A stretch of DNA of 64,000 nucleotides from Aequorivita xiaoshiensis (GTDB lineage Bacteria > Bacteroidota > Bacteroidia > Flavobacteriales > Flavobacteriaceae). Both the position numbers and the translations under genes were made by a program. Below are positions 1-64,000 of the stretch, one piece after another. The DNA is taken from NCBI RefSeq assembly GCF_022008395.1, contig NZ_JAIRBB010000002.1:124001-188000 (forward strand), given 5' to 3'. The stretch's first letter is position 1; the number at the start of each line of letters is the position of its first letter. Under the pieces are notes generated by a model. That model did no database searches. It was not told where the DNA came from and saw nothing but the letters and a program-made list of their open reading frames with translations.

Positions 1-369
1 GCTACATTAGGTTCTACATTAATTAAGAAAGGGGTTAAGTTAGACAATCAAATTCAGATTGCTCATAATGTTACCATTGGAGAAAATACCGTTATAGCCG
101 CTCAAACTGGAGTAGCAGGTTCTACCAAGATAGGAAAAAATTGTATTATTGGTGGCCAAGTAGGAATAGCTGGGCATATTGTAATTGGAGACAATGTAAA
201 AATACAAGCTCAGAGTGGTATAGGAAGAAATGTAAAAGACAATGAAACCTTACAAGGCTCTCCAGCATTAAATTATGGCGATTTTAATAAAAGTTATGTA
301 TATTTTAAAAACCTTCCTAAAATAATGGAAAGGTTTAATATAGTGGAAAAAAAACTTGATAATGAATAA
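1..369 (+). CDS. lpxD: UDP-3-O-acylglucosamine N-acyltransferase, 3' part only (LpxD)
   Basis: The reading frame is open from base 1 and gives 122 C-terminal residues; the 5' part lies outside the window. It shows left-handed beta-helix hexapeptide repeats ([27 protein letters not shown]) and the segment [10 protein letters not shown], which carries the family's catalytic histidine. LpxD adds the second 3-hydroxyacyl chain to the glucosamine of the lipid A precursor in the cytoplasm. The stop overlaps the start of lpxC-fabZ by 8 bases, so the two are co-transcribed and probably translationally coupled. A second, complete LpxD-like gene lies at 3221-4159, so this strain has two paralogues. Confidence 0.93.
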
Positions 370-1768
370 AAGTGTGGTAAAACAACGCACCATTGGTAAA
401 GAGGTATCTCTTACTGGGGTAGGCCTACATACTGGCAAGGAAGTTACAATTACGTTTAAACCTGCACCTGAAAACCATGGCTATTCTTTTGTAAGAATAG
501 ATTTGGAAGGTCATCCTGAGATTGAAGCAGATGCCAATTTTGTAGTTAATACGCAACGCGGAACCAATTTGGAAAAGCGAGGTGTAAAAATCCAAACTTC
601 AGAACACGTTCTTGCTGCATTAGTAGGACTTGAGGTTGATAACTGTATTATGGAGCTTAACGCTTCAGAACCGCCAATTATGGACGGGTCATCTAAGTAT
701 TTTGTTGAAGCTATTGAAAAAGCTGGAATTGTAGAACAAGAAGCTGAAAGAGATGAGTATGTCGTAACTGAAGTTATTTCGTATGTAGATGAAGAATCAG
801 GCAGTGAAATTATAGTTATGCCATCGGATGAATACCAAGTAACTACAATGGTAGATTTTGGCACTATGGTTTTAGGTACTCAAAATGCTTCATTAAAAAA
901 GATTTCAGACTTTAAGGACGAAATTGCAAATGCACGAACTTTTAGTTTCCTTCACGAAATTGAAATGTTGTTAGAACACGGCCTAATTAAAGGTGGTGAT
1001 TTAAACAATGCTATTGTATATGTAGATAAAGAGCTTTCTCCAAATACTATGGAAAAGCTTCGCAAGGCTTTTGGGAAAGATAATATCTCGGTTAAGCCAA
1101 ATGGAATTCTAGACAACCTTACGCTTCATTATCCAAACGAAGCAGCTAGACATAAGTTGTTAGATGTTATTGGTGATTTAGCGCTGATTGGTACTCGAAT
1201 TCGCGGGAAGGTTATAGCTAATAAGCCAGGCCACCATGTAAATACACAATTTGCTAAAAAGCTTTCAAAGAGAATTAAAATTGAAAGACGAAATAAAGTT
1301 CCTAAATTTGATATCAACCAACCACCAGTAAAAGATGTAAATGAAATAATGGCTATGCTTCCACATAGACCACCATTTTTATTGGTTGACAAAATTATGG
1401 AAATGACCGAAACAGGGGTGGTAGGTCTTAAAAATGTGACTATGAACGAACCTTTCTTCGTTGGTCACTTCCCAGGAGCACCAGTTATGCCAGGAGTTTT
1501 AATTGTTGAAGCTATGGCACAAACAGGTGGTATTTTAGCATTAAGCACTGTACCAGACCCTGAAAACTACCTTACATTCTTTATGAAAATAAACAATGTA
1601 AAGTTTAAACAACAGGTTAATCCTGGAGATACACTTATATTTAAATTAGAACTAATTACCCCTATCCGCCGAGGAATTGTACATATGCAAGGAAACGCTT
1701 ATGCGAATGGTAAATTAGTTACAGAAGCTGAGCTTATGGCTCAAATGGTTAAAACAAAAAATTTATAA
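362..1768 (+). CDS. lpxC: Bifunctional LpxC deacetylase / FabZ (3R)-hydroxyacyl-ACP dehydratase
   Basis: A 468-residue fusion typical of Bacteroidota. Residues about 1-305 are LpxC, the zinc UDP-3-O-acyl-GlcNAc deacetylase that commits to lipid A synthesis. GLHTG (near 21), SEHVLAAL (near 80, zinc His) and [10 protein letters not shown] (near 261, zinc His and Asp) are visible. Residues about 320-468 are the hot-dog dehydratase FabZ, with [22 protein letters not shown] (catalytic His) and VEAMAQ (catalytic Glu). A TTG six bases upstream is also in frame, but the ATG at 362 gives the expected N-terminus [11 protein letters not shown]. It overlaps the lpxD stop and is followed without a gap by lpxA. 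The fusion ties lipid A synthesis to fatty acid elongation in one polypeptide. Confidence 0.97.
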
Positions 1769-2554
1769 ATGAACCAACCACTTGCATACGTCCATCCGGG
1801 CGCAAAAATTGCCAAAAACGTTGTGATAGAACCTTTCACAACAATCCATAATAACGTCGTAATTGGCGAAGGAACTTGGATTGGAAGTAATGTAACTATT
1901 ATGGAAGGTGCACGTATTGGTAAAAACTGTAATATTTTTCCAGGTGCTGTAATTTCTGCAGTTCCTCAAGATTTGAAATTTAAAGACGAAGAAACAACGG
2001 CCGAAATTGGTGACGGAACTACTATTAGAGAATACGTTACAATCAATAGAGGTACAGTAGATCGCGGAAAAACCGTAATCGGTAAAAACTGTTGGATCAT
2101 GGCTTATTGCCACATTGCTCACGACTGCATCGTTGGAGATAACTGTATTTTTAGTAATAACAGTACCCTTGCAGGGCATATTACAGTAGGCGATCACGTA
2201 GTATTAGCAGGAATGACTGCTGTTCATCAGTTTTGTATGATTGGTAATCACGCATTTGTTACAGGTGGTTCCCTAGTACGAAAAGATGTACCACCATACG
2301 TTAAAGCTGCTCGAGAACCACTTAGTTATGTGGGTATAAACTCGATTGGGTTAAGAAGAAGAGGATTTACTTCAGAAAAAATTACCGAAATTCAGAATAT
2401 TTATAGACTTCTATATCAGAAAAACTATAACACCTCCCAAGCTACAGAAATTATTGAAGCTGAAATGGAGGCAACTCCTGAACGAGATGAAATCCTTCAG
2501 TTTATTAAAAATTCCAAGCGTGGAATTATGAAGGGATATTTCAATTCAAATTAA
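1769..2554 (+). CDS. lpxA: Acyl-ACP--UDP-N-acetylglucosamine O-acyltransferase
   Basis: 261 residues, the normal LpxA length. It transfers a 3-hydroxyacyl chain from ACP to UDP-GlcNAc, the first step of lipid A synthesis. Repeated hexapeptides of the left-handed beta-helix run through residues about 10-180. The segment STLAGHITVGDHV carries the catalytic histidine region, and VHQFCMIGNHAFV and KAAREPLSYVGINSIGL are family signatures. The C-terminal 70 residues are the helical domain. The ATG follows the lpxC-fabZ stop directly, so the three lpx genes form one operon in the order lpxD-lpxC/fabZ-lpxA. Confidence 0.97.
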   Translation: MNQPLAYVHPGAKIAKNVVIEPFTTIHNNVVIGEGTWIGSNVTIMEGARIGKNCNIFPGAVISAVPQDLKFKDEETTAEIGDGTTIREYVTINRGTVDRGKTVIGKNCWIMAYCHIAHDCIVGDNCIFSNNSTLAGHITVGDHVVLAGMTAVHQFCMIGNHAFVTGGSLVRKDVPPYVKAAREPLSYVGINSIGLRRRGFTSEKITEIQNIYRLLYQKNYNTSQATEIIEAEMEATPERDEILQFIKNSKRGIMKGYFNSN

Positions 2555-2594
2555 TTCAAACAAAATTACAATCAATTAACTATAAATATAAATA

Positions 2595-3161
2595 ATGGCT
2601 ACTTCATCAGATATAAGAAAAGGACTTTGCATTCGTTATAACAACGATATTTACAAGATTATAGAATTCCTTCACGTAAAACCAGGAAAAGGCCCTGCAT
2701 TCGTAAGGACTAAATTAAAAAGTGTAACTACAGGTAAAACCATTGATAACACTTTTTCAGCTGGTCATAAAATTGATGATGTTCGTGTTGAAACTCATAA
2801 ATTTCAATATTTATACAGTGAAGGTGAAATGTATCATTTTATGAATACAGAGGATTATTCTCAAATTCAATTAATGAAAGGCATACTTGATACTCCAGAA
2901 TTAATGAAAGAAGGAGAAGTAGTATCTGTACTTATAAATGCAGAAGACGGTGCGCCACTTTCAGTTGAAATGCCTGCGCATGTTGTTTTAGAAGTAACAT
3001 CAACAGAGCCAGGTGTAAAAGGAAATACAGCTACAAACGCTACTAAACCAGCAATTGTAGAAACTGGAGCTGAAATTAATGTTCCATTGTTTATCAACGA
3101 AGGAGATAAAATTAGAATCGATACCGAAAAAGGTCAGTATCAAGAAAGAATGAAAGAATAA
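2595..3161 (+). CDS. efp: Translation elongation factor P
   Basis: 188 residues, full length for EF-P. EF-P rescues ribosomes stalled on polyproline by binding between the P and E sites. The N-terminal KOW-like domain carries the loop KPGKGPAFV with Lys32, the position that is post-translationally modified in many bacteria. The two OB-fold domains follow, ending in the conserved GDKIRIDTEKGQYQERM segment. It starts 40 bases after lpxA and probably continues the same transcription unit. No modification enzyme (epmA, epmB, earP) is encoded in the window, so the state of Lys32 cannot be told. Confidence 0.97.
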   Translation: MATSSDIRKGLCIRYNNDIYKIIEFLHVKPGKGPAFVRTKLKSVTTGKTIDNTFSAGHKIDDVRVETHKFQYLYSEGEMYHFMNTEDYSQIQLMKGILDTPELMKEGEVVSVLINAEDGAPLSVEMPAHVVLEVTSTEPGVKGNTATNATKPAIVETGAEINVPLFINEGDKIRIDTEKGQYQERMKE

Positions 3162-3220
3162 ATTTTATTCATCTATTAAACTTCAAAAACAGTATTCATT
3201 AATTCTATAGCTAACTAAAA

Positions 3221-4159
3221 GTGAAATTTCCAACTCCACAAACTCTTGAAAATATAGCCATTCTTATCGGCTCTGATTACGTAGGTAGTCCTGATTTTCC
3301 AGTTTTTGGAATGAACGAGATTCACGTAGTTCAGCCTGGAGATATTGTTTTTGTAGATCACCCAAAGTACTACGATAAAGCACTACAATCGCAGGCTACA
3401 GTTATACTTATTAATAAAAAGGTAGATTGTCCTGTAGGGAAAGCACTATTAATTTCTGACGATCCTTTTCGAGACTTTAACAAGCTTACTCGTTATTTTA
3501 AACCTTTTACTAGTTCTAACAGTTTAATTTCAGAATCTGCTGAAATAGGTGAGGGAACAGTGATTCAACCCAATGTATTTATTGGCAACAACGTAAAGAT
3601 TGGGAAAAACTGTTTAATTCATCCTAATGTTAGTATTTATGATAATACTGTAATTGGAAATAATGTTACGATTCACGCGGGTACTGTTTTAGGTGCTGAT
3701 GCTTTTTATTATAAAAACCGTCCAGAAAACTTTGATAAATTATTAAGTGGCGGAAATGTTGTAATAGAAGACAATGTAGATCTTGGCGCACTATGTACTA
3801 TAGACAAAGGAGTGACAGCATCTACAACCATAGGGGAAGGCTCAAAGCTCGATAATCAAGTTCACGTAGGACACGATACTGTTATTGGTAAACGCTGTTT
3901 AATAGCTGCTCAAGTTTGTATAGCAGGCTGTGTTTTGGTAGAAGATTTTGTAACACTTTGGGGGCAAGCAGCTATTACTAGTGGGGTGACTGTAGGTGAA
4001 AAAGCAATAATATCTGCACAAAGTGGTGTTAGTAAATCACTTCCTGGACATAAATCATATTTCGGTTCACCTGCAGAAGAATTTAGAAAAAAATATAAGG
4101 AATTGGCCATGGTTAAGCTAATTCCAGACATAATTAAAAAACTGGATAAATTGCCATGA
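3221..4159 (+). CDS. LpxD-like UDP-3-O-acylglucosamine N-acyltransferase, second paralogue
   Basis: 312 residues starting with GTG. The N-terminal 100 residues resemble the LpxD uridine-binding domain. Hexapeptide repeats follow (IGEGTVIQPNVFIG, VKIGKNCLIHPNVSI, TVIGNNVTIHAGTVLG). The segment LDNQVHVGHDTVIG aligns with [10 protein letters not shown] of the first copy and keeps the histidine. The C-terminus (GSPAEEFRKKYKELAMVKLIPDIIKKL) resembles LpxD. Since a true lpxD sits at the window start, this paralogue may differ in acyl chain or sugar substrate; that is inference. The start codon of the next gene overlaps its stop by four bases, indicating coupling. Confidence 0.8.
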   Translation: MKFPTPQTLENIAILIGSDYVGSPDFPVFGMNEIHVVQPGDIVFVDHPKYYDKALQSQATVILINKKVDCPVGKALLISDDPFRDFNKLTRYFKPFTSSNSLISESAEIGEGTVIQPNVFIGNNVKIGKNCLIHPNVSIYDNTVIGNNVTIHAGTVLGADAFYYKNRPENFDKLLSGGNVVIEDNVDLGALCTIDKGVTASTTIGEGSKLDNQVHVGHDTVIGKRCLIAAQVCIAGCVLVEDFVTLWGQAAITSGVTVGEKAIISAQSGVSKSLPGHKSYFGSPAEEFRKKYKELAMVKLIPDIIKKLDKLP

Positions 4160-4569
4160 GTAATAAAGCAAAAGAAATAGTTAGGGATTTTTATAATTCC
4201 GATTTATTAAAAGACGAAACAATTTTAGAGCGCTTTTTCCATCCTGATTTACAGTTGATATGGAATAGTGCTGATGGTCTTAATATTTTAAGTTATAACG
4301 ACTTAAAAAACTTCTTAGGTGAGGTTAAGCGTTCTTATAACGATTTAAGGATTGAAATTAGTCATCTCTTAGCAGACGGGCCACACGTAACAATACGTTA
4401 CAAGTATTATATCCGTACTATGGAAAATCCAGATGAAGAGTTAGGAATTGCTCATTTCATTGGGATTTGGGAAGTTAAAGACGATAAAATTTACAAAGGA
4501 TATCAAGTTAGTCAGCCTGTTACCGAAAATGACGACACTACCGAAAGTTATCAAAAAGTTAAGGTTTAA
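4156..4569 (+). CDS. NTF2-like / SnoaL-fold protein of unknown function
   Basis: 137 residues with the pattern of an NTF2-like cone fold. An N-terminal helix holds IVRDFYNSDLL, followed by HPDLQLIWNSADG, and then beta strands such as HVTIRYKYYIRT and AHFIGIWEVKDDKIYKGYQVSQP. No catalytic residues are evident. It overlaps the LpxD paralogue by four bases, so it is made together with it, but a role in lipid A is not shown. The C-terminal 15 residues are polar and probably disordered. Confidence 0.75.
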   Translation: MSNKAKEIVRDFYNSDLLKDETILERFFHPDLQLIWNSADGLNILSYNDLKNFLGEVKRSYNDLRIEISHLLADGPHVTIRYKYYIRTMENPDEELGIAHFIGIWEVKDDKIYKGYQVSQPVTENDDTTESYQKVKV

Positions 4570-4597
4570 TAATTTTTAAATCCGTTGTCAAAAACTG

Positions 4598-4605
4598 TAT
4601 CTTTG
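4598..4605 (+). promoter_or_regulatory. Promoter -7 box upstream of sucD
   Basis: TATCTTTG matches the Bacteroidota -7 consensus TAnnTTTG exactly. The nearest TTG (4585-4587) is only 10 bases upstream, too close for a normal -33 element, so only the -7 half is clear. The predicted start is near 4609, leaving a leader of about 70 bases before the sucD ATG. Confidence 0.55.
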
Positions 4606-4678
4606 CAGGAATTCTGAATAAAATTCGAAAGGTTTATTTGAATTTAAATTATATATAACAATTACAAAATAGTTAAAA

Positions 4679-5551
4679 ATGAGCGTTTTAGTAAATAAAG
4701 ATTCAAAAATAATAGTTCAAGGATTCACTGGGAGTGAAGGAACTTTCCACGCTGAACAAATGATTGAATACGGAACTAATGTTGTTGGAGGAGTAACTCC
4801 AGGAAAAGGTGGACAAAAACATCTTGATAAGCCGGTATTCAATACAGTTGAAGAAGCTGTAAAAGAAACTGGTGCCGACACCACTATTATTTTTGTGCCG
4901 CCTGCATTTGCTGCAGACGCTATTATGGAAGCTGCTGATGCAGGTATTAAAGTAATTATCACAATTACTGAAGGTATTCCAGTAAAAGATATGATAACTG
5001 CTTCAAACTATATTAAAGACAGAGATTGTCGTTTAATTGGTCCTAACTGTCCAGGAGTTATTACTCCCGGTGAGGCAAAAGTTGGTATTATGCCAGGTTT
5101 CGTTTTCAAAAAAGGTAGTGTAGGTATTGTTTCAAAATCAGGAACACTTACTTATGAAGCTGCAGATCAAGTTGTAAAACAAGGTTTAGGAATTACTACA
5201 GCAATCGGTATTGGTGGAGATCCAATTATTGGGACTACCACAAAAGAAGCTTTAGAATTGCTTATTAACGATCCAGAAAGTGAAGCAGTTGTAATGATAG
5301 GTGAAATTGGTGGTCAATTAGAAATTGATGCAGCAAAATGGTATAAAGAAAGCGGAAGCAAAAAACCAGTTATTGGTTTTATCGCTGGTGAAACAGCGCC
5401 TGCAGGACGTACAATGGGACACGCTGGTGCAATTGTTGGAGGTAGTGATGACACTGCTCAAGCAAAGAAAAAAGTAATGCGCGAATGTGGAATGCATGTT
5501 GTAGATTCTCCAGCAGAAATTGGAAAGAAAGTAAAAGAAGTTTTAGGCTAA
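4679..5551 (+). CDS. sucD: Succinate--CoA ligase, alpha subunit
   Basis: 290 residues, normal length. It forms succinyl-CoA synthetase with SucC (not in the window) and makes GTP or ATP from succinyl-CoA in the TCA cycle. The CoA-binding Rossmann domain begins with [40 protein letters not shown] and [10 protein letters not shown] are conserved, and GHAGAIVGG holds the active-site phosphohistidine (near residue 247). It has its own -7 box at 4598 and a strong terminator at 5571, so it is probably a single-gene transcript. Confidence 0.97.
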
Positions 5552-5570
5552 TCTTTTCAACATATATATT

Positions 5571-5605
5571 AAAAAGCTCTGTGAAATTCACAGGGCTTTT
5601 TTTAT
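5571..5605 (+). terminator. Intrinsic terminator after sucD
   Basis: The stem pairs AAAAAGCtCTGTG with CACAGgGCTTTTT around a short AAATT loop and ends in a run of seven T. It lies 20 bases after the sucD stop. Confidence 0.85.
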
Positions 5606-5626
5606 GGTGAAGCCACTAGCTTTTGT

Positions 5627-5634
5627 TATATTTG
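5627..5634 (+). promoter_or_regulatory. Promoter -7 box upstream of fabG
   Basis: TATATTTG fits TAnnTTTG exactly. No clear TTG is present at the -33 distance. The fabG ATG is 79 bases downstream. Confidence 0.5.
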
Positions 5635-5713
5635 AAACCCGCCTCTCGCGGTTATCTTGCAAGGTTTAAATAATCTTGAAGGTATATTAGATTAAATAAA
5701 AACGGACCTTAAT

Positions 5714-6460
5714 ATGAAATTACTGGAAGGAAAAACAGCAATTATTACAGGCGGAAGCCGCGGAATTGGAAAAGGAATTGTAGAAGTATTTGCTAATCAC
5801 GGCGCAAATGTGGCTTTCACTTATAGCTCCTCAGCCGAAGCTGCAAATAATTTAGCCAATGAAGTTACCAAGTTAGGTGTTAAAGCTAAAGCATATCAAA
5901 GTGATGCCGCTTCTTTTACTGAAGCTCAAGCCTTGGTAGATGAAGTTATAAAAGACTTTGGAAGTATTGATATTCTTATAAACAATGCTGGGATTACTAA
6001 AGACAATCTTTTAATGAGAATCTCTGAGGAAGATTTTGATAAAGTAATTGAAGTAAACCTAAAATCCGTTTTCAATATGACCAAGGCCGTACAACGTACA
6101 ATGCTTAAACAACGCCATGGTTCTATTATCAATATGAGCTCGGTTGTAGGAGTGAAAGGGAATGCAGGTCAAACAAATTATGCAGCCTCAAAAGCAGGGG
6201 TAATAGGATTTACAAAATCTGTAGCTATCGAATTAGGATCACGTAACATTCGTTGTAACGCAATTGCGCCTGGTTTTATCGAAACTGAAATGACGCAAAA
6301 CCTAAATGAGGATGCAATAAAGGGTTGGGCAGACATGATTCCACTTAAACGTGGTGGATCTCCACAGGATGTTGCCAATGCTTGTGTGTTTTTAGCAAGT
6401 GATTTATCAGCATACGTTACAGGGCAAGTTCTTAATGTAGATGGAGGAATGCTTACCTAA
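5714..6460 (+). CDS. fabG: 3-oxoacyl-ACP reductase
   Basis: 248 residues, the typical FabG length. It reduces 3-oxoacyl-ACP with NADPH in each cycle of fatty acid elongation. The cofactor motif GGSRGIGKG lies at residues 13-21 and NNAG at 90-93. The catalytic Ser (SS at 142-143), Tyr156 and Lys160 (YAASK) are present. The C-terminal LNVDGGMLT fits FabG. Promoter and terminator signals separate it from sucD. The next gene begins 60 bases later on the same strand. Confidence 0.93.
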   Translation: MKLLEGKTAIITGGSRGIGKGIVEVFANHGANVAFTYSSSAEAANNLANEVTKLGVKAKAYQSDAASFTEAQALVDEVIKDFGSIDILINNAGITKDNLLMRISEEDFDKVIEVNLKSVFNMTKAVQRTMLKQRHGSIINMSSVVGVKGNAGQTNYAASKAGVIGFTKSVAIELGSRNIRCNAIAPGFIETEMTQNLNEDAIKGWADMIPLKRGGSPQDVANACVFLASDLSAYVTGQVLNVDGGMLT

Positions 6461-6520
6461 AATAATCCTTTTCGGTGGTAAAAATCAGTACCTTGAATTT
6501 ATAAACTTGAAACTAATTTA

Positions 6521-8554
6521 GTGACCACAGAAACCATATTTTATATTTTAATCGCCGGAGTAATTTCTATTGCTTTGGCGGTTTTTATGTATGGCTATAA
6601 GTCTAAGCAAAAGGGATTATTGGCTTGGGTTTTTGGCGCACTTAGATTTATTTCAATATTTTCAATTTTACTTTTATTAATTAATCCTAAATTTAAGAGT
6701 GAAACATACACCATCGAAAAACCCAAACTTCCTGTATTAGTTGATAATTCGGAATCTATTTCTGAGTTAGACCAATCGCAAAACGTTTCTGAATTACTTG
6801 AAAAAATAAAAAACAACAAGGAGTTAAACAATAAATTTGATCTCTCTTATTTTTCTTTTGGAAGTGATTTTAGGAAAATCGAGTCCTTAACTTTTGATGA
6901 TAAAAACACCAATATTTCAAAAGCACTCTCTTCAGCAAATGAAATTTTTAAAAATGAAGTTGCTCCAATAATTCTTATTTCTGATGGAAATCAAACACTT
7001 GGGAGTGATTACGAATTTTCTTCTGCAACAAGCAAAAACCCTATTTATCCTGTTATTCTTGGGGATTCTGTACAGCATATAGATTTGAAAATATCGCAAT
7101 TAAATACCAATCGTTATGCTTTCTTAAAAAACCAATTTCCAGTTGAAGTTATTGTCAATTACACAGGTCCAACCCCTGTAAATACCGAATTTATCGTTAA
7201 TCAAGGTGCTTCTTCTGTATATCGAACTAATGTTTCGTTTTCCAATAATGAAACTTCAAAAACAATAAACTTTACGCTTTCTGCAAATTCAGTAGGACTT
7301 CAAAAATATTCAGCACAAATTTTTCCGCTTTCAGATGAAAAAAATAAAACTAATAACAGTAAGTATTTTGCTGTAGAAGTAATCGACCAAGCAACAAATG
7401 TTTTGGTAGTTAGTAATATAACACATCCAGACTTGGGTGCGCTTAAAAAGGCAATTACTTCAAACGAGCGCCGAACCATTACATTTAAAAAGCCTTTTGA
7501 AGCTGTTACGGTTTTAAACGATTATCAATTGGTGATTCTCTATCAGCCAGATAGAAATTTTGCTACAGTATATTCTGAAATAGAAAAATTAAACAAAAAC
7601 ACTTGGGTATTTTCTGGATTGCAAACCGATTGGCATTTTTTAAATGTTGCTCAAAACAATTTTATTAAAGAAGCATCTACACAAACCGAAGATGTTCAAG
7701 CAAAAGTTAATAGCAATTACGGTACATTTGCGTTTGACGATATAGGGTTTTACGATTTTCCACCCTTGTATACTGAATTTGGAACTTTGTCTGTAACTGT
7801 TGCAAATGAGGAAATGTTAGGGCAAACCGTAAGTGGAATTTCTAATGGCAATCCACTGCTAGCTACCATGGAAGTAAATGGTAAACGCAATGCTATTTGG
7901 GATGGTGAAGGCTTTTGGCGTTGGAGAGCACGTAACTTTGTGAATACTAATAGCTTTAAAGAATTTGATGATTTTATCGGGAATATTGTTCAGTATTTAG
8001 CATCAAATAAACGGAGAACTAGGCTAGAAGTGTCTTCTGAAACTTTCTATTACAACAATAACCCTATTAAAATCTCAGCCCAATATTTTGATAAAAACTA
8101 TGTATTCGACAATCGTGCTTCACTAAATATAAAGATAAGAAACACAGAAACTGACGAATTAACGATTTTCCCAATGTTGCTTCGTAATAATTATTTTGAA
8201 GTTGATTTAAACAGTCTTGCTGCTGGTGAGTATAAGTTTACAGTTTCAACTACAGACGAATCGATTAAAAGCAGTGGAGATTTTACTATTTTAGATTTTA
8301 ATGTAGAACAACAATTTTTAAACGCAAATGTTTCAAAATTGAATAGGGTAGCCGTAAACACTAGTGGAAAAGCATACTTCGCATCACAGAGCGATGCATT
8401 GATAGATTTGTTGATAGCCGACACAAACTACCAAAACATTGAAAGAAGCGAACAAAAAGTAGTACCTTTGATAGATTGGAAATATCTTCTAGCACTTATC
8501 GTTCTAGCGCTCGTTTCAGAATGGTTTATCAGGAAATATAACGGACTTATATAA
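6521..8554 (+). CDS. Membrane protein with von Willebrand A-like domain
   Basis: 677 residues starting with GTG. Two N-terminal membrane helices (about 5-27 and 33-54) are followed by a region with a MIDAS-like DNSES (75-79) and ISDGNQT (about 153-158), then a large extracytoplasmic part. A last membrane helix lies near 652-670 before a short basic tail. This resembles the BatA/glutamine-amidotransferase-like membrane proteins of Bacteroidota, which probably hold extracytoplasmic domains near the inner membrane; the function is not known to me. A prohibitin gene begins 20 bases downstream, so the two are likely co-expressed. Confidence 0.75.
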   Translation: MTTETIFYILIAGVISIALAVFMYGYKSKQKGLLAWVFGALRFISIFSILLLLINPKFKSETYTIEKPKLPVLVDNSESISELDQSQNVSELLEKIKNNKELNNKFDLSYFSFGSDFRKIESLTFDDKNTNISKALSSANEIFKNEVAPIILISDGNQTLGSDYEFSSATSKNPIYPVILGDSVQHIDLKISQLNTNRYAFLKNQFPVEVIVNYTGPTPVNTEFIVNQGASSVYRTNVSFSNNETSKTINFTLSANSVGLQKYSAQIFPLSDEKNKTNNSKYFAVEVIDQATNVLVVSNITHPDLGALKKAITSNERRTITFKKPFEAVTVLNDYQLVILYQPDRNFATVYSEIEKLNKNTWVFSGLQTDWHFLNVAQNNFIKEASTQTEDVQAKVNSNYGTFAFDDIGFYDFPPLYTEFGTLSVTVANEEMLGQTVSGISNGNPLLATMEVNGKRNAIWDGEGFWRWRARNFVNTNSFKEFDDFIGNIVQYLASNKRRTRLEVSSETFYYNNNPIKISAQYFDKNYVFDNRASLNIKIRNTETDELTIFPMLLRNNYFEVDLNSLAAGEYKFTVSTTDESIKSSGDFTILDFNVEQQFLNANVSKLNRVAVNTSGKAYFASQSDALIDLLIADTNYQNIERSEQKVVPLIDWKYLLALIVLALVSEWFIRKYNGLI

Positions 8555-8574
8555 AAACCCTAACACTTTTAAAA

Positions 8575-9390
8575 ATGGAAAAACTTCCCAAGTTAACAAT
8601 ACCTGTAATAGTAGGAATTGTATTGTTTATTATTTTAATTTCAAAATCATCTGTCACTATTAGCTCTGGTCATGCAGGAGTTTTATACCAAACATTTGGA
8701 AATGGTGTGGTAACCGACAAACCACCATTAGGTGAAGGTTTTCATATTATAGCACCTTGGAACAAGGTTTTTATATATGAAGTACGTCAACAAGAGTTAA
8801 GTGAAAAAATGCAAGTTCTTTCAAGTAACGGACTAGAAATAAAGCTAGATGCTTCTGCATGGTATCAACCAGAGAGCAACGACATAGCAAAATTGCACCA
8901 AGAGAAGGGAGAAAACTATTTACAACGTGTAATTCAGCCAGCAATAAGAAGTGCGGCAAGAAGTGTTGTAGGACGCTATACTCCTGAACAACTTTATTCT
9001 AGTAAAAGGGATGCAATTCAAGAGGAGATTTTTGAAGAAACTAAGAAAATTTTAGACAAACAATACATTCAATTAAATGAAGTATTGGTTCGTGATGTTA
9101 CCCTTCCACCGGCAATTAAAGATGCTATTGAGCGTAAACTTCGTCAAGAACAAGAATCTTTAGAGTACGAATTCCGTTTGGAAAAAGCGACTAAAGAAGC
9201 TGAAAAAGTGAGAATTGAAGCACAAGGTAAAGCAGACGCAAATGCAATTTTAAGTGCTTCGTTAACAGACAAGGTACTTCAAGATAAAGGAATTGATGCA
9301 ACTTTAAAACTCTCACAATCACCAAATGCTAAAGTTGTGATTGTTGGTTCTGGAGATAGTGGTTTACCTCTAATTTTAGGGAATAACTAA
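8575..9390 (+). CDS. Prohibitin / SPFH-domain membrane protein
   Basis: 271 residues. One N-terminal membrane helix (about 7-24) is followed by an SPFH/prohibitin domain (about 30-210). Typical segments are HIIAPWNKVFIYEVRQQEL, LDASAWYQPE, VVGRYTPEQLYSSKRDAIQ and VRDVTLPPAIKDAIERKLRQEQE, then an alanine/glutamate-rich coiled coil. Prohibitins form large membrane rings that stabilise membrane proteins or control FtsH-type proteolysis. It follows the VWA-like gene with a 20-base gap. Confidence 0.92.
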   Translation: MEKLPKLTIPVIVGIVLFIILISKSSVTISSGHAGVLYQTFGNGVVTDKPPLGEGFHIIAPWNKVFIYEVRQQELSEKMQVLSSNGLEIKLDASAWYQPESNDIAKLHQEKGENYLQRVIQPAIRSAARSVVGRYTPEQLYSSKRDAIQEEIFEETKKILDKQYIQLNEVLVRDVTLPPAIKDAIERKLRQEQESLEYEFRLEKATKEAEKVRIEAQGKADANAILSASLTDKVLQDKGIDATLKLSQSPNAKVVIVGSGDSGLPLILGNN

Positions 9391-9618
9391 AACCAATTTC
9401 AGACCGATACATTCTACTTAGCTTGCAATGGATAAGGTATTAAAGCTCAGGTAGTAGCTAAATGGAAATCTATCGAATGTAATATTTAAAACCTTCCCAT
9501 GTGGAAGGTTTTTTTATGGAACAATTTCAGAAAGGGTTATAAACATCGATATAACTAACATTGTTTTCCTAATTTTGAATTATGCTTACCAAGGTTATCC
9601 CTATAAATGTAAGAGAAT
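9391..9618 (+). other. Intergenic region with terminator and promoter
   Basis: No gene is seen. An imperfect inverted repeat, with arms TACATTC/GAATGTA and TTAGC/GCTAA, spans about 9410-9480 and could fold in the prohibitin 3' UTR. An intrinsic terminator follows at 9491-9515. TAATTTTG at 9570-9577 is a full match to the -7 promoter box and probably drives the small genes that follow. Confidence 0.5.
9491..9515 (+). terminator. Intrinsic terminator after the prohibitin gene
   Basis: The stem ACCTTCC/GGAAGGT has a five-base loop (CATGT) and is followed by a T run. It ends the VWA-prohibitin unit. Confidence 0.85.
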
Positions 9619-9882
9619 ATGAAAAACACGAAAATAACTTTCGGTATAATTAGCTTGATAATAGGAATCATCCTGTTTATCCTCTTGGTAGATTTATTTT
9701 CTAAGCCATCAAACCTTACAGTAGCTTTTGATCCTATCGGGAGTTTTCAAACATACTTTTTTAGCTTCGGCTTTACTTTAGGAGTAATTGGATGGATTAT
9801 TGGAAGCGTATTACTTATAGGGTATTTATTTTTGTTTTACCTTATAGGGATTTGGATAAGTAAAAAGATAGCAAAACAGTAA
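9619..9882 (+). CDS. Small two-helix membrane protein, unknown
   Basis: 87 residues with hydrophobic segments at about 6-25 and 46-79 and a basic C-terminus (SKKIAKQ). I do not recognise the family. The N-terminus is M-K-N-T-K, a normal start, and a perfect -7 box lies 41 bases upstream. It is followed 14 bases later by the DUF2200 gene, so the two are probably co-transcribed. Confidence 0.65.
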
Positions 9883-9896
9883 ACTATCAAAACGAT

Positions 9897-10259
9897 ATGA
9901 AAACCACCACAGAACATAACGAACGTATAGCCAAAATGACTTTCGCTTCGGTGTACCCACATTATATCACAAAAGTAGAAAAGAAAGAAAGAACAATAGA
10001 AGAATTACATCAAGTAATCGAGTGGCTTACAGGGTTCAATGAGAAGGATTTAAAGAAACTGATTGATGAAAAAGCAACTTTCGAAACCTTCTTTAATAAA
10101 GCTAATCTTAATCCTAATGCCACTCTCATCAAAGGAGTGATTTGTGGATATCGCATAGAAGAACTTGATAATCCATTAACAAGACAAGTGCGTTACCTAG
10201 ATAAATTGGTAGACGAGTTGGCAAAAGGTCGTAAAATGGAAAAAATACTTAGAAGGTAA
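9897..10259 (+). CDS. DUF2200 family protein
   Basis: 120 residues that match the DUF2200 family along their full length. The N-terminal [20 protein letters not shown], the [12 protein letters not shown] helix and the [30 protein letters not shown]-terminal part are family hallmarks. These are small soluble proteins of unknown function. No signal peptide or membrane helix is present. Confidence 0.85.
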
Positions 10260-10302
10260 TAAATTTCATTAACAGTTAATTAAACTCTTTCAAAACTCGC
10301 TT

Positions 10303-10818
10303 ATGAAAAATAAAAAAATAGGTTTATCAATATTAACAGTTCTGTTAGCATTTGCGATTGGATTATATATCAATAATGTATTTGCAAATCTTCCAGAGGA
10401 GGAAAATTTCACGCTAACTAATATTAACAATATGAAAAATAACGATATGAAATTAGGCGCATTTTCAGTAAGTCTGAATGTAAAAGACTTAAAAGTGTCA
10501 AAACAATTTTACGAAAACTTAGGATTTAAAGTTTTTGGTGGAAGTATGGAACACAATTACCTCATAATGAAAAATGGAAATGCACTAATCGGCATTTTTC
10601 AAGGAATGTTTGAAGGCAATATTTTAACCTTTAACCCAGGTTGGGATGAAAATGCACAGAATTTGGAAAACTTTGATGATGTAAGGGAAATTCAAAAAAG
10701 CCTTAAACAGAGTGGGGTAGCACTCTCTACAGAAGCAGATGAGAATACGTCTGGCCCCGCAAGTATAACTCTTACAGATCCTGATGGAAATATTATTCTA
10801 ATAGACCAACATCGATAG
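10303..10818 (+). CDS. VOC-family (glyoxalase/bleomycin resistance fold) protein with N-terminal membrane anchor
   Basis: 171 residues. A hydrophobic signal or anchor (about 7-28) precedes a polar linker, and then one VOC module from about residue 48. It begins FSVSLNVKDLKVSKQFYENLG and contains ENTSGPASITLTDPDGNIILIDQ. VOC proteins are often cytosolic metal-binding isomerases or resistance proteins; the membrane anchor is unusual. An internal ATG at about residue 43 would give a soluble form of typical VOC length, so the true start is uncertain. It is followed by a bidirectional terminator shared with the opposing symporter gene. Confidence 0.8.
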   Translation: MKNKKIGLSILTVLLAFAIGLYINNVFANLPEEENFTLTNINNMKNNDMKLGAFSVSLNVKDLKVSKQFYENLGFKVFGGSMEHNYLIMKNGNALIGIFQGMFEGNILTFNPGWDENAQNLENFDDVREIQKSLKQSGVALSTEADENTSGPASITLTDPDGNIILIDQHR

Positions 10819-10836
10819 ATTGACTAATTGGATAAA

Positions 10837-10863
10837 AAAGACCTTCTAATTTAGAAGGTCTTT
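10837..10863. terminator. Bidirectional terminator between the VOC gene and the symporter gene
   Basis: The perfect 13-base arms AAAGACCTTCTAA/TTAGAAGGTCTTT carry A/T runs on both sides. It serves two convergent genes. Confidence 0.88.
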
Positions 10864-10873
10864 ATTATATAGT

Positions 10874-12601
10874 TTATTCCGTTTTCTGAAAAGATTTTAC
10901 AACTACCAGTCCGCAAATTAGAGCTACAGTAGTAAGGCTAAAGGCTAAAATAGTTTTGCTATAAATAAAATTCCCGATGGCAAATAATGTACAGTAAACA
11001 CCTACAACCCCTGCAAAAAAGCCTAAAATTTTCATTCCAAATCCTTTAAACTTGGATTCATTTCCAAAAATTAGACTATTAAAGCTATTTAGTGTTTCAG
11101 CATTTGACGGTTTTGTCAACAGCGTTACAAGTACCCATCCAATTGTAGTTATTACAACCCCAAGGACTAATTGCCAATGACCAGCCATTTCAATCAGTGG
11201 TGTGTCCATTTTTCCATTAACAAAGAAAAAAGCAGCGATTAAAAATGAAATTAGCATAGCGGCAATTTCACTATAAGGGTTTATTCTACTCCAAAACCAT
11301 CTTAAAATAAATAACAATCCAGTACCTGCTCCAATTGAAAGTAATAAGTTGAAACCATCACGAGCTTCTTCTAATACTAGGGCTAATAAGCCGGCGAAAA
11401 TCATCATAACTACAGTAGAAATTCTACCTGCAGCAACTTGTTCTTTATCAGTAGCTTTTTTTCGAAGAAAGCGTACATAAAAATCATTTACAACATAGGA
11501 GCTACCCCAGTTTAAATGTGTTGAAATGGTGCTCATAAAAGCTGCTATTATCGAAGTAACTACAATTCCTAATAAACCAGCTGGTAAGAAGGTGAGCATT
11601 GCGGGATAAGAAAGGTCATTTTTTACAAAATCAGGATCTAAATTTGGGAAGGCCGCTTGTAGGCTTTCTATATTTGGAAAAATAACGATGGATGCAAGAC
11701 CTATGATAATCCACGGCCATGGTCTTAGCGCGTAATGTGCGATATTAAAAAATAGGGTAGCATAGGTTGCGTTTTTTTCATCTTTGGCGGCTAACATTCT
11801 TTGGGCAATATAACCACCACCACCAGGCTCCGCCCCGGGATACCATACGCTCCACCATTGCACGGCTAGCGGAATTATAAGTAAAGGAATAAACAACTCA
11901 GGTTTAGAAAAGTCTGGCAGCATTGCTGTTTTTGCTGCTACGGTTGGAGTAGCGAGTAATTTATCTATCCCACCAATTTCAGGCATGTTTACTATGTAAA
12001 CGGTAGCCCAAATACTTCCAACCATCGCGACAATAAACTGTACAAAATCTGTAAGTAAAACTCCTTTTAAGCCCCCGAAGGCCGAGTATATAACTACTAC
12101 CGGCGAAGCAATTAATAATACTTCATAGGAAGATAAACCGAACATAACGTGTCCAATTTTAATTGCTGCGAGACAAACGTTCGCCATAATTACAATATTG
12201 AAGAAAACTCCTAAATAGATGGCTCTAAAACCTCTTAAAAAGGCGGCGCTTTTTCCGCTATATCGCAATTCATAAAACTCTAAATCGGTTGTAATTCCAC
12301 TTTTTCGCCATAATCTAGCATAGAAAAATACCGTTAGCATTCCGGTAAGTAAAAAACTCCACCAAATCCAGTTTCCAAATACGCCGTCTTCACGAATAAC
12401 CCCTGCAACAAAATTAGGCGTATCTGCAGCAAACGTGGTTGCCACCATACTAACCCCTAGAAGCCACCAGGGCATATTTCTATCGGAAAGAAAAAATGAT
12501 TTTGAATCTTTTCCAGCCTTTTTAGCTACAACTAGACCAATAGTAATAAAGATTATAAAAAATGTAATTATAACGATCCAATCGATGGTGGTAAGGTGCA
12601 T
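10874..12601 (-). CDS. Sodium:solute symporter (SSS family)
   Basis: 575 residues with about 13-14 predicted membrane helices. The N-terminal half has the SSS pattern: SKSFFLSDRNMPWWLLGVSMVATTFAADTP near residues 33-62, then GFRAIYLGVFFNIVIMANVC, and YSAFGGLKGVLLTDFVQF. Such carriers couple uptake of sugars, amino acids or organic acids to sodium. The substrate cannot be told from sequence alone. It diverges from corA across a 246-base gap that has no further gene. Confidence 0.9.
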   Translation of the reverse strand: MHLTTIDWIVIITFFIIFITIGLVVAKKAGKDSKSFFLSDRNMPWWLLGVSMVATTFAADTPNFVAGVIREDGVFGNWIWWSFLLTGMLTVFFYARLWRKSGITTDLEFYELRYSGKSAAFLRGFRAIYLGVFFNIVIMANVCLAAIKIGHVMFGLSSYEVLLIASPVVVIYSAFGGLKGVLLTDFVQFIVAMVGSIWATVYIVNMPEIGGIDKLLATPTVAAKTAMLPDFSKPELFIPLLIIPLAVQWWSVWYPGAEPGGGGYIAQRMLAAKDEKNATYATLFFNIAHYALRPWPWIIIGLASIVIFPNIESLQAAFPNLDPDFVKNDLSYPAMLTFLPAGLLGIVVTSIIAAFMSTISTHLNWGSSYVVNDFYVRFLRKKATDKEQVAAGRISTVVMMIFAGLLALVLEEARDGFNLLLSIGAGTGLLFILRWFWSRINPYSEIAAMLISFLIAAFFFVNGKMDTPLIEMAGHWQLVLGVVITTIGWVLVTLLTKPSNAETLNSFNSLIFGNESKFKGFGMKILGFFAGVVGVYCTLFAIGNFIYSKTILAFSLTTVALICGLVVVKSFQKTE

Positions 12602-12847
12602 AATTTTGGTGAAATTGGTTGTTTTTAAACTTCGGTTAAAGTACTTATTTTAAAAGGCTTTTTAAAAGTTCCGTAACTTAAATATTCACAAGTTTTTTAA
12701 CAAAGTACAGCATACCAACTTGGAACATTTTTTTATTAAATAGCAGGGAAATTAAGTTTTACGGCTTGAAACCATTTTTGAACTATCCATGCCTTGCTAA
12801 AAATTGTAAATTCTATTTCCTACCTTTAAAAAAACAATTGATTTTTT

Positions 12848-13933
12848 ATGACGGCAAAACGTAGAATTAAAGCGAAAGCTACTAAAATAAAGCCCAAAAG
12901 AGCTAAAAATCTATCGCCAGGCACTGTAGCCTACACAGGAAAAAAATCTACCACGGTTACAGAGCTTGATATTATAGATTATTCAAAAGAGCATTATCAT
13001 CGTTATAGAACCAATAACATTGAAGAGGCTTTTAATTATGAGGATTCAACAAATATTACTTGGATAAATGTAAACGGACTTAGCAATGCTGATGATATTA
13101 TTAAACTAGGTACCCATTTTGAACTGCATCCATTAATTCAAGAAGATATCGTTAGTACTTATCAACGACCAAAAATTGATGAATATGACGACTATCTCTT
13201 TATCGTTTTTAAAATGCTTCATTACGACAATGATAGATTGAATTATGAGCATATTAGTATGATTATGGGAAAAGATTATGTTTTGACGTTTCAAGAAGCC
13301 GAAGGAGATGTTTTTAGCGATTTGAGGGAGCGCTTAGAACACGACAAAGGTAGGATTCGTGGGGTAGGAGCAGATTACTTAATGTTTGCTATTCTAGATG
13401 CAGTTGTCGATAACTATTTTACAGTAATTGAATACTTAAGTAATAAAGTAGAGTTATTAGAGGATAAGCTCTTCGATAAAAAGGAGGATCCAGATATTGC
13501 AGAGGAGATTCAACAACTAAAAAAGGAAATATTAAAAATTAGAAAAGCAGTAGTTCCTTTGCGAGAAGTTGTAAATAGATTAGAAAAAATAGATTATACT
13601 ATTATTGAAGAGCGTACCAATAAATATATTCGCGATCTATACGACCATATTATTCAAGTTAATGAAAGCGTGGAAATTTACCGTGAGATGATTTGGAGTT
13701 TGATGGATATGTATATGACTACTATCAGTAACAAGATGAATGAAGTTATGAAGGTCTTGACGATTATGGCTTCTATATTTATTCCACTTACCTTTTTGGC
13801 AGGTATCTACGGAATGAATTTTGATCATATGCCTGAACTTCATCTTAGATATGGGTATTATTACATTTGGGGGTTAATGATTCTTGTTTTTCTGGGTTTA
13901 CTTTGGTATTTCAAAAGAAAAAAGTGGATATAA
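12848..13933 (+). CDS. corA: Magnesium/cobalt transporter CorA
   Basis: 361 residues. The basic N-terminus (KRRIKAKATKIKPKRAKN) is common in Bacteroidota CorA. A cytoplasmic funnel domain follows, and then a long coiled helix (KVELLEDKLFDKKEDPDIAEEIQQL and beyond). Two C-terminal membrane helices bracket the signature GMN (near 325), in LAGIYGMNFDHMPEL, and the protein ends with WYFKRKKWI. It forms a pentameric Mg2+ channel in the inner membrane. A near-consensus -7 box TACCTTTA is at 12821-12828. Confidence 0.95.
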   Translation: MTAKRRIKAKATKIKPKRAKNLSPGTVAYTGKKSTTVTELDIIDYSKEHYHRYRTNNIEEAFNYEDSTNITWINVNGLSNADDIIKLGTHFELHPLIQEDIVSTYQRPKIDEYDDYLFIVFKMLHYDNDRLNYEHISMIMGKDYVLTFQEAEGDVFSDLRERLEHDKGRIRGVGADYLMFAILDAVVDNYFTVIEYLSNKVELLEDKLFDKKEDPDIAEEIQQLKKEILKIRKAVVPLREVVNRLEKIDYTIIEERTNKYIRDLYDHIIQVNESVEIYREMIWSLMDMYMTTISNKMNEVMKVLTIMASIFIPLTFLAGIYGMNFDHMPELHLRYGYYYIWGLMILVFLGLLWYFKRKKWI

Positions 13934-13994
13934 TTGGCCAATCTAATTCGATGAAATTTTAAAAATATTTTTATAAAATTATAAGAACTATACA

Positions 13995-14519
13995 ATGGAA
14001 TTAATGACAGTTGGCGGTGGATGCTTTTGGTGTATTGAAGCCGTGTTTGATCAAGTGAAAGGAGTAGAAAAAGTTGTTTCGGGTTATACTGGAGGAACTG
14101 TTCCCGGCAGACCAACCTATCGTGAAGTGTGCTCAGGTTTAACAGGTCACGCTGAAGTTGTTCAAGTTCGTTTCGATCCTAAAGTAATTTCGTACCAAGA
14201 TTTGATAGTAATTTTTATGACGAGTCACGATCCAACAACTCTAAATCGTCAGGGAGCAGATGTAGGGACCCAATATCGTTCGGTAATTTATTATCACAAC
14301 GAAGCTCAAAAAGAAATTTCAGAAACTATAGTGAAGGAGATGTCGCCTTATTATACGAACCCCATTGTAACAGAAATAAGTCCGTTACAAACATTTTATG
14401 AAGCTGAAGAGGATCACCAAGATTATTATGCAGACAATCCAACTGCTGGATATTGTACAGCGGTAATTTCTCCAAAATTGGCAAGGTTACGTAAAATGCA
14501 CAGTGATAAGCTCAAATAG
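13995..14519 (+). CDS. msrA: Peptide methionine (S)-S-oxide reductase
   Basis: 174 residues. The catalytic motif GGGCFWC is at 7-13, with nucleophile Cys10. YTGG, HAEVVQVRFDP and DVGTQYRSVIYYHN are conserved. It repairs oxidised methionine with thioredoxin as donor. It begins 61 bases after corA and is followed by a probable terminator. Confidence 0.96.
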   Translation: MELMTVGGGCFWCIEAVFDQVKGVEKVVSGYTGGTVPGRPTYREVCSGLTGHAEVVQVRFDPKVISYQDLIVIFMTSHDPTTLNRQGADVGTQYRSVIYYHNEAQKEISETIVKEMSPYYTNPIVTEISPLQTFYEAEEDHQDYYADNPTAGYCTAVISPKLARLRKMHSDKLK

Positions 14520-14562
14520 AATTAAAAATCTAATTTTAAATTTGAATACTTAAAATTCTTTT

Positions 14563-14601
14563 AAACACTGAGGGTTAGAGTGTTTAGTTACTCTTTTTTT
14601 T
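14563..14601 (+). terminator. Probable terminator after msrA
   Basis: Two overlapping hairpins are possible: AAACACT/AGTGTTT (14563-14585) and the weaker GAGT/ACTC (14578-14593). The second is followed directly by eight T. Confidence 0.5.
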
Positions 14602-14641
14602 GCTATTATTCGTTAAAAATTCAAGCGTCAGAATATATTAT

Positions 14642-14671
14642 TTTGCATTGTGAAAAAAGGACGTAATTTTG
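14642..14671 (+). promoter_or_regulatory. Complete promoter upstream of the helicase gene
   Basis: TTTG at 14642-14645 and TAATTTTG at 14664-14671 are separated by 18 bases, an ideal Bacteroidota -33/-7 pair. The transcript would begin near 14675, about 20 bases before the ATG at 14696. This decides the start of the next gene, because an upstream in-frame TTG (14669) is part of the -7 box. Confidence 0.75.
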
Positions 14672-14695
14672 CACCTTCTAAAAAAGGTAGAATTT

Positions 14696-16249
14696 ATGAT
14701 GGAGGTAACAGACGCATTAAAAGAAAAAAAGACTGATAAGGAGCTATATAGCTATCAAAAAGGGGCGATAGATCAAATTTTTGAAAAGTTTGAAACCGCT
14801 CCCGACGATTATCACTTGTTGTATCAATTGCCAACAGGTGGAGGTAAAACAGTTATCTTTTCTGAAATTGTCCGTCAATATCTTAAACTTCACAATAAAA
14901 AAGTTTTGGTGATGACTCACCGAGTGGAGCTTTGTAAGCAAACTTCTGAAATGCTTACAAGTTTTGGTGTTGTAAACAAAGTTGTTAATAGTACAGCTAA
15001 TCTTTCCGATCAAGCAAAATACAGTTGCTTTGTGGCGATGGTTGAAACTCTAAATAACCGTTTGAATGATGACAAACTTGATATTTCCGATATTGGATTA
15101 GTTATTATTGATGAGGCTCACTATAACTCATTTACAAAACTTTTTAAATTCTTTGAAAAATCATTTATCCTTGGGGTTACAGCAACTCCATTAAGTTCTA
15201 ATAGAAACCTTCCTATGAAGGATAACTATCAAGAACTAATTGTTGGAGAAAGTATTCAATCGTTAATTGATAATGAGTTTCTAGCTCAAATTGAAGTTTT
15301 TCAATACAATATGGGGCTAACGTCTTTGGAGATTGGTTCTAATGGTGATTATACTGTAAAATCATCAGACGATCTTTATTCTGGAGTGAATATGCTTGAC
15401 CGTTTACTAGAGGCGTATAGAACGCATTCCAGCGGTAAGAAAACGTTAATTTTCAACAACGGTATTAACACATCTATCCAAGTGTATTATCATTTAAAAG
15501 CAGAAGGTTTGCCTGTAATGCACTTAGATAATACAGCTACAAAAAAACAGCGAAAACAGATTTTAAATTGGTTCCGTGAAACACCAGATGCTATCCTTAC
15601 ATCTGTAAGTATTTTAACTACAGGATTTGATGAACCATCGATAGATACAATTATTCTTAATAGAGCGACACGTTCTTTAACGCTTTACTTTCAGATGATT
15701 GGTCGTGGTTCGCGTATGTGGAATAATAAAACTAAGTTCTCGGTTATCGACCTTGGTAACAATTTTCAGCGATTTGGACCGTGGGAGGCACCTTTAGATT
15801 GGCAGGCTATATTCAATTCACCTGACTTCTTTATGGATCGCTTAGTAAGCGATGAGGAATTGGAAAGTAACTTCCGTTACGAAATGCCAGAAGAGGTACG
15901 CAATGAGTTTGCGAAGAGTGAGAATGTTTATTTCGATATCAAACAAACCTATCAAGACTCTGTAGCAAAAGGCGAGTCTAGTAAGGTAATTTTAGAAAGA
16001 TCTATTGAACAACACGCGCGAATTTGTGTAGAAAATAGTGAAGATGTTTACGACGCACTGGCTTTAGCGAAAATGTTAGGAGATGATATCGATCATCGCA
16101 TTGAAAAATATGCGCAGTGTATTAGTAAGAGTACAGGTAACTTCATTAGTTGGCTAAAAGAAGATTACCGATTAAAATTTAGAAATTATCTTCGAGAGAA
16201 TTTTGATGAAATTTTTGAAGAAATTCACGGATACGCACCCGAAGAGTAA
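14696..16249 (+). CDS. DEAD/DEAH-box helicase, RadD-like superfamily 2
   Basis: 517 residues from the ATG at 14696 (a second ATG follows at 14699). An upstream TTG lies inside the promoter and is rejected. Walker A LPTGGGKTV has Lys51; IIDEAH (motif II), TATPLSS (motif III) and QMIGRGSRMW (motif VI) complete the helicase core. About 150 C-terminal residues form an additional acidic helical domain. The core resembles RadD/YejH-type DNA repair helicases, but the C-terminus is not recognised. It converges with panB over a bidirectional terminator. Confidence 0.85.
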   Translation: MMEVTDALKEKKTDKELYSYQKGAIDQIFEKFETAPDDYHLLYQLPTGGGKTVIFSEIVRQYLKLHNKKVLVMTHRVELCKQTSEMLTSFGVVNKVVNSTANLSDQAKYSCFVAMVETLNNRLNDDKLDISDIGLVIIDEAHYNSFTKLFKFFEKSFILGVTATPLSSNRNLPMKDNYQELIVGESIQSLIDNEFLAQIEVFQYNMGLTSLEIGSNGDYTVKSSDDLYSGVNMLDRLLEAYRTHSSGKKTLIFNNGINTSIQVYYHLKAEGLPVMHLDNTATKKQRKQILNWFRETPDAILTSVSILTTGFDEPSIDTIILNRATRSLTLYFQMIGRGSRMWNNKTKFSVIDLGNNFQRFGPWEAPLDWQAIFNSPDFFMDRLVSDEELESNFRYEMPEEVRNEFAKSENVYFDIKQTYQDSVAKGESSKVILERSIEQHARICVENSEDVYDALALAKMLGDDIDHRIEKYAQCISKSTGNFISWLKEDYRLKFRNYLRENFDEIFEEIHGYAPEE

Positions 16250-16260
16250 GAAGTAAATTA

Positions 16261-16303
16261 AAACTCTGAAGTCTAAAAATTATATTAGAATTCAGAGTTT
16301 TAA
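16261..16303. terminator. Bidirectional terminator between the helicase gene and panB
   Basis: AAAACTCTGAA pairs with TTCAGAGTTTT. An inner TCTAA/TTAGA pair lengthens the stem, and A/T runs flank both ends. Confidence 0.8.
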
Positions 16304-16312
16304 TTTTTAGAC

Positions 16313-17131
16313 TTAATATTGTTCACTTTCATTAGGGAAATCGCCGCTCTTTACGTCTCTGCTATACTGAGTAAATGCATTTTTCATATCAGTATACAAA
16401 TCTAAATAACGTCTAAGGAAACGAGGATTAAATTCGTGAGTCATTCCAATCATATCGTGAAGCACTAGAACTTGTCCATCAACGCCGTTTCCGGCTCCAA
16501 TTCCAATAACTGGAATACTAATTTTTTCGGCTACTTGCTGTGCTAGCTTAGCTGGAACTTTTTCTAAAACAATTGCAAAGCATCCAATTCTTTCCAATAA
16601 AAGAGCGTCTTCAATTAATTTATCGGCTTCTTCCTCTTCTTTAGCACGTACAGTGTACGTTCCAAATTTATAAATTGATTGTGGTGTTAACCCTAGGTGT
16701 CCCATAACAGGAATACCTGCGTTTAAGATTCGTTTTACCGATTCTTTTATTTCTTTTCCACCTTCAAGCTTAACGGCGTGTCCGCCACTTTCTTTCATGA
16801 TTCTAATGGCAGAGCGAAGCGCTTCTTTTGGGTCGCTTTGATAGCTTCCAAATGGTAAATCTACAACTACTAAGCTGCGTTCGATAGCGCGAACTACTGA
16901 AGCTGCGTGATATATCATTTGATCTAAGGTGATTGGTAGGGTGGTTTCGTGGCCAGCCATCACATTACTAGCAGAATCACCAACTAAAATTACGTCTATT
17001 CCTGCACTATCTACAATTTTGGCCATGGTAAAATCGTATGCAGTTAGCATCGAAATCTTTTCACCTTTCTTTTTCATATCCACCAAAGTTTTGGTGGTAA
17101 TGCGTTTGTATTCTTTTTTAGCTATACTCAT
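16313..17131 (-). CDS. panB: 3-methyl-2-oxobutanoate hydroxymethyltransferase
   Basis: 272 residues, normal PanB length. It makes ketopantoate from 2-oxoisovalerate and methylene-THF, the first step of pantothenate synthesis. The segments [50 protein letters not shown] and GHLGLTPQS are family hallmarks; [19 protein letters not shown] lies near residue 200. It is preceded by sdaA on the same strand with a 108-base gap. Confidence 0.96.
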
Positions 17132-17239
17132 AGTTATATTGAAATTGAATGGTAAAAGTAATAAATTACGACATTAGAAACTTGAATTTTGGATTTGATA
17201 ATTCTATTGAGTTTTAATATCAATTATAAATATTGTGAA

Positions 17240-18664
17240 TTAGCAATCGCTTACATTAACTTGTACTGCTAGTCCTCCTTCACTAGTTTCTTTATACTTC
17301 GATGTCATATCTTTTGCCGTTTCCCACATTGTTGCAATTACCTTATCTAAAGGTACTTTTGCCTTGGCAGGATCACTATTAAGTGCCATTTCACATGCAT
17401 TTATAGCTTTAATAGCGCCCATTGCGTTACGCTCGATACAAGGAATTTGAACCAAACCAGCAATTGGGTCGCAAGTTAAACCTAGGTGATGTTCCATTGC
17501 AATTTCACTAGCCATTAAGCATTGGTCTGGCGTTCCGCCCATAAGTTCGCATAATGCACCTGCAGCCATCGATGACGATACACCAATTTCTGCTTGGCAT
17601 CCACCTAGAGCCGCTGAGATGGTAGCTCCCTTTTTGAAAAGACTTCCAATTTCGCCAGCAGTTAATAAATACTTCTGAACATCTTCAAAATTTGCATCGT
17701 GGTTTTCAATTACCATGTAATACATCATTACGGCAGGAATTACACCAGCGCTTCCATTTGTTGGAGCGGTTACAACCCTACCTAAAGATGCATTTACTTC
17801 ATTTACAGCTAAGGCGAAACAAGAAACCCATTTCAGAATTTGTCGAAATTTTACTTCGGTATTTCTAATGGCATCTATCCATTCTTCAGCATTAGTGTAT
17901 GAAGTGTCCCCGATAAGATTTTTATTCATTTCGAATGCTCTTCGGGTAACATTTAGACCTCCGGGTAAAATTCCTTCAGTATGTGCACCCACATACATAG
18001 AGTCGAGCATTACATCCCAAATTTCTTTTAAACCATTTGTTATTTCTGTTTCCGACCGCAATGATTTTTCATTCTCGAGAACTATTTCTGAAATACTTTT
18101 ATTTTCAGATTTGCAGTATGCGGCTAGCTCCGCTCCGTTTTGAATAGGGAAAGGGAACTGTGCAAATTTCTCCATCTTTGCTTTTTCCTGCTTGCGTTCT
18201 TCTTTAACAGTAAATCCTCCACCTATGGAATAAAAAGAGGTAGATTCTTTCGATCCGTCTTTAAAGTTGGCATTAAAAGTCATCCCGTTAGGATGAAATT
18301 CAAGAAACTTTCGATTAAAGATTATATTTTCATTAGGAATAAATGGTACCTCTAACTCGTTGTTGAGTTTGAGTTTATTTTCCGAAGTAATAAAATCTAT
18401 CTCTTTATTTATATTTTCAATGGGAAATGTAACAGGGTCAAACCCCATTAAACCTAGCATTACAGCTATATCTGTAGCGTGACCTTTTCCCGTTAGTGAA
18501 AGCGAGCCATATAGATCTACGGTAAGCGACACTACCTCATCAAATTTATTATCATCTTTCAACTCCTCAACCCAACGCAATGCTGCGCGCCAAGGACCTA
18601 AAGTGTGGGAACTAGATGGCCCAACACCTATCGACAACATGTCAAAAACACTAATACTTTCCAT
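17240..18664 (-). CDS. sdaA: L-serine ammonia-lyase, single-chain iron-sulfur type
   Basis: 474 residues with both alpha and beta domains in one chain. It deaminates L-serine to pyruvate and ammonia using a [4Fe-4S] cluster. The N-terminal GVGPSSSHTLGPWRA is the beta domain; GSAGVIPAVMMYY, GGCQAEIGVSSSMAAGAL and CDPIAGLVQIPCIERNAMGAI carry the cluster cysteines. The final Cys at the C-terminus (NVSDC) matches the auto-inhibitory tail of some members. A perfect -7 box lies at 18771-18778, with a palindrome between it and the ATG. Confidence 0.95.
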   Translation of the reverse strand: MESISVFDMLSIGVGPSSSHTLGPWRAALRWVEELKDDNKFDEVVSLTVDLYGSLSLTGKGHATDIAVMLGLMGFDPVTFPIENINKEIDFITSENKLKLNNELEVPFIPNENIIFNRKFLEFHPNGMTFNANFKDGSKESTSFYSIGGGFTVKEERKQEKAKMEKFAQFPFPIQNGAELAAYCKSENKSISEIVLENEKSLRSETEITNGLKEIWDVMLDSMYVGAHTEGILPGGLNVTRRAFEMNKNLIGDTSYTNAEEWIDAIRNTEVKFRQILKWVSCFALAVNEVNASLGRVVTAPTNGSAGVIPAVMMYYMVIENHDANFEDVQKYLLTAGEIGSLFKKGATISAALGGCQAEIGVSSSMAAGALCELMGGTPDQCLMASEIAMEHHLGLTCDPIAGLVQIPCIERNAMGAIKAINACEMALNSDPAKAKVPLDKVIATMWETAKDMTSKYKETSEGGLAVQVNVSDC

Positions 18665-18722
18665 AAATTTTATCTTGAGTCAAACCTAAGAAATTTTAAA
18701 ACATTTAGCTAAACAGAACGCG

Positions 18723-18740
18723 TTAATTGTTAACAATTAA
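18723..18740. promoter_or_regulatory. Perfect 18-bp palindrome in the sdaA leader
   Basis: TTAATTGTTAACAATTAA reads the same on both strands. It lies about 60 bases upstream of the sdaA ATG and 26-43 bases downstream of the predicted transcription start, a position typical of a repressor operator. A second inverted repeat, TAGGT-AA-ACCTA, is at 18759-18770 and covers the predicted start. Confidence 0.45.
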
Positions 18741-18770
18741 TGCTTAAAATTGTTTTTTTAGGTAAACCTA

Positions 18771-18778
18771 CAAAGATA
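18771..18778 (-). promoter_or_regulatory. Promoter -7 box of sdaA
   Basis: On the minus strand TATCTTTG matches TAnnTTTG exactly. The predicted start is near 18767, giving a leader of about 100 bases. A divergent plus-strand box TATTTTTG is at 18801-18808. Confidence 0.55.
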
Positions 18779-18800
18779 AGGATTGGATATGAGATAAGTA

Positions 18801-19062
18801 TATTTTTGTAACTCACTAAAATTTTTAATAGCGACTACCTACTCAGGATTAGTGGGGGATATTTTAATGAGTAGAAGTTCATTAAATAGACGGAGGCCAA
18901 AAAACTCTACAAAGAAAAGAAAGGAGGCTAATATTTTAGATTATAGATAAACTTTCTGTAAATGTATTGTATTTAGAAATCAAGGAGTTATAATCAATGG
19001 AAAACGATTTTATACCAATCTCAAATAAAAACGGAATCGTTATCGGCTAATTCTGGTAGATT
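18801..19062 (+). other. Gene-poor stretch with a plus-strand promoter box and a possible mini-ORF
   Basis: TATTTTTG (18801-18808) is a perfect -7 box pointing right. Downstream, a 27-codon frame (18867-18950) begins MSRSSLNRRRPKNSTKKRKE and is strongly basic. A purine-rich GTGGGGGA stretch lies some 7 bases before its ATG. A second 17-codon frame at 18997-19050 follows AAGGAG. Neither is recognised. The transcript would converge on the MFS gene. These could be small peptides, remnants or chance. Confidence 0.2.
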
Positions 19063-20322
19063 TCAACTTTTACTTTTTGAATTTCGATAAAAAATGATTG
19101 ACGCAAAAAGTCCTATAACCGAGAATATTGTCAACATCCAAAATACCTGCTGATGGCCTGCTTCACCAGGAGAGCCATCTAAAAAATACCCGATTGCGGG
19201 CCCTGCAAAAACCTCAGGAGTATAACCTATAAAGGAAATAATTCCCACTGCAGTTCCTGTAAGCGTTAAAGGTATATTGCCTTCTTTCATAACGGCGAAA
19301 TAAAGTACACGAGCAGCGTAAACACCGACGGCCGTAACAATTATAGAAAGAAAGAATAAAATATCTGTTTCTTGGCCTAAAATACCGGAGGCAAAAAGTA
19401 TCCCTCCAAAAAATGAAAGTACAAATCCGATACATAGGTAAATTGAAGGACGAGAACGATCTGCTAGAAATCCGATTACCACACCCACAATAGGGCGAAT
19501 AAATAATAAGAACGTGCCTGTTTTGGCAGCATCAACTTCGCTATATAGCATTACGTCCTTGGCATAGAGTGAAAATATATCGGTTATTTTATACCCTACA
19601 TAGGCACATATAATAATAACCATAAGGAGCCAAACAGATGGTAATTTTAGGACTGTTTTTATGTTTTTAAAAGTGATTTTCTCATGGCTTGTCGCTTCAG
19701 TTTCTTTATCAATTTTTAAGAAGAATAATACTATTACTCCAATTATAGCAACAAGAGCGGAGGAGGTATAAACTACATAGTGGAAGGCTTTTAATTGCAC
19801 TTCAGACGATATTTCAGTTTCAGAAACAAATAGCGAAAACACAAATACACCAAGCAATCCAAAGAGTGCGCCTACTAATCCACGCCCTCCATCTAAAAAG
19901 CCAAATGCTTTTCCTTGATTGTCATTTCCACCCCAAACGCGGGTGGCTTTTATCATTGCCGACCAAAACAGAAAAATTGTTGTAAAACCCCAAAACCCAT
20001 ATAGAATTATTAAAATTTGAAAAGTAGGGGAGCTGGCATAAACAAGGCCGCCTAAGGCTGTAAGTATCAAAGCTGTTCCCATCAATTTTCGAGGAGGAAA
20101 TCTATCTGCTAAAGGACCGCCAAATAAATAAGAGAAGACTGCCACTATTCCATATACCGAGAAGCAAAATCCCAATTCTGTGTTATTGATTTTAAAAACT
20201 TCAAGAACAGTAGCTCTAAAAACCCGGGCCAAAACAAATGGCAAGATAAAGACAGCTTCCCCTGCAAGAATTAATAGGATAATATAAGCTATATATCGTC
20301 TTGAAGGCTTTTTATTATTCAA
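19063..20322 (-). CDS. Major facilitator superfamily transporter
   Basis: 419 residues with 12 predicted membrane helices. The first loop contains GGPLADRFPPRKLMGTALILTAL, matching the MFS motif G-x-x-x-D-R-x-x-R-(K/R). The pattern WSAMIKATRVWGGNDNQGKAFGFLDGGRGL near residues 120-150 resembles organophosphate/nitrate-type antiporters that use a conserved GKAFG. The substrate is not predictable. It is followed by no gene on its strand for about 400 bases. Confidence 0.85.
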   Translation of the reverse strand: MNNKKPSRRYIAYIILLILAGEAVFILPFVLARVFRATVLEVFKINNTELGFCFSVYGIVAVFSYLFGGPLADRFPPRKLMGTALILTALGGLVYASSPTFQILIILYGFWGFTTIFLFWSAMIKATRVWGGNDNQGKAFGFLDGGRGLVGALFGLLGVFVFSLFVSETEISSEVQLKAFHYVVYTSSALVAIIGVIVLFFLKIDKETEATSHEKITFKNIKTVLKLPSVWLLMVIIICAYVGYKITDIFSLYAKDVMLYSEVDAAKTGTFLLFIRPIVGVVIGFLADRSRPSIYLCIGFVLSFFGGILFASGILGQETDILFFLSIIVTAVGVYAARVLYFAVMKEGNIPLTLTGTAVGIISFIGYTPEVFAGPAIGYFLDGSPGEAGHQQVFWMLTIFSVIGLFASIIFYRNSKSKS

Positions 20323-20493
20323 TTGTTTATTTTATAAATTTTGGTTCTTGTAAAAGTAGTGTATTTTAAAAAGATATTGTTTTTACTGTAATTAGAATAG
20401 AATTTTATCCTTCTGATACGCTCAGGAAAGTAATTAATTCATTATTAATGACGGATTTAAAAATATTTATGACATGATGGCAGTACAATTTGG

Positions 20494-20510
20494 TTGGCAC
20501 AATCATTGAC
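20494..20510 (+). promoter_or_regulatory. Sigma-54-like (-24/-12) promoter upstream of dnaK
   Basis: TTGGCACAATCATTGAC fits the RpoN consensus TGGCAC-N5-TTGCA at all positions except one: GA stands where the -12 GC is expected. The GG and -12 dinucleotides are correctly spaced by 10 bases. The predicted start near 20521 leaves a leader of about 50 bases. No clear TAnnTTTG box is visible in the dnaK upstream region. Confidence 0.5.
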
Positions 20511-20569
20511 TTATAGAACTCGAAATTAAGAATACACAACATAAATAATAAACAACAAACAATACTATT

Positions 20570-22477
20570 ATGAGTAAAATAATTGGAATCGACTTAGGAA
20601 CAACAAACTCTTGCGTTGCCGTAATGGAAGGAAGCGAGCCAACAGTTATTCCTAATGCCGAAGGAAAAAGAACGACTCCTTCTGTAATCGCATTTGTAGA
20701 AGGTGGCGAAATTAAAGTAGGTGATCCTGCAAAACGTCAGGCTGTTACAAACCCAACAAAAACCATTAGCTCTATTAAGAGATTTATGGGGAATAAATAT
20801 TCTGAGTCTTTAAAAGAAACAGAACATTCTGCATACAAGGTAGTAAAAGGCGATAACGATACAGCTCGTGTTGATATCGATGGCCGTTTATATACACCAC
20901 AAGAATTAAGTGCAATGATTCTTCAAAAAATGAAGAAAACTGCAGAAGATTATTTAGGACAAGATGTTACTCGTGCGGTAATTACTGTTCCTGCATACTT
21001 TAATGACAGTCAGCGTCAAGCTACAAAAGAAGCTGGAGAAATTGCTGGTCTTAAAGTAGAAAGAATTATTAATGAGCCAACTGCTGCTGCACTTGCCTAC
21101 GGTCTTGACAAAAAAGGAACAGACCAAAAAGTAGTTGTGTTTGACTTTGGTGGTGGTACACATGACGTTAGTATCCTTGAATTAGGAGACGGAGTTTTTG
21201 AAGTACTTGCTACTGATGGAGATACACACTTAGGTGGTGATGACGTTGACCAAAAAATAATCAATTGGTTAGCAGATGAGTTTAAGGCTGAAGAAGATTT
21301 CGATCTTCGTAAAGACCCTATGGCGTTACAACGTTTAAAGGAAGCCGCTGAAAAAGCAAAAATTGAACTTTCTTCTGCTGCACAAACAGAAATCAACTTA
21401 CCTTATGTTACTGCTACTGCTAGCGGACCAAAACACTTGGTTAAAACATTGTCTCGTGCTAAGTTCGAGCAATTAATTGACGATTTAGTTAAGAGAACTA
21501 TGGTTCCTTGTGAAACTGCAATGAAAGCTGCAGGTTTAAGCAAGAGCGATATTGATGAAGTAATTTTAGTTGGTGGTTCAACTCGTATTCCTGCAGTTCA
21601 GGAAGCTGTTGAAAAATTCTTCGGAAAAAAACCTCATAAAGGTGTAAACCCTGATGAAGTAGTAGCTGTTGGAGCTGCAATTCAAGGAGGTGTATTAACT
21701 GGAGATGTAAAAGATGTACTTCTTTTAGATGTAACTCCGCTTTCTCTTGGAATTGAAACTATGGGAGGTGTAATGACTAAATTGATTGAAGCTAACACTA
21801 CAATTCCAACTAAGAAAAGTCAAGTGTTCTCTACAGCTGCGGACAATCAGCCAAGTGTTGAAATTCACGTATTGCAAGGAGAGCGTCCAATGGCAAACGA
21901 TAACAAAACAATTGGTCGTTTCCACTTAGACGGAATTCCACCAGCTCAAAGAGGTGTGCCACAAATTGAAGTAACGTTTGATATTGATGCTAATGGTATC
22001 ATTAAAGTAAGCGCTACCGATAAGGCTACTAATAAATCTCAAGACATCCGTATCGAAGCTTCTTCAGGATTAACAGAAGATGAAATCGCTAAGATGAAAG
22101 CTGATGCAGAAGCAAATGCTGAAAGCGATAAAGCTGCAAAAGAAAAAGTAGATAAATTGAATGAAGCAGATGCAATGATCTTCCAAACTGAAAAGCAACT
22201 GAATGAATTTGGTGATAAATTATCTGATGATAAAAAGAAACCAATTGAGGAAGCATTAGAAGAATTGAAGAAAGCACACGCATCACAAGATTTAGCTACA
22301 ATTCAACCAGCTTTAGATAAGATAAATGAAGCTTGGAAAACTGCTTCTGAAGAAATGTATAAAGCGCAAGCAGATGCACAAGGTGCACCAACAGGTGATA
22401 CTGAAGCAGGAGCTGAGCAGGGAAGCAACACTGAAAATAGTGATGTGGAAGATGTTGACTTCGAAGAAGTAAAGTAA
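20570..22477 (+). CDS. dnaK: Chaperone protein DnaK (Hsp70)
   Basis: 635 residues, standard length. The ATPase domain begins [18 protein letters not shown] and contains [42 protein letters not shown] and [12 protein letters not shown]. The interdomain linker is [13 protein letters not shown]. The substrate-binding domain and the lid follow, and the tail ends in the conserved acidic [10 protein letters not shown]. dnaJ and grpE are not adjacent. The gene has its own terminator, so it is probably monocistronic. The family signature often written GGGTFDVS is GGGTHDVS here. Confidence 0.99.
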
Positions 22478-22520
22478 GCTGAGATTAAGTTTTGCTCTAT
22501 GCAAAAATATATTATTCGCT

Positions 22521-22543
22521 TATCCCAAGCATAGTCGAGGGGT
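22521..22543 (+). repeat. Possible degenerate intergenic repeat
   Basis: TATCCCAAGCATAGTCGAGGGG resembles, from memory, the short GAGCGGAGTCGA-type intergenic repeats of Bacteroidota. The ends CCC/GGG can pair. There is only one copy in this window, so the assignment is weak. Confidence 0.25.
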
Positions 22544-22574
22544 TTTTACAAGCAAGATAATATAAGCTAAATAC

Positions 22575-22606
22575 AAAACCGCAACCTGAAAAGGTTGCGG
22601 TTTTTT
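22575..22606 (+). terminator. Intrinsic terminator after dnaK
   Basis: The perfect stem AAAACCGCAACCT/AGGTTGCGGTTTT with loop GAAA is followed by a T run. Confidence 0.9.
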
Positions 22607-22700
22607 GTTTTAATTAATTAAGGTGTATTTTAGTTATTATGAGGAATTAAAAAATAGATAGTAGAATTATTGACCTTCTTAAAAGTTTAGATAAATGTAA

Positions 22701-22733
22701 TTTGAATGTGGGAAGGTGCTATGTTTAGATTTG
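22701..22733 (+). promoter_or_regulatory. Orphan plus-strand promoter-like pair
   Basis: TTTG (22701-22704) and TAGATTTG (22726-22733) are separated by 21 bases, a full -33/-7 match. No plus-strand gene follows before 23628. It could drive an antisense transcript over the structured RNA at 22747-22885, or be chance in AT-rich DNA. Confidence 0.35.
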
Positions 22734-22746
22734 GAACTAACAGATA

Positions 22747-22885
22747 TAAAAAGAACGGCCTGTAAGGGCCGTTCAATTTTAAAGCTTTTTATTTTAACCA
22801 ATTATTAAGCTTTAAGGTCACATACTTGGAAAGTGGGGGTTTCCAATAGGTAACCGGGGGCCAAAATATAATTTATTAGACACTA
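22747..22885 (-). ncRNA. Candidate structured small RNA or structured 3' UTR
   Basis: On the minus strand, a -7 box TAGATTTG (22889-22896) with TTTG 16 bases further upstream precedes three elements. The first is a 40-base hairpin (22816-22855) of about 15 pairs, including two G-U pairs that would be A-C mismatches on the other strand. The second is a perfect 9-bp hairpin TTAAAGCTT/AAGCTTTAA (22779-22815). The third is a GC-rich hairpin GAACGGCC/GGCCGTTC (22753-22774) followed by five U, a typical terminator. It could be an independent RNA of about 140 bases or the 3' UTR of the hydrolase gene whose stop is at 22942. I could not match it to a known family. Confidence 0.45.
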
Positions 22886-22941
22886 TCCCAAATCTATTCA
22901 TGATAATTTTTGCAAATTTAACTTTTAAAGGATTTGTATGT

Positions 22942-23583
22942 TTATATAGCAATCTCATTTATAAATTTTCGATTAACTTCATGGATTCCATCGAAAACTT
23001 TAATTTCTAGCCTGTTATCAAATAACTCGCTTCCTTTTAATTGCTCTTCTGTTTTTCTCGCTTCTGTGATGTATTCATCCTTATCACCATATATGTAAAT
23101 AACTCTAGTAGATGGCTTCAAAAATTCAAAATCAGAGGCTTTCAGTTCCTTTGGAATTCCTCCTGAGTGAAGGATTAGTTTGTCACAATTTATTTTTCTA
23201 TTTGCAATCCAGCGTGATGCAATTGAAACTCCTTGAGAATATCCTAACACAATTAAATTAGGTATTTCTCTAGTTATTTCTTTTTCAAAAACAGCATCTA
23301 TATAATTTAATATATTTTCAGTTTCTAGAACTGTATTTTCACGTGTAAGCCAAGAAGCGCCTACGTGTTTAAATTTTCTGTCTTGGTAGTATTTTGAAGG
23401 AGCTTGTGGCGCAATGATGTAATTTTCTTCAGAATTCAACTCAGAAAAATATCTAATAAAGTATTTACTTAAATACCCCATACCGTGAAAAACTATCCAA
23501 ACATTTTTAGTGTTTTCGGTTAAAGTATTTAAGGTTGAATAAGTGTTGACCGATTTGTAAGAAGCTTCTTTTTCAGTGCTCAT
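22942..23583 (-). CDS. Alpha/beta-hydrolase, phospholipase/carboxylesterase type
   Basis: 213 residues. VFHGMG (31-36) supplies the oxyanion region, GYSQG (114-118) the nucleophile Ser116, YGDKDE (165-170) an acidic residue and IHEV the histidine His201. This is a short, lid-free serine hydrolase fold like bacterial carboxylesterases. It diverges from the thioesterase-menF-menD genes over a shared 44-base promoter region, so it may be linked to them. It is not a clear MenH. A -7 box TACATTTG (23610-23617, minus) fits its start. Confidence 0.8.
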   Translation of the reverse strand: MSTEKEASYKSVNTYSTLNTLTENTKNVWIVFHGMGYLSKYFIRYFSELNSEENYIIAPQAPSKYYQDRKFKHVGASWLTRENTVLETENILNYIDAVFEKEITREIPNLIVLGYSQGVSIASRWIANRKINCDKLILHSGGIPKELKASDFEFLKPSTRVIYIYGDKDEYITEARKTEEQLKGSELFDNRLEIKVFDGIHEVNRKFINEIAI

Positions 23584-23597
23584 TTGTTGTATTCAAT

Positions 23598-23617
23598 TTT
23601 GTATTTTTACAAATGTA
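23598..23617. promoter_or_regulatory. Divergent promoter with inverted repeat
   Basis: TTTGTA-TTTT-TACAAA (23598-23613) is a perfect 6-bp inverted repeat. It overlaps a minus-strand -7 box TACATTTG (23610-23617) and a plus-strand near-match TATTTTTA (23602-23609). It could coordinate the hydrolase and the men genes. Confidence 0.4.
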
Positions 23618-23627
23618 ATTTAATAAG

Positions 23628-24053
23628 ATGAAGTACACTAAAGATCAAATTTTAGCTATGTCCAAAAAGATGTGTGAAAACACATTAATGGAAACCTTGA
23701 ATATAGAATTTACGGAAGTCGGAGATGACTTTATAATTGCAAAAATGCCAGTAACTCCTAGAGTTCATCAACCTGACGGTGTTTTACACGGCGGTGCATC
23801 TGTCGCTTTAGCAGAGAGTGTTGGAAGTGCAGGAGCTTATTTCTTTTTAAACGCTGAAAACATTGTTGTTCGCGGAATTGAAATTGCAGCCAACCACGTA
23901 AAAAGTGTTCGTAAAGGTTTTGTGTATGCTCACGCAAGTATACTGCATAAAGGACGTACAACTCAGCTATGGCAGATAAAGATAACCAATGAAGAAGGCG
24001 ATCTCGTTTCTCTTGTGAAACTCACAACTATAAGTTTACCAAAAACCCAATAA
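23628..24053 (+). CDS. PaaI-family hot-dog thioesterase, probable DHNA-CoA thioesterase
   Basis: 141 residues. The motif GVLHGGASVALAESVGSAGA (51-70) has the His-Gly-Gly and the catalytic Glu63 of the PaaI/MenI group. These enzymes hydrolyse small aromatic acyl-CoA esters. Its stop overlaps the start of menF by one base (TAATG), and menD follows. Hydrolysis of 1,4-dihydroxy-2-naphthoyl-CoA in menaquinone synthesis is therefore the best guess for its role; the inference rests on context. Confidence 0.85.
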   Translation: MKYTKDQILAMSKKMCENTLMETLNIEFTEVGDDFIIAKMPVTPRVHQPDGVLHGGASVALAESVGSAGAYFFLNAENIVVRGIEIAANHVKSVRKGFVYAHASILHKGRTTQLWQIKITNEEGDLVSLVKLTTISLPKTQ

Positions 24054-25117
24054 TGGATTTTAATTTATTACTTGAGAAAATTTCAAATCATTATTTGAAA
24101 AAATTACCATTTGTAGTATACAGTAAACCAAATAGTAAAAATTTATCTGCTCTTCTGCAAAAGGATGATTTCTTACACGAAATTAAAGAATTAAATAAAG
24201 CTGGATTTGTACTTTCGCCATTCAACTATCACAATTCTTCTTTTTTTATACCTGAAATCGAGTCAGAGATTTATATTTCTGAATTTGTAAAAGAACCGTT
24301 TACAACAGAGGTTACTTCAGTTTTAAACGATGAAAATGAGGAAGATTATTACATTAAACTATTAGAAAATACAATAGAAGCAATTAAAAATAATACAGCA
24401 AGTAAAATTGTTATCTCACGTCCGAAAGACATACAGCTTCAAAATTTTTCTATTGATAAATTACTAAATCGTTTATTTTCAACCTATCCTACAGCCTTCC
24501 GATATATTTGGTTTCATCCTAGAACTGGTTTATGGTGTGGTGCAACGCCAGAAACACTTGTGAATTTAGATGATAATATGTTTTCAACTATGGCTTTGGC
24601 AGGAACCCAACCATATATCAATAACGAGCCTGCAACTTGGAGACCTAAAGAACAAGATGAACAACAGCAGGTGACTAATATGATTTTAGATAAATTAAAA
24701 CCTGCGGCCTCTTCATTAGAGATTTCTAAAACATATACTCATCGTGCTGGTTCGTTATTACACCTTAGAACAGATATAAGGGGTAAACTAAATAACAATA
24801 CAACGCTCACAGCTATAGCGTCTGCTTTACACCCAACACCGGCAGTAGGTGGCAATCCTAAAGAAATAGCACAAAAATTTATTTTAGAAAATGAAGGATA
24901 CAATCGCGAATTTTACACAGGTTTTTTTGGTCCTATATTCAATAATGGGACTTCGGCCAACCTTATGGTAAACTTACGATGTATGAAAATAGAAGATGAC
25001 GTTGCGCGTATATTTGTTGGTGGTGGAATAACTTTAGAGTCTAATCCAAAAGAGGAATGGCAGGAAACTCAAAATAAAATGCAAACAATGTTACAAGTAT
25101 TGCAGCCAATGCTTTAA
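24053..25117 (+). CDS. menF: Isochorismate synthase
   Basis: 354 residues of the chorismate-binding fold. The N-terminal third is poorly conserved. The catalytic part has KIVISRPK (near 119), YPTAFRYIWFHPRTGLWCGATPE, ALAGTQP, ASALHPTPAVGGNPK and NREFYTGFFGPI, as in MenF/EntC. It converts chorismate to isochorismate to begin menaquinone synthesis. It overlaps the thioesterase gene by one base and ends 31 bases before menD. Confidence 0.92.
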   Translation: MDFNLLLEKISNHYLKKLPFVVYSKPNSKNLSALLQKDDFLHEIKELNKAGFVLSPFNYHNSSFFIPEIESEIYISEFVKEPFTTEVTSVLNDENEEDYYIKLLENTIEAIKNNTASKIVISRPKDIQLQNFSIDKLLNRLFSTYPTAFRYIWFHPRTGLWCGATPETLVNLDDNMFSTMALAGTQPYINNEPATWRPKEQDEQQQVTNMILDKLKPAASSLEISKTYTHRAGSLLHLRTDIRGKLNNNTTLTAIASALHPTPAVGGNPKEIAQKFILENEGYNREFYTGFFGPIFNNGTSANLMVNLRCMKIEDDVARIFVGGGITLESNPKEEWQETQNKMQTMLQVLQPML

Positions 25118-25148
25118 AATTTACAGTGTCTTTATACCTTTACACTCC

Positions 25149-26813
25149 ATGAAATTTACAAATAAAATCCTCGCTCAAACCCTTATTCAATTATGTTTGG
25201 ATAAAGGAATTAATCATATCGTAATTTCTCCAGGGTCGCGTAATGCACCATTAACCATAGGTTTTGGAGAACATCCGGAATTTAAGTGTTTTAGCATAGT
25301 TGATGAACGTGCTGCTGCATTTTTTGCAATGGGAATGGCGCAACAATTAAAAAAACCTGTAGCTGTTGTTTGCACCTCCGGCTCAGCATTAATAAACTAT
25401 TACCCAGCAATTTCCGAAGCGTTTTATAGTGATATTCCGCTTGTAGCTATTTCAGCAGATAGGCCTGCAGACCGAATAGATATAGGCGATGGACAAACGA
25501 TTCGTCAGGAAAATGTTTTTCATAATCATATTCTATACAGTGCTAACTGTATCGAGGGCGATGCATTTCAACAAAAAAATGAAACCGAAATAAACGTTGC
25601 CTTAAATACAGCAATTGAGTTATCGGGACCTGTTCATATTAATATTCCTTTTTCTGAACCATTATATCAAACCGTTGACAAGCCATTAGTTTCACCACAA
25701 AACGTTAAAGCTAGGTTGAATAGTTTCGACTTGTCAGAAGATTTAACACCTTTTCAAAGGAAGTGGAATAGTAGTAGTCGCAAAATGATTCTGGTTGGAG
25801 TTCTACCACCAAACAGTGTAGAGCAACGTTTTATCGAACATTTAGCAAAAGATAAAAGTGTTTTAGTTCTAACCGAAACAACTTCAAACCTTCATAATGA
25901 AAGATTTATTTCTGCTATAGATCAGCTTATAACACCGTTGACAGAAGAGGATTTTAAAAATCTGCAACCAGACATATTATTGAGTTTTGGAGGAATGGTG
26001 GTTTCTAAGAGAATAAAAGCTTTTTTGAGAAATTATGCTCCAAAAGAGCATTGGCACGTAGATTCAAATAAAGCCTACGATACTTTCTTTGCTTTAACGC
26101 ATCATTTTAAAACGCCAATAAATAATTTTTTTACTGAATTTCTTCCTGATACAAATGCTGTAGGTAATGACTATCGGGAACATTGGTTATCATTAAAATC
26201 ATATCGTTTAAAACGTCACCATATGTACGAAACTCAAATTCCGTATTCAGATTTTATGGTGTTTTCTGAAATATTTAAACAGCTTCCACAAAATATTCAA
26301 CTTCAACTAAGTAATAGTGCTACAATTAGATATGCCCAATTATTTAATTTACCATCATCCTCAGAAGTTTTTTGTAATCGAGGAACTAGTGGAATTGATG
26401 GTAGTACAAGTACAGCAATAGGAGCAGCATACGCTTCAGAATTGCCTACGGTGTTTATTACTGGAGATCTGAGTTTTTTCTACGATAGCAATGCGTTGTG
26501 GAATAATTATGTACCAAAAAATTTTAAAATTATTGTAATAAATAATGGAGGTGGGGGTATTTTTAGAATTCTTCCTGGTGAAAAAGATACTAAAGTATTT
26601 GATACTTATTTTGAAACCAAACACAATCTAACAGCCAGATATCTATCAGAAATGTATGGTTTTAAGTATCAATCTCTAACTGAAGAAAAAGAATTAAGTA
26701 AAGGGATTGCCACATTCTTTCAATCAGATGAAGGGCCATCTTTGTTAGAGATATTTACGCCTTCGACTATCAACGATAAAGTGCTTTTGGATTATTTTGA
26801 ATTCATTGCCTAA
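25149..26813 (+). CDS. menD: 2-succinyl-5-enolpyruvyl-6-hydroxy-3-cyclohexene-1-carboxylate synthase
   Basis: 554 residues, thiamine-diphosphate dependent. SPGSRNAPLTIGFGEHPEFKC and DERAAAFFAMGMAQQ (with the TPP-contacting Glu) open the PYR domain. CTSGSALINYYPAISEA and SADRPADRIDIGDGQTIRQ are MenD signatures. The PP domain shows GTSGIDGSTSTAIGAA, TGDLSFFYDSNALWNN and NNGGGGIFRILPG. It condenses isochorismate with 2-oxoglutarate. It follows menF in the same operon. Confidence 0.97.
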   Translation: MKFTNKILAQTLIQLCLDKGINHIVISPGSRNAPLTIGFGEHPEFKCFSIVDERAAAFFAMGMAQQLKKPVAVVCTSGSALINYYPAISEAFYSDIPLVAISADRPADRIDIGDGQTIRQENVFHNHILYSANCIEGDAFQQKNETEINVALNTAIELSGPVHINIPFSEPLYQTVDKPLVSPQNVKARLNSFDLSEDLTPFQRKWNSSSRKMILVGVLPPNSVEQRFIEHLAKDKSVLVLTETTSNLHNERFISAIDQLITPLTEEDFKNLQPDILLSFGGMVVSKRIKAFLRNYAPKEHWHVDSNKAYDTFFALTHHFKTPINNFFTEFLPDTNAVGNDYREHWLSLKSYRLKRHHMYETQIPYSDFMVFSEIFKQLPQNIQLQLSNSATIRYAQLFNLPSSSEVFCNRGTSGIDGSTSTAIGAAYASELPTVFITGDLSFFYDSNALWNNYVPKNFKIIVINNGGGGIFRILPGEKDTKVFDTYFETKHNLTARYLSEMYGFKYQSLTEEKELSKGIATFFQSDEGPSLLEIFTPSTINDKVLLDYFEFIA

Positions 26814-26884
26814 GGCCAATTTATTACATCAGAATTTGTTAAGTTTTCCATTGATTATTATATTTTTAATTTTCTTTAAAACAC

Positions 26885-26892
26885 TACCTTTG
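26885..26892 (+). promoter_or_regulatory. -7 box immediately before the CvfB-like gene
   Basis: TACCTTTG ends only five bases before the ATG at 26898, so the transcript would start at or just before the start codon. This suggests a leaderless or nearly leaderless mRNA. No good -33 partner is seen. Confidence 0.5.
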
Positions 26893-26897
26893 CAGTT

Positions 26898-27728
26898 ATG
26901 ATAAAATTGGGTGAATACAATACATTAGAGATTCTAAGGGAAACCGAACCGGGTCTATATTTAGGTGATGAAGAAGAAAACGTGGTTCTCTTGCCTCACA
27001 AATACAAACCAGAAGAATATGAAATAGGAGATGAGATCACGGTTTTTATATACCTTGATAATGAGGAACGTCCTATAGCAACCACATTGGACCCTTTTTT
27101 ACAATTAAATACCTTTGGATATTTACATTGTAGCGATGTTACCGAATATGGTGCCTTTATGGATTGGGGATTAGAAAAACAGTTGTTTGTGCCTTTTAAG
27201 GAACAAGCACGTCCAATGAAAAAAGGAAATTGGTATATCGTATATTTATATATAGACGAAAAAACCAACCGCTTAGTCGGTTCAAGTAAAACAAACCATT
27301 TTCTTCAAAATGAAAACTTAACGGTTGAAGCTTATCAAGAAGTTGATATTTTAATAACACATTTAACTGAAAAAGGAGCAAATGCTATTGTTAATGGTGT
27401 TCATAAAGGATTAATTTATATAGAAGATATTTTTGAAGATATCCGTACAGGCGATAAGTTAAAGGCGTTTGTAAAGAAAATTCGCCCTGACAATAAAATT
27501 GATTTGGTTCTTCAACAACCGGGTTATAAGAGCATAGAGCCTAACGCTAATTTTATAAGAGAAGAATTAGAGGCCGCGGGAGGATTTCTTCCACTTCACG
27601 ACAAATCAGATCCAGACACTATTAAAAATATGTTGGGTATGAGTAAGAAAAGTTTCAAGAAAGCAATAGGAACGCTTTATAAAGACAAACAAATCATCAT
27701 TAAAGATGATGGAATTGAGTTGAAGTAA
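26898..27728 (+). CDS. cvfB: CvfB/YitL-family S1 RNA-binding protein
   Basis: 276 residues. Several S1-like OB domains are present: residues about 1-60, then GYLHCSDVTEYGAFMDWGLEKQLFVPFKEQ near 75-105, and VDILITHLTEKGANAIVNGVHKGLIY near 145-175. A C-terminal winged helix follows (MLGMSKKSFKKAIGTLYKDKQIIIKDDGIEL). CvfB proteins bind RNA and affect virulence gene expression in Gram-positives; the role in Bacteroidota is not established. It lies after menD but has its own -7 box. It converges with the next gene over a 53-base gap. Confidence 0.9.
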   Translation: MIKLGEYNTLEILRETEPGLYLGDEEENVVLLPHKYKPEEYEIGDEITVFIYLDNEERPIATTLDPFLQLNTFGYLHCSDVTEYGAFMDWGLEKQLFVPFKEQARPMKKGNWYIVYLYIDEKTNRLVGSSKTNHFLQNENLTVEAYQEVDILITHLTEKGANAIVNGVHKGLIYIEDIFEDIRTGDKLKAFVKKIRPDNKIDLVLQQPGYKSIEPNANFIREELEAAGGFLPLHDKSDPDTIKNMLGMSKKSFKKAIGTLYKDKQIIIKDDGIELK

Positions 27729-27781
27729 ATCCCCTATTAAATTCAAATATCTAGATGGGATTGTAGATTTTAGAAAATAAC

Positions 27782-28240
27782 TTAGTAATATCTGCGCCCT
27801 AGTCTAAAAGGTGCGCAACGTGCGCATATTCCGTGTGGCGGGCAAGTGTTTGCATTTAAGAATCCACGGCTTGCTTCATTATATGCCTCGTTTTTTACTT
27901 TGGTAGATCCATCTGCACTATAACTGCTATTACCGCCGTAAACTCCATATTCTCTAGGGTCTAAAGATATTTTAAGATCCGATTCTACGTAACTTTGATT
28001 TGTAATCATCGCATCAATCATACTTACCGGTTGGCGATAATTTTGTTTGTTCAACTTAAAAGATGGGAGTCTTTTTAAGCCTTTAGATCGAAAATCTCCT
28101 TCAAATAACAAAGAAGTGGTAGTTAAACTTTCAATTTCTGGAAGCTTAACAAAATCTAACTTATATTTATTGGTCTCGTAATCCAATTGAGCCGAAGCCA
28201 ATAATGGGAATAATAATATAAGAAACAATAGTTTTTTCAT
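27782..28240 (-). CDS. Small secreted protein with Cys-rich C-terminus, unknown
   Basis: 152 residues from the ATG at 28240, which opens a clear signal peptide (MKKLLFLILLFPLLASAQ). The frame extends 30 codons upstream, but a -7 box (28246-28253) and the signal peptide favour this start. The mature part has repeated polar segments and ends in a short Cys-rich tail, CPPHGICARCAPF, with three cysteines. I do not recognise the family. It converges with cvfB and is the neighbour of a secreted C1 peptidase on the same strand. Confidence 0.65.
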   Translation of the reverse strand: MKKLLFLILLFPLLASAQLDYETNKYKLDFVKLPEIESLTTTSLLFEGDFRSKGLKRLPSFKLNKQNYRQPVSMIDAMITNQSYVESDLKISLDPREYGVYGGNSSYSADGSTKVKNEAYNEASRGFLNANTCPPHGICARCAPFRLGRRYY

Positions 28241-28245
28241 CGAAA

Positions 28246-28253
28246 CAAAGATA
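28246..28253 (-). promoter_or_regulatory. -7 box five bases before a start codon
   Basis: TATCTTTG on the minus strand ends five bases before the ATG at 28240, giving a leader of about two bases or none. Confidence 0.45.
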
Positions 28254-28513
28254 TCAAATTTTAAGCCAAGAATAAATAGAATTGAGATGTTAGACTTGGC
28301 ATGTGAGAATGAGCGCTTACAACGATTCAAATGCAGAAAATTTATTCATTTTATAACCTATTTGTATCAGATCAAAATTTACCAAAATTTGGATGAGTAA
28401 TTAATAAGGGGAGTACAATTTGTCATTTTTTGATTTTTAATAAATCTCAAACCAAGACTTCTGTATGTTGTATTTCAGTGCAGCGATATTGTATCTTAAT
28501 CGAACATTACCAA

Positions 28514-29632
28514 TTACAGACTTAATTTTTTAGCAATCTTATTTGGAACTGCGTCTTTATGAATAGTTATGCTAATAGCTTTTAGACGCATATACGCTTC
28601 ACTAAAATACACATATCCTCCATTTGCAACTCGACTCTCGTCGTCTCCCCAACTGTTTTTAACTTTATAATATTTAGTGCCATTTTGATCGTTAAGGATT
28701 CCTGTGATATGCATTAAATGATCATCAGTAGTATTGTAGTTTTCAAACTCCTGCTGGCGGTACTCCTGCGTTATCGTTTTTTCAGGAAATATTGAGCTTC
28801 GTGCTTTTAGTTTATTTTCATCATTTTTAGGAACAACTGCAATTCCTTCTTTAGATGAAAAGCTACGTTCGCTTACATCACAATCTAATTCTACAGTATA
28901 TCCATTTGCTAATGCATTGTCTATGGTTGCTATCATTTCATCTAATGGTAAATTATAAAAACTGCCATTACTCCAATTGTCGGGAACATTTAAAATAAAG
29001 TTTGAATAAAATGGAGCGTGAGTGAAACTAGTTAAACTTACATAATCTTTCGGCTGAATTTTAGTCATTTCTAGGAAAGATTGTGGTGTATATTGTTTCC
29101 CTTCGAAGATAAAACTGTTTACGTTTTTACCGATATATATATCTAAAACAGCATCGATAGCTGTCCGCCACTTACTACTCAATTCTCTTCCTGGGTTATC
29201 AACATAGGTTTTTAGCATGGCTTCCAATACAGCTGACATCTCGGCATGATTGTGTTTGCTTTCCCCGTTGGGCATTCCGTTAAAAGCTAATTGAGGTACT
29301 AATCCGTGTTTGTCCACAGCATTCATTACGTCGTGAGCAAGTCCGCCTTCCCCAAACTGTGCTTTTCCTTGTCGCATAATAAAATTTTCGGCCTTTAGCG
29401 GATAGGTATTACGTACTTGATACATTTCGCTTAAATCGATATGTTTTCCGGTTAGGCGAATTATTTCACTTTCTAAAAATGAAATACTGCTAAAACTCCA
29501 ACACGTTCCCGTGATTCCTTGACTTAACACAGGTGTGGTTTCAAGGTCGGTTACAGTTGTAAATTTGTATTGTTCTTGGGCGGATAGATTTAATGTAAAT
29601 AGAATTACCAAGAGAAGTAGAAGGCTGCGCAT
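28514..29632 (-). CDS. Secreted C1-family cysteine peptidase (aminopeptidase C/bleomycin hydrolase-like)
   Basis: 372 residues with a signal peptide (about 1-18). The papain-fold triad is visible: Gln38 and Cys44 in SQGITGTCWSFSSI, a His in DDHLMHITGI and an Asn in YKVKNSWGDDESR. The order and spacing fit the C1B (bleomycin hydrolase) family, but the family is usually cytosolic and about 450 residues. This is a shorter, exported version. Its product would act in the periplasm or outside. It lies between the CvfB region and menB on the opposite strand. Confidence 0.88.
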   Translation of the reverse strand: MRSLLLLLVILFTLNLSAQEQYKFTTVTDLETTPVLSQGITGTCWSFSSISFLESEIIRLTGKHIDLSEMYQVRNTYPLKAENFIMRQGKAQFGEGGLAHDVMNAVDKHGLVPQLAFNGMPNGESKHNHAEMSAVLEAMLKTYVDNPGRELSSKWRTAIDAVLDIYIGKNVNSFIFEGKQYTPQSFLEMTKIQPKDYVSLTSFTHAPFYSNFILNVPDNWSNGSFYNLPLDEMIATIDNALANGYTVELDCDVSERSFSSKEGIAVVPKNDENKLKARSSIFPEKTITQEYRQQEFENYNTTDDHLMHITGILNDQNGTKYYKVKNSWGDDESRVANGGYVYFSEAYMRLKAISITIHKDAVPNKIAKKLSL

Positions 29633-29717
29633 TGTTTATTTATATTAATGTTATTTATTTTGTGGGGTTTGAGGTATCTTTTCTTTGTGAACTCTATGTC
29701 TTTACGGTAAATTTGAC

Positions 29718-29744
29718 ACCGCAGAGACGTAGAGTGCGCAGAGA
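29718..29744 (+). repeat. Degenerate CGCAGAGA-type intergenic repeat
   Basis: The stretch has three near-copies of a GCAGAGA-like heptamer (GCAGAGA, GTAGAGT, GCAGAGA) in tandem. It resembles, from memory, short GCAGAGACGCAGAG intergenic repeats found in many bacteria. There is only one array in the window. Confidence 0.35.
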
Positions 29745-29795
29745 TTTTATGTTTAATTTCAAAGAAGATAGAAAATGATACTAAACAATATCTGC

Positions 29796-29803
29796 TATCT
29801 TTG
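29796..29803 (+). promoter_or_regulatory. -7 box of menB
   Basis: TATCTTTG, a full match, ends 18 bases before the menB ATG at 29822. Its TTG (29801) is an in-frame false start. Confidence 0.55.
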
Positions 29804-29821
29804 AAAACAAAAATAATAATT

Positions 29822-30661
29822 ATGGATACTCCAAATTGGAAAACAGCAAAAGAATATACCGATATAACCTATAAAAAATCTAATGGTGTTGCGAGGATAG
29901 CTTTTAACAGACCAGATGTAAGGAATGCATTTCGTCCTAAAACTACCGCCGAACTACTTGACGCCTTTCACGATGCGCAGGAAGATACATCAATTGGGGT
30001 AGTATTACTTTCAGCTGAAGGTCCTTCATCTAAAGATGGAGTATATAGTTTTTGTAGTGGGGGCGATCAAAAAGCACGTGGCCATCAAGGTTATGTAGGT
30101 GAAGATGGATATCACCGATTAAATATTCTTGATGTACAGCGATTAATTCGTTTTATGCCAAAAGCTGTTATTTGCGTTGTACCAGGTTGGGCTGTTGGTG
30201 GCGGACATAGCCTACACGTGGTTTGCGATTTGACCTTAGCAAGTAAAGAACACGCTATTTTTAAACAAACCGATGCCGATGTAACAAGTTTTGACGGAGG
30301 TTACGGCAGTGCATATCTAGCTAAGATGGTGGGGCAGAAAAAAGCTCGTGAAATATTTTTCTTGGGAAGAAATTATAGCGCACAAGAAGCTTTTGAAATG
30401 GGAATGGTAAATGCCGTTATCCCTCATGCCGAACTGGAAGATACGGCTTACGAGTGGGCGCAAGAAATACTTGCAAAAAGCCCTACATCTATTAAAATGT
30501 TGAAGTTTGCCATGAACCTAACCGATGATGGGATGGTTGGGCAACAAGTATTTGCAGGTGAAGCTACCCGTCTTGCTTATATGACTGAAGAAGCAAAAGA
30601 AGGCCGTGATGCTTTCCTAGAAAAACGCAAGCCAAACTTTGATAAAAAGTGGTTGCCATAG
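29822..30661 (+). CDS. menB: 1,4-dihydroxy-2-naphthoyl-CoA synthase
   Basis: 279 residues from the ATG at 29822, in the normal MenB size range. Crotonase-fold motifs are present: RIAFNRPDVRNAFRP, SFCSGGDQKARG (oxyanion hole), VPGWAVGGGHSLHVVCDLTLAS and TDADVTSFDGGYGSAYLA (active-site Asp). It closes the ring of o-succinylbenzoyl-CoA. It lies 3 kb from menD, separated by cvfB and two opposite-strand genes. menA, menC and menE are not in the window. Confidence 0.97.
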   Translation: MDTPNWKTAKEYTDITYKKSNGVARIAFNRPDVRNAFRPKTTAELLDAFHDAQEDTSIGVVLLSAEGPSSKDGVYSFCSGGDQKARGHQGYVGEDGYHRLNILDVQRLIRFMPKAVICVVPGWAVGGGHSLHVVCDLTLASKEHAIFKQTDADVTSFDGGYGSAYLAKMVGQKKAREIFFLGRNYSAQEAFEMGMVNAVIPHAELEDTAYEWAQEILAKSPTSIKMLKFAMNLTDDGMVGQQVFAGEATRLAYMTEEAKEGRDAFLEKRKPNFDKKWLP

Positions 30662-30742
30662 TATAATGTTATTATAGCAGCCAGCATCTAATAGTAGAGT
30701 AAAGATATTTAAACGGATTTCAAAAGTATCGTATAAGAATTA

Positions 30743-31315
30743 ATGGAATTTGTCCGAAATCATATAGAAGGTATATCAAAAATATCTGATGAGGATTGGG
30801 ATTACTTTTCCTCTAGACTAATAGAGCGAAATTTCAGAAAGAAATCCGTTTTTTTACAACTAGGAGAGATAGAAAACTACATTTCTTTTATTAAATCTGG
30901 CGTTGTCCGATTTTACATGCCCAAGGAATTTGAAGAAAAGGAGGTGACCTTTAGTTTTAGTTTTAAAAACCAATTTGTAAGCGCCTACGATTCATTTTTA
31001 ACTAGAAAACCTTCACTTTATGAGCTAGAAGCTTTATCGGATACACATATGTATAGTATTTCCTACGCCGATTTACAGGATGTCTATGCCAACACCCAAT
31101 TCGGAAACCTTATTGGCAGACTAACTGCTGAACGTCTATTTCTGTTAAAATCGAAACGTGAGCAATCTCTCTTAAATGAAACTGCTGAGGAGCGGTATTT
31201 AAAGCTATTTAAAAACCGTCAAGATTTTATCAAGGATATTCCACTAAAATACATCAGTTCCTATATTGGGGTTACCCCACAAGCCTTAAGCCGTATTCGG
31301 AAGCGTATTAATTGA
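30743..31315 (+). CDS. Crp/Fnr-family transcriptional regulator
   Basis: 190 residues. The N-terminal cyclic-nucleotide-like beta-barrel (about 20-110) includes LQLGEIENYISFIKSGVVRFY. The C-terminal HTH is DIPLKYISSYIGVTPQALSRIRKRI. No cAMP-contacting residues or Fnr cysteines are evident, as is common in the Bacteroidota group of this family. It is followed 56 bases later by a fatty acid desaturase gene, its most likely target. Confidence 0.88.
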   Translation: MEFVRNHIEGISKISDEDWDYFSSRLIERNFRKKSVFLQLGEIENYISFIKSGVVRFYMPKEFEEKEVTFSFSFKNQFVSAYDSFLTRKPSLYELEALSDTHMYSISYADLQDVYANTQFGNLIGRLTAERLFLLKSKREQSLLNETAEERYLKLFKNRQDFIKDIPLKYISSYIGVTPQALSRIRKRIN

Positions 31316-31371
31316 TTTAGGTTCATTGTTTGGCTTGGCTATTGCAAGTATGTTTGTAAAAAAAATAGCTA

Positions 31372-32127
31372 ATGACAATATTGATATTTATAGTGGTGCT
31401 TTGGTATGGAGGTTTGTTTTTTCAAACATTCTTTTTGCACCGTTATGCCGCTCACCAATCCTTTACCATGTCTAAACTAAACGAGAGAATTACGTTTGTG
31501 TTAACTTGGTTTTTTCAGGGTTCAAATTACCTAAGTGCTTATGGTTATGGCGTTATGCACAGAATGCACCACGCCTATGCCGATACTGAGGAAGATCCGC
31601 ATTCCCCAAAATACGACGCCAGTGTTTTTTCTATGATGTGGCGCACTAAGAACATATACGCCGATATAAATGAGAAACGCATTGAGGTGGACGAAAAATT
31701 TACCAAGAATGTTCCACAATGGGAAGGCTTTGACAGTTTTGCCAGTTCTTACTTTTCAAGAATTCTATGGAGTATCTTGTATTTCACGTTTTTCTTTTTC
31801 TGTGCAACAGCTTGGTGGCAATGGTTGTTTTTTCCAGTAGCGCTATTTATGGCACCTATTCACGGAGTAATTATTAATTGGTACGCACATATCTACGGTT
31901 ATGTAAACTTTAAAACAAAGGACACTTCAAAAAATCTTTTGCCTTTTGATTTTTTAATGATGGGCGAGGGGTATCACAATAATCACCACAAACACGCCAG
32001 TCGCGCCAATTTTGGCGGTGTACGTTGGCACGAGGTAGATGTTACGTATAAAATAATGCAAGGCTTAGATGCCTTAGGATTTATAAAAATTAAACCGATC
32101 ACTCAAACGGTGCGTAGGGAGGTTTAA
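31372..32127 (+). CDS. Fatty acid desaturase, membrane di-iron type
   Basis: 251 residues with about four membrane helices. Three histidine boxes are present: HRYAAH (23-28), HRMHH (63-67) and HNNHHKH (202-208), the pattern of acyl-CoA/acyl-lipid delta-9 desaturases. It introduces a double bond in membrane fatty acids and would control fluidity. It follows a Crp/Fnr gene and ends at a strong terminator. It is shorter than most desaturases but has all three boxes. Confidence 0.92.
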   Translation: MTILIFIVVLWYGGLFFQTFFLHRYAAHQSFTMSKLNERITFVLTWFFQGSNYLSAYGYGVMHRMHHAYADTEEDPHSPKYDASVFSMMWRTKNIYADINEKRIEVDEKFTKNVPQWEGFDSFASSYFSRILWSILYFTFFFFCATAWWQWLFFPVALFMAPIHGVIINWYAHIYGYVNFKTKDTSKNLLPFDFLMMGEGYHNNHHKHASRANFGGVRWHEVDVTYKIMQGLDALGFIKIKPITQTVRREV

Positions 32128-32146
32128 TAAATTTAAGCGTTATATA

Positions 32147-32183
32147 AAATCCGCTTTTCTATTTTAGGAGAGCGGATTTTTTT
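32147..32183. terminator. Terminator after the desaturase gene
   Basis: AAATCCGCT pairs with AGCGGATTT around a 15-base loop, with a T run on the plus strand. A/T-rich sequence on the other side could serve a minus-strand transcript. Confidence 0.8.
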
Positions 32184-32223
32184 ATTTACTGTTAATATTG
32201 TTAGGGTATTTGATTTTAAGAAG

Positions 32224-32241
32224 TAGGTTTTACAAAACCTA
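32224..32241. repeat. Perfect inverted repeat, 8-bp arms
   Basis: TAGGTTTT-AC-AAAACCTA. It could be an operator or a small hairpin. It shares the TAGG...CCTA ends with the repeat in the sdaA leader at 18759-18770. Confidence 0.35.
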
Positions 32242-32327
32242 TATGTTATAATATTTGTTAAGAGTTTATTTTACTGAAACAATTGTTGTAATATATCCGG
32301 TATAATAATGCTAATACAAGAATTTAT

Positions 32328-32438
32328 TTAATTTGGATTCTTAACCAAATTAATCTGTCCATTAAGCATAATCCAAACCGCAACATTTGGGTTTTTAATA
32401 TGAGCTAAATCATTAGCTCCGTATAAAGCTACATTCAT
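32328..32438 (-). CDS. Possible 36-codon small gene or gene remnant
   Basis: On the minus strand an ATG at 32438 opens 36 codons with protein-like composition; it begins MNVALYGANDLAHIKNPNV and includes VAVWIMLNGQINLV. A full-match -7 box TATATTTG lies at 32475-32482, about 36 bases upstream. The sequence resembles the C-terminal segment of amidohydrolase-type proteins (VWVNGK-like), but only by eye. An in-frame stop lies two codons before the ATG. It may be a true small protein or a decayed gene end. Confidence 0.3.
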   Translation of the reverse strand: MNVALYGANDLAHIKNPNVAVWIMLNGQINLVKNPN

Positions 32439-32542
32439 ATATTATATCCCAAGTATTCATTTATATTGTGTACTCAAATATAGCTCATATATTAATATTT
32501 TTACATAAAATATTAAGGGGTTGTCAAGTATTTATTTAAATT

Positions 32543-32579
32543 AAAAAAAGCACCCAAGAAGACTCCTAGATGCTTTTTG
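32543..32579 (-). terminator. Terminator of asnB
   Basis: On the minus strand AAAAAGCA pairs with TGCTTTTT around a 19-base insert that can partly pair, followed by a T run. Confidence 0.65.
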
Positions 32580-32598
32580 TTTCAATAACAAGTATATC

Positions 32599-34284
32599 CT
32601 AATACGCATCGTCATGAACGTTTGCAACGGCCCGACCGCTAGGGTCGTTCATGTTTTTAAAACTTTCGTCCCAATCCAGGGCTACTTGACTGCTACAAGC
32701 TACACTAGGCACGCTAGGCACCGTTAAAGCTGCGGCATCACTTGGATAATGACTTTCAAAAATGGTGCGATAGTAAAACTCTTCTTTGCTAGTAGGCGTT
32801 TGTATCGGGAAACGATAATGCGCATTTGCCATTTGCTCGTCTGTTACTTTATTATTTACCATTTCCTTTAAAGAGTCAATCCAACTATAACCTACACCGT
32901 CGCTAAATTGTTCTTTTTGTCGCCAAGCAACAGCTTCGGGTAACATATCGCCAAAAGCTTCGCGTAACACCCATTTTTCCATGGCTTGTTTATCATGAGA
33001 CCCTTTTTTACCAGCGATGATCATTTTGTCTTTAGGGTTTAGTCGCATAGCCACATCCATAAATTCTTTGTCTAAGAATGGCACTCGACCTTCGATTCCC
33101 CATGAAGCTAAAGATTTATTTGCACGTAAGCAGTCGTACATATGTAGTTTATCTAATTTACGCACGTTCTCCTCGTGAAAATCTTTGGCGGAAGGGGCTT
33201 TGTGAAAGTAGAGATATCCACCAAAAATCTCATCGGCTCCTTCGCCAGAAAGCACCATTTTTATTCCCATAGCCTTGATAGCACGCGCCAATAAAAACAT
33301 AGGGGTAGAGGCACGGATGGTAGTTATATCGTAGGTTTCTACGTGATAAATTACATCGCTGATGGCATCAAGCCCTTCTTGAATTGTAAAATTAATTTCG
33401 TGATGTACAGTTCCTAGATGATCGGCAACCAATTTTGCAGCAGCCAAGTCTGGGGAGCCTACTAGACCAACTGCAAATGAATGTAACCTTGGGTACCAAG
33501 CTCCTTCGGTATCGCCAGATTCTATACGTTTATCTGCATATTTTTTAGCTAGGGCAGAGGTGATGGAAGAGTCTAAGCCTCCAGAAAGTAATACGCCGTA
33601 AGGCACATCACTCATTAGCTGTCTTTTTACAGCAGCATCTAAGGCGTCGCGTAAATCGGCAATACTAGTTTCATTTTCTTGCACTGTATCAAACTCCATC
33701 CAGTCTCTTTTGTACCAACGCTTAATTTCACCCTCACGGCTATCTAAATAATGACCAGGAGGGAAGAGTTCAATTTTGGTACACGTACCTTCTAGGGCTT
33801 TTAATTCTGAAGCCACATAAAAGGTTCCGTTTTTATCCCATCCCATATACAGGGGAATGACGCCCATGTGATCGCGAGCAATAAAATAATTGTCATTTTC
33901 AATATCATATAGTGCAAAACCGAAAATGCCGTTCATATCATCAAGAAACGCTGCGCCTTTTTCTTTGTATAAAGGCAATATAACTTCACAATCACTTTTA
34001 GTTTGAAAGTCATAACCATTTAATTGCTTTCTCAATTCGGTATGATTATAGATTTCGCCATTTGCTGCCAAAACAAGGTTGCCATCACTGCTATAAAGCG
34101 GTTGTTTCCCTGATATAGGGTCTACAATAGCTAGACGTTCGTGAGCCATAATTGCTTTATCATTGGTAAATACGCCGCTCCAATCTGGTCCGCGATGACG
34201 AATAGTTTTTGCCATTGATAATATTTGAGGTCTAAGTGCCTCAGAGGGCTCTTTTAATTTGAATGCACATACAATTCCACACAT
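32599..34284 (-). CDS. asnB: Asparagine synthase B, glutamine-hydrolysing
   Basis: 561 residues. Cys2 (MCGIVCAF) is the glutaminase nucleophile after removal of Met1. The N-terminal domain has RHRGPDWSGV and LAANGEIYNH. The synthetase domain has the PP-loop GVLLSGGLDSSI (near 238) and VLSGEGADEIFGGY. It makes Asn from Asp, ATP and Gln. It is preceded by an Asn-rich leader peptide and a terminator, so expression is probably set by transcription attenuation (see the findings). Its own terminator lies at 32543-32579. Confidence 0.97.
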   Translation of the reverse strand: MCGIVCAFKLKEPSEALRPQILSMAKTIRHRGPDWSGVFTNDKAIMAHERLAIVDPISGKQPLYSSDGNLVLAANGEIYNHTELRKQLNGYDFQTKSDCEVILPLYKEKGAAFLDDMNGIFGFALYDIENDNYFIARDHMGVIPLYMGWDKNGTFYVASELKALEGTCTKIELFPPGHYLDSREGEIKRWYKRDWMEFDTVQENETSIADLRDALDAAVKRQLMSDVPYGVLLSGGLDSSITSALAKKYADKRIESGDTEGAWYPRLHSFAVGLVGSPDLAAAKLVADHLGTVHHEINFTIQEGLDAISDVIYHVETYDITTIRASTPMFLLARAIKAMGIKMVLSGEGADEIFGGYLYFHKAPSAKDFHEENVRKLDKLHMYDCLRANKSLASWGIEGRVPFLDKEFMDVAMRLNPKDKMIIAGKKGSHDKQAMEKWVLREAFGDMLPEAVAWRQKEQFSDGVGYSWIDSLKEMVNNKVTDEQMANAHYRFPIQTPTSKEEFYYRTIFESHYPSDAAALTVPSVPSVACSSQVALDWDESFKNMNDPSGRAVANVHDDAY

Positions 34285-34374
34285 AATTTAAATATTTGGT
34301 TAATAGTTGAGTTTCGTGATAAATAGTTTCGCTTTAATTTTTTTGCTTCCCGAGGAGTGGGGTGGGGTGGAGTC

Positions 34375-34410
34375 AAAAAAAAAGCCCGTCAGGTAAAAAA
34401 CCTGACGGGC
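34375..34410 (-). terminator. Attenuator terminator in the asnB leader
   Basis: On the minus strand GCCCGTCAGGT pairs with ACCTGACGGGC (11 bp, five-base loop) and is followed by nine T. It lies between the leader peptide and asnB, some 90 bases before the asnB ATG. It could instead be the terminator of the upstream dehydrogenase gene, but a promoter and a leader peptide lie between them. Confidence 0.85.
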
Positions 34411-34417
34411 CATATAT

Positions 34418-34446
34418 CGCGACAAGTTTTTGTTACGGCAGCTCGT
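34418..34446 (-). promoter_or_regulatory. Alternative-pairing segment of the asnB attenuator
   Basis: On RNA, ACUUGUCGCG (complement 34418-34427) can pair with CCCGUCAGGU (complement 34400-34409), eight of ten positions, forming an antiterminator. It can alternatively pair by CUUGU with ACGAG (complement 34442-34446), which lies at the last Asn codon and the Glu codon of the leader peptide. These give the 1:2, 2:3 and 3:4 alternatives of a classical attenuator. Confidence 0.55.
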
Positions 34447-34483
34447 TATTATTATTGTTATTATTTAAGCTAACTAGTGACAT
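34433..34483 (-). CDS. Asn-rich leader peptide of asnB
   Basis: 16 codons: MSLVSLNNNNNNNELP, then TAA. Residues 7-13 are seven consecutive Asn codons (AAT and AAC). The position is downstream of a promoter, upstream of a terminator and in front of asparagine synthetase. This fits a leader peptide whose translation senses Asn-tRNA(Asn) supply. It is far too short to have an enzyme function. The Asn run is the same amino acid that the next gene makes, which makes chance unlikely. Confidence 0.8.
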   Translation of the reverse strand: MSLVSLNNNNNNNELP

Positions 34484-34510
34484 AAACTTGTTTATTTAAT
34501 AATTATAATG

Positions 34511-34540
34511 CTAATGTATGATATTTTCTTTAAAAAACAA
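34511..34540 (-). promoter_or_regulatory. Promoter of the asnB leader
   Basis: On the minus strand TTG (34538-34540) and TACATTAG (34511-34518) are separated by 19 bases. The -7 box has one mismatch to TAnnTTTG. The predicted start near 34507 leaves about 24 bases before the leader ATG. Confidence 0.55.
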
Positions 34541-34592
34541 TATATCAATTGAATTAAATTAAAATTTAGGGGGATTTCCCTTTAATCTTAAA

Positions 34593-37007
34593 TTATCTCA
34601 ATTTTGGAAATTCGGTTGGATTTGCTTCATGCATAATGCTATACACTTTTTCATAAACATCTTCTACTGAAGGTTTAGAGAAGTAATCCCCATCGGTTCC
34701 ATAAGGAGGACGGTGGTCTTTCGCTGAAAGCGTTTGTGGCTTGCTATCCATATATCTATAACCTCCTTGTTCTTCAATAACTTGATTTAAGATGTATGCT
34801 GAAGCACCTCCTGGAACGTCTTCATCGATAACTAAGAGTCTGTTTGTTTTTGCAACACTCTTAACAATGTCGTGATTTATATCTAGCGGAAGTAATGACT
34901 GAACATCGATGATTTCAGCATTAATTCCTGCTTGAAGCAATTCTTTAGCTGCTTCTTCAACGATGCGTAGTGTACTTCCATAAGACACTAAGGTTATATC
35001 TGTACCTTCCTTAATGGTTTCTACAACTCCAATTGGTGTTTTAAGTTCACCAAGGTTGTTAGGCATTTTTTCCTTTAAACGATATCCATTTAAACACTCT
35101 ATTACCAATGCTGGTTCGTCTGTTTCTAGAAGGGTGTTGTAGAATCCTGCAGCCTTAGTCATATCTCTTGGTACTAAGATATACATTCCGCGTAATAAGT
35201 GAATTAAACCTGCCATTTGAGAGCCACTGTGCCAGATACCTTCTAATCTATGCCCTCGAGTTCTAACAATAAGTGGTGATTTTTGTTTACCATTTGTTCT
35301 GTAACGGGTGGTAACTAGATCGTCACTCATAATTTGCAGACAGTATAAAATGTAATCTAAATACTGAATTTCAGCAATAGGACGTAGGCCACGGAGTGAC
35401 ATTCCGATACCTTGACCTAAAATTGTAGCTTCGCGAATTCCTGCATCAGCAACCCTAAGTTTGCCGTACTTTTCTTGCATTCCTTCTAAACCTTGGTTTA
35501 CGTCTCCAATTTCCCCAGCATCTTCACCGAAAATTAGAACTTCTGGGTGTTTACTAAAAATAGCATCAAAGTTGTCACGTAAAATTACACGACCGTCAAC
35601 TTCTTCTGCATCTTCAGAATATGTAGCAGGCACTTCTTTTACTGTTTTAGCATTTTCCTCAGCTTCAGAGTAAAGGTGTGCACTGTATTTTGGTTGGATT
35701 ATTTCGAAGTAATTCGCAATCCAATCTTGTAATTGTTTCTTTTCAGGAGAATCTTCTTTTACAACATAACGCAATGCTTTACGAGCAGCGCCTAGTATGT
35801 CTTTACGCAATGGACTTTTATCAGCCTCTAATTCGTTTTTAATCTTCTCGATGAAGTTTTTATTTGCACTGTTTTCCGCTAGGTTTCCTAATAATAAAAC
35901 AGCTTCTTCTTGTTCTCTTTTTTGTGGATTTATAAAAGCATCCCAAGCCGCTTTCTTTCCATCGCGTACTTGTTTTTTAATATCTTTTTCAATCGCAGAA
36001 AGTTCATCGTCAGTGGCAATATCATTGGCGATCATCCATTCGCGCATTTTTAAATTACAATCATTTTTCGCTTCCCACTCTAGGCGTTCTTTACTTTTAT
36101 AACGCTCATGCGAGCCACTAGTACTGTGACCTTGAGGTTGTGTTAATTCTTGTACATGAATTAATACAGGTACGTGTTCTTCACGAGCTATTTTAGACGC
36201 ACGGTTGTAAACCTCTATAAGCTCTGGATAGTCCCAACCATTTACACGAATAATTTCATAACCCTTTTCAGTATCGGTACGCTGAAAACCTTTTAGTATT
36301 TCGGATATATTTTCTTTTGTAGTTTGATATTTTGCGTGAACGGAAATTCCGTATTCATCATCCCAAACACTCATTACCATTGGTACTTGTAAAACACCAG
36401 CAGCATTTATGGTTTCCCAAAAAAGACCTTCACTAGTACTTGCATTTCCAATAGTTCCCCAAGCTACTTCATTTCCATTTATAGAAAAGTTTGTTTTGTC
36501 TTCCAAACCTTCAACATTTCTGAAAATCTTTGAAGCTTGTGCTAAACCTAATAGGCGAGGCATTTGCCCAGCGGTAGGTGAAATATCTGCGCTACTATTC
36601 TTTTGTTCTGTTAGATTTTTCCAACTTCCATCTTCATTTAAACTATGCGTTGCAAAGTGTCCACCCATTTGTCTTCCACCACTCATTGGGTCTACAGTGA
36701 TATCGGTATGTGCGTAAAGCCCAGCAAAAAATTGCTGAATAGTTAATTCGCCAATAGCCATCATAAAGGTTTGATCGCGATAGTATCCACTGCGCCAATC
36801 TCCTTTTTGAAATGCTTTTGCCCAAGCAAGTTGAGGGACCTCTTTACCATCTCCAAAGATTCCGAATTTAGCTTTACCAGTAAGCACTTCTCGTCGGCCA
36901 AGTAAACTACATTCACGGCTAGTTACAGCAATTTTATAATCGTTTATAACTGTTTCTTTAAAATCTTCAAAAGAAATCTCTGTATTTGTCTTAGGATCTG
37001 TCTGCAT
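34593..37007 (-). CDS. Fused 2-oxoacid dehydrogenase E1 (alpha-beta), branched-chain type
   Basis: 804 residues from the ATG at 37007 (11 further upstream codons lack conserved character). Residues about 1-400 are the E1 alpha domain, with TPP-binding GTIGNASTSEGLFWETINAAG near 200. Residues about 460-804 are the E1 beta domain, with GEDAGEIGDVNQGLEGMQEKYG and RVADAGIREATILGQGIG. Fusion of alpha and beta in one chain is known in Bacteroidota. The enzyme decarboxylates a branched 2-oxoacid, such as those from Val, Leu and Ile, and passes the acyl group to an E2 not present here. Pyruvate cannot be excluded as substrate. Confidence 0.9.
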   Translation of the reverse strand: MQTDPKTNTEISFEDFKETVINDYKIAVTSRECSLLGRREVLTGKAKFGIFGDGKEVPQLAWAKAFQKGDWRSGYYRDQTFMMAIGELTIQQFFAGLYAHTDITVDPMSGGRQMGGHFATHSLNEDGSWKNLTEQKNSSADISPTAGQMPRLLGLAQASKIFRNVEGLEDKTNFSINGNEVAWGTIGNASTSEGLFWETINAAGVLQVPMVMSVWDDEYGISVHAKYQTTKENISEILKGFQRTDTEKGYEIIRVNGWDYPELIEVYNRASKIAREEHVPVLIHVQELTQPQGHSTSGSHERYKSKERLEWEAKNDCNLKMREWMIANDIATDDELSAIEKDIKKQVRDGKKAAWDAFINPQKREQEEAVLLLGNLAENSANKNFIEKIKNELEADKSPLRKDILGAARKALRYVVKEDSPEKKQLQDWIANYFEIIQPKYSAHLYSEAEENAKTVKEVPATYSEDAEEVDGRVILRDNFDAIFSKHPEVLIFGEDAGEIGDVNQGLEGMQEKYGKLRVADAGIREATILGQGIGMSLRGLRPIAEIQYLDYILYCLQIMSDDLVTTRYRTNGKQKSPLIVRTRGHRLEGIWHSGSQMAGLIHLLRGMYILVPRDMTKAAGFYNTLLETDEPALVIECLNGYRLKEKMPNNLGELKTPIGVVETIKEGTDITLVSYGSTLRIVEEAAKELLQAGINAEIIDVQSLLPLDINHDIVKSVAKTNRLLVIDEDVPGGASAYILNQVIEEQGGYRYMDSKPQTLSAKDHRPPYGTDGDYFSKPSVEDVYEKVYSIMHEANPTEFPKLR

Positions 37008-37105
37008 TTCAATAAATTTTAGGAATTGCAAAAGTAGCAAATTTAGGGTGGTTTTACAACGCCAATTTGCTTAGTAGAAGTTAATTAAAATAGCGGGTAA
37101 CTGGT

Positions 37106-37330
37106 TTATCCCTTTTTGGTCTTGAACCCCTTAACAATCAATAATCTAAAGAGTAGTACGAATGGAAAACCGTGAAACAATACATCAAACCAATCTGCAG
37201 CTTGCATCGCATTAGCTCCTCCTGCAATCCATTTTAATTTTCCCCAAAGATGTGGTTCGGGCATAAAAGGAGCTAAACCTAAAGTTAGACAAAGTAGAAT
37301 AATTATACGCCAGTTGTTTAGGAAATCCAT
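37106..37330 (-). CDS. Small conserved two-helix membrane protein
   Basis: 74 residues. Two hydrophobic segments (about 7-22 and 51-66) flank a polar loop with PFMPEPHLWGKLKW and ADWFDVLFHG. The sequence looks conserved but I do not recognise a function. It sits between the E1 fusion and the M1-like gene, with 98- and 75-base gaps. Confidence 0.65.
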   Translation of the reverse strand: MDFLNNWRIIILLCLTLGLAPFMPEPHLWGKLKWIAGGANAMQAADWFDVLFHGFPFVLLFRLLIVKGFKTKKG

Positions 37331-37405
37331 AGTATGAGGTTGTAATTTGTTAGTTCTTGATTGAAGAAATCTTATAGAATTTGTACTTATAAATATAAAC
37401 TTACT

Positions 37406-40219
37406 CTAATACCATTTTCTAGTAAACAGACCAAGTAGCGTTTGAGGGCTTAGGGTTACTATAAAACGAACCTTTTCGTCATAATGAGGGAGGTTGGGTT
37501 CAAATCCTAAACTTGAATAAAGCGGGAAGTAAAGTTCGAAATAATCTGCTACCAAACTCAATCTAATTCCACTATCAAAAACTGCAGTAGTACCGCTATG
37601 TGTATTGTGGACTAACCCCACATCGCCATAGGCATATATCCACTTCCAAATATTAGTACTTGCATTGGCTGTTACCATCCAACTATTTGCAAAAGCAGGT
37701 TCTAATTGTGATTTAAATCCCCCTTCTGCAATAACTAATTGTTGACTGAAAAGACCAGAATCTTCACTTCTTCCATAGTAATTATAATCAAATAAATAAT
37801 CACTAGGACGATCTAAGGCGAAACTGAAAAAATCTTCATTTTCACGCGTATCGTTGAAAAGAAATACTCCTGCAAAAAAGCGTAAATTTAATTGTCGGTT
37901 GCTTAGAAATAACTTTCTATACTCTAAGTTTGCTGATAGCTTACTAAATTTAGACGAAATTTCATAGTCCACTACAGACCTGAAATAATTAATTAGGTTT
38001 GGATTTGAATATACGTACTGAATATTATAAACACTGTAATTTGGCTCTTGATCGGGATCATTAGGGTCTTTGTCCTTATAAACGTTTATGTTTCTAAGAT
38101 TGATAAATTGCTTTTCATTATCTCTTAAATCATCATTTCTGAATGAGAAAGTGATATAGGGTGTAAATTTTTTATAGAATAAACCACGATTGTAGGAGTA
38201 ATAATTTCCTGAAAAACCATATCGCATTTTGTAAAGCTTGTCTTCATCTAAATATTGAATATAACTAACAGATGCACCTCCTACTAATTTCTTAGAGCGA
38301 AAACCATATTGGGGTTCAAAACTAAAGTGAACTGGCTTAGGAAGCACGGTTTTGTTATACAGTCGGATACCTGCAGATACCCCGTCGTACAAATTATACT
38401 CGAATATTGGCATAAAGAAAAACTGGGTGAAGCTAGGATCTTCTACATCCTGAAAAAGCCTAAATTGAATAGGCTTATTTAATAACCCATCTACCGTTTT
38501 ATAATTGTTTCGACGATTATACTCAGGAATTTCACCTTTGTGATTAAGAACTAACTTTTTAATATTTTTAGATGGAATCGTAATTATGCCTATGCTGTCA
38601 ATTGGTTTGGTCCAAGTTTTATAAACAACATCGTCATCATTTAAGCCGTATAAACTAACGGGGAGTTTAGATTTTCTATTGTTTTTTATGGAAACTATAA
38701 GAGAATCGCCTTGTTTTTGAACTTTCTTAATTTTGAAATCTATAGTTTTTCGAGTGTTTGCAAAATCCTCAAAAAACCAATTAATAGGTAGGTCAGTTTT
38801 TTCAGATAGAAAAGTTTCAAAATCTGAAGTTTTTACCGGTTTTAATCTATTTTGAGTGTAGAATTCCTTGAAGCTTTCACTAAGTACAATATCTCCTAAA
38901 TAATCATTTAAATATTTCAAACCACTACCACCGTAATAGCCATTGGCAATATTCATATTAAATTTCAACAACGAATCTTTTGAAATTGTTAATGGTTGTT
39001 GAATATTATTACGAGCCATATTCAGATAGAGTAGTGGGTACTGATCATTAAACTCAAGGTTTGCTGCATGTGCCCAACGTATTACCCACCAATTACTTAA
39101 ACTTCCAATTATTTTCATATTAGGGTAGTAAGTGTCTACATACTCCATCATTAGATAAATCTGCAAGGCATCCTGCAGCCAATAATCTTCTCTAGGATTG
39201 AAAATTAAAGTGTTGTCTATATAGTGACGGGTAATAGTTTTAAGATGTTCCATATCGTATTCAAAACCATCGGGGAACGGGCTGATAAAACTTGGAAGTT
39301 GGTTTAAACCGTAAACGGGATTTGTTTTGTAATCTGTCTCACTAACTACTATTTTTTTAAAAGGATAAGGCCCAAGTTTATTATGTAAAAATTGAGCGAC
39401 TCTATCGATTACTAAGGCTTGAACAGGAGGGTTTACACGGCTGTTTTTAATATTTGTAACAATGCTAACTTTATCGGTTTCAATTGTTGTAAAACTTGGG
39501 TTTTTTTCAATGTATAAAACAGCGCTGTTGCGATCTACCCCTTCTAAATGAATAGTTTTTTCTTTAGTGGATAGGGTTTTAATTTCGACGTTTAAATCTG
39601 AAGTTACATTATATATCCTTGGAATGTTTAAGTTTATAGATATATGAGATGGAGTTAAGTATAAATCATCTGTGTTTTTATTGCTATAAACTTGCCATTC
39701 TCCATCGTAAACAGCAGGGGAAATGTACCAGTACCGCAGTTTGAAATTATTGTTTTTGTCTACTCCATATCGCGTAAACTTATCGTCTGGCACTTTTACA
39801 GTATACGCTATATTGAAAGTATAATTATCACCTGGATCAAGAGGTTTGTCAGGAATAATTCTTAATATATCTACTGCTTTATCACGTTGCCATTGTAGCG
39901 GAACAACCGAGTTGTTGTAGATTTTGTGAATATCTGTTTTTCCTCGATTTTCTTTTTTCTCGAAGTGAAAGGCACTCTCATAATTGTCGGCAAAACGTTT
40001 ACCTAGCGGTGTTGTTTTTGCAGAAAAACTATTCGCCCAATCGAAAAAGTAAATTTCATTTAATGTATCCTTAGAAGTATTATGATACGTTATCTTCTGT
40101 TCAATCGAAATCGTTTTGTTAGAAGGGTTTAGCGTGGCATTAATGTTAATAGTATGCTGTGCCATTGCTTGAATAGTCAAGCAAAAGAAAATACAGTATA
40201 AAATACTTCTTGCTATCAA
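37406..40219 (-). CDS. M1-like pseudopeptidase with C-terminal outer membrane beta-barrel
   Basis: 937 residues with a signal peptide (about 1-20). Residues about 25-450 follow the M1 (gluzincin) fold, with an N-terminal beta domain and a helical catalytic domain. The active site is degraded: HExxH is T-I-T-R-H (328-332), the third ligand Glu is Asp350 and GAMEN is replaced by YGLNQ (303-307). Residues about 575-937 look like an amphipathic outer-membrane barrel ending in a terminal aromatic residue (RKWY). It is probably an export or binding protein derived from an aminopeptidase. The barrel boundary is an estimate. Confidence 0.75.
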   Translation of the reverse strand: MIARSILYCIFFCLTIQAMAQHTININATLNPSNKTISIEQKITYHNTSKDTLNEIYFFDWANSFSAKTTPLGKRFADNYESAFHFEKKENRGKTDIHKIYNNSVVPLQWQRDKAVDILRIIPDKPLDPGDNYTFNIAYTVKVPDDKFTRYGVDKNNNFKLRYWYISPAVYDGEWQVYSNKNTDDLYLTPSHISINLNIPRIYNVTSDLNVEIKTLSTKEKTIHLEGVDRNSAVLYIEKNPSFTTIETDKVSIVTNIKNSRVNPPVQALVIDRVAQFLHNKLGPYPFKKIVVSETDYKTNPVYGLNQLPSFISPFPDGFEYDMEHLKTITRHYIDNTLIFNPREDYWLQDALQIYLMMEYVDTYYPNMKIIGSLSNWWVIRWAHAANLEFNDQYPLLYLNMARNNIQQPLTISKDSLLKFNMNIANGYYGGSGLKYLNDYLGDIVLSESFKEFYTQNRLKPVKTSDFETFLSEKTDLPINWFFEDFANTRKTIDFKIKKVQKQGDSLIVSIKNNRKSKLPVSLYGLNDDDVVYKTWTKPIDSIGIITIPSKNIKKLVLNHKGEIPEYNRRNNYKTVDGLLNKPIQFRLFQDVEDPSFTQFFFMPIFEYNLYDGVSAGIRLYNKTVLPKPVHFSFEPQYGFRSKKLVGGASVSYIQYLDEDKLYKMRYGFSGNYYSYNRGLFYKKFTPYITFSFRNDDLRDNEKQFINLRNINVYKDKDPNDPDQEPNYSVYNIQYVYSNPNLINYFRSVVDYEISSKFSKLSANLEYRKLFLSNRQLNLRFFAGVFLFNDTRENEDFFSFALDRPSDYLFDYNYYGRSEDSGLFSQQLVIAEGGFKSQLEPAFANSWMVTANASTNIWKWIYAYGDVGLVHNTHSGTTAVFDSGIRLSLVADYFELYFPLYSSLGFEPNLPHYDEKVRFIVTLSPQTLLGLFTRKWY

Positions 40220-40298
40220 GATATTTTAATGAATTTAAATTCATAACTGCTAGAAGCATCTCTCAAACTATCAATACCTCCAGAGTTTTAATGGAAAA

Positions 40299-40985
40299 TT
40301 AAAAGTTCGGACTTAAATTATATTCGTTGTAGAATTCGTTTAAGATAACTAGTACTTCATCTTCAGTATCAACTAAATGAACTAAATCTAAATCTTCAAC
40401 ATTAATGTTTTTAGCGTCAACCAATGTTGTTTTAATCCATTCAAACAGTCCACCCCAGAATTCAGTGCCAACCAATATAATTGGGAATTTATCTATTTTG
40501 TGAGTTTGAATAAGCGTTAATGCTTCAAAAAATTCATCTAAAGTGCCAAAACCACCAGGCATTACAACAAATCCCTGTGAATATTTCACAAACATAACTT
40601 TTCTCACAAAGAAATAATCAAAGTCTATGCTCTTATCGCTGTCAATATATGGATTGTCGTGTTGTTCAAATGGAAGTGTAATATTAAGTCCTACAGAAGT
40701 TCCACCTGCTAAATGAGCACCTTTGTTTCCTGCTTCCATAATACCAGGGCCACCGCCAGTGATAACACCATAACCGTTTTCTGTAATTTTTTTGGCGATA
40801 TTTTCTGCTAGTTTATAATATTTGTGATCTGGTTTAGTACGAGCTGAACCAAAAATAGATACACAAGGTCCAATACGACTCATTTTCTCGTATCCATTAA
40901 CAAACTCTCCCATTATTTTAAAAATAGCCCAAGAGTCGTTTGTTTTTACTTGGTTCCAGTTTTTAGGTGTTAATTCGTTTCTCAT
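40299..40985 (-). CDS. LOG-family protein (TIGR00730), nucleoside monophosphate phosphoribohydrolase-like
   Basis: 228 residues. The Rossmann-like fold has VSIFGSART (42-50), GGGPGIMEAGNKGA (77-90) and PGGFGTLDE (143-151), the LOG motif that binds the nucleotide phosphate. LOG proteins release bases from cytokinin-type nucleotides; many bacterial members have unknown substrates. It lies between the barrel protein and uvrA on the same strand. Confidence 0.9.
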   Translation of the reverse strand: MRNELTPKNWNQVKTNDSWAIFKIMGEFVNGYEKMSRIGPCVSIFGSARTKPDHKYYKLAENIAKKITENGYGVITGGGPGIMEAGNKGAHLAGGTSVGLNITLPFEQHDNPYIDSDKSIDFDYFFVRKVMFVKYSQGFVVMPGGFGTLDEFFEALTLIQTHKIDKFPIILVGTEFWGGLFEWIKTTLVDAKNINVEDLDLVHLVDTEDEVLVILNEFYNEYNLSPNF

Positions 40986-41046
40986 TTATTGAATAGTATT
41001 TTAATGTTGTTAATAATATTTACTTAAAGCAATCAGGAATAATCCT

Positions 41047-43902
41047 CTAAAGTAACTCTTTTTTAAGGAATCGCGCAGTATAACTTTTTTTGTGTGCTGC
41101 AATTTCTTCAGGAGTTCCCAAAGCCATTACTTTCCCACCTTTTTTTCCACCTTCAGGACCTATGTCTATAATATAATCTACGGTTTTAATAACATCGAGA
41201 TTGTGTTCAATAATTAAAACCGTGTTACCCTTGTCAACTAATTTATTCAGTACTATCATCAATACGCGAATATCTTCGAAATGCAATCCTGTAGTAGGTT
41301 CATCTAAAATATAAAAAGTATTTCCAGTATCTCTTTTTGAAAGTTCTGTTGCCAATTTAATTCGTTGTGCCTCTCCACCAGAAAGGGTTGTAGATTGTTG
41401 TCCAAGCGTTATATACCCAAGTCCAACATCTTTTATGGTTTTTATTTTTCGGTGTATTTTAGGAATGTTTTCAAAGAAACCATCTGCTTCATTGATTGTC
41501 ATCGCCAATACGTCATAAATAGATTTTCCTTTATATCGAATTTCTAAAGTTTCACGGTTAAATCGTTTTCCTTGACAGGTTTCACATTCTACATAAACAT
41601 CTGGAAGGAAATTCATCTCTATCACTCTTAGTCCAGCACCTTTACAAGTTTCACATCTACCGCCAGAGACGTTAAAACTAAAGCGTCCAGGCTTATATCC
41701 GCGAATCATTGCTTCTGGAGTTTTAGCAAAAAGATTTCTTATTTCGGAGAAAACTCCTGTGTAAGTTGCAGGATTACTACGGGGTGTACGCCCAATTGGG
41801 GACTGATTAATATCTATAACCTTATCGAGATTTTCAAGTCCTTCAATCTTTTTGTAAGGCATAGGTTTTTTTACACCATTAAAAAAATGAGCATTAAGAA
41901 TAGGGTAAAGTGTTTCGTTGATTAGCGTTGATTTCCCACTACCAGAAACGCCTGTTACGCCAATCATCTTTCCTAAAGGAAACTCAACTGAAACATTATT
42001 TAAGTTATTACCTGTAGCGCCCTTTAGCTTTAAAGTTTTTCCGTTTCCTTCTCTGCGCTTTTCTGGAATTTCTATCTTTCTTCTACCGTTTAGGTAATCT
42101 GCAGTAAGAGTATGGTGTTTTTCAATTTCTTTAGGAGTACCTTCTGAAACTATTTCACCTCCGTATTTCCCAGCGGCAGGACCAATATCGATTACATAAT
42201 CTGCGCTCTCAATCATGTCCTTATCGTGTTCCACAACTATTACGGAGTTTCCAATTTCTCTTAACTGTTTTAAAGAATTAATTAATCGCTCGTTATCACG
42301 TTGATGTAGACCAATACTAGGCTCATCTAAAATATAGAGTACACCTACCAGTTGTGAGCCAATTTGAGTTGCAAGTCGAATACGCTGTGCTTCTCCACCA
42401 GAAAGCGATTTTGAACTTCTGTCTAATGCCAGATAAGTTAGTCCCACATCAATTAAAAATTGAAGTCTAGAACTTACTTCCTTTATGATTTCAGAAGCAA
42501 TTTTTAGCTGCGTTTCTGAAAGGTTTTTTTCTAAATTATTAAACCAGTCTGCCAACTCTACGATATCCATATTGGCGAGTTCGGCAATATTTTTTTGATT
42601 TACTTTGAAATAAAGTGATTCTTTGCGAAGTCGAGTTCCGCCGCATTCTGGACAAGGAATTTTATCCATATATTCCTTAGCCCATCTTTTAAGCGAAGTA
42701 GATTCGTTGGCATCAAATGTATTTTGAATAAAGGTTGCTACTCCTTCAAAATCTATTTTATAACTTCTTGTAATTCCAAGTTCCTTTGATTCTACGTCGA
42801 ACTTTTCATTTCCACCAAAAAATATTATATCCTTAGCTTTCTGAGGAATACTCTCAAATGAATCGCTTAATTTGAATTTATATCGTTCGGCAATTAATTC
42901 TAATTGTTTAAAAATCCAATTGCTTTTTTGTGGTCCGTGCGGAGCCAAAGCACCCTGTTTTATCGATTGTTTTGGATTTGGAACAAGCTTATTTAGGTTT
43001 ACTTCATAAAGCTTCCCTAGCCCTTTACAATTAGGACACATACCTTTTGGAGAGTTGAAAGAGAAATTATTCGGCTCGGGATTAGGATATGAAATCCCAG
43101 AAGTTGGACACATTAATGAACGACTAAAGTATCGCGCTTCATTGGTATCGTTATCTAAAATAATCAAAACATCATCACCGTGATACATTGCTGTATTTAT
43201 GGATTCTGAAATTCGTTTGTCATTATCTGTTTCGTTAGTAGCTGCCTGCTTGGTAAAAGGTGGAACTTTTAGCCTGTCTATTACAATCTCAATATCGTGA
43301 GTTTTGTAGCGATCTAGTTTCATTCCTTTTACAATATCTCGCACCTCCCCATCAACGCGTACCTTTAAAAATCCTTGTTTAGCTATTTGTTCAAATAGTT
43401 CACGGTAGTGTCCTTTACGGGAACGGATAACAGGGGCTAGGATGCTAACTTTTTTATTAGCAAAGTCCTCAAGTATAAGGCGTTTAATTTGTTCGTCGCT
43501 ATAACTAACCATTTTTTGGCCGGTATTGTAGCTATATGCATCACTTGCACGGGCATAAAATAAACGAAGGAAGTCGTAAATTTCAGTAATTGTACCCACA
43601 GTAGAGCGCGGGCTTTTGCTTGTAGTTTTTTGTTCAATTGCAATTACGGGTGAAAGACCTTCGATTTTATCGACATCTGGACGTTCTAAACTCCCTAGAA
43701 ACTGTCGTGCATAAGCTGAAAAAGTTTCAATATAGCGGCGTTGCCCTTCAGCGTAGATTGTATCAAAAGCTAAAGAAGATTTTCCACTTCCCGAAAGTCC
43801 TGTAATAACAACTAATTTTTCCCTTGGAATACGAACATCAATATTCTTTAAATTATGGACGCGTGCGCCCAAAACTTCTATAAAATCCTCATTTTTCGAC
43901 AT
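41047..43902 (-). CDS. uvrA: Excinuclease ABC subunit A
   Basis: 951 residues from the ATG at 43902. Two ABC ATPase modules are present, with Walker [10 protein letters not shown] near 36 and GVSGSGKST in the second half. The ABC signatures are [16 protein letters not shown] and [17 protein letters not shown]. Zinc-binding cysteines are CPNCKG, CPECGG and CETCKG...CETCQG. It recognises DNA damage with UvrB. An in-frame TTG at 43911 lies inside the -7 box (43909-43916), so the ATG is used. The ATG sits six bases after the box. Confidence 0.98.
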
Positions 43903-43908
43903 AGTTTG

Positions 43909-43916
43909 CAAAGGTA
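43909..43916 (-). promoter_or_regulatory. -7 box of uvrA
   Basis: TACCTTTG, a full match on the minus strand, ends six bases before the ATG at 43902. The transcript would begin within three bases of the start codon, so it is nearly leaderless. Confidence 0.55.
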
Positions 43917-43986
43917 CTATTTCACCGCAAATTAAAGACTTGTGATGCTTGAAATTTTTATTCTGAAGTACTTAGAAATCAAGTAA

Positions 43987-45246
43987 TCAAAGACGATTGA
44001 TATCCTTGCCTGTAGGTAATTCAAATATCTCGAGATCGAAGTAGGGGATAGCTGCCAAAAGGTGATCAAAAATATCAGCTTGAACATTTTCGTAAGTTAC
44101 CCAACGCTTATCCTTACTGAAGCAAAATATCTCAATAGGGATCCCTTTGTCCGTTGGTGCCAAATGACGAACCATCAAAAATAAATCTTTGTTTATAATT
44201 GGATTTTCGTTTAAATAAGCATCGGCATAATGACGAAAAACTCCTAAGTTCGTTTGATTACGGCCATTGATAAGCAATTCTTTATCAGCTTCATTTTGTG
44301 AGTTAAACTTAGAAACCTCCTTCTCACGGTGTTCTAAATATGGCTTAATTAGCTGAATCTTTTTGAATCTTTCAATATCTTCTGAAGACAAAAACTTTAT
44401 GGAAGATTGCTTTATATAAATGGATCGTTTTATTCTTCTACCGTCACTTTCTTGCATTCCCCGCCAGTTTTGGAAAGAATCTGAAATTAAGCTATAGGTA
44501 GGAATTGTAGTATAAGTATTATCCCAGTTCTGAACGCGTACAGTTGCTAGGTTAATTTCGGTAACATGTCCATCAGCGCCAAACTTGCTAAATGTTATCC
44601 AATCTCCAATTCGAACAATATCATTTACTGCAATCTGAATACTAGCTACAAACCCGAGTATGGTGTCCTTAAAAATAAGTAAAATTACTGCAGACGCAGC
44701 TCCTAACGTTGTTAAGCTAATTAATGAAAAACCAGTTAACATATGGATGATATAAAATATACCAAATCCCCAAGCAAATATCATCATTACCTGAACGTAA
44801 CTCTCCATGGGTTTGTCCCTAAATCGTTCAGTTCCTTGAAGATAGTTTCGAGTGGTTCGAAGAATACTTCTAAAAATATAAATTAAAAGAATGACAGTAA
44901 GAACCTTAGTAATAACCAATAGAAGATTGGTAATTAGAGGAGATTCTATAAAAATTATTGGAATTAAATTGTGTACAATTCCCAACGGCAGTACATGCGC
45001 AATATACCTTGGGAAATTACTTTTAACTAAATAATCATCAAAAGTGGAAACAGTTTTATTGCTTAATGCTTTAAAGGTTTCTATAATTAATTTTCTAAAG
45101 ATAATGTCAAGGAAATAGACTACTATCCAAACAATGATACAATTTACAACAACGTTTAAGAAGATTGCCCATTGGGGATACATTCCTTCGTTTATAAGGA
45201 AGTTTTGTAATAAGCAACTATATTCTTGAAGTGTGTCTTGATTCAT
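43987..45246 (-). CDS. MscS-family mechanosensitive channel, large type
   Basis: 419 residues with about five membrane helices. The MscS pore helix region is SLTTLGAASAVILLIFKDTILGFVASIQIAVND (about 180-212), followed by IRIGDWITFSKFGADGHVTEINLATVRVQNWDNTYTTIPTYSLISDSFQNW. This resembles the YbdG type. It releases solutes after hypo-osmotic shock. Its start overlaps the stop of the DUF3817 gene by one base (TAATG on the minus strand). Confidence 0.9.
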   Translation of the reverse strand: MNQDTLQEYSCLLQNFLINEGMYPQWAIFLNVVVNCIIVWIVVYFLDIIFRKLIIETFKALSNKTVSTFDDYLVKSNFPRYIAHVLPLGIVHNLIPIIFIESPLITNLLLVITKVLTVILLIYIFRSILRTTRNYLQGTERFRDKPMESYVQVMMIFAWGFGIFYIIHMLTGFSLISLTTLGAASAVILLIFKDTILGFVASIQIAVNDIVRIGDWITFSKFGADGHVTEINLATVRVQNWDNTYTTIPTYSLISDSFQNWRGMQESDGRRIKRSIYIKQSSIKFLSSEDIERFKKIQLIKPYLEHREKEVSKFNSQNEADKELLINGRNQTNLGVFRHYADAYLNENPIINKDLFLMVRHLAPTDKGIPIEIFCFSKDKRWVTYENVQADIFDHLLAAIPYFDLEIFELPTGKDINRL

Positions 45247-45524
45247 TATAAATATTTACGTTCAACATAAAAAGGTCCGAACGGAAGTACTGAACACATT
45301 ACCACGATAAACAAATCGGCAATAGACCAATTAAGTTTTTTGTACATATATATGGCACCACCAACATAAAGCACGAATAAAATTCCGTGCGCCATACCAA
45401 CAATTTGAACCATTTCTGGCATATCCCAGATATACTTTAAAGGCATAGCAATACCTAATAATACTAAAAATGAAATAGCCTCCAAAGTGCTAATGAGCTT
45501 GAATGTTTTTACTGAAAGTTCCAC
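45246..45524 (-). CDS. DUF3817 membrane protein
   Basis: 92 residues from a GTG at 45524. The frame opens 9 codons earlier, but those codons contain the promoter -7 box TATCTTTG (45541-45548), so a downstream start is required. The protein has three predicted membrane helices and the family patterns LISTLEAISFLVLLG, MAHGILFVLYVGGA and VMCSVLPFGPFYVERKYL. The function is unknown. It is translated with the MscS gene through a one-base overlap. Confidence 0.85.
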   Translation of the reverse strand: MELSVKTFKLISTLEAISFLVLLGIAMPLKYIWDMPEMVQIVGMAHGILFVLYVGGAIYMYKKLNWSIADLFIVVMCSVLPFGPFYVERKYL

Positions 45525-45540
45525 TATACTGATTTTTTCG

Positions 45541-45548
45541 CAAAGATA
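45541..45548 (-). promoter_or_regulatory. -7 box of the DUF3817-MscS unit
   Basis: TATCTTTG lies within codons 2-4 of the longest frame. This argues for the GTG at 45524, which is 16 bases downstream. Confidence 0.5.
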
Positions 45549-45637
45549 CATCTTGAAAACTGCTTTGCTAAACTTTAAGACTAATTTAAGTGAGGAATTG
45601 TTTATTCATTATTAGTATCTTTAAAAGAAAAAAATAA

Positions 45638-46555
45638 ATGGCCTTACTACTACAATCACCTACTGAAACAATAAAGCTTTCACTTCAACAATATTACGAG
45701 GAATTTCTAAGAATTTTACCTCGCATTGCACTGGCCATTTTAGTTATAATCCTTGGTGTTTTACTTTCTCAAATGTTAACCAGTTTCTATAAAAGACGTT
45801 TTCAGCAAAAATCTGAAGATCCTTTAATGTCGAAATTTTTGGCACAAGCGGTGAAAGTAATTTTAATTATTATAACTATAATGCTTGCTCTTCGAGTGGC
45901 TGGATTAGATGACATCGCCACGGGTTTATTAACTGCTGTAGGTGGAGGAGCAATTATTTTAGGCTTTGCATTTCAAGACATTGGTAAAAATTTTTTAGCC
46001 GGAATTATTCTAGCTTTTAACAGGCCGTTTAATATTAATGACACCATAAAGGTTGATGATATTTTCGGAAAAGTAAAGGAGTTGAGTTTTAGATATTCAC
46101 ATATAAAAACTTTTGATGGACGTGATATTTATATCCCCAATAGTGACGTGTTAACCAAACCAGTTGAAAATTATACAGCAGATGGTTTCTATAGAGTCGA
46201 TTTTACAGTAGGTTTGGGGTATGAAGATGATATTGATGCTGCCAAAAAAGTAATCCAAGATGTTTTAGACAACAACGAAGAAATTGTCCGCGATGGTGAG
46301 CACGAAAATTTTGTTATCGAAGATGAGTTGGCCGCAAGCACTGTAAACTTGAAAGTATTCTTTTGGGTAGATACTGTTGATTATAGAAGGGCCTCAAGAA
46401 TATTACGTGGGATGATAATTAAAGAAGTAAAAGTTGCCCTTGCCGATAGGGACTTCAATTTACCTTCAGATGTTGTTGAACTAAAACTATATAAAAACAG
46501 TCCGGAAATTCCTTTTAAATTGAATAGAGGGGAGGAGGGTAAAACAGCTAATTAA
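45638..46555 (+). CDS. MscS-family mechanosensitive channel, small type
   Basis: 305 residues. Two membrane helices (about 28-48 and 72-92) precede the pore helix TGLLTAVGGGAIILGFAFQDIGKNFLAGIILAF. The MscS beta domain follows, with FGKVKELSFRYSHIKTFDGRDIYIPNSDVLTKPVENYT. It diverges from the DUF3817-MscS unit over an 86-base gap that has a near -7 box TATCTTTA. It converges with the dipeptidase gene with only 10 bases between stops. Confidence 0.93.
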   Translation: MALLLQSPTETIKLSLQQYYEEFLRILPRIALAILVIILGVLLSQMLTSFYKRRFQQKSEDPLMSKFLAQAVKVILIIITIMLALRVAGLDDIATGLLTAVGGGAIILGFAFQDIGKNFLAGIILAFNRPFNINDTIKVDDIFGKVKELSFRYSHIKTFDGRDIYIPNSDVLTKPVENYTADGFYRVDFTVGLGYEDDIDAAKKVIQDVLDNNEEIVRDGEHENFVIEDELAASTVNLKVFFWVDTVDYRRASRILRGMIIKEVKVALADRDFNLPSDVVELKLYKNSPEIPFKLNRGEEGKTAN

Positions 46556-46565
46556 ACAACATTTC

Positions 46566-47171
46566 TTATTCACAAGGCAAGGGGACATTCATTGCTTTAT
46601 ATTTTCTCGTACTTCCAAAATTAAAATGCCACCATTCTGTACGAATATTTTTAAAGCCAAATTTGCGCATTCCTTCAAAAAGAAGCTTTCGATTTGCAAG
46701 CACTTCTTTGGGTAAGTTATAATTGTCTATATGTGCTTCTTTTCCGAAGTAATCATAATCGCTTCCCATTTCAACATAACACCCGTCTAAGGTTTCTATA
46801 GTGATATCTACGGCAGCAGCTTTATTATGGATAGAGCCGTTTCCATAAGGGTTGCCAACATAACCAGGGCGTGGGTATTTAGACCACATAAATTTTTGAA
46901 CATCTAGTGGGCGATAGCAATCGTAAATTTTAATCCGGTATCCTTTTTCACAAAAATATTGATTTGCTAATAGAAGGGCTTCAGCGACTTCTGGTTGTAA
47001 AAGGCATTCTGCACAATCGTAAAGTGTTTCGCCAATAAAATTATTTGGAGTGGCGTAACGGATTTCATAGTTGAATTCTGTGGAAAGATCTTTTAGATTA
47101 ACTAACTTCTCTTGTGAATTCAATTTCACTGAAAAAAAGAAGAATAAAAGTAAAATTTCTGGAAGTTTCAT
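46566..47171 (-). CDS. D-alanyl-D-alanine dipeptidase, M15 family (VanX/DdpX-like)
   Basis: 201 residues with a signal peptide (about 1-19). All metal and catalytic residues of the family are present: Arg87 (CYRP), His115 (GSIHNKAAAVD), Asp122, Glu179 and His182 (TEWWHF). It cleaves D-Ala-D-Ala in the periplasm, which may serve peptidoglycan recycling and nutrient use rather than glycopeptide resistance. No vanRS or vanHA genes are adjacent. The ATG lies 4 bases after a -7 box. Confidence 0.93.
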   Translation of the reverse strand: MKLPEILLLFFFFSVKLNSQEKLVNLKDLSTEFNYEIRYATPNNFIGETLYDCAECLLQPEVAEALLLANQYFCEKGYRIKIYDCYRPLDVQKFMWSKYPRPGYVGNPYGNGSIHNKAAAVDITIETLDGCYVEMGSDYDYFGKEAHIDNYNLPKEVLANRKLLFEGMRKFGFKNIRTEWWHFNFGSTRKYKAMNVPLPCE

Positions 47172-47175
47172 TTTT

Positions 47176-47225
47176 CAAATTTAAGTAGAAATTAATAACA
47201 ATAGAAATTGCATTTGGTAACTTTG
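47176..47225. promoter_or_regulatory. Divergent -7 boxes between the dipeptidase and the SDR gene
   Basis: On the minus strand TAAATTTG (47176-47183) ends 4 bases before the dipeptidase ATG. On the plus strand TAACTTTG (47218-47225) ends 16 bases before the SDR ATG. Both are full matches to TAnnTTTG. Confidence 0.55.
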
Positions 47226-47241
47226 AAAAAAAACAATAGAC

Positions 47242-47967
47242 ATGAATGATTTAGGAAAAAAATCCGCTCTAATTACTGGCGGTACAAAAGGAATTGGTTA
47301 CGGAATTGCCGAAGCTTTACTCAAAGAAGGCGTTAATGTAGCAATTACAGGAAGAAATTTAGAAACAGCTGAAGAGGCTGCTAAAATGCTGAATGCACAT
47401 GGAAACGACAGCGCTCAAGCCATTGGGCTACAAGCAGACGTAAGGAATTTTGAAAGTCAAAAAAAGGCAGTGGAGGCTGCAATTAAACAATTTGGAGGGT
47501 TAGATGTTGTTATTGCCAATGCTGGTTTAGGTCATTTTGGTTCTGTTGAAGATTTATCTATAGAACAATGGCAAGAAACTATTGATACTAATCTTACCGG
47601 CCCATTTTTCACTTTAAAAGCAGGGTTAGAACAATTGAAGAAAAACAAAGGTTATTATATAAGTATTTCAAGTTTGGCTGGAACTAACTTCTTTAAAGGA
47701 GGAAGTGCTTATAATGCAAGTAAATTTGGTTTAACTGGTTTTTCACAAGCAGCTATGCTTGATCTTCGCGACTATGGTATAAAAATAAGTACCATAATGC
47801 CTGGTTCTGTGTCCACGCATTTTAATGGGAATGAGCCTGATGAAAAGGATGCTTGGAAGATTCAGAAGGAAGATATTGGGAAGTTGGTAGTAGATTTATT
47901 AAAAATGAATCCGCGAACCTTACCAAGTAAAATTGAAGTGAGACCAACGACGCCTCCTAGCAAGTAA
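47242..47967 (+). CDS. Short-chain dehydrogenase/reductase
   Basis: 241 residues. The cofactor motif GGTKGIGYG lies at 13-21, ANAG at 92-95, catalytic Ser in SISS (141-144), Tyr157 and Lys161 (YNASK). The NAD(P)-dependent reductase acts on an unknown substrate. Its divergence from the dipeptidase gene does not indicate a pathway. It ends at a strong terminator. Confidence 0.93.
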   Translation: MNDLGKKSALITGGTKGIGYGIAEALLKEGVNVAITGRNLETAEEAAKMLNAHGNDSAQAIGLQADVRNFESQKKAVEAAIKQFGGLDVVIANAGLGHFGSVEDLSIEQWQETIDTNLTGPFFTLKAGLEQLKKNKGYYISISSLAGTNFFKGGSAYNASKFGLTGFSQAAMLDLRDYGIKISTIMPGSVSTHFNGNEPDEKDAWKIQKEDIGKLVVDLLKMNPRTLPSKIEVRPTTPPSK

Positions 47968-47990
47968 AAGTTATTTCAACTATTCAAATT

Positions 47991-48025
47991 AAAAAAGGCT
48001 GTTCAAAATGAACAGCCTTTTTTTT
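47991..48025. terminator. Terminator between the SDR and OmpA genes
   Basis: AAAGGCTGTTC/GAACAGCCTTT stem with a five-base loop. A runs on one side and T runs on the other make it bidirectional, serving two convergent genes. Confidence 0.9.
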
Positions 48026-48047
48026 GTATAATCTTTATATTCTAAAA

Positions 48048-48890
48048 TTAATTATTAGAAAGTAGTGCTAAGAATTTATCAAGGTTTGGTAAGATTACAA
48101 TTCTGGTTCTTCTATTTTTTGCGCGACCTTCTTTAGTATCGTTTTCGGTTAAAGGATGAAAACTACTACGACCAGCAGCAATTAGTTTGGCAGGATCTAC
48201 ACCGTACTTATCTTGTAAAATTCGAATTACAGCAGTAGAACGATCTACACTCAATTCCCAGTTGTCCTTAATATAAGCACCAGGTTTTACAGTTTGGCTA
48301 TCAGTATGACCTTCAACCATAACTTCTAACGCTGGTTCGCTATTAATAACATTAGCCAAACGCTCTAATAGGGGGTTAGCTTTTCTATTAACACGTGCAC
48401 TACCAGAACTGAATAATAGCTTATCAGAAATAGTAATCATTACTACTGTTTCATCAATATCAATTGTGATATCATCTTCTTCACCTTCACCAACTAATGA
48501 GTTGTCGAGGTTTTTCTTAAGATTGTGAGAAACAATAAGATTCATAGAATCTTTAAGTGTCTTAGCTTCGGCCAATTCTTGGGGATCTACATTGGCAAGC
48601 GCTTTTTTCATTTTTTCCTTGTCATTTTCTGAAATCACAACACCTTCAAACTGCTGTAGGCGGTTATTGTTACTGTCAGTTAATGATTGGATTTTAGAAT
48701 TGTAACTAGCAACACGCTCTTCGATTTTAGCGTATTTTGCTTCAATCTCTTCTTTTTCAAGTTGAGTTTTTGCTAATGTAGAACGCGTATCATTGTACTG
48801 ATTCTCAAGTTCTACATACTTTTTTTTCGACACGCAAGAGGTAGCAAATAATGCTCCCGCAAGCATGGTTAGTGCAATAGATTTTTTCAT
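48048..48890 (-). CDS. OmpA-family lipoprotein
   Basis: 280 residues from the ATG at 48890. The lipobox LFATSC ends at Cys19, so the protein is lipidated. A coiled coil (about 22-75) follows. The C-terminal OmpA-like domain (about 150-270) has FSSGSARVNRKANPLLERLANVI, VEGHTDSQTVKPG, DRSTAVIRILQDKYG and NRRTRIVI, which bind peptidoglycan. It probably links the outer membrane to the wall. The 11 upstream codons are not needed because the signal sequence begins at this ATG. Confidence 0.92.
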   Translation of the reverse strand: MKKSIALTMLAGALFATSCVSKKKYVELENQYNDTRSTLAKTQLEKEEIEAKYAKIEERVASYNSKIQSLTDSNNNRLQQFEGVVISENDKEKMKKALANVDPQELAEAKTLKDSMNLIVSHNLKKNLDNSLVGEGEEDDITIDIDETVVMITISDKLLFSSGSARVNRKANPLLERLANVINSEPALEVMVEGHTDSQTVKPGAYIKDNWELSVDRSTAVIRILQDKYGVDPAKLIAAGRSSFHPLTENDTKEGRAKNRRTRIVILPNLDKFLALLSNN

Positions 48891-48993
48891 TTTACTAATT
48901 TTTAATAGGTTTGTATGGGACAAATATATGTGCCAACACTACAAATAATTAGTTAATAAGTGCTATTGTTTTGTTAAAGAGGTATTAAAGGAT

Positions 48994-49122
48994 TTATAGT
49001 ACGAATCCTATAAGCCAGTAAAGTATAATAAATACTATAATCGTACCAATACAACCGCACTTACCTCCACCTATTTTTTTAGCTCCCCAACCGGCAGCTA
49101 ATATTCTAAGTAATTTTTTCAT
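48994..49122 (-). CDS. 42-residue membrane protein with GGG-KCGC motif
   Basis: 42 codons starting MKKLLRILAAGWGAKKIGG; it continues with GKCGCIGTIIVFIILYWLIGFVL to the stop. A basic N-terminus, a Gly/Cys-rich linker (KCGC) and one C-terminal membrane helix are clear. It lies between the OmpA gene and an MscS gene on the same strand, 27 bases before the MscS stop side. The composition and the clean start and stop argue for a real gene, but I do not recognise the family. Confidence 0.6.
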   Translation of the reverse strand: MKKLLRILAAGWGAKKIGGGKCGCIGTIIVFIILYWLIGFVL

Positions 49123-49149
49123 AACGTTTTATTTGTGTTTGGTTAATTT

Positions 49150-50043
49150 TTATTCTTCTTTTTTAGTTGTCATTTGTAATTTATTCTTTCCAAAATCCAA
49201 TGTTCGAATAGGGAAAGGGATGTTTATTCCAGCCTCATCAAAGTTTTTCTTGATTAGCTTAATGGCTTTGTGTTTAGCAGCTAAAACTGGTTTTGGGCTT
49301 TGACTGTTAATCCAAAATCGTGTGATAAAATTAATTGAACTATCCCCAAATTCACTAAAGAAGAATTCCACTTCTTCATTGTTATTTTGTTTAAAATTAT
49401 CTGAAATAATTTTGATAACCAATTCTTCTACTTTTTCTAAATCGTCTTCATAACCCACCCCACATCCAACAGTAATTCGTGTTCTTTTAGTCCATGAGTG
49501 ATTTATAAATATATGTTCGATAAATATTTTATTTGGAACAATAAGGTAATCGTTATCCGTTTGTCTAAGTGTTACGTTTCTCAAATCTATTTCTTCTACA
49601 AAACCACTGTGATCCTGAGTTTCCACAAAATCGCCTATCCTTACTTTGGGTTGAAAAGACAGCATAAATCCTGATACAGTATTGCTTAAGGTGCCTTGTA
49701 ATGCAAAACCTATAGCCAATCCCATTACACCGGCACCAGCTAGTATTGAGGTGAGCATTTTGTCGAGTTGCAGAACGCTAAGCGCTATAAAAAAACCAAT
49801 TATTAATACTATGGCATAAATTGATTTTGATAAAACTTGTTTAATTGATTCATCACTCATTTTCTTAAAAAGAACATTGTGTGCAAATTTCTTAACCCCT
49901 TTGGCAATAAAATAAAATACTACCATTACCAATATAGCTATCGCCATATTGGGCAGTTTTAAAATAATCGCATCCAACCAACCATCGAGTTTATCCCATA
50001 AGTTTGAAATTGAATCAGTAATTGAAAAGTTTTGAAGTGCCAT
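49150..50043 (-). CDS. MscS-family mechanosensitive channel, third copy
   Basis: 297 residues from the ATG at 50043. The 25 additional upstream codons overlap the permease gene and are rejected. Three membrane helices precede the pore helix SILAGAGVMGLAIGFALQGTLSNTVSGFMLSF. The beta domain has VRIGDFVETQDHSGFVEEIDLRNVTLRQTDNDYLIVPNKIFI. The C-terminal tail is basic (FGKNKLQMTTKKEE). It begins 10 bases after the permease stop, so the two genes are likely co-transcribed. Confidence 0.93.
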   Translation of the reverse strand: MALQNFSITDSISNLWDKLDGWLDAIILKLPNMAIAILVMVVFYFIAKGVKKFAHNVLFKKMSDESIKQVLSKSIYAIVLIIGFFIALSVLQLDKMLTSILAGAGVMGLAIGFALQGTLSNTVSGFMLSFQPKVRIGDFVETQDHSGFVEEIDLRNVTLRQTDNDYLIVPNKIFIEHIFINHSWTKRTRITVGCGVGYEDDLEKVEELVIKIISDNFKQNNNEEVEFFFSEFGDSSINFITRFWINSQSPKPVLAAKHKAIKLIKKNFDEAGINIPFPIRTLDFGKNKLQMTTKKEE

Positions 50044-50053
50044 ATATTTTGTT

Positions 50054-51880
50054 TTATAACAATGATGAAAGCATAAATGTACCAAATATCCATAAAATGA
50101 TAGACAAAATACCCCCAATTATAATGAAATGCTTGAATTTATAAATGCCCATACCGTATATTAAAGTATTTGTTTGGTAGCCCATTGGAGTAAAAAAACT
50201 GAAGTTAGCTCCAAATAAAACCGATAGTATGAAGGGCTTTAAAGACAAATCTAATCCAACTCCTACCGCTATGGCTATAGGTGTCATAATTATTGCCGTA
50301 GCATTGTTGCTAATGGCACTACTCATCAACATTGTGATTAAGAAAATGAGGCCTATAACTATTAAGTTGGACTGTCCACTTAAAACTGTAAGCAATTGAT
50401 CGGAAAGCCACTTGTCTGCACCTGTATTATTCATTGCGATACCGAGGGGAATCATTCCTGCAAGTAAAAAGATTACCTGCCAATTTATTCGATGATAAAC
50501 ATCGTTTAAATTCAGACAACGGGTTAAAAGCATTAAACAAACACCGGTGATGGCACTAATTAAAATTGGTAAAACTCCACTAGCTGCTAAACCAATTACT
50601 AGTAGTAAGATAAGAAATGAAATGTTTCTCTTTCGAATATCTACTGTTGGTTTGGTTTTATGTTCTTTTAAAACTGCAACATTCTCCAAATCGTAAAGTA
50701 TGCTCATTTCATTTTTTGGAATTTCAACCAAAAGTCTGTCACCAGGTTTTAAAGTAATTTGCTCGATATTCTTACGGATTAATCTTTCCTTGGTATTTCT
50801 AATATTTCTTCGCTTTTTTATAGCAATAGGGAGTGCACTATTAAAGGTTTGTTTTCTTAACTGTTTTAATGTTTTACCTATTAGAACAGAACCAGGCAGA
50901 ATTAAAAGTTCTACAAAAGTCCATTCCTTCGAAATTTTACTTGTTTCTTTATCTTTTTCTCTGTCGGTATGTTCGTTATCTCCTTTATCCTCTTCATCTT
51001 TATGAATACTTAAACCTTCAGCATTTTTAAGTTCAGTAAGATTTTTTAAATCACACATTAAAACTAATCTATCACCTTCCTTTAAGGATATATATCTGCC
51101 AGGTGCATTAATGGTTTGTTTTCCTCTTCTTAATTTTAATATTGAAATTTCTGGATTTGAATATAAAAAAGTGTCTTCTATATTCTTGTCTAATAATTTA
51201 GATTCTTCAGTTATAGTTACAGTTGTTACATAATCGTCCAATTCATATGCTTCTTGCAAACTTTCTTTAGAGTCGGAGGGAAGCCAGCGTGAACCTATAG
51301 TTATTACGATAATTCCTAAAATTAAAAAAATAAATCCGAAAAATGAGAATTCAAAAAAGCTAAAGCGCTCGGCTCCTAAATCCTTTGCAATAGCGTTTAC
51401 TATAAGGTTTGTTGAAGTCCCCATAAGTGTACAGCTACCACCTAAAATACCTGCAAATGATATAGGTAAAAGTAACTTGGCCTTTGGAAGGTTAAAGCGC
51501 TTAGCTAATTCTGAAATAATTTTAATAAATACAATTACTACTGCGGTTGTATTTATAAATGCAGATATCCCACCAGTAATAAGCATAAATACGGGGAGTA
51601 ATAGAAAGAGTGGGAGTATGTGTAAATTTTTAAGAAAACGCGCTAGAGTTGCAATTACGCCGTTGTCTTCAAGGGCTAAAGCGATAATCATTAAGGAGAG
51701 CACTGTAATAGTTGCGGGGTTAGAAAAGCCCGAAATTGCCTCTTCTGGTTGTACTAATCCGGTAAGTGCTAATGTGGCTATTACCAACATCGCAATTTTA
51801 TCTACTGAAAAAACTTCAAAGGCAAAAAGGATAATGGTAATTAACAGAATAGAAAAAACGAGTATTATTTCTGTTGTCAT
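50054..51880 (-). CDS. SLC13/DASS-type permease with two RCK_C domains
   Basis: 608 residues. N- and C-terminal membrane halves (about 1-200 and 420-608) surround a cytoplasmic middle that has two TrkA-C/RCK_C modules. These begin near YVTTVTITEESKLLDKNIED and WTFVELLILPGSVLIGKTLKQLR and are linked by a highly charged stretch of about 20 residues. The C-terminal half contains MSSAISNNATAIIMTPIAIAVG. These carriers move dicarboxylates, sulfate or similar anions with sodium. The substrate is not predicted. An MscS gene follows 10 bases later. Confidence 0.9.
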   Translation of the reverse strand: MTTEIILVFSILLITIILFAFEVFSVDKIAMLVIATLALTGLVQPEEAISGFSNPATITVLSLMIIALALEDNGVIATLARFLKNLHILPLFLLLPVFMLITGGISAFINTTAVVIVFIKIISELAKRFNLPKAKLLLPISFAGILGGSCTLMGTSTNLIVNAIAKDLGAERFSFFEFSFFGFIFLILGIIVITIGSRWLPSDSKESLQEAYELDDYVTTVTITEESKLLDKNIEDTFLYSNPEISILKLRRGKQTINAPGRYISLKEGDRLVLMCDLKNLTELKNAEGLSIHKDEEDKGDNEHTDREKDKETSKISKEWTFVELLILPGSVLIGKTLKQLRKQTFNSALPIAIKKRRNIRNTKERLIRKNIEQITLKPGDRLLVEIPKNEMSILYDLENVAVLKEHKTKPTVDIRKRNISFLILLLVIGLAASGVLPILISAITGVCLMLLTRCLNLNDVYHRINWQVIFLLAGMIPLGIAMNNTGADKWLSDQLLTVLSGQSNLIVIGLIFLITMLMSSAISNNATAIIMTPIAIAVGVGLDLSLKPFILSVLFGANFSFFTPMGYQTNTLIYGMGIYKFKHFIIIGGILSIILWIFGTFMLSSLL

Positions 51881-51977
51881 AAGACTTTTGTTATCGTTAT
51901 AAAGATAACCTCAGAAACAATACTCGTTCTTTAGAAAATGTTAAAAATATTAGAGAACCAATATTTTTAAAGATTTT

Positions 51978-52844
51978 TTAGCCTAAATACTTTTTCAAGA
52001 TGTGGCTTTTAGAAGTCTGACGCAAACGACGAATCGCTTTTTCACGAATTTGACGTACACGCTCACGACTTAAATCGAAAGTATCACCAATTTCTTGAAG
52101 TGTCATAGGTGGTTGCCCACAAAGACCAAAATTTAATTTAACAACATCCGCTTCACGTGGAGCTAAAGTGTCTAATGCGCGATTAATTTCAATACGAAGT
52201 GATTCGTGCATTAAATCTTTATCAGGATTAGGACTTTCTCCAGAACTCAATACATCATAAAGGTTGTTGTCATTCTCTCCTTCCTGAAATGGTGCATCCA
52301 TCGATAAGCTTCGCGTTGAGTTTTTCAAAGAACTCTTTACTTTACTTTCACTAAAGTCTAATTCTTTTGCAATTTCAGCCGCAGTAGGTACTCTTTCAAA
52401 CTTTTGCTCTAGGTGAATAGAGGCTTTTTTAATTTTATTGATATCACCAATCTTGTTAAGTGGAAGTCTTACAACTCGCGACTGCTCCGCAATTGCTTGT
52501 AGAATTGCTTGTCTAATCCACCAAACGGCATACGAGATAAATTTGAAACCTCTCGTTTCATCAAATCTTTTAGCAGCTTTCACCAAACCAACGTTTCCTT
52601 CGTTAATAAGATCTGGAAGACTTAAACCTTGGTTTTGATACTGTTTTGCCACAGAAATAACAAATCGTAAATTCGCACGACTCAATTTATTAAGTGCGGC
52701 TTGATCACCTTCACGAATTCGTTGTGCCAACTCAACCTCCTCTTCGGCGGTTATTAAATCTATCTTACTAACATCCTGTAAATAACTGTTTAAAGATTTG
52801 GTTTCTCTGTTGGTAACCTGCTTCGTGATCTTAAGTTGTCTCAT
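51978..52844 (-). CDS. rpoD: RNA polymerase primary sigma factor (RpoD/SigA group)
   Basis: 288 residues from the ATG at 52844. The short N-terminus lacks region 1.1, as in Bacteroidota. Region 1.2 is [27 protein letters not shown], and region 2 includes [39 protein letters not shown]. Region 3 follows, and region 4 ends with [30 protein letters not shown]. It is the housekeeping sigma that reads TAnnTTTG. An AGGAG lies seven bases before the ATG, an unusually clear Shine-Dalgarno for this phylum. Confidence 0.96.
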
Positions 52845-52966
52845 ATATTCTCCTGTTTTTAATAATAACACGGCATAGTAAGACATTTTTGGGGATTTTC
52901 CAAATAGTTAACATAAGTTGTTAAAATTTGATGGTGTGATTTTTAATGTTTATCTTAATAAAAATT

Positions 52967-53173
52967 ATGAATATGAAAGATATCTTAATCCCTATAACTG
53001 CCTTGTTGTTTACCTCAATTGCTTGGGCACAAAAGCCCACAGAGGTCCCAAAACCAAGTGATTACCCAATAGACTTATCTAATACAGCCGACTTGATAAT
53101 ATATATAATTATTCCAATCGTGTTTGTGGTATTAATTCTTTGGTGGAGAAAAAGGCAAAAACATAATAAATAA
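52967..53173 (+). CDS. Small exported membrane protein, unknown
   Basis: About 68 residues from the ATG at 52967 (another ATG is at 52973). A signal peptide (IPITALLFTSIAWAQ), a polar linker rich in Pro and Lys, and a C-terminal membrane helix followed by RKRQKHNK are visible. The topology would be a short periplasmic stretch with an anchor. No family is recognised. Confidence 0.55.
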   Translation: MNMKDILIPITALLFTSIAWAQKPTEVPKPSDYPIDLSNTADLIIYIIIPIVFVVLILWWRKRQKHNK

Positions 53174-53191
53174 AATTTTACAATTTATTTC

Positions 53192-53219
53192 TTGTTTATC
53201 AAATAGCACACTAAATTTG
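53192..53219 (+). promoter_or_regulatory. Promoter upstream of the 53258 gene
   Basis: TTG (53192-53194) and TAAATTTG (53212-53219) are separated by 17 bases, a full -33/-7 pair. The ATG is 38 bases downstream. Confidence 0.65.
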
Positions 53220-53257
53220 GTGTAGTTGTTGTTATAGGATAAGAAATTTTATATGCT

Positions 53258-53914
53258 ATGTTAAAGAAATTTTTATTCATCGGTTTAATTCTGTTTCACG
53301 GGGTTTTGTTTGCACAAATTGAATTCCCGAATAACAATAATGTTCGTTTTGAATCGTCGCAATCAACAATAGATAATCCAACAGGATTTGAAATACCAGC
53401 TGTAAAAACACCATCCCTTACTAAGAAGAATAAGGCTAATACTTTTAGCAATTCTGATTTAGGTAAAGAAAAAGAAAAGCAAATCGATATGCAAAATGGG
53501 GATGGGCTAATAGACTACACTGGTACAAACAAAGCACCGAAGTATTTTACTAAAGACAAAGAAGCTAAACCAGAATACGGAAAGGATCAGTATTTAGGTG
53601 ATTTTAAAACAACAGCAAAAAAGGCTACTATTATGTATCGCGATCACGAGTTTGTGGACGGAGATATGATTAGAGTATGGGTTAACGGACAAATTGAAAT
53701 TGCTCACGTAAGATTGGAAGGAAGCTTTAAGGGCTTTGATCTTCCGCTTGAGGATGGTTTTAATAAAATTGATTTTGAAGCTTTAAACCAGGGTTCTTCA
53801 GGTCCGAATACGGCACAAGTTAATGTTTACGATGAAATTGGAAACCTATTAGCTTCTTACGAATGGAATTTGCTAACAGGAAATAAAGCCACTACAATTA
53901 TTGTGAAGCAATAA
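53258..53914 (+). CDS. Conserved secreted protein, unknown
   Basis: 218 residues with a signal peptide (about 1-19, LFIGLILFHGVLFAQ). The middle has low-complexity polar stretches; residues about 115-218 look like a beta-sandwich domain (ATIMYRDHEFVDGDMIRVWVNGQIEIAHV, DGFNKIDFEALNQGSSGPNTAQVNVYDEIGN). It is likely periplasmic or surface exposed. The function is not known. It has its own promoter and precedes a universal stress protein gene. Confidence 0.65.
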   Translation: MLKKFLFIGLILFHGVLFAQIEFPNNNNVRFESSQSTIDNPTGFEIPAVKTPSLTKKNKANTFSNSDLGKEKEKQIDMQNGDGLIDYTGTNKAPKYFTKDKEAKPEYGKDQYLGDFKTTAKKATIMYRDHEFVDGDMIRVWVNGQIEIAHVRLEGSFKGFDLPLEDGFNKIDFEALNQGSSGPNTAQVNVYDEIGNLLASYEWNLLTGNKATTIIVKQ

Positions 53915-54019
53915 TTTATATCGAATAGTCTTAAAACATCCATATTTAAAAGAATTATTGTCGATTAATGCGAGTTTATTCAGCATTGTATTTTAACTTT
54001 ACAAGAAATACTATCCGCT

Positions 54020-54478
54020 ATGAAAAAAGTAATAATTACAGTTGATTATAACCCTAATTCTGAAAAAGTTGTAAATAAGGGATACGAGCTAGCAAAAATG
54101 ATGAATGCTGAAGTTTGTTTGCTTCATGTACTTTCGGAAATGCGTTATTATGGAATAGAATATCAACCATTTATGGGATATGAAGGATATGCTTTTCCTG
54201 TAGATTACAACATACAAGAAGAATTTGTAAAGGTTGCTGAAGATTATCTTCAACAAGCAAAGAGGCATATAGGAGGCGAAAATATTTCAACAAAACTAGT
54301 AGAAGGAGATACCGCAAATGAGATTTTAAAATATTCGAACGAATGGGGTGCAGACTTAATTGTTATGGGAACGCATAGCCACGGTACATTAGAAAGAATT
54401 TTCCTCGGGACAGTGGCATCCAGTGTACTTGAAAAAACTAAAGTTCCAGTATACCTTGTTCCTACCGGAGAAAAGTAG
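54020..54478 (+). CDS. Universal stress protein
   Basis: 152 residues, a single UspA domain. The ATP-binding motif G-2x-G-9x-G-S/T appears as MGTHSHGTLERIFLGTVASSV near residues 117-137. The N-terminal VIITVDYNPNSEKVVNKGYELAKMMNAEVCLLHVL is a Usp start. It is probably a small stress-responsive ATP-binding dimer. Confidence 0.92.
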   Translation: MKKVIITVDYNPNSEKVVNKGYELAKMMNAEVCLLHVLSEMRYYGIEYQPFMGYEGYAFPVDYNIQEEFVKVAEDYLQQAKRHIGGENISTKLVEGDTANEILKYSNEWGADLIVMGTHSHGTLERIFLGTVASSVLEKTKVPVYLVPTGEK

Positions 54479-54555
54479 GAGGAAAGTAGATGTATATATA
54501 AGAAATGGTTTTTTATTAAAACAAATTGGATTTCTTATTATTTATACAATCTAGT

Positions 54556-54584
54556 TTTGAAGCGTTTAAATAAAGTTATCTTTG
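54556..54584 (+). promoter_or_regulatory. Promoter of the DUF1456 gene
   Basis: TTTG (54556-54559) and TATCTTTG (54577-54584) are separated by 17 bases. The ATG is 20 bases downstream. Confidence 0.65.
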
Positions 54585-54604
54585 AAAAAATTCAATCTTG
54601 ATTT

Positions 54605-54883
54605 ATGGCATTAACAAATAACGATATAATGAAAAAATTGCGCGTAGCGCATAAACTAAGAGATGAAGATATCGTAAAAATCTGTGCATTAGTAGACTTC
54701 AAAGTAAGTAAAAGCGAACTTGGTGCAATATTTAGAAATGAAAACCACGAAAAGTATATGGAATGTGGTGATCAGTTTCTTCGTAATTTTTTAAATGGTT
54801 TGGTAATTCATTTACGTGGACCAATGCCTGAAAAGAAAAGACCACTAGCAAAACCTAGCGCTCAATCTAAGCCAAACCGTTAG
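54605..54883 (+). CDS. DUF1456 (YehS-like) protein, single repeat
   Basis: 92 residues. It contains one copy of the DUF1456 repeat (NNDIMKKLRVAHKLRDEDIVKICALVDF and LGAIFRNENHEKYMECGDQFLRNFLNGLVIHL). E. coli YehS has two tandem repeats in about 155 residues, so this is a half-size version, possibly a dimer that rebuilds the pair. A basic Pro-rich tail ends the protein. The function is unknown. Confidence 0.85.
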   Translation: MALTNNDIMKKLRVAHKLRDEDIVKICALVDFKVSKSELGAIFRNENHEKYMECGDQFLRNFLNGLVIHLRGPMPEKKRPLAKPSAQSKPNR

Positions 54884-54981
54884 AAAATATTTTTTAAAAT
54901 CTTTTCTTTTGTTGAAGATTTCATAGTTAAAACACTGAAATTCTTTAACATAGAATTAACCGTGAAGGATTTCATAAATCA

Positions 54982-55012
54982 TTGTGTCTGAGTATTAATA
55001 AAATTATATTTG
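54982..55012 (+). promoter_or_regulatory. Promoter of the VTT gene
   Basis: TTG (54982-54984) and TATATTTG (55005-55012) are separated by 20 bases, a full match. The in-frame TTG at 55010 is part of the box. Confidence 0.65.
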
Positions 55013-55081
55013 CAATGTCTTATACCGGTATCGGTTGTTGACTATTCTAAAGATAAAAACATTGAATTTTCACTACACATA

Positions 55082-55696
55082 ATGAATACAGTAAAAAAAT
55101 CTGAAACTAATAAACTAAAGAGAGTACACCTGTATTATAAATACACAGGTTTCTATTCCTTTGTAGGGCAAAGTCTTAAAAAAGCTTTTATTCCGATAGT
55201 TTTAATTATTGCTGCATTATTTGCCGTAGATAGATATTTAGTAGATTTCAGTGACCTTTTTACTTACGTTACTGAAACTTATGCGCCAATAAATATTTTG
55301 TTGGTCTTCTTGGCTTCAGAATCTTTACTTGGACTTGTGCCACCAGAAATTTTTATCGCTTGGAGTGATAAAATGCCCCAGCCAATACTTTACCTAACCT
55401 TGTTGGCTGCATTATCGTACATAGGAGGTATTATTTCATATTTTATTGGCAGATGGATTTTCACGCTTCCTAGAGTTTATGAATATATGGAAGGAAAAAT
55501 GAAGAAGCATTTAAAGCAGATCCGTACATGGGGAGGCTTCCTTATAGTTGTTGGTGCTTTGTTGCCTATTCCGTATTCTATGACTAGTATGGCTGCAGGA
55601 ATGATTCATTATAGCTTTAGGAACTATCTTCTTTTTGGCTTACTTCGTTTTGTAAGATTTTATCTTTATGCTTTAGCTATTTTCAATTTGCTTTAG
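55082..55696 (+). CDS. VTT-domain (YqaA/DedA-like) membrane protein
   Basis: 204 residues from the ATG at 55082. The 24 upstream codons begin in the promoter box and lack conservation. Four to five membrane helices are seen. FLASESLLGLVPPEIFIAW and the C-terminal GALLPIPYSMTSMAAGMIHYSFRNYLLFGLLRFVRF match the VTT (SNARE-associated) pattern. Such proteins act in membrane lipid homeostasis, possibly as lipid scramblases or undecaprenyl-phosphate carriers. It converges with the YoaK gene. Confidence 0.82.
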   Translation: MNTVKKSETNKLKRVHLYYKYTGFYSFVGQSLKKAFIPIVLIIAALFAVDRYLVDFSDLFTYVTETYAPINILLVFLASESLLGLVPPEIFIAWSDKMPQPILYLTLLAALSYIGGIISYFIGRWIFTLPRVYEYMEGKMKKHLKQIRTWGGFLIVVGALLPIPYSMTSMAAGMIHYSFRNYLLFGLLRFVRFYLYALAIFNLL

Positions 55697-55775
55697 TAAA
55701 AATCGCGCTTTTAGTATTTCTACAATTTCTGAGGTTTAGAGTTAATTCTGATCTTTATCCATATAAGTTGTAGTA

Positions 55776-56522
55776 TTAATTATTCCGAATCTTTTTCTGA
55801 TTAAACTTCCTTTTGGTTTTAATTAAGCTAAATCTTAAGTCGTCATAAAACAAACTCACTATTAGGATAACAGCTCCAATTATTAAATTGTTAGTCTTAA
55901 ACCCTAAAGTTGAATAACAAAAACCACCAAGTAAACCTCCCATAAAGAAAAATGAGATTATTACCATTCTAAGCTTTATATTCGATTTTACTTTTTGAAT
56001 GTCGGGGTGCATTTTTGGAAAAAATAGATGAGCCAATTCAATTCCCAAATCAGTAAAAAGCCCTGTAAGGTGCGTAGTACGCACAATTTCGTTTGAAATT
56101 TTAGTCACAAAAGCATTTTGCATACCCATTGCAAACAGTAATAAGCAAGCTATAGTATTTGGATGTTGTATTTCGGTAGAATGAGCCAAGATGGCTGCTG
56201 TAATAAGAATTATGGCCTCTGATAGCGTAGGTAACACAAAAACATTTATTCTTTTGGTTTCTCTAAATTTTAAAATAAGAATACTAGAACAAAAAGATCC
56301 TAGAAGAAACGAAAGGATAAACAGCAAATAGATAGTTCCCTTCCAAAATTTTAAATTTTCTAATTCATATATAAATTGGGCGAAATGACCGGTTACGTTA
56401 GTTGTAAGCTCTTGAATGGCAAGAAAACCAGTAACGTTAACAATACCAGCAACAAATGATAAAACAGTTGCAATTTGTAGATTGTGTTTTAAAGTTCTGC
56501 TTTTGCCTTGATGCCTAAACAT
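55776..56522 (-). CDS. YoaK-family (DUF1275) membrane protein
   Basis: 248 residues with about six membrane helices. FVAGIVNVTGFLAIQELTTNVTGHFAQF near 20-47 and AMGMQNAFVTKISNEIVRTTHLTGLFTDLGIELAHL near 131-166 are family patterns. The function is unknown. It is transcribed toward the VTT gene, with no clear terminator between them. Confidence 0.88.
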   Translation of the reverse strand: MFRHQGKSRTLKHNLQIATVLSFVAGIVNVTGFLAIQELTTNVTGHFAQFIYELENLKFWKGTIYLLFILSFLLGSFCSSILILKFRETKRINVFVLPTLSEAIILITAAILAHSTEIQHPNTIACLLLFAMGMQNAFVTKISNEIVRTTHLTGLFTDLGIELAHLFFPKMHPDIQKVKSNIKLRMVIISFFFMGGLLGGFCYSTLGFKTNNLIIGAVILIVSLFYDDLRFSLIKTKRKFNQKKIRNN

Positions 56523-56633
56523 TATATTTTATTTTAAACTTTAAAGTAAGCATTAGAGGAATTAAGTGAACAACTGTGAATAAAACAAATTTAACGTTTT
56601 TGTTAACATGGAAACTTCGAAATGATACTCAAT

Positions 56634-58583
56634 TTATGACCATTCCATTTTTTGTAGTCGTATCGCATTTAAAATGGCTAGAAAAGCTACACCCACATCA
56701 GCAAATACGGCTTCCCACATTGTAGCTATTCCTCCTGCACCCAGAATTAAAACAATTAATTTTACGCCAAAAGCCAAAGCTATATTCTGCCAAACAATAT
56801 GTCGGGTTGAACGCCCTATTTTAATCGCTTGGGCAATTTTAGAAGGTTGGTCTGTTTGAATAATTACATCTGCAGTTTCTATAGCAACATCACTTCCTAA
56901 GCCCCCCATGGCAATTCCAACATCACTTGTTGCGATAACAGGTGCGTCATTTATGCCATCACCAACAAAGGCAACTTTAGTGCCTGGGATTCTTTTTAAC
57001 CTTTCAACCTCATCCAATTTATCTTCTGGCAACAATCCACCTTTAGCTTGATTTAATTTTAACTCTAGACCAACTCGTTCAGTAATTGAAGCTTTATCAC
57101 CCGAAAGCATAATAATATTCTTAATTCCAACTTTTCTCAAATTTGTAATGGCTTCTCGAGCGTCAACTTTTAATTGGTCTGAAACTATTACATATCCCGC
57201 AAACACTTTATCTATAGCAATCATAACAATAGATTCTACAATGGGTTCAGTTTCTTGAGGAACTTCAATATTATTCGAAATCATCAAAGATTTATTTCCA
57301 ACGAGTATAGTTTTACCATTAACATTTCCCTTTAACCCCATACCTGCTATTTCAGAAACATTATGTGCTTGATAAACATTTTTTTTATGCTCGTACTCCA
57401 TAATAGCTCTTGCTATGGGATGCGTAGACTGTGCTTCAATTGCAAGGAGATACTGCATCAATTCTTCTTCAGAAAACGCTATAGCCTTAATTGCACTAAC
57501 TTTAAAAACTCCTTTAGTCAGGGTACCGGTCTTATCCATAGCTACAGTGTTTATCTTGGTAATCGCATCAAGAAATGAAGCTCCTTTAAATAGTATCCCA
57601 TTTCGTGAAGCCGCTCCTAGGCCTCCAAAATACCCTAGAGGAATAGAAATCACTAAAGCACATGGGCATGAAATTACTAGAAATATTAAAGCTCTATATA
57701 ACCAATTTTCAAACACATAATTGTCCACAAAAAAGTAGGGTAAAAGCGTAACGCCTATAGCTAAAAAAACAACGATAGGAGTATAGATTCTAGCGAATTT
57801 TCTAATGAAAAGTTCAGTTTTAGATTTACGAGAAGTGGCATTTTGAACTAAATCTAAAATTCTAGATATTGAACTGTCAGTAAATAATTTTGTGGATTCA
57901 ATTTCGATAACGCCCTCAAGGTTAATACTTCCTGCATAAACTTTATCTCCTTCTCTGATTGTATCAGGTTTGCTTTCACCGGTAAGTGCTGCCGTATTTA
58001 TTGAAGCCTTTTGAGAAACTAATTTACCATCTACGGGAATTTTTTCTCCCACGCGTATTTGAACTTTCTCACCGATTTCAACTTCTTCGGGGTCTATTGA
58101 GACAAATTTTCCATTTCGATTTACTAAAGCTTCATTAGGACGTACGTCCAAAAGAGCTTTTATATTGCCTCTTGCTTTTTCAACAGCCGAATGTTGGAAT
58201 AACTCTCCAACTGTATAAAAAAGCATTACAGCAACACCTTCTTCATAATGGCCAATGGCAAAAGCTCCGATGGTAGCAATTGTCATTAAAAAGAATTCTG
58301 TAAAAAAATCTCCTTTAATAATGTTGTCCCAACCTTGTTTCATTACTGGGAATCCCACTGGGATATAAGCTATTCCATACCATACTAACCGAATCCAATT
58401 TTTAAAGAAAGCGGTATCATAATAATCCATTACAATCCCCGAAATAAGCATAATAAAACTTATTGTGGCAGGTAAAAAAGTTTTAAAATTACTTTGGTGA
58501 TTCTCAGTATTTGCATTATGATTGTCACTGCAGCATCCTTCTTCACTTTCTAGTTTATTATGAGTTAATTCCTTTTTCTTCAT
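56634..58583 (-). CDS. Heavy-metal translocating P-type ATPase, CPC type (probable Zn/Cd/Pb)
   Basis: 649 residues. The CPC metal motif is at 306-308, the phosphorylated Asp350 is in DKTGTLT and TGES is near 201. HPIA and GDGINDAPV are also present. About seven to eight membrane helices fit a P1B pump. No N-terminal HMA domain is present; instead there is a short stretch with two adjacent cysteines and several His (EEGCCSDNHN). A Fur-family regulator gene lies just upstream on the same strand. The metal is inferred from the CPC motif and the neighbour; copper is less likely. Confidence 0.92.
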   Translation of the reverse strand: MKKKELTHNKLESEEGCCSDNHNANTENHQSNFKTFLPATISFIMLISGIVMDYYDTAFFKNWIRLVWYGIAYIPVGFPVMKQGWDNIIKGDFFTEFFLMTIATIGAFAIGHYEEGVAVMLFYTVGELFQHSAVEKARGNIKALLDVRPNEALVNRNGKFVSIDPEEVEIGEKVQIRVGEKIPVDGKLVSQKASINTAALTGESKPDTIREGDKVYAGSINLEGVIEIESTKLFTDSSISRILDLVQNATSRKSKTELFIRKFARIYTPIVVFLAIGVTLLPYFFVDNYVFENWLYRALIFLVISCPCALVISIPLGYFGGLGAASRNGILFKGASFLDAITKINTVAMDKTGTLTKGVFKVSAIKAIAFSEEELMQYLLAIEAQSTHPIARAIMEYEHKKNVYQAHNVSEIAGMGLKGNVNGKTILVGNKSLMISNNIEVPQETEPIVESIVMIAIDKVFAGYVIVSDQLKVDAREAITNLRKVGIKNIIMLSGDKASITERVGLELKLNQAKGGLLPEDKLDEVERLKRIPGTKVAFVGDGINDAPVIATSDVGIAMGGLGSDVAIETADVIIQTDQPSKIAQAIKIGRSTRHIVWQNIALAFGVKLIVLILGAGGIATMWEAVFADVGVAFLAILNAIRLQKMEWS

Positions 58584-58714
58584 TGCATATATTTATTTCC
58601 GATTTTGAAATACAAATTCATTTCGGCTATTATTAAAACCTAACAAATTCTATTACAAATAATCTGTTGTCTAAAGTGGCAATTTAGGAATATAAATCGT
58701 GCAACAGAAGTGCA

Positions 58715-59134
58715 TTATTCAGGACACTTTTCGCACCTACCTTTTATCACGAGGTTGGCATCTTCAGCAGTGTAACCATCAGGAAGATTGATATTTGGGA
58801 TTTTTCTATCGGTTAAGCAAACGGTTTCATCGCAAATATTGCAATAAAAGTGGAGGTGAAGATCAGTTTCTATTTGGCAATTACAACCTTGTTCGCATAA
58901 GGCATACTTTGTTGTGCCAGTGCCATCATCTATTTGATGAACAACCCCTTTGTCTTCAAAAGTTTTAATTGTTCGGTATAGCGTTGTTCTATCAGACTTA
59001 TCAAAATAATTTTCTAAATCGGTTAAGCTTTTAGCAGCTTCATTTTCTAAAAGAAAATTATAAACCAAAATACGCATAGCTGTTGGTCTAACGTTACTTT
59101 TTTGAAGTAATGATTCAATTTTTGCCGTTTTCAT
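58715..59134 (-). CDS. Fur-family metal regulator (Zur-like)
   Basis: 139 residues. A winged-helix DNA-binding domain (SDRTTLYRTIKTFEDKGVVHQI near 47-68) precedes a dimerisation domain with CxxC pairs (Cys98/Cys101, Cys134/Cys137) that form the structural zinc site. Regulatory His residues (DLHLHFYC near 91-98) are also visible. It lies upstream of the metal ATPase on the same strand, separated by 131 bases. Zinc sensing is inferred from that neighbour; Fur or PerR specificity cannot be excluded. Confidence 0.88.
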   Translation of the reverse strand: MKTAKIESLLQKSNVRPTAMRILVYNFLLENEAAKSLTDLENYFDKSDRTTLYRTIKTFEDKGVVHQIDDGTGTTKYALCEQGCNCQIETDLHLHFYCNICDETVCLTDRKIPNINLPDGYTAEDANLVIKGRCEKCPE

Positions 59135-59240
59135 TTTAAAAAAATCTTATAGTTTCTTGGCTGCTAAAAACTTATAAAAATAAGGAATTTGTTTGGTCTT
59201 TTAAGTTAAGCTGATCTAAAAGTTATAACTTATAAATTGG

Positions 59241-59248
59241 TATTTTTG
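59241..59248 (+). promoter_or_regulatory. -7 box of the second Crp/Fnr gene
   Basis: TATTTTTG, a full match. The ATG is 40 bases downstream. No clean -33 element is seen. Confidence 0.45.
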
Positions 59249-59288
59249 AAGTAAGTGAAATTACTATTCACATAAAATAAACTTTCGG

Positions 59289-59888
59289 ATGAACGAATTT
59301 AATTTTAAATCTTATTTGATAAACGCTGCAGCCATTTCTGAAGAACAAGCTACAGAATTATATGATAAACTTCAAAAGAAAAAGTATGAAAAAGGCTCCA
59401 TTCTTTTAAATAAAGGTGCCATTTGCAGTAACTCGTTTTTTGTGGAGAAAGGTTTACTACGCTCATATAGATTAGGAGACGACGGGAAGGAACATATTAT
59501 ACAATTTGCACCAGAGAATTGGTTTATTGTTGATAGAAGTAGTGTTTATTTCAATGATCCTTCCGATAGTATTATTGAAGCTGTTGAAGACACGGAAGTT
59601 GTACTATTAGAAGAAAACTTTTTTGCTAACGCTAATAAAATTAGTCCAGTGTTCGGACAGTTTAATGATAAGTTGTTGCACAATCATATCCGAAAAATGC
59701 AGAAACGGATTAATCTTTTATTAGGAGCGACTGCCGAAAGAAGATATCTGAGTTTTATTGAAATGTATCCAGATTTATTACTTCGTGTTCCACAATGGAT
59801 GATTGCTTCGTATTTGGGTATTACCCCAGAAAGTTTGAGTAGAGTTCGTAAAGATTTGGCAAAAAGAAATTTTAAACCTAGTACATAG
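59289..59888 (+). CDS. Crp/Fnr-family transcriptional regulator, second copy
   Basis: 199 residues. The beta-barrel domain includes ILLNKGAICSNSFFVEKGLLRSYRL. The C-terminal HTH is VPQWMIASYLGITPESLSRVRKDLAKRNF. As in the first copy (30743), no cAMP ligands or Fnr cysteines are seen. It diverges from the Fur-family and ATPase genes; a regulatory link to them is possible but unproved. Confidence 0.88.
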   Translation: MNEFNFKSYLINAAAISEEQATELYDKLQKKKYEKGSILLNKGAICSNSFFVEKGLLRSYRLGDDGKEHIIQFAPENWFIVDRSSVYFNDPSDSIIEAVEDTEVVLLEENFFANANKISPVFGQFNDKLLHNHIRKMQKRINLLLGATAERRYLSFIEMYPDLLLRVPQWMIASYLGITPESLSRVRKDLAKRNFKPST

Positions 59889-60039
59889 CGGCAGTCAAGA
59901 TTTTCGTACACAATATTCCATTTACTTCAAAAGTTTTTACAATTTCGAATTGATAAAAATTGTTTCATTTCACTATGCTAGATGTAATTTAAACTTATTG
60001 TTACTTACGTAAAATACTATGATTGATTTTTAATTTTCC

Positions 60040-60047
60040 TATTTTTG
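60040..60047 (+). promoter_or_regulatory. -7 box of tamB
   Basis: TATTTTTG, a full match, ends 19 bases before the TTG start at 60067. The in-frame TGA at 60046-60048 overlaps the box, which excludes any earlier start. Confidence 0.5.
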
Positions 60048-60066
60048 ATACCAACCATATACAGCA

Positions 60067-63000
60067 TTGAAAAAGAAAAAAGAAAAGAATAAAAAAAATA
60101 GGAAATACAGGGTTTTAAGAATTATAGGGAGAGTTTTCTTAGTTCTAATTCTACTGTTAATTCTTCTATTATTATTTATCAGAAGTCCTTGGGGGCAAGA
60201 TATTATAGTACAGCGTGCTGTTAAATATGTATCCAATAAAACCCATACCAAAGTTGATATTGAAAAGCTTTTTATAACTTTCGATGGCAATATTATGCTT
60301 CAAGGCGTTTATCTAGAGGATAAAAAAGGAGATACATTAATCTATTCAAAATCTTTAGAAGCAGATGTACCGTTTCTTCCTATTATTCGCGGTAATGGTA
60401 TAGGGGTTGAATATCTTAAATGGGAAGGGCTTCGCGCAAATGTTATCCGTAAAGATTCAATTGCAGGCTATAATTTTCAGTTCCTCATAGATGCCTTTGC
60501 CTCGTCTGATACTACAGTGGCTAAAAACGATACTGCGTCAGAACCTTTAAATTTAATTTTAGGGAATATCAGTATTAAAGATTTTAATGTAGTGTTTAAT
60601 GATAGTGTATCAGGTATAAATAGCCAATTCAAGTTAGGAGCCTTAAGCCTACAAATGAAAAAAACCGATTTAGAAAACATGGATTTTCGAGCTTCGGAAG
60701 CCTCAATTTCTAATACTCATATTAAATACATCCAATCACCTGTTCCGCCAACACCACCATCAGATTCTCCTTTACCATACATAGCCTTAGAGGAGCTTTC
60801 TCTGAAAAATGTTTTTGTAGATTATCAATCCTATGCCGATAGGATTGCTGCTAACCTTGAGTTATCTGATCTGTATTTAGAATTAGAAAAAGCAGATTTA
60901 AGTAATAATGAGATTGCTATTGGAGAATTCAGTTTGAATAATTCAATTATTGCTATTAACACCGAAACAGAAGTTAACGATATTACTCAAAAGACTGAGG
61001 AAATAAAGGAAGAAGTAAAATCTGATATTCAAAAATCTGAGTGGCCCGAATTTAAATTTGCGGTAAATAATTTTGATTTGAAAGGGAATAACATCAGTTA
61101 TTTTGTTGGTAAGCAAAAGGTGAAGAAGGGTCTTTTTAATTCCAATGCTATTGCGTTACAAGACCTTAATTTAAAAGCAAATGATGTATTTTTAAAGAAT
61201 AAAAAGGCAGGCTTACAACTCAAATCTTTAACCTTTCAGGAAGGTTCAGGTCTTAATCTAATTGAATTAGCCTTAGATTTAAATATTACTGATACTAAAT
61301 TAAACCTTGATAATTTAGGATTAGTGCTAAACAACAATAGGCTAAAAGGAAATGTACATCTAGACTATGTTTCTTTAGCAGATTTAATTGAAGTTCCAAA
61401 CAAAACTAAAGTAGCCTTAAACTTCCCTACATTTCAAGTAGATTTAAGAGAAGTATTTAAATTTCAACCAGAACTTCGGAAAAATCAGTATTTACAGACA
61501 GTGAGTAAAAAGTATATTTCAGGCAATGTACAAGCTTCAGGCTATTTGTCTGCAATAAACATCCCAGATATGACTGTAAATTGGGGAAATTCTACTCGAA
61601 TATCTGCTACTGGATTAATTGAGAATGTTTTAGAACCAGATAATTTGGAATTTGATATTCCTCATTTTGCATCAAATACTGAGCGCACCGATTTAATTCA
61701 ATTTGTAAGTGAAAAAGAATTGGGAGTAAGTCTACCAGAAAACATTTCACTTAATGGTAGTGCTAAGGGAAATTTAAAAGATGTTGAAGCTAAAGCTAAT
61801 CTAACTACCACACAGGGAGTTGCAACTGTAGATGGCCATTTTACAAACGATTCGAAAATTTCTTTTGATGCCGATGTTGATATAAAAGAGTATAAACTAA
61901 ACGAGCTTTTGCAAAATGATCAATTAGGAACCCTTAATTTAAACATAAAAACTAGTGGTTCGGGCACAGATTTAAACTCTCTTGACGCAAAATTGGAAGC
62001 TGTAATATCTAGTTTTCAGTTTAATAATTATGCGATAAAAGATTTAGCTATAAATGGTGATATTAAAGACGGAAAAGGGAATTTGGTGTCTGCTTATAAA
62101 GATGAAAATATCAACTTAGATTTTAATACTAAGGTAATTTTAGATTCTATAGCAACAAGTGCTAATGCACATCTCAAAATTATTGGTGCAAACTTGAAGT
62201 CGCTTGGGTTAATGGATCGAGATGTTAGGACAGCTTTTACCTTAGATGCCGATTTTGATATTACCAAAGATGGTCTCGATGTTATTTCAACCATTGGAGA
62301 TGGAGTAGTGGTATATGATAATAAAACGTACATACTAGGCGATGTATTGGCAACTGCTCACACTAGAAGCGATACCACTTCTGTGTGGGTTAATAATAAA
62401 ATTGTTCAACTTAGTTTAGAGAGTAATACTAATCCAGAGTTATTTAGCAAGGCTATTCAGCGACATGTTTCCAGTTATTTTTCTAGAGACATTATTATGG
62501 CTGATACCATAAGCAACCCTATAAAGCTTAATGTGAAAGGGAGAATAGCTGAAGCCCCTGTATTAAATGAAGTGTTTTTAGTGAATGTTAAAAAATTAGA
62601 TACAATTAAACTGTCGGTTGATTTTGACGAAGCAGCACGAAAATTAAAAGCAAATATTCAAGCACCAAACATTGTTTATGGAAGTAACCAGTTAGATAGT
62701 CTTTCACTCACAATGGATACAGATAAAGATAAATTTGTTTTTGATCTGGGCTTTAAAAATATAAAGGGTGGACCTTTAGATATTCCAAAGACAAATATTA
62801 CAGGAAACCAGCAAGATAATAAGATGAATCTAAGCTTCAAGTCGGTATATAAAGACAGTACGCTTATTAATATTCAATCTCAAATTACAGGTACTTCAGA
62901 GCAGCTTAGATTTCATGTAATTCCTGAACATTTAATACTCGATAGAAGTAAGTGGCTTACTCCTAAAGACAATGAGGTTCTTATTAGAAAAGATAATTTA

Positions 63001-64000
63001 GAATTCAACAATTTTAAATTTTCTAAGGGTGATGAGATGGTCGAACTATCAGATAAATTGCCAAATGTGCCTGAAAATCACGCTGCAATTACATTTAATA
63101 ACTTCAAATTAAGTGAGATTCTAAATTATTTAAACCCATCAGATGAAATTGCTAAAGGGAACTTAAACGGCAACTTGGTAACTATTAATCCTTTTGGGGA
63201 CATGGGGCTTCTGGCAGACCTTGCAGTGGATAATTTAAATTTTTTAAATGTTGATTTAGGAACGATGACTGTTGATGCCAAGTCGAAAGGTGAAAATAGT
63301 TACGATTTTAATCTAGCTTTAGAAGAAGGTGAAGTCGATTTAGATTTAACGGGAGATTATATAGCAAATCAAAAAGATGCACAGATAGATTTAGATTTAG
63401 TTATAAATGAGTTTAAAATGAAAGCGCTCGAAGGGTTCTCCTTAGGTGAAATTAAAAATGGTAAAGGAGCGTTTTCAGGAAGGTTCAATGTAACCGGGAG
63501 TATAGCGGAGCCCAATTACGAAGGGAAGTTAATTTTTAATAATGCAGATTTCACTATTGCAAAGTTAAATGCACCGTTTACACTTAAAAACGAAACTTTA
63601 TCTGTTAATAACGATGGGTTCTTTATGAACGGTTTTACTGTGCGTGATGAAAATCAGAATCAATTAGTTTTATCTGGGGAAGTTGGTACGAAAAACTTTA
63701 TTAATCCAACGTTTAATTTGAAGATTAACGCAAAAGATTTTCAAGTGTTAAACGCAACAAAGGATGATAATGACTTTTTATATGGAAAAGCATCATTTAA
63801 CGCCGATGCAACCCTAACTGGAGATATGCTAGTCCCAAATTTAGACGCTAATATAACTGTAAACGATGCAACTGATATTACCTATGTATTGCCTTCCTCA
63901 TCAGTGTCTATTGAAGAACGAGATGGAGTTGTAGTATTTGTAAATCGCGAAAATAGAGATGCTATATTAACACAAACTGCAGAAAAAACAGCAACTTTAA
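60067..64000 (+). CDS. tamB: Translocation/assembly module TamB-like protein, 5' part
   Basis: The frame is open to the end of the window, giving 1311 codons; the C-terminal DUF490 part lies outside. A basic N-terminus (KKKKEKNKKNRKYRVLR) and one membrane helix (about 17-38) are followed by long beta-rich AsmA/TamB-type repeats of the kind FNNFKLSEILNYL and IKLSVDFDEAARKLKANIQ. TamB anchors in the inner membrane, spans the periplasm and helps lipid transport or outer membrane protein insertion with TamA. The only start codon is TTG at 60067, 19 bases after a -7 box. tamA is not in the window. Confidence 0.9.
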   Translation, partial: MKKKKEKNKKNRKYRVLRIIGRVFLVLILLLILLLLFIRSPWGQDIIVQRAVKYVSNKTHTKVDIEKLFITFDGNIMLQGVYLEDKKGDTLIYSKSLEADVPFLPIIRGNGIGVEYLKWEGLRANVIRKDSIAGYNFQFLIDAFASSDTTVAKNDTASEPLNLILGNISIKDFNVVFNDSVSGINSQFKLGALSLQMKKTDLENMDFRASEASISNTHIKYIQSPVPPTPPSDSPLPYIALEELSLKNVFVDYQSYADRIAANLELSDLYLELEKADLSNNEIAIGEFSLNNSIIAINTETEVNDITQKTEEIKEEVKSDIQKSEWPEFKFAVNNFDLKGNNISYFVGKQKVKKGLFNSNAIALQDLNLKANDVFLKNKKAGLQLKSLTFQEGSGLNLIELALDLNITDTKLNLDNLGLVLNNNRLKGNVHLDYVSLADLIEVPNKTKVALNFPTFQVDLREVFKFQPELRKNQYLQTVSKKYISGNVQASGYLSAINIPDMTVNWGNSTRISATGLIENVLEPDNLEFDIPHFASNTERTDLIQFVSEKELGVSLPENISLNGSAKGNLKDVEAKANLTTTQGVATVDGHFTNDSKISFDADVDIKEYKLNELLQNDQLGTLNLNIKTSGSGTDLNSLDAKLEAVISSFQFNNYAIKDLAINGDIKDGKGNLVSAYKDENINLDFNTKVILDSIATSANAHLKIIGANLKSLGLMDRDVRTAFTLDADFDITKDGLDVISTIGDGVVVYDNKTYILGDVLATAHTRSDTTSVWVNNKIVQLSLESNTNPELFSKAIQRHVSSYFSRDIIMADTISNPIKLNVKGRIAEAPVLNEVFLVNVKKLDTIKLSVDFDEAARKLKANIQAPNIVYGSNQLDSLSLTMDTDKDKFVFDLGFKNIKGGPLDIPKTNITGNQQDNKMNLSFKSVYKDSTLINIQSQITGTSEQLRFHVIPEHLILDRSKWLTPKDNEVLIRKDNLEFNNFKFSKGDEMVELSDKLPNVPENHAAITFNNFKLSEILNYLNPSDEIAKGNLNGNLVTINPFGDMGLLADLAVDNLNFLNVDLGTMTVDAKSKGENSYDFNLALEEGEVDLDLTGDYIANQKDAQIDLDLVINEFKMKALEGFSLGEIKNGKGAFSGRFNVTGSIAEPNYEGKLIFNNADFTIAKLNAPFTLKNETLSVNNDGFFMNGFTVRDENQNQLVLSGEVGTKNFINPTFNLKINAKDFQVLNATKDDNDFLYGKASFNADATLTGDMLVPNLDANITVNDATDITYVLPSSSVSIEERDGVVVFVNRENRDAILTQTAEKTATL

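Follow-up and report, generated by a model that had tools for sequence, protein, structure and literature searches.

Leader-peptide attenuators of the trp, his, leu, thr, ilv and pheA systems are known from Proteobacteria. In these systems, a short ORF is rich in codons for the amino acid produced, placed a few codons ahead of the stop, an antiterminator formed by regions 2 and 3 stands against a terminator formed by regions 3 and 4, and the whole arrangement precedes a gene that makes the amino acid. The leader described here upstream of asnB resembles them in all of these respects. It differs from them in that it would sense Asn on behalf of an asparagine synthetase and has a promoter of Bacteroidota type; moreover, its region 2 begins 3 nt past the stop codon and its region 1 precedes the start codon, whereas theirs overlaps the control codons.

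In Firmicutes, the same signal (tRNA charging) and the same outcome (terminator readthrough) are found in T-boxes, some of which act on asnS (PMC2494555). Unlike these, the asnB leader has no T-box match and its proposed sensor is the translating ribosome: the T-box covariance model of Rfam gave no match in positions 32500–37500 of the window (E up to 1), the window being the whole stretch of 64,000 nt that was analysed, nor in 12 related loci (gathering score), and the known Rfam leader-peptide families gave no match at the gathering score in the same interval and the same 12 loci. Closer to our case, strong clues for leader-peptide attenuation upstream of amino-acid operons have been reported for Flavobacterium psychrophilum, a member of the same bacterial family, and the mechanism proposed there is of the same kind; asparagine, however, is unmentioned in the main text of that report, supplementary tables aside (PMC9723704). 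In the portions covered of the literature searched, which was mostly open-access (PMC9723704, PMC7366714, PMC2965389, PMC4833913 and PMC2494555), no leader-peptide attenuator for Asn is described; that literature does not extend to the survey of attenuators by Lopatovskaya et al. 2010, which is cited in PMC4833913.

The asnB leader and its proposed mechanism

The gene proposed as controlled, asnB, encodes a glutamine-hydrolysing asparagine synthetase on the minus strand of the window (32599..34284). Its product is asparagine synthase B according to NF006949 (898.8 bits, cut-off 499), is also matched by TIGR01536, and has its closest named relatives in Aequorivita species (88–89% identity). On the same strand as asnB, a gene for an E1 dehydrogenase lies upstream (34593–37040). 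Between these two genes, and again on the minus strand, a candidate leader promoter of Bacteroidota type (34511..34540) consists of TTG (34538–34540) and TACATTAG (34511–34518) with 19 nt spacing, which can be compared with the Bacteroidota consensus TTTG/TANNTTTG (PMC6847099); the same source describes Shine-Dalgarno sequences as absent. The promoter is followed by region 1, ACAAGUUU (34484..34491), located immediately 5' of the leader start codon and able to form 8 bp with region 2, and then by the leader ORF itself, whose 16 codons read MSLVSLNNNNNNNELP* (34433..34483). Region 2, AAACUUGU (34422..34429), begins 3 nt past the stop codon, and a putative, weak small hairpin, CGUAACAA/UUGUCGCG (34418..34437), can form at the stop codon itself. 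Region 3, GCCCGUCAGGUUU (34398..34410), corresponds to the terminator 5' arm plus the start of its loop, and its CAGGUUU pairs with region 2. Together with region 4 it forms an intrinsic terminator, GCCCGTCAGGT/ACCTGACGGGC, of 11 bp followed by nine T/U (34375..34410), which by its sequence stands between the leader ORF and the gene. The Asn-run ORF, the terminator and the promoter are all found at the coordinates that the earlier note on this DNA had given, and the pairing it had drawn between 34418–34427 and 34400–34409 does comprise eight of ten bases.

The 121-nt leader of the window is predicted to fold at -37.5 kcal/mol, compared with -19.6 ± 3.2 kcal/mol for dinucleotide shuffles (z -5.64; 0/200 as low). 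The two main helices of this minimum-energy fold are ACAAGUUU:AAACUUGU, which closes the whole ORF, and the terminator.

We conclude that the asnB leader is very probably a ribosome-mediated transcription attenuator reading the supply of charged tRNA(Asn). Transcription would start some 20–30 nt upstream of the leader ORF. With Asn-tRNA in ample supply, the ribosome would reach the stop codon and its front edge would cover region 2, because this region begins only 3 nt further on; region 3 would then pair with region 4, and transcription would terminate before asnB. Under a shortage of Asn-tRNA, the ribosome would halt in the Asn run, at least 3 codons short of the stop, and region 2 would remain free to pair with region 3 (AAACUUG with CARGUUU), in which case no terminator would form and asnB would be transcribed. 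The default state of an untranslated leader would be strong in the window, and not in every leader. Given that an AsnRS is encoded in the genome of the window (589.7 bits, cut-off 342.6), tRNA(Asn) charging can report free Asn.

Conservation and predicted folding of the asnB leaders

Comparison was based on 132 asnB upstream stretches, namely 77 named loci, 14 stretches from genome searches, 40 fetched by place and the window; some of them are copies of one another. The named loci were originally 80, from which L058, L079 and L081 were dropped for having too little upstream sequence. A leader is present in 66 of the 132 stretches, and 55 of these leaders are distinct, 51 being recognized by script and 4 by eye (L008, L118, L093 and L096).

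An Asn-rich translatable ORF precedes the Asn-making gene in all of the 55 distinct leaders. Counting the stop codon as -1, Asn is encoded at codon -5, four codons before the stop, in 55/55 leaders, at codons -6 and -7 in 53/55 each, and at codon -8 in 48/55. Leader length ranges from 11 to 19 codons with the frame kept, and Asn makes up 45% of the residues past the start codon. The spacings are nearly fixed as well: the end of the last Asn run is 3 codons from the stop in 53/55 leaders, and the stop is 3 nt from the start of region 2, likewise in 53/55. Runs of at least four Asn occur in 48/55 leaders, compared with short ORFs in the 300 nt upstream of 2/337 control ORFs from the same loci, and both of these control-ORF peptides are asnB leaders themselves (those of L008 and L022). 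The codons of the run mix AAT and AAC, and the differences between leaders of the same length, counted over pairs that are not independent, fall mostly on the third position (267), with 101 on the second and 35 on the first. In some lineages the run is broken, while the peptide stays Asn-rich, as illustrated by MFLNKNSNYQP, MFTNNLNTNYKP and MLRSNNFNTNNSNNGKP. The N-terminal residues and the tail are variable, the latter being ELP, GNP, VLP, QLP, GTP, AKT or others. The final leader codon is of the form NCN in 55/55 leaders (CCG, ACG, CCT, ACT, ACC or CCC), which may owe more to base pairing in the vicinity of the stop codon than to the peptide.

The terminator is conserved as a structure. Its cells are paired in 98.0% of cases over the 55 leaders and 57 cells are changed on both sides, values that 0/500 shuffles reached in either case; such both-side changes concern 6 of the 11 terminator pairs (18/500 shuffles as high). 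This covariation demonstrates a terminator, not attenuation. As for the antiterminator, all 7 pairs of the 2:3 core (AAACUUG with CARGUUU) are kept in 54/55 leaders and six in the remaining one, and the mean duplex energy over the 55 leaders is -10.0 kcal/mol, a value as low being obtained in 203/11000 shuffles. The 2:3 helix showed no compensatory change in the 55 asnB leaders and did not exceed column shuffles; being nearly invariant, it leaves no covariation to be seen. Thus, of the compensatory changes that the earlier note had suggested looking for in the stems, those of the terminator were found and those of the 2:3 helix were not, so that the case for the latter within the asnB leaders is one of conservation and complementarity. 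Since the 2:3 complementarity is conserved and the terminator covaries, the region 3 arm retains both of its partners; in other words, an exclusive antiterminator sharing the terminator 5' arm is found in silico, conserved and non-covarying.

Region 1 required a revision. The earlier note had placed it at ACGAG (the AAC-GAG of the ELP tail), pairing with CUUGU; this candidate was rejected as a general element, being confined to the ELP subtype (13/55 leaders). The commoner candidate is the ACAAGUUU-like sequence just 5' of the leader start codon. A CAAG at most 14 nt upstream of the start occurs in 41/55 leaders versus 11/337 control starts, and pairing of at least 6 bp between region 1 and region 2 in 40/55 leaders versus 9/337 control starts, the controls being unrefined ATGs in both comparisons. 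In L120, both partners are altered together, the start codon being preceded by ACAAGCUG and the stop followed by AAAGCUUGU. The hairpin at the stop codon reaches -3.4 kcal/mol in the commonest type, and re-dealt 3' halves were as good in 28/5000 cases, a figure that ignores relatedness; this hairpin is possible and may add to the effect of region 1.

The effect of ribosome position was then modelled with the ribosome as a block that leaves the RNA free from a point 13 nt downstream of the first A-site nucleotide. With the ribosome stalled on Asn codons, the probability of 2:3 pairing before region 4 emerges is 0.95–0.99 (means over the 55 leaders). With the ribosome at the stop codon it is 0.00 over the 55 leaders, a value largely set by the assumed footprint and the conserved spacing. 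Without a ribosome, 2:3 pairing is 0.05 in the window versus a mean of 0.64 over the 55 leaders, which indicates that the region 1 default is lineage-dependent. Thus, in the folding model, the untranslated state favours termination in the window; in many leaders the untranslated default (regions 1 and 2) is predicted to be weak, and 2:3 pairing still wins there. In the model, the contrast between a ribosome on the Asn codons, with region 2 free, and one at the stop codon, with region 2 covered, outweighs the masking of region 1. The earlier note's proposal that stalling would favour 2:3 pairing agrees with this, and the route it had chosen, through masking of region 1, counts for less than the position of the ribosome.

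Distribution of the leader and rival explanations

Half of the stretches (66/132) contained no leader by script, by eye (about 20 printed) or with R1, a covariance model made from the 55 distinct leaders; the best R1 match in these leaderless asnB loci has an E-value of 0.73 (L067). They comprise 52/77 named loci, 14/40 stretches fetched by place, 0/14 from genome searches and 0/1 for the window. It follows that this mode of regulation does not extend to asnB in much of the family. Because the 40 stretches fetched by place favour close relatives, the counts obtained with R1 are the fairer figures. Within the genus, R1 matches at E 6.4e-16 or better were found in 23/28 genomes; this asnB occurs in the same 23 genomes and in none of the other five. 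The earlier note had proposed checking relatives for the Asn-run ORF and terminator, and the same leader does precede asnB in 23/23 genus genomes having the gene. G005, G013, G018, G025 and G026 have neither a close asnB nor a strong leader match, G018 being 69% complete.

In Flavobacteriaceae, R1 matches below 1e-5 were found in 40/397 sampled genomes and in 25/237 genera (stricter filters). The N-terminus of AsnB could be read downstream in 33 of these 40 matches and asnB is adjacent by coordinates in 5 more, the neighbouring gene of the remaining 2 (G312 and G384) not being included in the tally. A search of the order (346 genomes) yielded three genomes with an R1 match below 1e-5, each belonging to Flavobacteriaceae. 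In an AsnB tree of 78 proteins, one change splits the 26 that have the leader from the 52 that do not (support 95/85; midpoint root), so that one gain and no loss of the leader would be the simplest history in this sample. Leaders before other genes were sought among weaker matches and rejected: 16 of the 17 weak R1 matches fetched (E 4e-5 to 0.0054) resemble plain terminators without an Asn-run ORF, including L191 (E 0.0039), the sole other R1 match in the genome of the window; the remaining one, L184 (E 8.6e-4), led to asnA. As a separate observation, short palindrome-like inserts (CATCCCCCTTGCCCCCTTCAAAGGGGGAA and similar) lengthen the spacer between attenuator and asnB in L007, L012, L104 and L105.

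Could the hairpin serve merely to end transcription of the E1 dehydrogenase gene upstream, with the Asn run having arisen by chance as an AAT repeat in a spacer rich in A and T? The upstream gene is indeed on the same strand, no other terminator was seen between E1 and asnB, and AAT repeats can expand easily in AT-rich DNA. We nevertheless consider this explanation very improbable. A -7-like box is present between positions -26 and -41 relative to the leader start in 54/55 leaders versus 256/2200 random windows of the same stretches, for a box pattern selected post hoc, and in 54/55 loci this promoter-like box separates the leader ORF from the upstream gene. Moreover, the E1 homologue ends at most 180 nt from the leader in 28/55 loci, lies 536–787 nt off in 13, and was not found in 14/55 within the stretch searched (<1 kb); given this inconstant neighbour, it is asnB that the element accompanies. 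Region 2 would be superfluous to a plain terminator and is nonetheless almost invariant, and a chance repeat fits poorly with the mixture of AAT and AAC and with the broken-run leaders, which hold their Asn codons at fixed distances from the stop and from region 2.

The strong conservation of the ORF codons would also suit an Asn-rich peptide that is itself the product, acting as a small protein in trans next to an unrelated terminator, and a trans-acting leader peptide has been described for peTrpL (PMC7298713); what is fixed here, however, is the Asn codons, the spacing and the RNA complementarity, whereas the N-terminus and the tail vary, and we give this explanation hardly any credence. 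Nor do we give more to direct sensing of free Asn or tRNA(Asn) by the RNA, in the manner of a riboswitch or T-box with the ORF incidental. Although uncharged tRNA is the signal of T-boxes, which control asnS in a few species (PMC2494555), the same source counts 0 T-boxes in 7 Bacteroidetes/Chlorobi genomes, no Rfam family reached the gathering score in the 12 related loci, one tRNA excepted, and positions 32500–37500 of the window yielded sub-threshold Rfam matches only. Direct sensing also gives no role to Asn codons whose frame is preserved.

Asn-sensing leader-peptide attenuation thus stands as the best reading of the locus. The sequence establishes the elements as well as how they are spaced and conserved, their complementarity and their history, and from these we infer the response to Asn, termination in the cell and stalling of the ribosome. 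Attenuation is supported by the conservation of the Asn codons with mainly third-position drift and by the fixed spacing between Asn run, stop codon and region 2, as well as by the conserved 2:3 complementarity, the covarying terminator, the co-occurrence with asnB in the genus and the Asn leaders of asnA presented below. Overall, the earlier note's proposal of leader-peptide attenuation of asnB is supported by most of the comparative tests.

Asn-rich leaders upstream of asnA

AsnA uses ammonia, and asnA (PF03590) and asnB (PF00733) belong to separate Pfam families. Forty asnA genes were read over about 300–450 nt upstream each. An Asn-rich leader with a terminator precedes 18 of them, in other Bacteroidota, and in 14/40 there are two leader/terminator units in series (L204, L205, L207, L219, L221 and L222–L230). 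No such leader was found in that upstream length for 22/40 genes, a count in which L213 (partial match) and L237 are both tallied as leaderless, their asnA start being unsettled. In one genus, 10/10 asnA genes carry the tandem form, and asnA itself is present in 10/12 of its genomes.

The asnA leaders resemble those of asnB in that Asn codons are followed by a region 2 pairing with the terminator arm. They differ in that the sequences are unlike, region 2 is either internal to the ORF or located at its end, and two units often occur in series. First leaders from four families of the class resemble one another, as illustrated by MTQNLNNNFFNNSNNNLFGNGKIMF (L219), MSFFSNNFFLNNSNNNNLFRDRKAIVQK (L240) and VILNNNNNNFNNNLNQLRLRKAIIV (L223). 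Pairing of region 2 with the terminator arm is predicted at -9 to -18 kcal/mol in 17/18 loci, the exception being L206, which bears only a second-kind leader; for the first leaders of these 17 loci, 0 to 12 of 300 single-base shuffles were as low. In 16/17 first leaders, region 2 sits 3–15 nt past the last Asn codon. Moreover, region 2 tracks the arm between genera: GGAAGGCU is found with AGCCUUUCC, GGAAGAUU with AGUCUUCC and UCGAGAAGCUU with AGCCUUCUCGA.

Among leaders of the second kind, 2:3 pairing is supported in the second leaders of L205, L221 and L230 and in the leader of L206 (1 to 4/300 shuffles). The second leaders of genus g8 have a clear terminator, but their 2:3 energy does not stand out clearly against single-base shuffles of the GC-rich stretch (18 to 137/300 as low), and the same holds for the 2:3 energy of the second leader of L219 (139/300 single-base shuffles). 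Several second leaders have no stop codon before asnA, or their ORF crosses the terminator. In L204, L207 and L222–L229, the Asn run of the second leader gives way to Pro codons (PPP, in most cases with Gly next), several of these again without a stop before asnA; a polyproline pause may add to stalling in the second leaders, or the stretch may act as RNA only.

Given that the leader sequences of asnA and asnB are dissimilar, we infer an independent origin. Taken as a whole, a broader picture seems to us reasonably likely, in which Asn attenuation would have evolved at least twice independently in Bacteroidota, for AsnB and for AsnA, the upstream anti-antiterminator of asnB would couple leader initiation to termination, and the tandem arrangement of asnA would act as a two-step gate. 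The logic is classical, and the differences concern which amino acid is sensed, where region 1 is located and the occurrence of tandem leaders before asnA.

Since the 55 leaders vary in the number of Asn codons, in the breaks of the run and in the strength of region 1 around nearly fixed spacings, they constitute a natural series in which to test how an attenuator is set by the number of codons and the position of the ribosome. Where asnA has tandem leaders, these would likewise provide a natural two-stage attenuator for comparison with the one-stage form. If our reading is true, asparagine would have to be counted among the amino acids to which leader peptides respond, and there would be an explanation of how asparagine synthesis is adjusted to the charging of tRNA(Asn) in bacteria that apparently lack T-boxes.
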